Shown here one piece after another: positions 1 through 34,207 of a stretch of DNA of 34,207 nt. The stretch is from Nostocoides sp. Soil756. Lineage in GTDB: Bacteria > Actinomycetota > Actinomycetes > Actinomycetales > Dermatophilaceae. The position numbers were made by a program, and so were the translations under genes. Where the stretch lies: positions 652,144-686,350 of the forward strand of contig NZ_LMSE01000004.1 of NCBI RefSeq assembly GCF_001428065.1, given 5' to 3'. Within the stretch, counting starts at the first letter, position 1. Each line of letters opens with the position of its first letter. The notes below the pieces were generated by a model. That model was not told where the DNA came from. It saw nothing but the letters and a program-made list of their open reading frames with translations, and did not search any database.

Positions 1-173
1 ACAAGGCGCGCAGCGGGGGCCCGGGCGAGCCCGACGAGCCGACCGAGGTCTGGACCGGTGTCGTGCCTCTCCGCGTCGTGGCCGAGCCGCCGGAGCCCGC
101 GCCCGCCAGTGCGGACGCCGGCCGCGAGGTCCCCGCCTCGGTCCGCACCCTGCTCGACCGGTGGGCCCGGTGA
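1..173 (+). CDS. C-terminal end of a probable PPOX-fold (pyridoxamine 5'-phosphate oxidase-like) FMN-binding protein
   Basis: Only the last 56 codons are present; the frame runs in from the left edge and stops at TGA 171-173. The visible segment contains VWTGVVPLR, which resembles the last beta strand of pyridoxamine 5'-phosphate oxidase-like (Pyridox_ox_2-type) flavin-binding proteins. A Pro/Ala-rich linker and a short basic helix (TLLDRWAR) follow. The stop overlaps the GTG start of the next gene (GTGA at 170-173), so the two are probably co-transcribed. The family call rests on one short motif and is tentative; the open frame itself is well supported by codon bias and the overlap. Confidence 0.45.
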   Translation, partial: KARSGGPGEPDEPTEVWTGVVPLRVVAEPPEPAPASADAGREVPASVRTLLDRWAR

Positions 174-1180
174 GCGCCGTCCCCGCGGCCCGCATCCGCG
201 CCACCGGGGTCGGCTCGTGGCCCGGGCGCTCGACCCGCGAGGCCGTGCGCACCGTGCGCGACCTGCTGGTCGACGGCGAGGGCGTCGGCATCCCGTACCT
301 GCCCGAGACCCCCGGCCGTGGTCCGGGGGCCGACCTGGTCGGCCGGGCCGCGGGCCTGCTGGTCGACCTCCACGTCGACCTCCAGCCCAGCGGCTGGCGC
401 GTCGTCGACCGCCCCGGCCACGACGCCGGGCGCACCGCCGCCCTGCTGCGCGAGGACCTCGACGAGCTGGCCGAGGCCTACGACGGCTACCAGGGGCCGC
501 TGGCGGTCCAGGTCTGCGGCCCGTGGACGTTGGCCGCCACCCTCGAGCTGACCCGCGGCGAGCGCGTGCTCACCGACCCCGGGGCTGTCGCCGACCTCAC
601 CGCCTCGCTCGCCGAGGGCGTCGCCGTCCACGTGCGCGACGTTCGGCGGCTGGTGCCCGGGGCCGAGGTGACCGTCCGGCTCGACGAGCCCGGCCTGCCG
701 GCGGTCCTCGAGGGCTCGCTACCCACCGCGTCCGGGTACGGGCGGGTCCGCGCCGTCGACCCGCAGCGCGCCCTCGGAGGCCTGCGCGAGGTCCTGGCGG
801 CCCACGACGGGCCGACCGTCGTGCACTGCTGCCACCCGCAGGCGCCCATCCCGCTGCTGCGCGCCAGCGGGGCCGGGGCCCTCTCGCTCGACCTCACCGC
901 CGCCGGGCCCGCCCGCTGGGAGTCGGTCGCCGCGACGCTCGACGGCGGCACCGGCATCCACGCCGGGGTCCTGGCCTCCGACGGCTCGACCGCCGACACC
1001 GCCGCGGTCGCCCTCCTCGTCGACGGGCTGTCGCGCGCCGGGCTGGCCCTCGACACCGTGCCCGGACTGGTGGTCACGCCCACCTGCGGCCTGGCCGGGC
1101 TCACACCGGAGGGGGCCCGGGGCGTTCACCGGGCGGCGCTCGACACCGCGCGCCGTCTGCTCGAGGAGGTCGGTCCCTGA
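170..1180 (+). CDS. Cobalamin-independent methionine synthase-like protein (MetE C-terminal/UROD fold)
   Basis: This 336-residue protein is about the size of the catalytic C-terminal half of MetE, without the N-terminal half. It opens with a GVGSWPG motif. It keeps the pattern of the MetE zinc site: H219-x-C221 in VVHCCHP and C306 in TPTCGL. An RLDEPGL segment (D172-E173-P174) matches the MetE substrate-binding strand. Such stand-alone MetE-like proteins commonly sit near ligA in Actinobacteria, and their physiological methyl donor is uncertain. GTG 170 was chosen because it overlaps the upstream stop; an in-frame GTG at 161 lies inside the preceding gene. The stop overlaps the next ATG (1178-1182). 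The fold is fairly sure, the true reaction is not. Confidence 0.8.
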   Translation: MSAVPAARIRATGVGSWPGRSTREAVRTVRDLLVDGEGVGIPYLPETPGRGPGADLVGRAAGLLVDLHVDLQPSGWRVVDRPGHDAGRTAALLREDLDELAEAYDGYQGPLAVQVCGPWTLAATLELTRGERVLTDPGAVADLTASLAEGVAVHVRDVRRLVPGAEVTVRLDEPGLPAVLEGSLPTASGYGRVRAVDPQRALGGLREVLAAHDGPTVVHCCHPQAPIPLLRASGAGALSLDLTAAGPARWESVAATLDGGTGIHAGVLASDGSTADTAAVALLVDGLSRAGLALDTVPGLVVTPTCGLAGLTPEGARGVHRAALDTARRLLEEVGP

Positions 1181-2142
1181 TGGCGCAGCCCCGCGTCCCG
1201 TGGCAGCTGAAGTTCGTCGCGCTCGTGCTGGTGTGGGGGTCGAGCTTCCTGCTGATGAAGGTCGGCCTCGACGCGCTCGCCCCGGTGCAGATCTCGGCGC
1301 TGCGCATCCTGGCCGGCGCGGTGGTCGTCACCGGCCTGCTCCTGGCCGGTGGCGGGCGGCTGCCGACGGGCCGCCGGGTGTGGGGGCACCTGCTGGTGTG
1401 CGGGGTGTTCCTCGCGGCCGCGCCGTTCACCCTCTTCGCGCTGTCGGAGACCCGGATCACGTCCGCGCTGGCGGGAATCGGCAACGCGGCCACCCCGATC
1501 GCCACCGTGCTCGCGACTCTCGCCATCCTGCCCGGCTCGGGGCTCACCGGCCGCCGGGTCGGCGCGGTCCTGCTGGGGTTCGCGGGCGTCGTGACCATCA
1601 TGGAGCCGTGGTCCGCGACCTCGGGGCCCGACCTGGTCGGGTTCGCCATGGCGCTGGCCGGCGGGGCCAGCTACGGCATCGGCTGGACCTACAACCGCCG
1701 CTTCCTCGCGGGGGTCGACCTCGGCGGCTTCGCGATGCCGGCGGCCACGCTGCTCACCGGTCTGGCCCTGATGGTGCCCGTCACGCTGGCCTGGGCGGCG
1801 ACCCGGCCCGAGGGGCTCGCGGCGGTGACGGCCTACGGCGAGCCCGGATCCTCGCCCGGATGGCTGCCGCTCGTGTGCGTTCTGACCCTCGGGGTGGTCG
1901 GTACCGGGTTCGCGTACGTCCTCCAGTTCGATGTGGTCCGTGGGGCCGGGGCGCTGGTCGGCTCGACCGTCACGTACCTGATCCCGGTGGTGTCGGTGGT
2001 GCTCGGCGTGCTGGTCCTGCACGAGCACCTGGGTGCCTGGCAGGTGCTGGGCTTCGCGGTGGTGCTGGTGTCCGCGTGGACGGTCAACCGCCGCCCGCGG
2101 TCAGTGCAGAGGGCCGTCGTCCCCGAGGAACAGGTCGTCTGA
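1180..2142 (+). CDS. EamA/DMT-family transporter
   Basis: A 320-residue integral membrane protein with about ten hydrophobic segments in two repeated halves, as in the drug/metabolite transporter superfamily. The N terminus has the family pattern LVWGSSFLLMKVGL (first helix) followed by LRILAGA. The second half has YGIGWTYNRRF and a terminal SVVLGVLVLHEHLGAWQVLGF segment typical of the last EamA helices. The ATG overlaps the stop of the MetE-like gene (ATGA at 1177-1180 region), so translation is coupled. Its 3' end overlaps the convergent membrane gene by 42 bp. The substrate cannot be read from sequence; family members export amino acids or metabolites. Confidence 0.88.
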   Translation: MAQPRVPWQLKFVALVLVWGSSFLLMKVGLDALAPVQISALRILAGAVVVTGLLLAGGGRLPTGRRVWGHLLVCGVFLAAAPFTLFALSETRITSALAGIGNAATPIATVLATLAILPGSGLTGRRVGAVLLGFAGVVTIMEPWSATSGPDLVGFAMALAGGASYGIGWTYNRRFLAGVDLGGFAMPAATLLTGLALMVPVTLAWAATRPEGLAAVTAYGEPGSSPGWLPLVCVLTLGVVGTGFAYVLQFDVVRGAGALVGSTVTYLIPVVSVVLGVLVLHEHLGAWQVLGFAVVLVSAWTVNRRPRSVQRAVVPEEQVV

Positions 2143-2633
2143 GGGCTCGGGCCCCACGGCGGCCCGCACGAACGCGCGTTGCGCCCGGCGTCCGGTGACG
2201 ATCGAGGCGACCCCGAGGGCCACCATCGTCGCGAGAATCGGCCGTGGAGCGCGCTCGGCCCCGTCGAGGAAGCGCCCGGGCGCCCAGATGAAGACCGCCA
2301 CGGCGATGGCGAACGCACCGACCACCATCACGGCGTCCCAGCCGCTGGCCCGGCGCCGCCACAGCCGCCACGCGCAGGCGGTCACCCACGCGGCGAGACC
2401 CGCACTCAGCAGCGCCACCGGGGCCATCACGATCTCGAGGGCCCCGGGCAGGTCGTCACCGGGCCGCGGCAGGAAGGTGACGCGCACCCAGAAGGCCACG
2501 ACCAGCGCCAGCACCACCACCCAGACCAGGGAGAACCCGAGCCCGGTCGCCCGCCACAGCTCGGCCCGTCGGCGCGCGACACCCGGGTCCACCGCCCGGG
2601 CGCGGGTCGCCGAGCGGGTCGTTCGTGACGCGC

Positions 2634-2637
<4 letters not shown>
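2101..2637 (-). CDS. Small four-helix membrane protein of unknown function
   Basis: A 178-residue protein with a basic N terminus (about 25 residues rich in Arg) and four hydrophobic segments at roughly residues 32-53, 65-88, 103-120 and 130-150, followed by an acidic tail. No recognised domain. The GTG start overlaps the stop of the acyl-CoA ligase gene (GTGA at 2634-2637), so it is the second gene of a two-gene operon. Its last 42 bp lie inside the 3' end of the convergent EamA gene. The reading frame is supported by codon bias and coupling. The function is unknown; a link to membrane lipid handling is suggested only by its partner. Confidence 0.7.
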
Positions 2638-6589
<3,952 letters not shown>

Positions 6590-6590
6590 G

Positions 6591-6620
6591 GGGTCGCCGG
6601 GGCCCCTCGCCCGGCGACCC
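6591..6620. terminator. Perfect 11-bp hairpin between convergent ligA and the T7SS-like gene
   Basis: GGGTCGCCGGG (6591-6601) pairs perfectly with CCCGGCGACCC (6610-6620) around an 8-nt loop. There is no T tract on either strand. Being between two convergent genes it could stop both transcripts. Confidence 0.75.
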
Positions 6621-6627
6621 GCCGCCG

Positions 6628-7632
6628 TCAGTGGTGGCCCTCCAGCTGGTTGCGGATCGCCTCGTTGATGCTCCTGCCCGCGTCGCTGGCGTTGCCGGGG
6701 ATGCCTTGGGTGAACGCGTCGTGCACCACCTGCTTCCACAGGGCGGGGTCGTTGGCGAGGAGGTGGCGGTACTCCGGCTTGACGTGTACGAGGTTCATGG
6801 CGTCGCGGACCGACATCCCCTGGAGCAGGTGGTTCGGGTCGTCCATCACGGTGCTCCACCGCAGGTTCGGGTGGTTGGGCACCGAGTAGCGGTCGCCGAG
6901 GAAGCGCGGGACGTCGTTGAGGATGTCGCGCAGCCCGCGCATCAGGCTGTCGAGGTCGGTGACCGAGTTCTTCAGGCCGGTGATCTTGGGTCCGATCTCG
7001 GCGGCCAGGGCCGAGATGCGGGTCGAGGCCTGGTGGATGATCAGCGGGGTGGCCGTGCCCAGGGTGATGACCAGCTCGGTGACGTAGCTGCAGAGGGCCC
7101 CGACGACCTGGGACAGCGCGTCACGCAGCAGCCCGTGCACGAAGCCGACGATGACCGCCGCCCCCTCGGTGCCGATCGACATGGCCCGCGCCGCACCGGA
7201 GTAGAGGGTGAGCTTGTCGGACATCTCGTCGACGTGCTGGCGGTAGCGCTCCATGTTGGGGCCGCTCATCCGCTCGAGCTTCTGGTTGGCCCCCATGACG
7301 AAGGTGGTGTTGGAGGCCGAGATCGAGTTGGCCACGTTGAGCCACGTGCCCGCGAACGCGCTGACGGCCTCGGGGTTGCCCGCCAGGTCGTCGAACCAGC
7401 CCTTGATCGGGTTCAGGTGGTCGATGACCCAGCCGATGCCGGCGGCGAACAGGCTGCCCAGCGGGTCGCTGTAGGTGGCGACGGCGTCGAAGCCGACCGC
7501 CACGCCGGAGAGGGCGGCGTCGACCCAGCTCCTGTCCGCGATCGCCTGGCAGAGCGAGGAGCCCGAGTCGATGAGCCCGGCGCCGGAGGTGCCCGACCGC
7601 TCGTCCGGCGCGACGACCAGGCCGCCGGTCAT
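6628..7632 (-). CDS. Putative type VII secretion effector-like protein with uncharacterised C-terminal domain
   Basis: A 334-residue protein. The middle (about residues 60-240) is helical, with MSGPNMERYRQHVDEMSD followed by a long hydrophobic stretch (VIVGFVHGLLRDALSQVVGA) and TLGTATPLIIHQAS. This arrangement is known from WXG/PPE-like N-terminal regions of actinobacterial type VII secretion effectors and polymorphic toxins. The last ~95 residues (from about PRFLGDRYSVPNHPN) are polar and match no family recognised here. No signal peptide is seen, as expected for that route. ATG 7632 overlaps the stop of the EspC-like gene (ATGA at 7629-7632), giving coupling. An earlier start in the same frame would run through the upstream gene and was rejected. 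No immunity gene follows it. The secretion call is inference from sequence character. Confidence 0.62.
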   Translation of the reverse strand: MTGGLVVAPDERSGTSGAGLIDSGSSLCQAIADRSWVDAALSGVAVGFDAVATYSDPLGSLFAAGIGWVIDHLNPIKGWFDDLAGNPEAVSAFAGTWLNVANSISASNTTFVMGANQKLERMSGPNMERYRQHVDEMSDKLTLYSGAARAMSIGTEGAAVIVGFVHGLLRDALSQVVGALCSYVTELVITLGTATPLIIHQASTRISALAAEIGPKITGLKNSVTDLDSLMRGLRDILNDVPRFLGDRYSVPNHPNLRWSTVMDDPNHLLQGMSVRDAMNLVHVKPEYRHLLANDPALWKQVVHDAFTQGIPGNASDAGRSINEAIRNQLEGHH

Positions 7633-7928
7633 CGCCCGGCCCCGGTCACGCGCCCGCTGGCGTTGTCGTCGATGGTCTCGTAGGCCGCCGCCTGGGCGCG
7701 CAAGGTGGCGACGGTCTCGCCCATGTCCTCGGCGACGTTCGAGATGCCCAGGTTCACGGCCGCCCCGAAGATGCCCACGGTGGTGCTCAGGAACGCGTTG
7801 ACGACACCGAACGCCGACGAGTCCAGGGTGGTCGCCGCGGCCGTCGAGCACGAGTGCAGGTCGCCCTCGATGCCGGCCAGGCTCACCGCGTGTTCACGGA
7901 TTCCGGTGGGGCTCACTTCGTACTGCAC
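7629..7928 (-). CDS. EspC/WXG100-like small helical protein
   Basis: A 99-residue protein with two predicted helical regions: an N-terminal helix (SPTGIREHAVSLAGIEGDLHSC), a Gly/Ala-rich middle and a C-terminal helix with MGETVATLRAQAAAYETIDDNAS. Length and pattern match EspC-like or WXG100-like partners of type VII secretion substrates. The classical W-x-G is not present, so EspC-like is preferred over WXG100. The GTG start is preceded by GGAG five bases upstream on the minus strand. Its stop overlaps the effector-like gene, consistent with a secreted or co-folding pair. An alternative is a structural small protein unrelated to secretion. Confidence 0.6.
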   Translation of the reverse strand: MQYEVSPTGIREHAVSLAGIEGDLHSCSTAAATTLDSSAFGVVNAFLSTTVGIFGAAVNLGISNVAEDMGETVATLRAQAAAYETIDDNASGRVTGAGR

Positions 7929-7969
7929 GTCGCTCCGTCCCTCCCGAGGTCGCTCGACCCCTCGGCTCG

Positions 7970-8029
7970 TAGGATAGGCGCGCCTCCCCGGGTGACACGA
8001 TGGGGAGCGGTCCCCATCGTCCGATGGGG
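7970..8029. promoter_or_regulatory. Divergent control region with three CGATGGGG boxes
   Basis: TAGGAT at 7970-7975 is a -10-like box for the plus strand. The overlapping bases 7971-7976 read TATCCT on the minus strand, a -10-like box for the EspC-like gene. A perfect 9-bp inverted repeat follows (ACGATGGGG 7997-8005 with CCCCATCGT 8012-8020), then a third direct CGATGGGG at 8022-8029. The arrangement suggests an operator, or a hairpin in the leader of the gene at 8057. No -35 box is obvious. Confidence 0.5.
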
Positions 8030-8056
8030 CGTGGAAGTCGACCGAAGGGACGGCCG

Positions 8057-8413
8057 ATGGTCTGGGGGCTGCGCGTCCTGCTCGTCCTGGTGGGGCTGGG
8101 GGTGCTGGCGATCGTCCTGCTGGTGCTGGGTCTCATCGTCCGGCCGGTGGTCACCGAGGCGATGCGCGCCAACGCCGCCGGCAACTGGTGGCTGCCGTTC
8201 CTGCCCCGCGAGGCCGGCGGGTACGGCCCACTCGCCCAGAACCACTGGTGGTCGGCCATGCGCGCCGAGACCCCCGGGTCCGCTGCGGCCCTGGCCGTGC
8301 GCTGGGGCTTCTGGGCGCTGATGAGCGTGCTCATCGTGGTCGCGATGGGGTCCGTCGTGGTCAACCTCGTCAAGCTGCTGGCCAAGGGCTGGACCGCGGT
8401 CGGCCAGGCGTGA
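8057..8413 (+). CDS. Small membrane protein with two transmembrane helices
   Basis: A 118-residue protein with a first helix at about residues 4-30 (VLLVLVGLGVLAIVLLVLGLIV), a polar loop of ~45 residues carrying two NNWW/HWW-like aromatic patches (AGNWWLPF, QNHWWSAM), and a second helix near residues 80-105. No recognised family. ATG 8057 has a GAAGGGA ribosome-binding site eight bases upstream, so it is preferred over the in-frame ATG at 8000, which would place the CGATGGGG hairpin inside the gene. It is divergent from the EspC-like/effector-like pair and convergent with the YbaB-like pair. A role in that locus is possible but not shown. Confidence 0.65.
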   Translation: MVWGLRVLLVLVGLGVLAIVLLVLGLIVRPVVTEAMRANAAGNWWLPFLPREAGGYGPLAQNHWWSAMRAETPGSAAALAVRWGFWALMSVLIVVAMGSVVVNLVKLLAKGWTAVGQA

Positions 8414-8423
8414 GCGCCACCCG

Positions 8424-8440
8424 GGCCGGATGACCCGGCC
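8424..8440. terminator. Weak hairpin between convergent genes
   Basis: GGCCGG (8424-8429) pairs with CCGGCC (8435-8440) around a 5-nt loop in the 46-bp gap between the convergent genes ending at 8413 and 8460. The stem is short and has no T tract. Confidence 0.3.
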
Positions 8441-8459
8441 GAGCCTCACCGCCCGAGGG

Positions 8460-8918
8460 TCACCAGGTCCCCGGCGGCGGGGACGCCGGAGGCGGTCCGC
8501 TGGGCGGGCGGGGGTCCTCGCGCCGGTCGGTCTCAGCGGCCACCACCTGGGGGCGATGGCGGGCGCCGTCGTCCCAGGACGCGCGGATGGTCGCCGCCTC
8601 CGGCGAGTCCTCACCGAAGGTCTCGGCGCCCGAGCGGGCGGCCAGCCGGGCCACCTCGACGCGGGCCCGGGTGATCGCCTCGCTCACCCGCCCGGCCAGG
8701 GCGTCGCCGCCGTCGGCACAGGCCGCGGTGGGGATCCGCAGGTCGACCAGTGACCCGGTGCCGTTGACGGTGACGCGCACGCCGTCGACCTCGCCCTCGG
8801 CGCGCATCGCCTCGACCGTCTGACGCCACGCGAGAGCGGCGCGGGCACGGGCCGCGAGACGGTCGAGCTCGGTCTGGGTCAGGCCGTCGATGCGGCGCAG
8901 GTCGTCGAAGCTCACCAC
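8460..8918 (-). CDS. YbaB/EbfC-like nucleoid-associated-type protein, downstream copy
   Basis: A 152-residue protein. An N-terminal helix (about residues 15-45, rich in Ala/Arg) is followed by the strand pair VRVTVNGTGSLVDLRI, the typical YbaB/EbfC core in which a G-x-L turn precedes a hydrophobic strand. A helix (DALAGRVSEAITRARVEVARLA) and a long Pro-rich, probably disordered tail complete it. Family members bind DNA as dimers, and stand-alone divergent copies are frequent near type VII secretion loci. Start at GTG 8918 or GTG 8915; both overlap the upstream stop at 8912-8914, so the pair is translationally coupled. DNA binding here is inferred only. Confidence 0.62.
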   Translation of the reverse strand: MVSFDDLRRIDGLTQTELDRLAARARAALAWRQTVEAMRAEGEVDGVRVTVNGTGSLVDLRIPTAACADGGDALAGRVSEAITRARVEVARLAARSGAETFGEDSPEAATIRASWDDGARHRPQVVAAETDRREDPRPPSGPPPASPPPGTW

Positions 8919-9334
8919 GAGCCCCCTCGCGCGGGGCCGGGGGGCTCGGTGGGCTCACCGCCGGCCGCGGGCGTGTGCCGCGCGACCTCGTCGACGACGA
9001 CCGCCGCCGTGGTGGGCGAGCCGGCCCCGAACATCGCGCTGGTCGACTCCTCGACCCGACGGCGCAGGTCCTGCTGGGCCGCGGTGTTGGCCTGCAGCAC
9101 GGCCTGGGCCACCATCTGGCCCCCGTGCGCTGCGGCGGCGTCGGAGATGCCGAGCCGCACCACAGTGCCTCCCTGGTCGACCTCGACCGTGACGCCGCCG
9201 CGCAGCGCCGTGCCGCGCCCGGTGAGCTGCTGGACCTGGGCGGCCCAGGCCCCCGAACGGTCGGCCCTCTCCTGCGCCTCTCGGATCTGGGCGTCGATGT
9301 CGCCGTACGCGTCGTCGGCCGGGCTCCCCACCAT
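8912..9334 (-). CDS. YbaB/EbfC-like nucleoid-associated-type protein, upstream copy
   Basis: A 140-residue protein. A coiled N-terminal helix (IDAQIREAQERADRSGAW) precedes the strand pair GGVTVEVDQGGTVVRLGIS, again the YbaB/EbfC core, then a helix (HGGQMVAQAVLQANTAAQQD) and a Pro/Gly-rich tail. It resembles the downstream neighbour in layout but little in sequence, suggesting an old duplication or a heterodimer pair. ATG 9334 lies exactly 7 nt behind a TAGGGT -10 box on the minus strand (9347-9342), so the mRNA is probably leaderless. The longer frame reaching 9745 runs antisense to the gene at 9395 and was rejected. Confidence 0.62.
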   Translation of the reverse strand: MVGSPADDAYGDIDAQIREAQERADRSGAWAAQVQQLTGRGTALRGGVTVEVDQGGTVVRLGISDAAAAHGGQMVAQAVLQANTAAQQDLRRRVEESTSAMFGAGSPTTAAVVVDEVARHTPAAGGEPTEPPGPARGGSW

Positions 9335-9394
9335 GGCGGTCACCCTAGACGACGACGGGGCGCCGACGCGGGCGCTCGCCGGTAGCGTGGCGGG
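9335..9394. promoter_or_regulatory. Two divergent leaderless-type -10 boxes
   Basis: Minus strand: TAGGGT at 9347-9342, then 7 nt, then ATG 9334. Plus strand: TAGCGT at 9383-9388, then 6 nt, then GTG 9395. Both spacings fit transcription starting on the first base of the start codon. No ribosome-binding site is present for either gene. Confidence 0.65.
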
Positions 9395-9949
9395 GTGGAG
9401 ACGACGGGCCGCGAGGTCGTGGTGGAGGTCGCTCGCGGGGTCCGGGTCCTGGCTGCGGCGCTCGGCGTCCCGCTCTGCCTGGGGATCGCGCTGGCCGCGG
9501 TCGACGCGGTGCGGGCCCGCGACCCGGGCCTGCCGTTCGAGCGCACCGGGTGGAGCCCGTTCGTGACCGCCGGGTGGGCCGTGGCGCTCGCCGTGCTGCT
9601 GGGTGTCGGGCTGTCGCTGTGGGCCCTGTGGGGGACCTCGGTGCGGCTGGACCGGGCGGGCGTCACGCGACGGGCCTTCGGCCGGCGCCGCGAGACGGGG
9701 CTCTCGCACCTGCGGCGGGTGCAGGCCCGGGGGGCGAGCACCCACGGACCGACGGGCCCCCGCCCCGTGGCCGTGCTCCTGCTCGACCGCGAGGGTCGTA
9801 CGGTGGCGGCCCTGCGGCCCACCGAGACCGGCTTCCGCGAGGCCCTGGCCGTGGTGCGCGGCTGGGTGGAGCAGCGCCCGGACCTGGTGCAGGACACCGA
9901 CACCGCCGCGGTGCTCGGCACGGTCGACGCCGGCCGTCCGACCGCCTGA
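9395..9949 (+). CDS. Membrane protein with a PH-like (bacterial PH domain) cytoplasmic region
   Basis: A 184-residue protein with two transmembrane helices (about residues 14-34 and 50-75) followed by a soluble domain of alternating strands: SVRLDRAGVTRRAFGRR, then LSHLRRVQAR, then AVLLLDREGRTVAAL, and an amphipathic helix (GFREALAVVRGWVEQ). Two helices plus this strand pattern resemble bacterial PH-domain membrane proteins of Actinobacteria. The GTG start follows a TAGCGT box by 6 nt with no ribosome-binding site. It ends 4 bp before the stop of the convergent TRIC gene. The function is unknown and the PH assignment is by pattern only. Confidence 0.6.
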   Translation: METTGREVVVEVARGVRVLAAALGVPLCLGIALAAVDAVRARDPGLPFERTGWSPFVTAGWAVALAVLLGVGLSLWALWGTSVRLDRAGVTRRAFGRRRETGLSHLRRVQARGASTHGPTGPRPVAVLLLDREGRTVAALRPTETGFREALAVVRGWVEQRPDLVQDTDTAAVLGTVDAGRPTA

Positions 9950-9953
9950 GTAC

Positions 9954-10625
9954 TCAGTCGACCGGCGTGCTGCGCAGCGCCCTCGGTGCGTTGAGGTCGA
10001 GGGCGACCGCCACGACGCGGATGACGAACACGAGCACGACCGCGCCCCAGGCCGTCAGCGACGACAGGGCGCCCAGGTGCCGCAGGACGACGACCAGGCC
10101 CGCGCCCGCGAGCGCCGGCAGGGCGTAGAGCTCGCGCTGGAGCACCTCGGGCACCTGCCGGGCGAGGACGTCGCGCAGGACCCCGCCGCCCACGGCCGTG
10201 ATACCGCCGATGAGGGTGGCCGCCAGCGGCGCGGCGCCACGGTCGAGGGCTACGAGGGCCCCGCTCACGGCGAAGACCGCGAGACCGGCCGCGTCGAGGA
10301 GGCGCACCACCGAGGACACCCGGCGCCAGCGGGAGCGCGGGTGGGCCGCGAACGCCTGCTCCCAGGTGCCGTGCAGGAGGAAGACCCCGAGCCCGGCCGT
10401 GACGGCCGCCGCCAGCAGGCGCCAGTCGCTGACCGCCACCGGAGGGGTGATGCCGAGGAACAGGTCGCGGATGATGCCGCCGCCGAGCCCGGCCACCCAC
10501 GCGAGGACCAGGATCCCGAACAGGTCCAGGCCGCGGCGCACCGCCACGAGGGCGCCCGAGAGCGCGAAGACCAGGACGCCGACGACGTCGAGCACGGTCT
10601 GGAGCGAGGCGGTGTCGGTCAGCAC
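9954..10625 (-). CDS. TRIC/UPF0126 family membrane channel
   Basis: A 223-residue protein with about six to seven transmembrane helices arranged as two repeats, each with the family signature: VFALSGALVAVRRGLDLFG...GGGIIRDLFLG in the first half and VFAVSGALVALDRG...GGGVLRDVLA in the second. Bacterial TRIC-type proteins form trimeric monovalent-cation channels and were formerly called YadS/YicG or UPF0126. GTG 10625 was chosen because a GAGAAT box on the minus strand (10637-10632) ends 6 nt before it and homologues begin close to this point; an in-frame ATG at 10652 would add nine polar residues. It is divergent from gatC. Confidence 0.85.
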   Translation of the reverse strand: MLTDTASLQTVLDVVGVLVFALSGALVAVRRGLDLFGILVLAWVAGLGGGIIRDLFLGITPPVAVSDWRLLAAAVTAGLGVFLLHGTWEQAFAAHPRSRWRRVSSVVRLLDAAGLAVFAVSGALVALDRGAAPLAATLIGGITAVGGGVLRDVLARQVPEVLQRELYALPALAGAGLVVVLRHLGALSSLTAWGAVVLVFVIRVVAVALDLNAPRALRSTPVD

Positions 10626-10714
10626 CGCCCGATTCTCGCAGCGCCGGGGCACCGGCCGCGGGCCGTGGACGGGCCCGCACGGCGTCGCGCCGCGCCACCC
10701 ATAGACTGGCCGCC
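10626..10714. promoter_or_regulatory. Divergent TRIC-gatC promoter region
   Basis: TAGACT at 10702-10707 is followed by 7 nt and the gatC ATG at 10715, so gatCAB is probably transcribed from a leaderless promoter. On the other strand GAGAAT (10637-10632) stands 6 nt from the TRIC GTG. No clear -35 boxes or operator repeats are seen between them. Confidence 0.55.
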
Positions 10715-11011
10715 ATGGCCGACCTCACCCGCGCCGACGTCGCGCACCTCGCCGGGCTCGCCCGCATCGACCTCTCCGACGCCGAGCTCGACCGGATGGT
10801 CGGCGAGCTCGGGGTCATCCTCGAGGCGGTGGCCACCGTGCAGCAGGCCCCCATCGCCGACGTCGAGCCGATGAGCCATCCGATGCCCATCGTCAACGTC
10901 ACGCGCCCCGACGTCGTGCGTCCAAGTCTGTCCCCGCAGGACGCCCTGGCGGCCGCGCCCGAGACCGAGCAGCAGCGCTTCAGCGTTCCCCGCATCCTGG
11001 ACGAAGAGTGA
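10715..11011 (+). CDS. gatC: Aspartyl/glutamyl-tRNA amidotransferase subunit C
   Basis: A 98-residue protein with the full GatC pattern: LTRADVAHLAGLARIDLSD at the N terminus, a central helix (MVGELGVILEAVATVQ), DVEPMSHP, and the C-terminal RPSLSPQDALAAAPE...FSVPRIL. GatC is the small scaffold that wraps GatA and GatB in the amidotransferase that converts Glu-tRNA(Gln) and Asp-tRNA(Asn). It has no ribosome-binding site; the ATG follows TAGACT by 7 nt. First gene of gatC-gatA-gatB. Confidence 0.96.
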   Translation: MADLTRADVAHLAGLARIDLSDAELDRMVGELGVILEAVATVQQAPIADVEPMSHPMPIVNVTRPDVVRPSLSPQDALAAAPETEQQRFSVPRILDEE

Positions 11012-11071
11012 CGGGTCGCGCCCGCGCCGTCCGCCGCACCCGTCGTTCCCGCACCTCCTGAGGACCTCCCT

Positions 11072-12585
<1,514 letters not shown>

Positions 12586-12589
<4 letters not shown>

Positions 12590-14109
12590 GCACCGCGACC
12601 GAGCCCGTGCTGGGCTTCGACGAGGCCCTCGCGACCTACGACCCCGTGATGGGCCTCGAGGTCCACGTCGAGCTGGGCACCGCCACCAAGATGTTCTGTG
12701 GCTGCCCGACGGAGTTCGGGGCCGAGCCCAACACCCAGACCTGCCCGGTGTGCCTCGGGTTGCCCGGCGCGCTGCCGGTGGTCAACGAGAAGGCCGTCGA
12801 GTCGGCCATCCGGATCGGGCTGGCGCTCAACTGTTCCATCGCGCCGTGGTGCCGGTTCGCGCGGAAGAACTACTTCTACCCGGACATGCCGAAGAACTTC
12901 CAGACCTCGCAGTACGACGAGCCCATCGCGTTCGAGGGGTACCTCGACGTCGAGCTCGACGACGGCTCGACGTACCGCGTCGAGATCGAGCGGGCCCACA
13001 TGGAGGAGGACACCGGAAAGTCGCTGCACGTCGGCGGCTCCACCGGCCGCATCCACGGCGCCACCCACAGCCTGGTCGACTACAACCGCGCCGGCATCCC
13101 GCTCGTCGAGATCGTCACCAAGCCGATGCTCGGCGCGGGGGAGCGCGCGCCCGAGGTCGCCAAGGCCTACGTGGCGACGCTGCGCGACCTGCTCAAGGCG
13201 CTCGAGGTGTCGGACGTGAAGATGGAGCAGGGCTCGATGCGCTGCGACGTCAACCTGTCGCTGATGCCGAAGGGCAGCGCGGTGCTCGGCACCCGGACCG
13301 AGACCAAGAACGTCAACTCGCTGCGCTCGGTCGAGCGGGCGGTCCGCTACGAGATCGGGCGGCACGCCGCGGTGCTCTCCGGCGGAGGCTCGATCACGCA
13401 GGAGACCCGTCACTGGCACGAGGACACCGGCATCACGACCTCCGGCCGGCCCAAGTCCGACGCCGACGACTACCGCTACTTCCCCGAGCCCGACCTGGTG
13501 CCGGTGGCCCCCGCCGCCGAGACCGTCGAGGCGCTGCGCGCGACGCTGCCCGAGCCGCCCGCCGAACGCCGTCGCCGTCTGCAGACCACCTGGGGCTACA
13601 GCGACCTCGAGATGCGTGACGTGATGAACGCCGGGCTCGTCGAGCTGGTCGAGGAGACCGTGGCCGCCGGGGCCTCGCCGGCCGCGGCCCGCAAGTGGTG
13701 GTCGGGAGAGATCGCCCGGCGCGCCAACACCGAGGGCGAGGACGTGCCCACCTACGCCGAGCGGCTCGGGGTGACCCCAGCGCACGTGGTCGAGCTCGAG
13801 GGGCTCGTCACCGCCGGCCGGCTCAACGACTCGATGGCCCGCCAGGCCTGGGAGGGCGTCCTCGACGGCGAGGGCACGCCCACCGCGGTCGCCGACGCCC
13901 GCGGGCTCGAGCTGGTGCAGGACACCGGCGCGCTCGAGGCCGCGGTCGACGCCGTCATCGCGGCCAACCCCGACGTCGCCGACAAGATCCGCGACGGCAA
14001 GGTGCAGGCCGTGGGCGCGCTCATCGGCCAGGTCATGCGTGAGATGAAGGGCCAGGCCGACGCCGGCGTGGCCCGCACGATCATCCTGGAGCGGCTCGGC
14101 CAGGCCTGA
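12586..14109 (+). CDS. gatB: Aspartyl/glutamyl-tRNA amidotransferase subunit B
   Basis: A 507-residue protein that phosphorylates and amidates the misacylated tRNA. The N-terminal cradle carries the zinc-binding cysteines C38, C40, C53 and C56 (MFCGCP and TCPVCLG), followed by signature segments [30 protein letters not shown] and MRCDVNLSL. The helical and YqeY-like tail domains (about residues 330-507) end in [16 protein letters not shown]. It overlaps gatA by 4 bp and ends 22 bp before the stop of a convergent gene. No anomaly seen. Confidence 0.97.
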
Positions 14110-14131
14110 CCGGCCCTCGGGGTCCCCGGGG

Positions 14132-14671
14132 TCAGGGGAGGCGGCGCCAGCCGTCCTCGTCGGCCTCGAGGAGCAGGACGTCGCCCGGCGGCGGCACCAG
14201 GTCACGGGCGCTCGCGCGCGGTGCGCCGACCAGCGCGGGTACGCCGGCCCCGAGCGCCTCGCCGTGCGAGACCACCAGGACGGCCTCGCCCCGGTGCGTG
14301 TCGGCGACCTCCTCGAGCACGGCCCGGACCCGGTCGACGACGTCGGCGATGCGCTCGCCGCCGGGGAGGCCGCCGTCGGACTCGCGCAGGCCTTCGCGCA
14401 CGACCACGGGGACGCCGAGGACGGCCGCCGCGATCTCGGCGGTCTGCGCCGCGCTCGGGAGCGGGCTGGACCAGACACGCGCCACGTTCTCGCCGCGCAG
14501 CCGCTCGCCGAGGGCGCGGGCCTGGTCGCGCCCGGCCGCTGTCAGGGCACCCCCGGCGCCCGTCAGGGCATCCCCGGCCGCCGTCAGGGCTTCCCCGGCA
14601 CCGGCCGGGCCGAGCTCGTCCTCACCGGGGCGCGCCAGGAACACCCGGGCCGGGCAGTGCAGGTCCGACAC
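14132..14671 (-). CDS. Histidine phosphatase-superfamily protein lacking the RHG histidine
   Basis: A 179-residue protein of the phosphoglycerate-mutase-like fold. The usual RHGE catalytic motif reads R14-P15-G16-E17 (VFLARPGE), so the phosphate-accepting histidine is replaced by proline. The second histidine is kept (H136 in VVSHGEA), as are WSSPLPSAAQTAEI and GLRESDGG-like segments. Just after the altered motif is a threefold 7-residue repeat (G-x-A-L-T-x-A, residues 26-46) where normal members have a single LTxxG. GTG 14671 lies one base after the stop of the DUF937 gene, so the two are coupled. It is probably non-catalytic, or uses different chemistry; a sequencing error (CCC for CAC) is the simplest alternative. 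Confidence 0.75.
   Translation of the reverse strand: MSDLHCPARVFLARPGEDELGPAGAGEALTAAGDALTGAGGALTAAGRDQARALGERLRGENVARVWSSPLPSAAQTAEIAAAVLGVPVVVREGLRESDGGLPGGERIADVVDRVRAVLEEVADTHRGEAVLVVSHGEALGAGVPALVGAPRASARDLVPPPGDVLLLEADEDGWRRLP
14541..14603. repeat. Three in-frame 21-bp tandem repeats within the pseudo-phosphatase gene
   Basis: GTCAGGGC recurs at 14541, 14562 and 14583, each starting an imperfect 21-bp unit. On the coding strand this gives three copies of a seven-residue G-x-A-L-T-x-A unit near the active-site loop. Confidence 0.85.
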
Positions 14672-14672
14672 G

Positions 14673-15263
14673 TCAGCGGCGGCCGCCGCCGAGGAGGCCG
14701 CCGAGGACGTCGCCGATGATGCTGCCCGCGTCGATGCCGCCCGAGCTGGGCGCACCGCCGGCCGGCCCCGAGCGGCCGGTGGCGTTGCCCAGCACCTGGC
14801 CCAGGACGTCCTGCAAGCCGCCGGCACCCCCGGTGGCCGCACCGCCCCGGGCCCCGCCGAGCACCTGCTTCGCGAGCCAGGACATCACGATGGGCGCCAG
14901 GAGGGGGATGATGCGCTGCACCAGCTGGCCGCCCACGTCGGCCCCGCTGAGCGGGGACTCGCCCAGCCGCGCGGCGACCGCCTCCTGCTGGGCGCCGAAC
15001 ACGTGCCCCGCGATGCGCTGGCCGTCCGCCTCGTCGACCTGGTCGAGCGAGACCCCGCCGTCGAGGAGGGTCGGGTCGTGCCGGCCCAGGGCGTCGACCA
15101 GCGAGCTCGCCCCCGACGGCTCCTGGGCGTTGGCGCTCATCCCGCCGAGGAGGGCCGGCAGGGCGGCCGAGGCGGCCTGGCGGACCTGGTCGGGCGAGGC
15201 GCCGAGGCGGCCCGCGATGTCGCCGACCGGGAGGGCGGAGAGGATCTCGTCGTACGCGCTCAT
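14673..15263 (-). CDS. DUF937 (YidB-like) domain protein
   Basis: A 196-residue protein beginning MSAYDEILSALPVGDIA, typical of DUF937 proteins. An Ala/Leu-rich helical core (VRQAASAALPALLGGMSANA, LVDALGRHDP) continues to a hydrophobic segment (QLVQRIIPLLAPIVMSWLAKQVLGG, about residues 110-135) and a Gly-rich C terminus ending GGLLGGGRR. The biochemical role of DUF937 is not known. The ATG at 15263 is preceded by GAAGAAGG on the minus strand. A TAGGGT box on that strand (15317-15312) is a plausible promoter about 50 bases upstream. The next gene starts 1 bp after its stop. Confidence 0.8.
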   Translation of the reverse strand: MSAYDEILSALPVGDIAGRLGASPDQVRQAASAALPALLGGMSANAQEPSGASSLVDALGRHDPTLLDGGVSLDQVDEADGQRIAGHVFGAQQEAVAARLGESPLSGADVGGQLVQRIIPLLAPIVMSWLAKQVLGGARGGAATGGAGGLQDVLGQVLGNATGRSGPAGGAPSSGGIDAGSIIGDVLGGLLGGGRR

Positions 15264-15390
15264 GGGGGCCTTCTTCGCTCGGGGCGGCGCGGCGCACGCC
15301 CGCTGACTGCGACCCTAGCCCCGCGGAGGGTGATCCGGCCCGGGTCGCGTCGGGGCTGACGTGGCGGCGCGGCAGGAGGATGATCGGGGT

Positions 15391-15924
15391 ATGACCCGCG
15401 CCGCGCGAGACCGAACGCTCGTCCTCCTCCGCCACGCCAAGACGGAGGAGAGCAACCCCGGGGGCGACCACGACCGCGAGCTCACCGCGCGAGGCCGCCG
15501 CGACGCCGCCGAGGCCGGCCGATGGCTGTGCCGCGAGGGCATCGGCCTCGACGAGGTGCTGTGCTCCACGGCGGAGCGCACCCGGCAGACCTGCGAGGTG
15601 ATGTGGGAGGCGGGCTGCTCCGAGGGCGAGGTCCGCCACGACCGCCGCATCTACGGCGCCACGCCCGACGTGCTGCTCGACGTGGTCCGCGAGGCCGACG
15701 ACGACGCCGACGTGGTGATGGTCATCGGCCACGCCCCCGGCATCCCGGTCCTGGCAGAGCTGCTGGCCGACGGGGAGGGTAGTGCCGACGGGCACCGCGC
15801 GATGGCCGAGGGCTTCCCCACCTGCGCGCTGGCCGTGCTCCACTACGCAGGGCGGTGGGCCGACCTCTCGTTCGGCGACGCACGGCTCGAACGCTTCCAC
15901 GTGGCCCGGGGGGAGGAGCGATGA
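15391..15924 (+). CDS. SixA-type histidine phosphatase
   Basis: A 177-residue phosphohistidine-phosphatase-like protein with an intact RHG-type motif, R14-H15-A16 in LVLLRHAKTEESNPGGDHDREL, and the family sequence LTARGRRDAAEAGRWL. It continues with VLCSTAERTRQTCEV and the second histidine in VIGHAPGIPVLAELL. SixA-like enzymes remove phosphate from histidine in proteins, though many actinobacterial members have untested substrates. A purine-rich GCAGGAGG at 15372-15379 could be a ribosome-binding site, rather far (11 nt) from the ATG. It is divergent from the DUF937/pseudo-phosphatase pair and overlaps the next gene by 4 bp. Confidence 0.85.
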   Translation: MTRAARDRTLVLLRHAKTEESNPGGDHDRELTARGRRDAAEAGRWLCREGIGLDEVLCSTAERTRQTCEVMWEAGCSEGEVRHDRRIYGATPDVLLDVVREADDDADVVMVIGHAPGIPVLAELLADGEGSADGHRAMAEGFPTCALAVLHYAGRWADLSFGDARLERFHVARGEER

Positions 15925-16175
15925 GCCGGTCTCGACGGCGCTGGCAGGACCTCCCGCCGCAGGGGAGGGCGGCCCTGGTCGGGGTCGCTGCGCTCGATGC
16001 GGGGTTGCGGGCCTGGGCGCTGGCCGACCTGCGCACCCGCCCGGGGGCTCAGGTCGCGGGTCCGAAGGCGGCGTGGGCGGTGGCCCTGGCGGTGGTGAGC
16101 TCGGCGGGGGTGCTGCCGGCGGCCTATCTGCTGTGGGGCCGGCGTAGCGGACGGCACCTCCTGCCGCTCGACTGA
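15921..16175 (+). CDS. Small two-helix membrane protein (PLDc_N-like)
   Basis: An 84-residue protein: basic N terminus, first helix at about residues 15-36 (AALVGVAALDAGLRAWALADL), an R-T-R-P...V-x-G-x-K linker, and a second helix ending in YLLWGRR. The W-x-x-x-D-L...K-x-x-W...GRR pattern resembles the N-terminal membrane domain of cardiolipin synthase/phospholipase-D-like proteins, found alone in many actinobacterial small membrane proteins. The ATG overlaps the stop of the SixA-like gene (ATGA at 15921-15924) and has GGAGG upstream. The function is unknown. Confidence 0.6.
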   Translation: MSRSRRRWQDLPPQGRAALVGVAALDAGLRAWALADLRTRPGAQVAGPKAAWAVALAVVSSAGVLPAAYLLWGRRSGRHLLPLD

Positions 16176-16577
16176 CGGCCCGGCCGTCTCCCGGGCCGCA
16201 CGGCTGGCGCCCCCGCCGCGGCCGGGCCGGGCACGGCACGTCCCGCCGCCGTCGGACCCTGCCGGCCCCGTTGTGGGTGTGGTGGCAGCAGGTCCGGATG
16301 CTCCCGGATCCGGGCCGGCCCAGCCTTCGGAGCACCTGTCCGTGTGCTCCAGGACGTGCGCTCCCGCTCGGATGTCGGAGCAGACATCCATGTGCTCCGA
16401 AGGGCAAAGCAGGGGGTGGGCGGTGCGCCGCGACGGTGTGGCCCGGTACTCGGAGCATCCGGACCTCCTGGGGGGACTACTCCTCGGAGCGGCCGGGAGG
16501 CGGCGCGCTGGGGCGACGCAACCGCAGGCTCCGCGACGATCGCACCCGGTCGCCGGGCGGCGACCGCACGGGCCGGC
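16176..16577. other. 402-bp gene-free region containing a nested palindrome
   Basis: No convincing protein gene lies between the PLDc_N-like gene and the SDR gene. Open frames exist on both strands, but none has a ribosome-binding site or a recognisable domain. The centre is occupied by the structured element at 16290-16466. The motif TCGGAGCA occurs perfectly at 16327, 16375 and 16450, inverted at 16393, and as near-matches at 16299, 16345 and 16484. Confidence 0.75.
16290..16466. repeat. 177-nt nested inverted-repeat element (candidate structured RNA or palindromic mobile repeat)
   Basis: All pairings are perfect. Outer arms: 15 bp, 16290-16304 with 16452-16466. Inside a symmetric 5x5 internal loop come 7 bp, 16310-16316 with 16440-16446. 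Then 12 bp (CCTTCGGAGCAC), 16324-16335 with 16392-16403. Then 7 bp, 16370-16376 with 16383-16389, closing a GGAGCA loop. Alternative local stems also exist (16329-16335 with 16344-16350; 16375-16382 with 16393-16400). The same GGAGCA/TGCTCC word is used at every level. It contains no coding potential or terminator-like T tract. Possibilities are a noncoding RNA, a MITE/REP-like palindrome or a multi-site operator; sequence alone does not decide. Confidence 0.7.
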
Positions 16578-17603
16578 TCAGCGCGGGTCGAGCCCGGTGG
16601 CGTCGGCGACCCACCGCCAGTACCGCCCGACCTCGTCGCCGCCCGGGCGGGTGCGGGCGAGCACGTGGGTGGGCCGGGGCCGGCGGTCGTGCCACAGGCG
16701 ACCGGGCGCGAGGGGCGCGTCGGTGGCCAGCAGCCACACCGTGGTGTCGGCGCCCGCGGTGTCGCTGCGCAGGACCGGGCGCAGCGCAGCGGCGAACCGG
16801 GGGAGTGAGGAGTCGAGCCCCGGGGTGGCGGCCCATCCGGGGTGCGTCGCGTGGACCGACACTCCGTCGGCGCCCCACCGCCGCGCCAGCACGGGGAGCA
16901 GCTCGACCTGGCCGCGCTTGCTGCGGGCGTACGCGACGCTGCCGCTGTAGGGGTCGCCCCGGTACTCGGGGTCGTCGGCCGGCAAGGCCTGGGTGTACAT
17001 CCCGCCCGAGGTGACGAACACGACCCGCCCGGCATCGGCCGCGAGCTCGGGCAGCAGCAGCTCGGTCATCAGGACCGGCCCGAGCACGTGGAGGGCCTGG
17101 GTGAGCTCGTGCCCCTGGGTCGACTCCGTGCGCTGCGCCGGCAGGGCGCCGGCGTTGTGCACCAGGCCGCGCAGGGGGCCGCCCTCGGCGCGGAAGGCCT
17201 CGGCGAAGGCCCGCACCGACGCCAGGTCGGACACGTCGCAGCGCCACACCCGGGCGACGTCGGGGTGGCCGTTGGCGGCCCGGGCCTCGTCGGCCACGAC
17301 CTCGCCCCGCCCGACGTCGCGCACCACCAGGTGCACCCGCGCCCCCAGCGTGGCCAGGTCGAGCGCGGTGCGCCGGCCGAGCCCGGACGAGGCGCCGGTG
17401 ACCGCCACGGCGTGCCCGCGCAGCGCGTGGGGCGCCGGGTCGGCCGGCCACCCGGGCAGCCGGCGCCGGACCCCGAGCCCGAGAGCGGTGAAGCCCGGGG
17501 CGACGGCGCGGTCGAGCAGCGTGTCGAGACCGCGGGCGGCGGCCCGCGCGGCCCCGGCCGCGGCCGCATGCCCGGCCGCGGGCCCGGAGGGGGAGTCGCT
17601 CAC
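16578..17603 (-). CDS. Short-chain dehydrogenase/reductase (SDR), light-dependent-protochlorophyllide-reductase-like subgroup
   Basis: A 341-residue NAD(P)-dependent oxidoreductase with an extra N-terminal segment of ~60 residues before the Rossmann fold. Visible motifs: cofactor loop TGASSGLG, RDV strand end, CDVSDLASVRAF, NAG in LVHNAGAL, catalytic serine in FVTSGGMYTQ and Y-x-x-x-K in AYARSKRGQ. PGW in THPGWAATPGLDSS fits SDRs related to human DHRS/retinol-dehydrogenase types. The substrate is unknown. The GTG start overlaps the MarR gene stop (GTGA at 17600-17603), so it is the second gene of a MarR operon and probably controlled by that regulator. Confidence 0.88.
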   Translation of the reverse strand: MSDSPSGPAAGHAAAAGAARAAARGLDTLLDRAVAPGFTALGLGVRRRLPGWPADPAPHALRGHAVAVTGASSGLGRRTALDLATLGARVHLVVRDVGRGEVVADEARAANGHPDVARVWRCDVSDLASVRAFAEAFRAEGGPLRGLVHNAGALPAQRTESTQGHELTQALHVLGPVLMTELLLPELAADAGRVVFVTSGGMYTQALPADDPEYRGDPYSGSVAYARSKRGQVELLPVLARRWGADGVSVHATHPGWAATPGLDSSLPRFAAALRPVLRSDTAGADTTVWLLATDAPLAPGRLWHDRRPRPTHVLARTRPGGDEVGRYWRWVADATGLDPR

Positions 17604-18118
17604 ATCAGCGCCCGCATGGCGGCCGTGGCCCCGCGCAGGTAGCGCTCGACGACCGCGCGCTCGGCGTCGGTGAGAGCGGCGTCGGTCTCGGCCAGGCCGG
17701 CGAACATGGGGGCGAGCCGGGTGAGGATCTCGAGACGACCCGAGTCGGTGATGACGACCTCGGTGCGGCGGCCGTCGCCCGCGTGCGGGCGGCGCTGCGC
17801 GTGGCCACGCGCGACGAGCCGGTCCACCACTCCGGAGGAGGCGGCCGAGGTGACGCCCAGCTCGCGGGCGAGCTCGACCGGGCCCATCGGAGCCGCCATG
17901 AGGTGACGCAGCGAGTGCAGCTCGCTCACCGACAGCCCGGCGCGGCGGGCGACCTCGTGGGGCACCTGGCCGGCGACGTCGACCAGCTCCTGGAGCGCCT
18001 CGAGCGAGCCCGACGACCGGTACGCGGGGACGACGGTCTGCAGCATCTCGGCGTCGGAGGTGCGCTCGTCCGTCGGGTGGTTTGCGCCCCGGGGTGTCGG
18101 GTCCGTAATATCACTCAC
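17600..18118 (-). CDS. MarR-family transcriptional regulator
   Basis: A 172-residue protein with a ~45-residue N-terminal extension and a winged helix-turn-helix: LSVSELHSLRHLMAAPMGPVELARELGVTSAASSGVVDRLVARGHAQRR is followed by the wing (HAGDGRRTEVVITDSG) and a C-terminal dimerisation helix. MarR proteins usually repress a divergent or neighbouring efflux gene and are released by a small ligand. Here the regulator is divergent from an MMPL exporter across 59 bp containing an AT-rich palindrome. The start is GTG 18118, giving MSDITDP. Autoregulation and control of both operons are likely. Confidence 0.88.
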   Translation of the reverse strand: MSDITDPTPRGANHPTDERTSDAEMLQTVVPAYRSSGSLEALQELVDVAGQVPHEVARRAGLSVSELHSLRHLMAAPMGPVELARELGVTSAASSGVVDRLVARGHAQRRPHAGDGRRTEVVITDSGRLEILTRLAPMFAGLAETDAALTDAERAVVERYLRGATAAMRALM

Positions 18119-18177
18119 CTACTTAGTAACTTGGTGAATCATCACCTGAACTACCACTCTACCAAGGGAGAACACCG
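18119..18177. promoter_or_regulatory. MarR-type operator and MMPL promoter
   Basis: This is one of the most AT-rich spots of the window. GGTGA-ATCA-TCACC (18133-18146) is a perfect palindrome, flanked by TAGT (18125) and ACTA (18150-18153) and by TACTTAGTA (18120-18128), which is itself palindromic. A weak promoter for MMPL, TTGGTG (18131-18136) with CACTCT 18 bp on, would have its -35 box under the palindrome. AAGGGAG at 18164-18170 is a good ribosome-binding site 7 nt before ATG 18178. Confidence 0.6.
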
Positions 18178-20211
18178 ATGGGCCGGATCGCGGAGCTGAT
18201 CACGCGGCGGTGGGTGGCGGGGCTCCTGGCCCTGTTCGCGCTGCTGGGAGCGGGGGCCGTCATCGGCGTCGTGGGCCAGGCCGAGCAGCCGCCCACCACG
18301 ATCGCCGCCCTCCCCATCGGCTCCGACAGCCGGGCCGCCGCCGAGCTGCGGGCCGAGCTGCCCGAGGCCGAGGGGTCGACCGCGATCGTGCTCTACGCCG
18401 CCGACACCCCCCTCACCGCCGAGCAGCTCGCCGTGGTGCAGGAACGCGCCCGCAGCCTGCCCGGGGCCACCGGTGCGCCGGCCCGGGTCGCTGAGGACGG
18501 CACCGCCGCCACCATCGTCGTGCCCGTCACCACCAAGGACGCCACCGAGACCGCCCAGGTCGTCACCGAGCTGCGCGCCGCCGCCTCGGCCGACCTCCCC
18601 CCAGGTCTCACCGCCCAGGTCACCGGTCCCGCGGCCATCCAGGCCGACCTGGCCGCGGTCTTCGACGGTGCGAACGTGCGCCTCCTCGCGGCCACCGCGT
18701 CGGTGGTGGCCCTGCTGCTCGTCATCACCTACCGCAGCCCGGTGCTCTGGCTCGTGCCGCTGACCGTGGTGGGCGCCGCCGACCAGCTGGCCGCCGTGCT
18801 CGCCACGCGCACCCTGGCCTTCTTCGACGTGCAGTGGGACGAGTCGACCATCGGCATCCTCTCGGTGCTCGTGTTCGGCGCCGGCACCGACTACGCCCTG
18901 CTGCTCATCTCTCGCTACCGCGACGAGCTCCGGGTCTTCGAGGACCGACGCGACGCGATGGCCCACGCCCTGGGCCGCACCGCCGAGGCCGTGCTCTCGA
19001 GTGCCGTGACCGTGACGCTCGGCCTGCTCACCCTGCTGCTGTCGGTGTTCCCGTCGACCCGTGGGCTCGGGCTCGCGTGTGCGGTGGGCGTCCTCGTGGC
19101 CGCGACCTTCGCCCTGGTGGTGCTGCCGGCCGCCCTCGTCGTCTTCGGGCGCTGGGTGTTCTGGCCGAAGGTGCCGCACGTCGGGCAGGCCAGCCTGGCC
19201 GACTCGCGCTCCCCGTGGCGTCGCGTCGGCGATGCCGTCGCCGGCCGCCCCGCCGTCTTCGTCGCGGTCACCCTCGCCGTCCTCGCCATCGCCGCCGCAG
19301 GCATCACCCAGATCCGTACCGGCCTCGACGCCGCCGACCAGTTCCTCCAGAAGCCCGAGGCCATCGCTGCCGCCGAGCGGCTGGCGGAGTCCTTCCCGGC
19401 GGGGTCGGCCGACCCGACGCTGGTCGTCTCGCGCACCGACGACGCCGAGGCCCTCGCGGCCACCGTCGCCCAGGTCGACGGCGTGGCGAGCGCCCGGCCC
19501 GTCGCCAGCAGCGGCGGGGTCAGCGAGGTGGCCGCCGTCTTCGCGGCCGAGCCCGGCTCCCCGGCGGCCGAGCGCACGGTCATCGCGGTGCGGGACGCGC
19601 TCGCCTCGATGCCCGACACCCACGTCGGCGGCACCGAGGCCGAGGCGCTCGACACCGCACGCGCCTCCACCCGCGACCGCACGGTCGTCTTCCCGCTGAT
19701 CCTCGGGCTGGTGCTCGTGGCCCTGGGGCTGCTGCTGCGCTCGGTCGTGGCGCCGCTCGTCCTGGTGGCGACGGTGGTGGGTACCTACCTGGCGAGCCTC
19801 GGCCTCTCGTGGGTGATCTTCACCCAGGTGCTCGGGTTCGAGCGTCTCGACGACGGCGTGCCTCTGCTCGCCTTCGTGTTCCTGGTGGCACTGGGGGTCG
19901 ACTACAACATCTTCCTCGTCACCCGCGCGGCCGAGGAGGCCCGCGCGCACGGGGCCCGGCAGGGCATGCTGCGGGCGCTCGCGGCCACCGGCGGCGTCAT
20001 CACCAGCGCCGGCATCCTGCTGGCCGCGGTCTTCGCCGTGCTGGGCGTGCTGCCCCTGGTCGTGCTGGCGCAGCTCGGCGTCATCATCTGCGTCGGTGTG
20101 CTGCTCGACACCCTGGTCGTGCGCACCGTGCTGGTGCCGGCCATCGCGCTCATCCTGGGTGACCGCTTCTGGTGGCCGCGGCGGGTGGGGACGGCCCGGG
20201 GGGAGGCATGA
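18178..20211 (+). CDS. MMPL-family RND transporter
   Basis: A 677-residue membrane protein with two halves, each a transmembrane helix, a large extracytoplasmic loop and five further helices. The paired RND signatures are present: GTDYALLLISRYRDEL (from residue 236) and GVDYNIFLVTRAAEEA (from residue 573), whose Asp-Tyr pairs are the proton-relay positions of MmpL proteins. The length suits non-mycobacterial MMPL exporters of lipids, siderophore-like molecules or drugs. It starts at ATG 18178 after AAGGGAG. Divergent from and probably repressed by the MarR protein. The ATG of the TspO gene overlaps its stop. Confidence 0.92.
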   Translation: MGRIAELITRRWVAGLLALFALLGAGAVIGVVGQAEQPPTTIAALPIGSDSRAAAELRAELPEAEGSTAIVLYAADTPLTAEQLAVVQERARSLPGATGAPARVAEDGTAATIVVPVTTKDATETAQVVTELRAAASADLPPGLTAQVTGPAAIQADLAAVFDGANVRLLAATASVVALLLVITYRSPVLWLVPLTVVGAADQLAAVLATRTLAFFDVQWDESTIGILSVLVFGAGTDYALLLISRYRDELRVFEDRRDAMAHALGRTAEAVLSSAVTVTLGLLTLLLSVFPSTRGLGLACAVGVLVAATFALVVLPAALVVFGRWVFWPKVPHVGQASLADSRSPWRRVGDAVAGRPAVFVAVTLAVLAIAAAGITQIRTGLDAADQFLQKPEAIAAAERLAESFPAGSADPTLVVSRTDDAEALAATVAQVDGVASARPVASSGGVSEVAAVFAAEPGSPAAERTVIAVRDALASMPDTHVGGTEAEALDTARASTRDRTVVFPLILGLVLVALGLLLRSVVAPLVLVATVVGTYLASLGLSWVIFTQVLGFERLDDGVPLLAFVFLVALGVDYNIFLVTRAAEEARAHGARQGMLRALAATGGVITSAGILLAAVFAVLGVLPLVVLAQLGVIICVGVLLDTLVVRTVLVPAIALILGDRFWWPRRVGTARGEA

Positions 20212-20684
20212 CCCGGGCCCTGCTGGTCGCAGCCGTGCTGGTGGTGGTGGCGCTCTACGCCGTCCTCTCCGGCCGCTGGGTCTCCTCCGACCCGGGCTGG
20301 TACGACGCGCTCCCCAAGCCGTCGTGGCAGCCGCCCCCCTGGGTGTTCGGGGTGGTGTGGCCGCTGAACTTCCTCGCTCTCACGGTGAGCGGTGTGGCCA
20401 TCGCGTGGACCCGCCCGACCGGGGAGGCGCTGGGCTTCCTGGCCCTGCTCGTCGCGTCGGTGGCGGCTGCCCTCACCTGGGCGCACGCCTTCTACGTCCC
20501 CCACGATCTCGGCCGGGCCGCGCTGGCGCTGGTCGTGGCGCTGCTCCTCACCGTGGCCCTGGTGGTCGTGGCGGCAGGGTCGCTGCCGTGGGCCGGGTGG
20601 GTCCTGGTGCCGTACGCGGTGTGGATGGCGGTGGCCACCTCCCTCGCGCTGGCCTACTGGCGCCTGGTGCCCGAGGCCGCGTGA
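20208..20684 (+). CDS. TspO/MBR family tryptophan-rich membrane protein
   Basis: A 158-residue protein with five transmembrane helices. The family signature is clear: [28 protein letters not shown], then the aromatic-rich segment [14 protein letters not shown] and the final [21 protein letters not shown]. TspO proteins bind porphyrins and related ligands and are linked to tetrapyrrole and stress responses. The ATG overlaps the MMPL stop (ATGA at 20208-20211) with GGGAGG upstream, so it belongs to the MarR-controlled unit. Pairing with an MMPL pump hints at a shared hydrophobic or tetrapyrrole-like ligand, which is inference. Confidence 0.88.
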
Positions 20685-20738
20685 ACCAGCCTCGCGGCCA
20701 CTCGTCGGGACACCCGCACAGGACAGCGGGAGCGAACC

Positions 20739-20751
20739 TAGGATGACCGGC
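20739..20751 (+). promoter_or_regulatory. Leaderless-type -10 box of ilvD
   Basis: TAGGAT at 20739-20744 ends 7 nt before ATG 20752. The in-frame ATG at 20743 would overlap the -10 box itself and so would not be transcribed from this promoter. Confidence 0.6.
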
Positions 20752-22452
20752 ATGACGACCACGCCCGACATCAAGCCCCGTAGCCGCGACGTCACCGACG
20801 GTCTCGAGAAGACCGCCTCGCGCGGGATGCTGCGCGCCGTCGGCATGGGTGACGACGACTGGGCCAAGCCGCAGATCGGGGTGGCCAGCTCGTGGAACGA
20901 GATCACGCCGTGCAACCTCCCGCTCGACCGGCTCGCCAAGGCCGTCAAGGACGGCGTCCACGCCGGGGGCGGCTACCCCCTCGAGTTCGGCACCATCTCC
21001 GTCTCCGACGGCATCTCGATGGGCCACGAGGGCATGCACTTCTCGCTCGTCTCGCGCGAGATCATCGCCGACTCGGTCGAGACCGTCATGAGCGCCGAGC
21101 GCCTCGACGGCTCGGTGCTGCTCGCCGGCTGTGACAAGTCGCTGCCGGGGATGCTGATGGCCGCGGCCCGCCTCGACCTGGCGTCGGTGTTCCTCTACGC
21201 GGGCTCGATCCTGCCGGGCATCGCGAAGATGTCCGACGGCAGCGAGCGCACCGTCACCATCATCGACGCCTTCGAGGCCGTGGGCGCCTGCGCCCGGGGC
21301 CTGATGAGCCGCGAGGACGTCGACGCCATCGAGCGGGCGATCTGCCCCGGCGAGGGCGCCTGCGGTGGCATGTACACCGCCAACACGATGGCGTCGGTGG
21401 CCGAGGCCATCGGGATGTCGCTGCCCGGCTCGGCCGCGCCGCCGGCCACCGACCGTCGCCGCGACGGCTTCGCCCGCAAGTCCGGGGAGGCCGTCGTCGA
21501 GCTCCTGCGGCGCGGCATCACCGCGCGCGACATCATGACCAAGGAGGCCTTCGAGAACGCCATCGCGGTGGTGATGGCCTTCGGTGGCTCGACCAACGCG
21601 GTGCTGCACCTGCTGGCCATCGCGCACGAGGCCGACGTCGACCTCACCCTCGACGACTTCGTGCGCGTGGGCGCCCGGGTGCCGCACCTGGCCGACGTCA
21701 AGCCCTTCGGCCAGTACGTGATGACCGACGTCGACCGCGTCGGCGGGGTGCCGGTCGTCATGCGCGCGCTGCTCGACGCCGGTCTGCTGCACGGCGACTG
21801 CCTCACCGTCACCGGCCGCACCATGGCCGAGAACCTCGCTTCCATCGCGCCGCCGGACGTCGACGGCAAGGTCGTGCGGGCGATGCGGGAGCCCATCCAC
21901 AGGACCGGCGGCATCACCATCCTCAAGGGCTCGCTCGCTCCCGAGGGCGCGGTGGTCAAGTCGGCCGGGTTCGACTCCGACGTGTTCGAGGGCACCGCCC
22001 GGGTCTTCGACGGCGAGCGGGCCGCGATGGATGCCGTCGAGGACGGCAGCCTCGGCGCCGGCGACGTCGTCGTCATCCGCTACGAGGGCCCCAAGGGCGG
22101 CCCCGGGATGCGCGAGATGCTCGCGGTCACCGGGGCGATCAAGGGCGCCGGGCTCGGCAAGGACGTGCTGCTGCTCACCGACGGCCGCTTCTCCGGCGGC
22201 ACCACCGGGCTCTGCGTCGGCCACGTGGCCCCCGAGGCCGTCGACGAGGGCCCCATCGCGTTCGTGCGCGACGGCGACGGCATCCGGCTCGACGTCGCCG
22301 GCGGCACCCTCGACCTGCTGGTCGACGAGGCCGAGCTCGACCGCCGGCGGGCCGAGGGCGTCACCGCGCCCGAGCCCAAGTACGCCCGGGGCGTGCTCGC
22401 CAAGTACCGCAAGCTCGTCCAGAGCGCGAGCACCGGCGCCGTGTGTGACTGA
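20752..22452 (+). CDS. ilvD: Dihydroxy-acid dehydratase
   Basis: A 566-residue iron-sulfur enzyme that dehydrates dihydroxyisovalerate and dihydroxymethylvalerate, the third common step of valine and isoleucine synthesis. The three cluster cysteines are visible: C54 (NEITPCN), C127 (AGCDKSLPG) and C204 ([12 protein letters not shown]). It also has [28 protein letters not shown], the [15 protein letters not shown] segment and the usual C terminus. Start ATG 20752 was chosen for the 7-nt spacing from TAGGAT. Its last 8 bp overlap the start proposed for the ABC transporter gene, so the downstream exporter is probably in the same transcript. ilvE and ilvBNC lie further downstream. Confidence 0.97.
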
Positions 22453-23236
22453 CCCCGTGGGGGAGGGGCCCGCGCTCGAGCTGGTGGGCCTGGTCAAGGA
22501 GTTCCGGGGGCGGCGGGTCGTCCACGAGCTCTGCCTGTCGGTCCCCCGGGGGTCGCTGTACGGCCTGGTCGGGCCCAACGGCGCCGGCAAGACCACGACC
22601 TTGTCGATGGCGACCGGGCTGCTGCGCCCGACTGCCGGCACGGCGCGCGTCCTGGGCATCGACGTGTGGGCCGACCCCGCCGCCGCCAAGTCCGTCATGG
22701 GCATCGCGCCCGACGGGATGCGGCTCTTCGAGCAGCTCTCGGGGCGTGAGCTGCTGCAGTACGTCGGGGCGCTGCGCCGGATGCCGCACGACGTCGTGGT
22801 CGAGCGCACCACCGAGCTGCTCACCGTGCTCGACCTCGCCGGCGACGCCCGCACCGTGGTCGCCGACTACAGCGCCGGCATGGTCAAGAAGATCAGCCTG
22901 GCCGCCGCGCTCATCCACGCCCCCCGGCTGCTGGTGCTCGACGAGCCGTTCGAGGCCGTGGACCCGGTCTCCGGCCAGACCATCCGCACCATCCTGCGGC
23001 GCTACGTGGCCTCCGGCGGCACCGTGGTGATGTCGAGCCACGTCATGGAGCTGGTCGAGGGCCTGTGCGACCGGGTGGCGGTGGTCGCGGGCGGCCGGGT
23101 GCTGGCCGAGGACACCGTCGCCGGTCTGACCCGCGGCGGCTCGCTGCACGACCGCTTCCTCGAGCTCGTCGGTGCCGGGGAGGTCGTGGGCGACGGGCTC
23201 GGCTGGCTGGGCGCCGGGCTCCAGGGCGGCCCGTGA
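22445..23236 (+). CDS. ABC transporter ATP-binding protein (exporter type)
   Basis: A 263-residue ATPase. Walker A is [10 protein letters not shown] (from residue 43), Walker B with [13 protein letters not shown], and the H-loop is in [14 protein letters not shown]. The ABC signature is degenerate, YSAGM in place of LSGGQ, as often seen in ABC-2 exporters. GTG 22445 gives [13 protein letters not shown] and overlaps the end of ilvD; GTG 22457 is the alternative. The stop overlaps the permease GTG (23233-23236). Substrate unknown; position after ilvD is not by itself evidence for amino acid export. Confidence 0.9.
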
Positions 23237-24804
23237 CCGGGCTCGTCGTCCGCCTCCGGCTGCGGATGTGGTGGACTGCCATGTCGCGCAGCTCGCTGCA
23301 CCTCACCTCCTCGGTGCTCGGGGGGCTGGCGGCCCTCGGCGTCGTCGTGGTCCTCGGCCCGCTCATCGGGCTGCTGGCGCTGCGCCCGCCCGCGCTCACC
23401 GCGATCACGGTGCCGATCTTCACCGGCCTCACCCTGATGTGGGTGGTGCTCGGCCTCATCGCCGCCGGCGTCGACAACGTGCTCGACCCGGCCCGCTTCG
23501 CCGTGCTGCCGGTGCCGGCCCGCACCCTGGCCCGGGGCCTGCTGGCCGCGACGCTCACCGGCATCCCCGCCCTGATGCTCATGGGCCTGTCGTTCTTCCA
23601 GGTGCTCGCCTGGCTCAGCGCCCCGGTGGCGGTGCCGGCCGCCGCGCTGGCGGCCGTGCTCGGCACCCTCACCGCGGTCGTCGCCTCGCGCGCGGTCACC
23701 ACCCTGCTGGCGCGGGTCATGACCACCCGCACCGGGCGGCTGGTCGGCGCCGCCATCGTCTCGCTCACGACGCTGCTGCCGCTCTCGCTCAACCTCGCCG
23801 TGGCCCGGGGGCAGCGCATCGACGCCCTCTTCGCCTTCGACGCCGGCCCGGTGGCGCGGGCCGCGTCGTGGTTCCCCACCGGCTGGGCCTGGGCGCTGCC
23901 CTTCGACGTGGCGAGCGGCCGGTGGCTGCCGGCCGCGGTGCACCTGCTGCTGGCCGTGGCCCTGCTGGTGGTGCTGTGGGCGGTGTGGGTGCGCCAGCTC
24001 GAGCGCGTCCTCACCTCCCCCCTGACCAGCAGCGGGGGCCAGAGCATCGGCGCCGGGCGCCTGCTGCCCGCGGTGCTGGGGCACTCGCCCGTCGCCACCG
24101 TCACCGCGCGCCGCATCCGGGCCTGGTACCGCGACAGCCGGCTGGTGGCGATCGCCCTGCGCACCGCCGTGCTGCCGGTGTTCTTCGTGGTGCAGAGCGT
24201 GGTGACCGGCACCCCGGGGCTGGCCGGCGCCGGCGTCGTCACGCTGGCCGTCTTCGCCGGCCTGACCCTGATGAACGACCTCGCCTTCGACGGCGAGGCC
24301 TGGTGGCTGCACCTGACCACGGGGCTGCGGGGGTGGGAGGACCGGCTCGGACGCGCGCTGGCCTCGGTCATCGTCTTCGCGCCGGCCGTGGCGATCACCT
24401 ACGTCGTCTCGGTGGCGCTCGGCGTCATCGAGCACGCGGTGGCCTGGGGGAGCGTGGTGCTGGCCTCCTTCCTCGCCGCCCTGGCGCTGGCGCTCGCGGT
24501 CGGCGCCTACCTGCCGGGCACCGCGCCGCGCACCGGGGGCAACCCCTTCGCGGCGACCTCGGGGGGCGCCGCCCAGGGCTGCCTGACGGCCCTGGTGTCG
24601 TTCGTCGGCCCGCTGCTGCTCGTCGTGCCGGTGGTGCTCGGGGCGGTGCTCACCCTCGAGCGGCCGGTGGGGCGCTGGGTGGTGCTGGTGGCCAGCGCGC
24701 TCTACGGGCTGGGGCTGCTGGCCCTCGGCGTCCTGGTGGGCGGCCGGCGGCTGGACCGCCGGGGGCCCGAGATGCTCGGGCAGCTGGCGCACGCGCAGAT
24801 GTGA
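23233..24804 (+). CDS. ABC transporter permease, large ABC-2-like membrane subunit
   Basis: A 523-residue membrane protein with around a dozen hydrophobic segments and a short basic N terminus (VVRLRLRMWWTAMSR). A cytoplasmic stretch with RRIRAWYRDSRL (about residues 292-303) probably contacts the ATPase. The layout resembles actinobacterial two-gene ABC exporters with one large permease and one ATPase. It is coupled to the ATPase gene by a GTGA overlap. A 117-bp gap without hairpin or promoter of note (24805-24921) follows before the RraA-like gene. Substrate not predictable. Confidence 0.82.
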   Translation: MTGLVVRLRLRMWWTAMSRSSLHLTSSVLGGLAALGVVVVLGPLIGLLALRPPALTAITVPIFTGLTLMWVVLGLIAAGVDNVLDPARFAVLPVPARTLARGLLAATLTGIPALMLMGLSFFQVLAWLSAPVAVPAAALAAVLGTLTAVVASRAVTTLLARVMTTRTGRLVGAAIVSLTTLLPLSLNLAVARGQRIDALFAFDAGPVARAASWFPTGWAWALPFDVASGRWLPAAVHLLLAVALLVVLWAVWVRQLERVLTSPLTSSGGQSIGAGRLLPAVLGHSPVATVTARRIRAWYRDSRLVAIALRTAVLPVFFVVQSVVTGTPGLAGAGVVTLAVFAGLTLMNDLAFDGEAWWLHLTTGLRGWEDRLGRALASVIVFAPAVAITYVVSVALGVIEHAVAWGSVVLASFLAALALALAVGAYLPGTAPRTGGNPFAATSGGAAQGCLTALVSFVGPLLLVVPVVLGAVLTLERPVGRWVVLVASALYGLGLLALGVLVGGRRLDRRGPEMLGQLAHAQM

Positions 24805-24921
24805 GGCGGGGCCGTGGGCGGGGGACCACCCGTCGGTCGCCCCTTGGCCCGTGGCGTCCCGGCCCGTCAGGATGGGGGCGCCCCCGGCACCGCGCCGGCC
24901 CGGGCGAGACGAGGAGGCACG

Positions 24922-25647
24922 GTGAGCCGCTGGCACCCGCAGGCGTGGACGGTCGAGACCGAGGTCGAGCGTCCCGACCCGGCGCTGGTGGCGGCGCTCG
25001 CGCAGCTCCCCACGACCCAGATCGCCGACGGCGGTGGCCCCATCGCGGCCGTCGGCCCCGGCATCGCCCCGATGGTGGCGGCCGCCGAGATCTGCGGGCC
25101 GGCCGTCACGCTGTGGACCGCCCCCGGCGACATCCTCTTCATCCTCAAGTCGCCCGACGTCGTGCACGACGGTGACGTGCTGGTGGTCGACGCCGGGGGT
25201 CGCCTCGACGCCGCCGTCATCGGCGACGTCATCGGCGGGCGGCTGCAGGCCCGCGGCTGCGTGGGGATGGTCGTCGACGGCGCCGTGCGCGACGTGGAGG
25301 GGCTGGAGGAGCTGGGGCTGCCCGTGCACGCCCGCGGCGCGCATCCCGCCACCGGCTCCAACGCCGGGCCCGGCGCGCTCAACGTGCCGGTGCAGCTCGG
25401 CGGGGTGGGGGTGCACCCGGGGGACGTGGTGCGCGCCGACCGCAGCGGCGTCGTGGTCGTGCGGAGGGGCGGCCTGGCCGAGGTGCTCGAGCGGGCCGGG
25501 GTCGTGGCCCGCCGCGAGGAGCAGTGGCAGGCGGCCTTCGCCGCGGGAGCGGGGATGGACGAGGTGCTCGGCATCGACGCCCTCATCGCCGAGAAGGCCG
25601 CGGCGGCCGGCGCCACCGGCGGGCCCGAGGTCGAGGAGCGGTCGTGA
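24922..25647 (+). CDS. RraA-like / 4-hydroxy-4-methyl-2-oxoglutarate aldolase-type protein
   Basis: A 241-residue protein of the RraA fold. It has TTQIADGGGPI at the N terminus, DVLVVDAGGRLDAAVIGDVIGGRLQARG and the segment GMVVDGAVRDVEGL. The aldolase pattern of a G-D pair followed ~20 residues later by R-D is preserved, which favours the metal-dependent HMG/CHA aldolase branch over the RNase E inhibitor branch. Actinobacteria lack the degradosome partner typical of RraA. GTG 24922 has a GAGGAGG site (24911-24917). It overlaps ilvE by 4 bp (GTGA at 25644-25647), an unusual partnership. The substrate is unknown; a 2-keto acid is plausible. Confidence 0.78.
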   Translation: MSRWHPQAWTVETEVERPDPALVAALAQLPTTQIADGGGPIAAVGPGIAPMVAAAEICGPAVTLWTAPGDILFILKSPDVVHDGDVLVVDAGGRLDAAVIGDVIGGRLQARGCVGMVVDGAVRDVEGLEELGLPVHARGAHPATGSNAGPGALNVPVQLGGVGVHPGDVVRADRSGVVVVRRGGLAEVLERAGVVARREEQWQAAFAAGAGMDEVLGIDALIAEKAAAAGATGGPEVEERS

Positions 25648-26777
25648 CCACGCCCGCCCCGCGGGCGACCCTCGCCGGGCTGCCGGTCACGGTGGAGCCG
25701 ACGACCACCCCCCTGACCGACGCGGCCCGGGCCGACCGGATGCGCGACCCGGGCTTCGGCCGGGTCTTCACCGAGCACATGCTGACCATCCGCTGGACCC
25801 GCCAGGGCGGCTGGGAGGACGCGCGGCTCACCCCCTACGGGCCGCTGGCGCTCGACCCGGCGACGTCGGCGCTGCACTACGGGCAGTCGGTGTTCGAGGG
25901 CTTCAAGGTCTACCGCGGGCCCGACGGCTCGGTCGCCGCCTTCCGCCCGGAGGCCAACGCCGAGCGCTTCCGGGCGTCGGCGCGCCGGCTGTGCCTGCCC
26001 GAGCTGCCGGTCGAGGTGTTCACCGCGGCCGTCGACCTGCTGGTCGGGTACGACCACGCCTGGGTGCCGAGCGCGCCGGGGCAGACGCTCTACGTGCGGC
26101 CGCTGCTCTTCGCCAGCGAGCCCGAGCTGGTCGTGCGCCCCTCCGAGGAGTGCCTCTTCGTGCTCACCGCCTTCGTGGCGGCCGACTACTTCCCGCGCGG
26201 GCTCACCCCGGTCACGGTCTGGGTCGCCGACCACTTCGTGCGGGCCGCGCCGGGGGGTACCGGGGCCGCCAAGTGTGCGGCCAACTACGCGGCGGGGCTG
26301 GCCGCCCAGGCCGAGGCGGCCGAGCAGGGCTGCGACCAGGTGGTCTTCCTCGACGCCGTCGAACGCCGCTGGGTCGAGGAGCTCGGCGGGATGAACCTGC
26401 TGTTCGTGTACGCCGGCGCCGACGGGCCGCGCCTGGTCACCCCCGCCCTCACCGGCACGCTGCTGCCCGGCATCACCCGCGACTCGCTGCTCACCCTGGC
26501 GCGCGACCTCGGGATGGAGGTCGAGGAGGGCCGGATCTCGGTGGAGGACTGGGAGGCCGACGCCCGCTCGGGGGCGCTCACCGAGGTCTTCGCCTGCGGG
26601 ACGGCCGCGGTGCTGACCCCGGTCGGGCGGGTCCGTCGCGAGGGGGCCGAATGGGTCGTCGGCGACGGCGGCACCGGCCTGGTCACCGCGGCCCTGCGCG
26701 AGCGGCTGCTGGCGGTGCAGACCGGGGCGTCCCCGGACGAGCACGGCTGGCGGCGCGTCATCCCACCGCTCGGGTGA
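25644..26777 (+). CDS. ilvE: Branched-chain amino acid aminotransferase
   Basis: A 377-residue fold-type IV PLP enzyme catalysing the last step of valine, leucine and isoleucine synthesis. The PLP lysine is K210 in GGTGAAKCAANYAAGL. Other family segments: LHYGQSVFEGFKVYRGPDG, LYVRPLLFA, RWVEELGGMNLLFV, GTLLPGITRDSLL and EVFACGTAAVLTPVG. Together these identify IlvE rather than D-amino acid transaminase or aminodeoxychorismate lyase. It is coupled to the RraA-like gene. It is followed by a short imperfect hairpin region and the ilvB promoter. Confidence 0.95.
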   Translation: MTTPAPRATLAGLPVTVEPTTTPLTDAARADRMRDPGFGRVFTEHMLTIRWTRQGGWEDARLTPYGPLALDPATSALHYGQSVFEGFKVYRGPDGSVAAFRPEANAERFRASARRLCLPELPVEVFTAAVDLLVGYDHAWVPSAPGQTLYVRPLLFASEPELVVRPSEECLFVLTAFVAADYFPRGLTPVTVWVADHFVRAAPGGTGAAKCAANYAAGLAAQAEAAEQGCDQVVFLDAVERRWVEELGGMNLLFVYAGADGPRLVTPALTGTLLPGITRDSLLTLARDLGMEVEEGRISVEDWEADARSGALTEVFACGTAAVLTPVGRVRREGAEWVVGDGGTGLVTAALRERLLAVQTGASPDEHGWRRVIPPLG

Positions 26778-26879
26778 CCGGCGGGCCGCTCCCGGCGGTG
26801 AGCCACCTCACGGGTCCGGATGGTGGGACCGCCCGTCTCGCCGGTTGACACGCCCGCGGCCCGGGGTCACAGTGGTCAC

Positions 26880-26915
26880 GTGGCCCGAGTCCTCGTACTT
26901 GCGCAGCGCGCCTGA
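26880..26915 (+). CDS. ilvB leader peptide (MARVLVLAQRA)
   Basis: Eleven codons, GTG to TGA. The control run is GTC-CTC-GTA-CTT (Val-Leu-Val-Leu), where GTA and CTT are very rare in this GC-rich genome and should make translation sensitive to charged tRNA supply. The GTG is exactly at the expected transcription start, 6 nt after the -10 box, so the leader is probably translated as a leaderless message. Confidence 0.78.
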   Translation: MARVLVLAQRA

Positions 26916-26935
26916 CCAGCACCACCAGGCGCGCT

Positions 26936-26972
26936 CCCTCCGTCGTCCCACCCGGGGCAGGAGGGTTTTTTT
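26936..26972 (+). terminator. Intrinsic terminator of the ilvB attenuator
   Basis: CCCTCC (26936-26941) pairs with GGAGGG (26960-26965), with an inner stem 26946-26949/26954-26957, followed by seven T residues (26966-26972). It is the only hairpin plus T-tract terminator noticed in the window. Confidence 0.85.
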
Positions 26973-27020
26973 GTGCGTCGACCCGTCCGACATCCACGAC
27001 AAGGAAGCGGTGACACCCTC

Positions 27021-28910
27021 GTGAGCGACACCACGCCGGCTCCCCCCACGACCCTGGCCCCGGCCCCGACGGCGCCGTCCCCCGCCCGGATGGCGCAGCA
27101 GGCGCGCTCCAAGGCCCCGGTCGAGGTCACCGGCGCCCAGAGCCTGGTCATGTCGCTCGAGGCGCTGGACGTCGACACCGTCTTCGGCATCCCGGGCGGG
27201 GCCATCCTGCCCGCGTACGACCCGCTGCTGGACTCGGTCAAGGTCCGCCACATCCTCGTGCGCCACGAGCAGGGCGCGGGCCACGCGGCCGAGGGCTACG
27301 CGGCCGCCACCGGCCGGGTCGGCGTCTGCATGGCCACCTCCGGCCCGGGCGCCACCAACCTCGTGACCCCGATCGCCGACGCGTACATGGACTCGGTGCC
27401 GATCGTCGCCATCACCGGCCAGGTCAGCTCGGCCGCCATCGGCACCGACGCCTTCCAGGAGGCCGACATCCGGGGCATCACGATGCCGATCACGAAGCAC
27501 AACTACCTCGTCACCGACGCCGCCGACATCCCGCGGGTCATCGCCGAGGCCTTCCACATCGCCTCCACCGGCCGCCCCGGACCGGTGCTCGTCGACATCT
27601 CCAAGGACGCCCTCCAGGCGCGCACCACGTTCTCGTGGCCGCCGAAGATCGCGCTCCCGGGCTACCACCCCGTCACCCGCCCGCACGGCAAGCAGATCCG
27701 CGAGGCGGCCCGCCTCATCGCCGCCGCCGAGCGCCCCGTGCTGTACGTCGGCGGCGGGGTCATCCGGGCCCGGGCCAGCGAGGAGCTGGCGCGCTTCGTC
27801 GAGCTCACCGGCATCCCGGTCGTCACCACCCTGATGGCCCGCGGCGCGCTGCCCGACGGCCACGAGCTGCACCTCGGGATGCCCGGGATGCACGGCTCGG
27901 TCGCCGCCGTCACGGGCCTGCAGAAGTCCGACCTGATCATCGCCCTCGGCGCCCGCTTCGACGACCGCGTCACCGGCCAGCTGTCGACCTTCGCGCCCGA
28001 GGCCAAGGTCATCCACGCCGACATCGACCCGGCCGAGATCAGCAAGAACCGCAAGGCCGACGTGCCGATCGTCGGTGACTGCAAGGCCGTCATCGCCGAC
28101 CTGGCCGACGCCGTCGACGCCGACCACGAGGCCGGCATCCGGGGCGACTACACCGCGTGGCGCGAGCGCGTCGCCGGGTGGAAGCGCGACTTCCCGGTGG
28201 GGTACACCCCGCCGGGCGACGGCGCGCTCTCGCCGCAGCTGGTCATCGAGCGGCTCGGCGCGATCGCTGGCCCCGAGGCGGTCTACGTCGCCGGGGTGGG
28301 GCAGCACCAGATGTGGGCGGCGCAGTTCGTGCAGTACGAGCGGCCCAACGCCTGGCTCAACTCCGGCGGCCTCGGCACCATGGGCTACTCGGTGCCGGCC
28401 GCGATGGGCGCCCAGGTCGGCGAGCCCGACCGCACCGTGTGGGCCATCGACGGCGACGGGTGCTTCCAGATGACCAACCAGGAGCTCGCCACCTGCGTCA
28501 TCAACAACATCCCGATCAAGGTCGCGATCATCAACAACAGCAGCCTCGGCATGGTCCGCCAGTGGCAGACGCTCTTCTACAACGAGCGCTACTCCAACAC
28601 CGACCTGCACACCTCGGTGGGCTCGCGGGTGCCCGACTTCGTCAAGCTCGCCGACGCCTACGGCTGCGCCGGGTTCCGCTGCGAGCGACCCGAGGACCTC
28701 GACGACACCATCCGGGCCGCCATGGCCGTGACCGACCGCCCCGTGGTCGTCGACTTCGTCGTCCACCGCGACGCCATGGTGTGGCCGATGGTCCCCGCCG
28801 GCGTCAGCAACGACGCCATCCAGGTGGCCCGCGACACCGCGCCCCAGTGGGACCGCGAGGAGTCCGAGGCGATCGAGCAGAGCACCGACGCCGACCACGA
28901 CGGTCAGTGA
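27021..28910 (+). CDS. ilvB: Acetolactate synthase large (catalytic) subunit
   Basis: A 629-residue ThDP- and FAD-dependent enzyme condensing pyruvate with pyruvate or 2-oxobutyrate. A disordered Pro/Ala-rich N terminus (~30 residues) precedes [20 protein letters not shown]. The catalytic Glu is E83 in [15 protein letters not shown], and the ThDP motif starts at G478-D479-G480 and ends in [19 protein letters not shown] 27021 was chosen because the frame upstream of it is the attenuator; an AAGGA lies rather far (15 nt) upstream. The ilvN ribosome-binding site overlaps its stop. It is controlled by the upstream attenuator. Confidence 0.96.
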
Positions 28911-28920
28911 GGAGTTGACG

Positions 28921-29433
28921 ATGTCCAAGCACACCCTGTCCGTCCTCGTCGAGAACAAGCCGGGCGTCCTGGCCCGCATCGCCGCGTTGTTCTCGCGCCG
29001 GGGCTTCAACATCGACAGCCTCGCGGTCGGTGAGACCGAGCACGCCGAGGTCTCGCGGATGACCGTGGTCGTCGACGTCGAGGACCTGCCGCTGGAGCAG
29101 GTGACCAAGCAGCTGAACAAGCTGGTCGAGGTCCTCAAGGTCGTCGAGCTCGAGGCGGGCTCGGCGGTGCAGCGCCAGGTCATGCTCATCAAGGTCCGCG
29201 CCGACGCCGCCACCCGCAGCCAGGTCCTCGAGATGGTGCAGATGTTCCGCGCCAAGGTCGTCGACGTGGCCACCGAGTCGCTGACCATCGAGGCGACCGG
29301 CACCTCCGAGAAGCTCACGGCCCTGCTCGAGGTCCTCGAGCCGTTCGGGGTCCGCGAGCTGGTCCAGAGCGGGATGGTCGCCGTCGGCCGCGGGCCCCGC
29401 TCGATCACGGACCGGGCCCTGCGCAGCGCCTGA
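28921..29433 (+). CDS. ilvN: Acetolactate synthase small (regulatory) subunit
   Basis: A 170-residue protein with an N-terminal ACT domain (HTLSVLVENKPGVLARIAALFSRRGFNIDSLAVG) and the ALS regulatory C-terminal domain (about residues 85-160). It activates IlvB and confers feedback inhibition by valine. ATG 28921 has GAGGAG at 28909-28914, overlapping the ilvB stop; the in-frame TTG at 28915 would lie too close to that site. Length is standard for actinobacterial IlvN. Confidence 0.96.
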   Translation: MSKHTLSVLVENKPGVLARIAALFSRRGFNIDSLAVGETEHAEVSRMTVVVDVEDLPLEQVTKQLNKLVEVLKVVELEAGSAVQRQVMLIKVRADAATRSQVLEMVQMFRAKVVDVATESLTIEATGTSEKLTALLEVLEPFGVRELVQSGMVAVGRGPRSITDRALRSA

Positions 29434-29489
29434 GCGTCCAGCCCCTACAGTCCCGACCCAGGGCGTCCCCCGGGAGCGCCCGACACTGA

Positions 29490-30578
<1,089 letters not shown>

Positions 30579-30604
30579 CACCAGGCTCGCGCCTGACCGA
30601 CGAA

Positions 30605-30653
30605 GAGGCGACGCGCACCGCCGGGAGCATCCCGGCGTCGTGCGCGTCGCCTC
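30605..30653 (+). terminator. Long GC-rich hairpin after ilvC
   Basis: A 14-bp arm (30605-30618 with 30640-30653) and an inner 8-bp arm (CGCCGGGA 30619-30626 with TCCCGGCG 30630-30637) pair perfectly, with only a 2-nt bulge and a 3-nt loop. There is no T tract. It should end the ilvBNC transcript. Confidence 0.88.
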
Positions 30654-30703
30654 CTCGCGTGGCCCACATGGTGGGCGCGGGCGTCCACATACTGGCGGGC
30701 ACC

Positions 30704-30795
30704 TACGATGGAAGCCGCGGCACAGCGGCGTGCCGTCCGGTTCCCGGCCGCCGCCCGCGCGGCCCTCCCTTTCGCACGGAAGTAGGGACGACTTC
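30704..30795 (+). promoter_or_regulatory. serA promoter and 5' leader
   Basis: TACGAT at 30704-30709 is a -10-like box, placing the start of transcription near 30716 and leaving a GC-rich leader of about 80 nt. No clear -35 box, riboswitch or serine-rich leader peptide is seen. AGTAGGGA (30781-30788) may serve as a weak ribosome-binding site for GTG 30796. Confidence 0.45.
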
Positions 30796-32382
30796 GTGAC
30801 CAAGCCCGTCGTACTCATCGCCGAAGAGCTCTCGCCCGCGACCGTCGACGCCCTCGGGCCCGACTTCGAGGTCCGTCACACCGACGGCGCCGACCGCTCC
30901 CGGCTCCTGCCGGCCCTCGACGGCGTGGACGCCGTCCTCATCCGCTCCGCCACGCAGATGGACGCCGAGGCGATCGCCGCCGCCAAGGGCCTGAAGGTCA
31001 TCGCCCGCGCCGGTGTCGGCCTCGACAACGTCGACGTCGACGCCGCCACCCAGGCCGGCGTCATGGTCGTGAACGCCCCGACCTCCAACATCACCTCCGC
31101 CGCCGAGCTCGCCATCGGCCTGCTCCTGGCGTGCGCGCGCAACATCGCCCCCGCCAACGAGGTGCTCAAGGGCGGGAAGTGGGCCCGCAGCAAGTACGGC
31201 GGCGTCGAGCTGCTCGAGAAGAAGGTCGGCATCGTCGGCTTCGGCCGCATCGGCCAGCTGGTCGCCGAGCGGCTGAAGGGCTTCGGCGTCGAGATCCTCG
31301 CCTACGACCCCTACGTCTCGGTGCAGCGCGCCGGCCAGCTCGGCGCCCGCCTCGTCACCCTCGACGAGCTGCTGGCCGAGAGCGACTTCATCACCATCCA
31401 TCTGCCGAAGACGCCCGAGACGATGGGGCTCATCGGCAAGGAGGCGCTGAGCAAGGTCAAGCCGAGCGTGCGCATCATCAACGCCGCCCGCGGTGGCGTC
31501 CTCGACGAGGAGGCCCTGGCTGCCGCCATCGCCGAGGGGCGCGTGGCCGGCGCGGGCCTCGACGTGTACGCCAAGGAGCCGTGCACCGACAGCCCGCTGT
31601 TCGCCTTCGAGTCGGTCGTCGTGACCCCGCACCTGGGCGCGTCCACCGAGGAGGCGCAGGAGAAGGCCGGGGTCGCGGTCGCCAAGTCGGTGCGGCTGGC
31701 GCTCGGCGGCGACCTCGTCCCCGATGCGGTCAACGTCTCCGGCGGCGCGGTGGCCGAGGAGGTACGCCCCGGCATCGACCTGGTCGAGAAGCTGGGCCGC
31801 GTCTTCACCGCCATCGCCGGCTCGGTGCCGGTCCAGCTCGACATCGAGGTGCGGGGCGAGATCACCGCGCACGACGTGTCGGTGTGGGAGCTCGCGGCGC
31901 TCAAGGGCGTCTTCACCGACGTCACCGAGGACCCGGTCACCTACGTCAACGCGCCGCTGCTGGCCAAGGAGCGCGGCTGCGAGTCGCGCCTGGTCACCGA
32001 CGCGACCAGCGACGAGTACCGCAACGTCACCACGCTGCGCGGGACGCTGGCCGACGGCACCGTGGTGTCGGTGTCCGGCACCCTCACGGGTCCGAAGATG
32101 GTCCAGAAGGTCATCGAGGTCAACGGCTTCGACCTCGAGGTCCCGCTGAGCCGGCACATGGCGTTCTTCTCCTACGTCGACCGCCCGGGCGTCATCGGCG
32201 CCCTCGGCCGTCTCCTCGGCGACGCCGACGTCAACATCGCCTCGATGCAGGTGTCGCGCCAGGACGAGGGGGGCACCGCCCTGGTCGCCCTCACCGTCGA
32301 CAGCGCCATCCCCGAGGACGTCGTCAGCGCCATCGGTGCCGAGATCGGCGCCGACACGGTCAAGGTCGTCGCCCTCGGCTGA
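30796..32382 (+). CDS. serA: D-3-phosphoglycerate dehydrogenase, long (ASB + ACT) type
   Basis: A 528-residue enzyme, the length of M. tuberculosis SerA, catalysing the first step of serine synthesis. Substrate domain about 1-100; NAD-binding motif VGFGRIGQ in the Rossmann domain. Catalytic residues are visible in INAARGGVL (Arg), DVYAKEP (Glu) and TPHLGAST (His). The intervening domain (about 320-450) carries DIEVRGEI, and the C-terminal ACT domain (YVDRPGVIGALGRLLGDADVNI) binds serine for feedback inhibition. GTG 30796 gives MTKPVVLIAEELSP, the usual N terminus. It is separated from ilvC and from the next unit by strong hairpins, so it is probably transcribed alone. Confidence 0.96.
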   Translation: MTKPVVLIAEELSPATVDALGPDFEVRHTDGADRSRLLPALDGVDAVLIRSATQMDAEAIAAAKGLKVIARAGVGLDNVDVDAATQAGVMVVNAPTSNITSAAELAIGLLLACARNIAPANEVLKGGKWARSKYGGVELLEKKVGIVGFGRIGQLVAERLKGFGVEILAYDPYVSVQRAGQLGARLVTLDELLAESDFITIHLPKTPETMGLIGKEALSKVKPSVRIINAARGGVLDEEALAAAIAEGRVAGAGLDVYAKEPCTDSPLFAFESVVVTPHLGASTEEAQEKAGVAVAKSVRLALGGDLVPDAVNVSGGAVAEEVRPGIDLVEKLGRVFTAIAGSVPVQLDIEVRGEITAHDVSVWELAALKGVFTDVTEDPVTYVNAPLLAKERGCESRLVTDATSDEYRNVTTLRGTLADGTVVSVSGTLTGPKMVQKVIEVNGFDLEVPLSRHMAFFSYVDRPGVIGALGRLLGDADVNIASMQVSRQDEGGTALVALTVDSAIPEDVVSAIGAEIGADTVKVVALG

Positions 32383-32402
32383 GCGCCCGCCACCGTCTCG
32401 CG

Positions 32403-32434
32403 CGGCGGGCCGCCCCCTCGAGGGTGGCCCGCCG
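32403..32434 (+). terminator. Hairpin terminator after serA
   Basis: CGGCGGGCC (32403-32411) pairs with GGCCCGCCG (32426-32434), with an inner CCC/GGG stem closing a TCGA loop. There is no T tract. It starts 20 bp after the serA stop. Confidence 0.85.
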
Positions 32435-32573
32435 TCGGTGTGTCCGGGGGTGCGGCCGAGGGGCTCGCCCGCGGATCGGGTGGAGATCGATGCGGCCGGC
32501 GACGGATCCGGTCGAGGAACCCGTCCTGTGACGCCGATCACGACGTCCAGCGGGTCCACATGATGGATGCCGG

Positions 32574-32609
32574 GTGACGGATACGAGGACGTCCTACTAC
32601 CGTCGAAGG
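32574..32609 (+). promoter_or_regulatory. Promoter of the serA-leuB intergenic leader
   Basis: GTGACG (32574-32579) and TACCGT (32598-32603) are spaced by 18 bp; 6 nt later stands the ATG of the leader peptide (32610). A perfect 10-bp palindrome AGGACGTCCT (32586-32595) occupies the spacer and could bind a regulator. The spacing to the ATG equals that of the ilvB leader. Confidence 0.55.
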
Positions 32610-32657
32610 ATGACGCGGCGGGTACTCCTCATTCCCGGCCGCGACGGGGTCAGGTAG
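32610..32657 (+). CDS. Branched-chain leader peptide (MTRRVLLIPGRDGVR)
   Basis: Fifteen codons from ATG to TAG with the run GTA-CTC-CTC-ATT, i.e. Val-Leu-Leu-Ile: all three branched-chain amino acids in four consecutive codons. GTA and ATT are rare in this genome. The codons after the run form the first arm of the attenuator. There is no ribosome-binding site, and the ATG lies 6 nt after a -10 box, suggesting leaderless translation. Confidence 0.7.
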   Translation: MTRRVLLIPGRDGVR

Positions 32658-32707
32658 CCGGCATCCCCGTCGCGGAGACCCCCGCGACCCCGCCGGCTCC
32701 TCGCGGG
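32639..32707 (+). promoter_or_regulatory. Attenuator with mutually exclusive 1:2, 2:3 and 3:4 stems
   Basis: Segment 1 (32639-32649, CCGCGACGGGG) pairs with segment 2 (32665-32675) over 11 perfect bp. Segment 2 (GTCGCGG, 32669-32675) also pairs with segment 3 (CCGCGAC, 32682-32688) over 7 bp. Segment 3 (CCCGCGA, 32681-32687) pairs with segment 4 (TCGCGGG, 32701-32707) over 7 bp. Segment 1 lies in the leader-peptide codons just past the Val-Leu-Leu-Ile run, so a ribosome stalled there would cover it and favour 2:3. No T tract follows 3:4, so the stop could be T-less termination or something else. Confidence 0.65.
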
Positions 32708-32777
32708 TGCACTCACCGGCTCGAGGACCGACCCCCCCACCGAACGTCGCGGCCAGGCCGCGGGATGTGAGACCACG

Positions 32778-32873
32778 ATGAACGAGAACACCGGCTACGA
32801 CGAGGCCGCCCGCGCGCGCCAGGCCCTGCAGGAGTCGCTGGATCTGCGCGACCAGGGCCACTCCGACGACTGA
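32778..32873 (+). CDS. 31-residue acidic microprotein downstream of the attenuator
   Basis: The ORF begins MNENTGYDEAARARQALQ and ends DLRDQGHSDD. Of its codons all but one (a GAT) have G or C in the third position apart from the stop, matching the bias of neighbouring genes. It has about eight acidic against three basic residues and a probable central amphipathic helix (residues 7-25). No membrane segment, cysteine or known motif. A 6-bp hairpin (32748-32762) and a weak purine stretch (GATGTGAGA) precede the ATG. It lies 70 bp after the attenuator and 65 bp before a terminator-like hairpin, so it may be the only protein made from that short transcript. I do not recognise it; a second leader ORF for leuB is an alternative. 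Confidence 0.55.
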   Translation: MNENTGYDEAARARQALQESLDLRDQGHSDD

Positions 32874-32938
32874 GACGGCCCCGACCATGCCTCCCGGGCG
32901 GGGGCGACCGGTCGGCTGCTTCCCGAAGGACGCCCCTT

Positions 32939-32968
32939 GCGGCCCGGACCACGCGAGGTCCGGGCCGC
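32939..32968 (+). terminator. Perfect 11-bp hairpin between the microprotein and leuB
   Basis: GCGGCCCGGAC (32939-32949) pairs with GTCCGGGCCGC (32958-32968) around an 8-nt loop, without a T tract. It probably closes the attenuator/microprotein transcript before leuB. Confidence 0.75.
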
Positions 32969-33064
32969 TGCGGTGTCCCCGCTCGGCACAGGGTCAAGGG
33001 GCGGGTGGATCTGCGGGTCGGGTCCGGACTCCGGACATGCCGTTCCGGTGGACGAGACGCGACC

Positions 33065-33077
33065 TACCCTGGCACGC
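33065..33077 (+). promoter_or_regulatory. Leaderless-type -10 box of leuB
   Basis: TACCCT at 33065-33070 ends 7 nt before ATG 33078. TTCCGG at 33043-33048 stands 16 bp upstream as a weak -35 candidate. There is no ribosome-binding site before the ATG. Confidence 0.55.
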
Positions 33078-34148
33078 ATGCCCAGCGCTGCGCCGACGCC
33101 CCTGACCTCGCTCGACATCGCCGTCATCGGCGGCGACGGCATCGGCCCCGAGGTCGTGGCGGAGGGGCTGAAGGTCCTCGAGGCCGTCACCGGCCCGGGG
33201 GGCACCCGGGTCACGACCACCGAGTACGACCTCGGCGCCCGCCGCTGGCATGCCACGGGCGAGACGCTGCCGCCGTCGGTGCTCGAGGAGGTCAAGGCCC
33301 ACGACGCCATCCTGCTCGGCGCCATCGGCGACCCCACCGTGCCGAGCGGCGTCCTCGAGCGCGGCGTCCTGCTGCCGCTGCGCTTCGCCCTCGAGCACTA
33401 CGTCAACCTGCGCCCCGCCAAGCTCTACCCGGGCGTCGAGAGCCCGCTGGCCGTCGATCGGGTGGCGCCGAACGGCATCGACTTCGTGGTCGTGCGCGAG
33501 GGGACCGAGGGGCCGTACACCGGCAACGGCGGCGCCCTGCGCGTCGGCACCCCGCACGAGATCGCGACCGAGGTCAGCGTCAACACCCGGTTCGGGGTCG
33601 AGCGCGTGGTCCGTGACGCGTTCGCCCGGGCCCAGGAGCGGCCCCGCCGGCACCTCACCCTGGTGCACAAGCACAACGTGCTCACCCACGCGGGGCACCT
33701 GTGGCGGCGCACGGTCGAGGAGGTCGGCGCCGAGTTCCCCGACGTCGAGACCGCCTACCAGCACGTCGACGCCGCGACCATCTTCCTGGCCACCGACCCG
33801 GGCCGTTTCGACGTCGTTGTCACCGACAACCTCTTCGGCGACATCATCACCGACATCGCCGCGGCCATCGCCGGCGGCATCGGGCTCGCCGCCAGCGGCA
33901 ACATCAACCCCGAGCGCCGGTTCCCGAGCATGTTCGAGCCGGTGCACGGCTCGGCGCCCGACATCGCGGGGCAGGGCGTGGCCGACCCGACCGCGACCAT
34001 CCTCTCGGTCTCGATGCTGCTGGCCCACCTCGGCCTCGCCGACGAGGCCGAGCGGGTCGAGCGTGCCGTGGCCGCCGACCTCGCCGAGCGGGGGAGCGCG
34101 CCGCGCAGCACGACCGCCGTCGGCGACGCCATCGCCACGCGCCTCTGA
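33078..34148 (+). CDS. leuB: 3-isopropylmalate dehydrogenase
   Basis: A 356-residue NAD-dependent beta-decarboxylating dehydrogenase of leucine synthesis. Motifs: [22 protein letters not shown] at the start, [22 protein letters not shown], the substrate region [20 protein letters not shown] in LVHKHNVL, the metal/active-site aspartates in [11 protein letters not shown], and [12 protein letters not shown] before the adenine-binding stretch [16 protein letters not shown] 33078 matches family N termini; the frame extends upstream to 32937 but through a hairpin and without coding bias. It is probably transcribed from its own leaderless promoter, with possible read-through from the attenuated transcript upstream. 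Confidence 0.94.
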
Positions 34149-34151
34149 TCC

Positions 34152-34207
34152 ACCCCCGCCCCGCCCCCGGCCCCGGCCCCCGCCCCCGCCCCCGCCCCCG
34201 CCCCGCC
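34152..34207. repeat. C-rich low-complexity tract with CCCCCG hexamer repeats
   Basis: From 4 bp after the leuB stop to the window edge the plus strand is nearly all C with single or paired G. It includes four perfect CCCCCG units (34177-34200). The minus strand therefore carries many G5 runs, able in principle to form a G-quadruplex. The tract may continue past the edge. Confidence 0.85.

Follow-up and report, generated by a model that had tools for sequence, protein, structure and literature searches.

The stretch of DNA analyzed here (the window, 34,207 nt) carries ilvB, ilvN, ilvC and serA on its + strand, the gene names being taken from reading of the translations. Downstream of them, a short leader ORF with a run of branched-chain codons lies ahead of an ORF of 31 codons, and leuB follows. 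Amino acid attenuators are known before biosynthetic, transport and tRNA-charging genes. The locus raises the question of whether this leader serves leuB or the short ORF itself, and by what kind of RNA structure. A sequence-only reading had assigned the leader to the short ORF, had kept a long leader for leuB as the alternative, and had described a classical attenuator. The features discussed below are collected in Table 1.

Table 1. Features of the microprotein locus, in positions of the window
Feature	Position	Strand	Details and basis
Promoter-like region	32587..32603	+	GGACGTCC palindrome 32587-32594; -10-like TACCGT 32598-32603
Leader peptide MTRRVLLIPGRDGVR	32610..32657 (ATG to TAG)	+	Read from sequence; 28 aligned relatives; tally of codon runs
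Putative regulatory codons GTA CTC CTC ATT	32622-32633	+	Inside leader MTRRVLLIPGRDGVR
Hairpin 1:2, 11 bp	32639..32675	+	Arms 32639-32649 / 32665-32675; leader stop codon in loop
Pseudoknot stem	32657..32697	+	GCCGGC 32657-32662 (loop strand) with GCCGGC 32692-32697; paired-cell count, covariation
Alternative hairpin 2:3, 7 bp	32669..32688	+	Arms 32669-32675 / 32682-32688; exclusive with 1:2
3:4 stem, 7 bp	32681-32687 with 32701-32707	+	Read from sequence
C-rich spacer, element to ribosome site	32698..32755	+	C/G skew; possible Rho-loading region
GGGATG, ribosome-site region	32762..32767	+	Could pair with CATTCC 32630-32635 of the codon run (base stem)
Microprotein gene, 31 codons, MNENTGYDEAARARQALQESLDLRDQGHSDD	32778..32873	+	Family conservation; pN/pS; predicted helix
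Terminator-like perfect 12-bp hairpin, without U-tract	32939..32968	+	Between microprotein gene and leuB
leuB -10-like box and start codon	33065..33080	+	TACCCT 33065-33070; ATG 33078, 7 nt after the box; TANNNT survey

A profile search (E up to 0.01) found the microprotein ORF in 126 of 186 genomes from the family. The same profile matched 31 of 297 genomes in the order sample and 6 of 396 in the phylum sample, the three samples overlapping and including the source genome; five of the order-sample matches were weak (G611, G629, G708, G718 and G805, two of which proved on inspection to be an SdhA-like ORF), as were two of the phylum-sample matches (G247 and G259, E about 0.005). With the peptide itself as the query and a limit of E 1, matches came from 30 of 58 relatives, among them 11 of the 12 genus genomes; the weakest of the matches are doubtful. 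Neighborhoods were compared at 59 loci, that is, the 60 fetched, less the two SdhA-like loci (L144 and L145), plus the window. The microprotein has a near-invariant core, ARQALQESMDLRD; beyond it, one group continues with QGHSDD-like letters and another ends at a stop. Over the 59 loci, the core showed a pS of 0.445 and a pN of 0.118 (pN/pS = 0.26). For the whole ORF, the six genus members compared gave a pN/pS of 0.39; frame +1 contained stops in six of six, and frame +2 gave a ratio of 2.2. The ORF was intact, by reading, in 58 of the 59 loci, and a GAAGGA- or GGAG-like site, scored by eye, preceded its start in most of them. On these comparisons, the 31 codons make up a genuine gene, the core of which is under purifying selection. 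The sequence-only reading had taken the ORF to be protein-coding and had named synonymous-substitution bias and frameshifts as the means of checking it; the spread across the family and the core pN/pS bear it out, and the frameshift check returned a single exception, L140. At that locus (genome G017), the start of the microprotein was conserved, the C-terminus was degraded, with 46 codons to the stop, and the leader element was kept upstream.

Searches of Pfam, NCBIfam, PADLOC and PHROGs with two or three forms of the microprotein returned no family, and none of three core strings was printed in the literature searched. Plasmids gave no match, and the PDB, searched by sequence, gave two only, at E 0.46 and 2.5. 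Judged by these comparisons, the microproteins (20-32 residues) are an unannotated and previously unnamed protein family, conserved within one family of actinobacteria from soil and sludge. A single-sequence fold predicted one helix at residues 4-26, with a mean pLDDT of 78.6. An amphipathic character of this helix was considered and is not claimed, because the hydrophobic moment was no higher than that of shuffles in any of three forms (P = 0.23-0.66). A likeness of the core to IRKALQESMDLNAQVFR, a segment of a long ORF at L144 and L145 (genomes G708 and G718; E 1e-4 to 1e-3 per genome in the order sample of 297), was taken as chance; the long ORF presumably encodes succinate dehydrogenase SdhA.

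The structure of the leader RNA was counted on an alignment of 28 microprotein leaders. In hairpin 1:2, 99.6% of cells were paired and two pairs were changed on both sides. In the pseudoknot helix (five pairs), 97.1% of cells were paired and three pairs were changed on both sides; its strands read GTCAGC/GCTGAC in most leaders and GCCGGC/GCCGGC in the window. When the pseudoknot partner was slid by 1-3 columns, pairing dropped to 28-61%. The covariation score of hairpin plus pseudoknot was reached by none of 500 shuffles; further pair types, one of the five structure measures, were not above shuffles (297 of 500 reached the value). Hairpin 2:3 was paired in 95% of cells over five conserved pairs and showed no covariation. 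Only 2 of the 28 leaders, those of the window and of its closest relative, had all seven pairs of the 3:4 stem, and this stem was rejected as a terminator. The + strand of 32380-33200 showed neither a terminator-like site nor a U-tract terminator. The conserved architecture, as judged from the alignment, is a hairpin with the leader stop codon in the loop, and this loop pairs downstream as a pseudoknot. All three stems of the sequence-only reading were found in the window where it had placed them, and the VLLI-type codons and the 1:2 stem, the conservation of which it had proposed to check, were kept in many relatives. Of the covariation that it had sought in the three stems, that in 1:2 was recovered and that in 2:3 was not, and 3:4 was not conserved. 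Its classical layout of 1:2, 2:3 and 3:4 stems gives way to the hairpin and pseudoknot.

Two further traits were examined downstream of the pseudoknot. The base stem, in which the codon run would pair with the ribosome-site region, had a duplex energy of -17.5 kcal/mol in the window and of -13.1 to -17.0 kcal/mol in four other genus members. Over the 28 microprotein leaders, own partners had no advantage over foreign partners (P = 0.54), but an advantage was seen in 25 leuA leaders (P = 0.011); as a general trait of microprotein leaders, the base stem was not supported. The spacer before the ribosome site contained more C than G in 28 of 28 leaders, with a mean skew of 0.26 against 0.05, -0.06 and -0.02 in three neighboring regions.

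The nearest known relative of this element lies upstream of leuA. The LEU element there, as set out in the available portion of Seliverstov et al. 2005 (PMC1262725), comprises a leader peptide with Leu codons, a pseudoknot and a base stem between the codons and the Shine-Dalgarno box. In a BLAST search of the leader region against the source genome, the leuA leader was the next best match after the query itself (E 7e-4). A leader model built from the 28 microprotein leaders alone, with the hairpin only, picked up the leuA leader as well, in 29 of 30 loci and at E 1e-7 to 0.0016. Applied to whole genomes, the model recovered the microprotein element from 10 of the 12 genus members; when the source genome was scanned whole, only the microprotein element reached E 0.01, and the leuA leader did not. 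Rfam gave no match at the gathering score in the window, with chance-level matches near the element, and none at the leuA leader. The element stands 5′ of the microprotein gene, and leuA has a copy of its own on another contig; because of this arrangement, the upstream element is, on the sequence relation, a paralogue of the LEU element with a new target and not the element of leuA itself. In one leuA leader from another family (L193, G041:C16:141432-141553), the microprotein-leader model scored 53.7 bits, far above other leuA leaders; this leader is a possible link in the history of the element.

The element was not confined to the leaders that were aligned. Among the 59 neighborhoods, 31 had a model match 5′ of the ORF, of which 28 had built the model and 3 had not, and 28 had none. 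Of the four loci that came from other families, L131 alone matched the model; L129 also matched, but its leader frame has no stop. In a further set of 64 loci from named genomes, which overlaps the 59, the hairpin core was present in 47 and in none of the control windows 1 kb further upstream, a few loci being short of the full control window. At L137, from the same genus, and at L115, the promoter motif and the gene were kept and the element was absent, so the microprotein seems able to be kept without LEU-type control. By these counts, a LEU-type RNA switch would precede the microprotein in roughly half of the carriers sampled, if not in more. The view that a branched-chain leader fronts the microprotein gene and not an enzyme gene, which the sequence-only reading had taken from one locus, draws support from the 31 matches 5′ of the ORF and from the varied genes downstream.

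The promoter-like pair proposed earlier was upheld in part. It had no match to the sigma-70 consensus, but a TANNNT box stood 6-8 nt ahead of the leader ATG in 26 of the 28 leaders. Because of this short spacing, the leader ORF is probably leaderless; the leuL1 and ilvL leaders of Streptomyces lividans are reported as leaderless in the part of the source available (PMC8079986). The pattern GGACGTCC-NNN-TANNNT occurred within 400 nt 5′ of the microprotein gene in 17 of the 59 loci and in no shuffle, and GGACGTCC is a possible operator for some regulator. The same pattern had one site in the source genome, as had a backward control pattern.

The Val-Leu-Leu-Ile codons noted earlier in the leader are present (Table 1), and in relatives the runs were mixed. 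Codon runs in the 28 microprotein leaders, which were hand-picked from ORFs with Leu, Ile, Val or Cys runs, held 56 Leu, 33 Ile and 26 Val codons. In 28 leuA leaders, 87 of 88 run residues were Leu, this count using a pattern that demands Leu-type codons and that 28 of 30 loci matched; given such selection, some of the purity of the runs follows from the sampling. Because the runs are mixed in microprotein leaders and nearly pure Leu in leuA leaders, the sensor appears to have been retuned to all branched-chain amino acids.

Taken together, we consider it likely that a free-standing microprotein gene is, in many of its carriers, under the control of a LEU-element paralogue, and that a shortage of charged branched-chain tRNA most likely raises its output. 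Transcription would start at or near the leader ATG. When charged tRNA is ample, the ribosome would reach the leader stop codon and open both the hairpin and the pseudoknot; a deficit of Leu, Ile or Val tRNA would stall it on the codon run, and both would be free to fold. The two RNA states would alter microprotein output, most likely upward in starvation, as is assumed for leuA, and since the switch resembles that of leuA, cells probably make the microprotein when branched-chain amino acids are short. In this genus, the stalled ribosome may also free the ribosome site that could otherwise pair with the codon run. In other genera, the off state may be Rho-dependent termination, a suggestion that the C-rich spacer in 28 of 28 leaders fits. 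A branched-chain biosynthetic enzyme, or else another starvation target, is probably what the microprotein acts on; the former is a first guess because the gene is placed among ilvC, serA, leuB, ilvD and ilvE and under the control of a branched-chain sensor. A fuller version, plausible but put forward tentatively, is that of a dedicated starvation peptide: the LEU element would have been copied from leuA, retuned to all three branched-chain tRNAs and joined to a microprotein, in essence a single short and near-invariant helix, which would bind and tune, after translation, a branched-chain enzyme or other starvation target.

The target could instead be leuB, with the whole region acting as a long regulatory leader and the 31-codon ORF as a second leader or an arrest peptide, and leuB is indeed the next gene in 38 of the 59 loci (within 400 nt). 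In the other 21, however, the peptide is still conserved and another gene follows, namely ilvD directly in 7 (calls that rest on sequence search and ORF reading) and other genes in 14. Among the latter, we take the downstream ORFs to encode a transposase, a type II NADH dehydrogenase, a secreted peptidase and a gamma-glutamyltransferase. Because the downstream neighbor varies, the microprotein region does not appear to be a leader for leuB. The leuB gene also has a promoter-like box of its own: in the 95 nt around the start of the leuB match, 37 of 38 loci, but just 3.7% of shuffles, had TANNNT 5-8 nt before a start codon. Perfect stems of at least 9 bp within 110 nt 3′ of the ORF were found in 29 of the 59 loci; they occurred in 1.5% of shuffles and, upstream of the ORF, in 1 of 59 windows. 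The hairpin and the leuB -10 box that the sequence-only reading had pointed out were thus both recovered and proved common among relatives, and its alternative of a long leuB leader, which the varying downstream gene and the leuB box appear to contradict, is now highly improbable. To judge from these motifs, the microprotein gene stands as a separate unit: a promoter-like box precedes it, and a terminator-like hairpin often follows. So short a unit between such a box and such a hairpin could also yield a transcript that is mainly a regulatory RNA, or an RNA of two functions with the peptide secondary. Selection on the ORF acts on amino acids, however, the invariant Ala being written with four codons and a Ser position with five Ser codons, which makes this reading very unlikely.

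If the microprotein is accepted as the target, the sensor itself may still be of another kind. A LEU-type element might bind a regulatory protein, with translation of the leader playing no sensing part. For leuA, the available text of Seliverstov et al. (PMC1262725) proposes a helicase-like binder and cites codon changes in S. coelicolor that had no effect on regulation. The absence of a U-tract terminator from the + strand of 32380-33200 would agree with such a protein. A binding site of this sort does not readily account for a run that stays Val/Leu/Ile despite changes in base and length, or for one that differs by target, nearly all Leu before leuA and mixed before the microprotein, in samples partly chosen by their runs. 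In addition, the spacing between the -10 box and the leader start is constant in 26 of 28 leaders. We therefore regard protein binding as rather unlikely, and sensing by translation of the leader, as in the favored reading, is retained.

Compared with known systems, the microprotein leader is closest to the LEU element of leuA. The two share branched-chain codons near the leader stop, a GCCGCGRCG-type hairpin arm, a pseudoknot and the lack of a U-tract terminator (PMC1262725 and, for S. lividans leuL1, PMC8079986, each as far as the available text goes), and their sequences are directly related. They differ in that the target here is a microprotein gene, the codons are mixed Val/Leu/Ile, and the base stem is seen in this genus and not generally. 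This is a known and poorly understood RNA element that is used in a new place, before a real microprotein family.

The trp, his and leu attenuators of enterobacteria are the classical cases of ribosome-mediated transcription attenuation. As in these, a leader peptide here would sense tRNA charging through exclusive RNA structures, but the terminator stem 3:4 and the U-tract are unconserved or absent. E. coli IlvX is a small protein of an amino acid biosynthesis locus. Like IlvX and like peTrpL of S. meliloti, a small peptide reported in the part of the source available to act in trans (PMC7298713), the microprotein is a small peptide encoded in an amino acid biosynthesis locus. Unlike them, it is a separate gene behind a leader element of its own and not the leader itself.

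Should the favored reading be true, an attenuator whose sole conserved target is a peptide of 20-32 residues would indicate that peptide regulators, too, are driven by this kind of sensor. An unannotated protein family is defined in a form that is directly testable, and the LEU element, the mechanism of which is disputed, would gain a second natural example with different codons, that is, an evolutionary codon swap.

Other leaders of branched-chain genes were noticed in the course of the analysis. The ilvB leaders of Actinobacteria (here at 26880-26972; in M. tuberculosis before ilvB1, PMC13236596) share with the microprotein leader a short Val/Leu/Ile peptide before a gene of the same pathway, but differ, by the available text of that source, in having a terminator with a U-tract and in controlling AHAS. 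The copy in the window has the leader MARVLVLAQRA, a terminator-like hairpin and the T-run GGAGGGTTTTTTT, and is a typical ilvB attenuator.

A short ORF with Ile, Val and Thr codons was also seen at L274 (source genome, G000:C3 near 295905) and at L108, L123, L124, L129 and L206, before a gene that we take to be cimA (citramalate synthase). The leader ORF reads VTFRDAATAAIIIV in the source genome and VATATVIID in L123 and L124. Its stem GCGCGACGAG/CTCGTCGCGC, together with a hairpin that has a U-tract, resembles a classical attenuator, and the LEU-type model matches this leader weakly in relatives.
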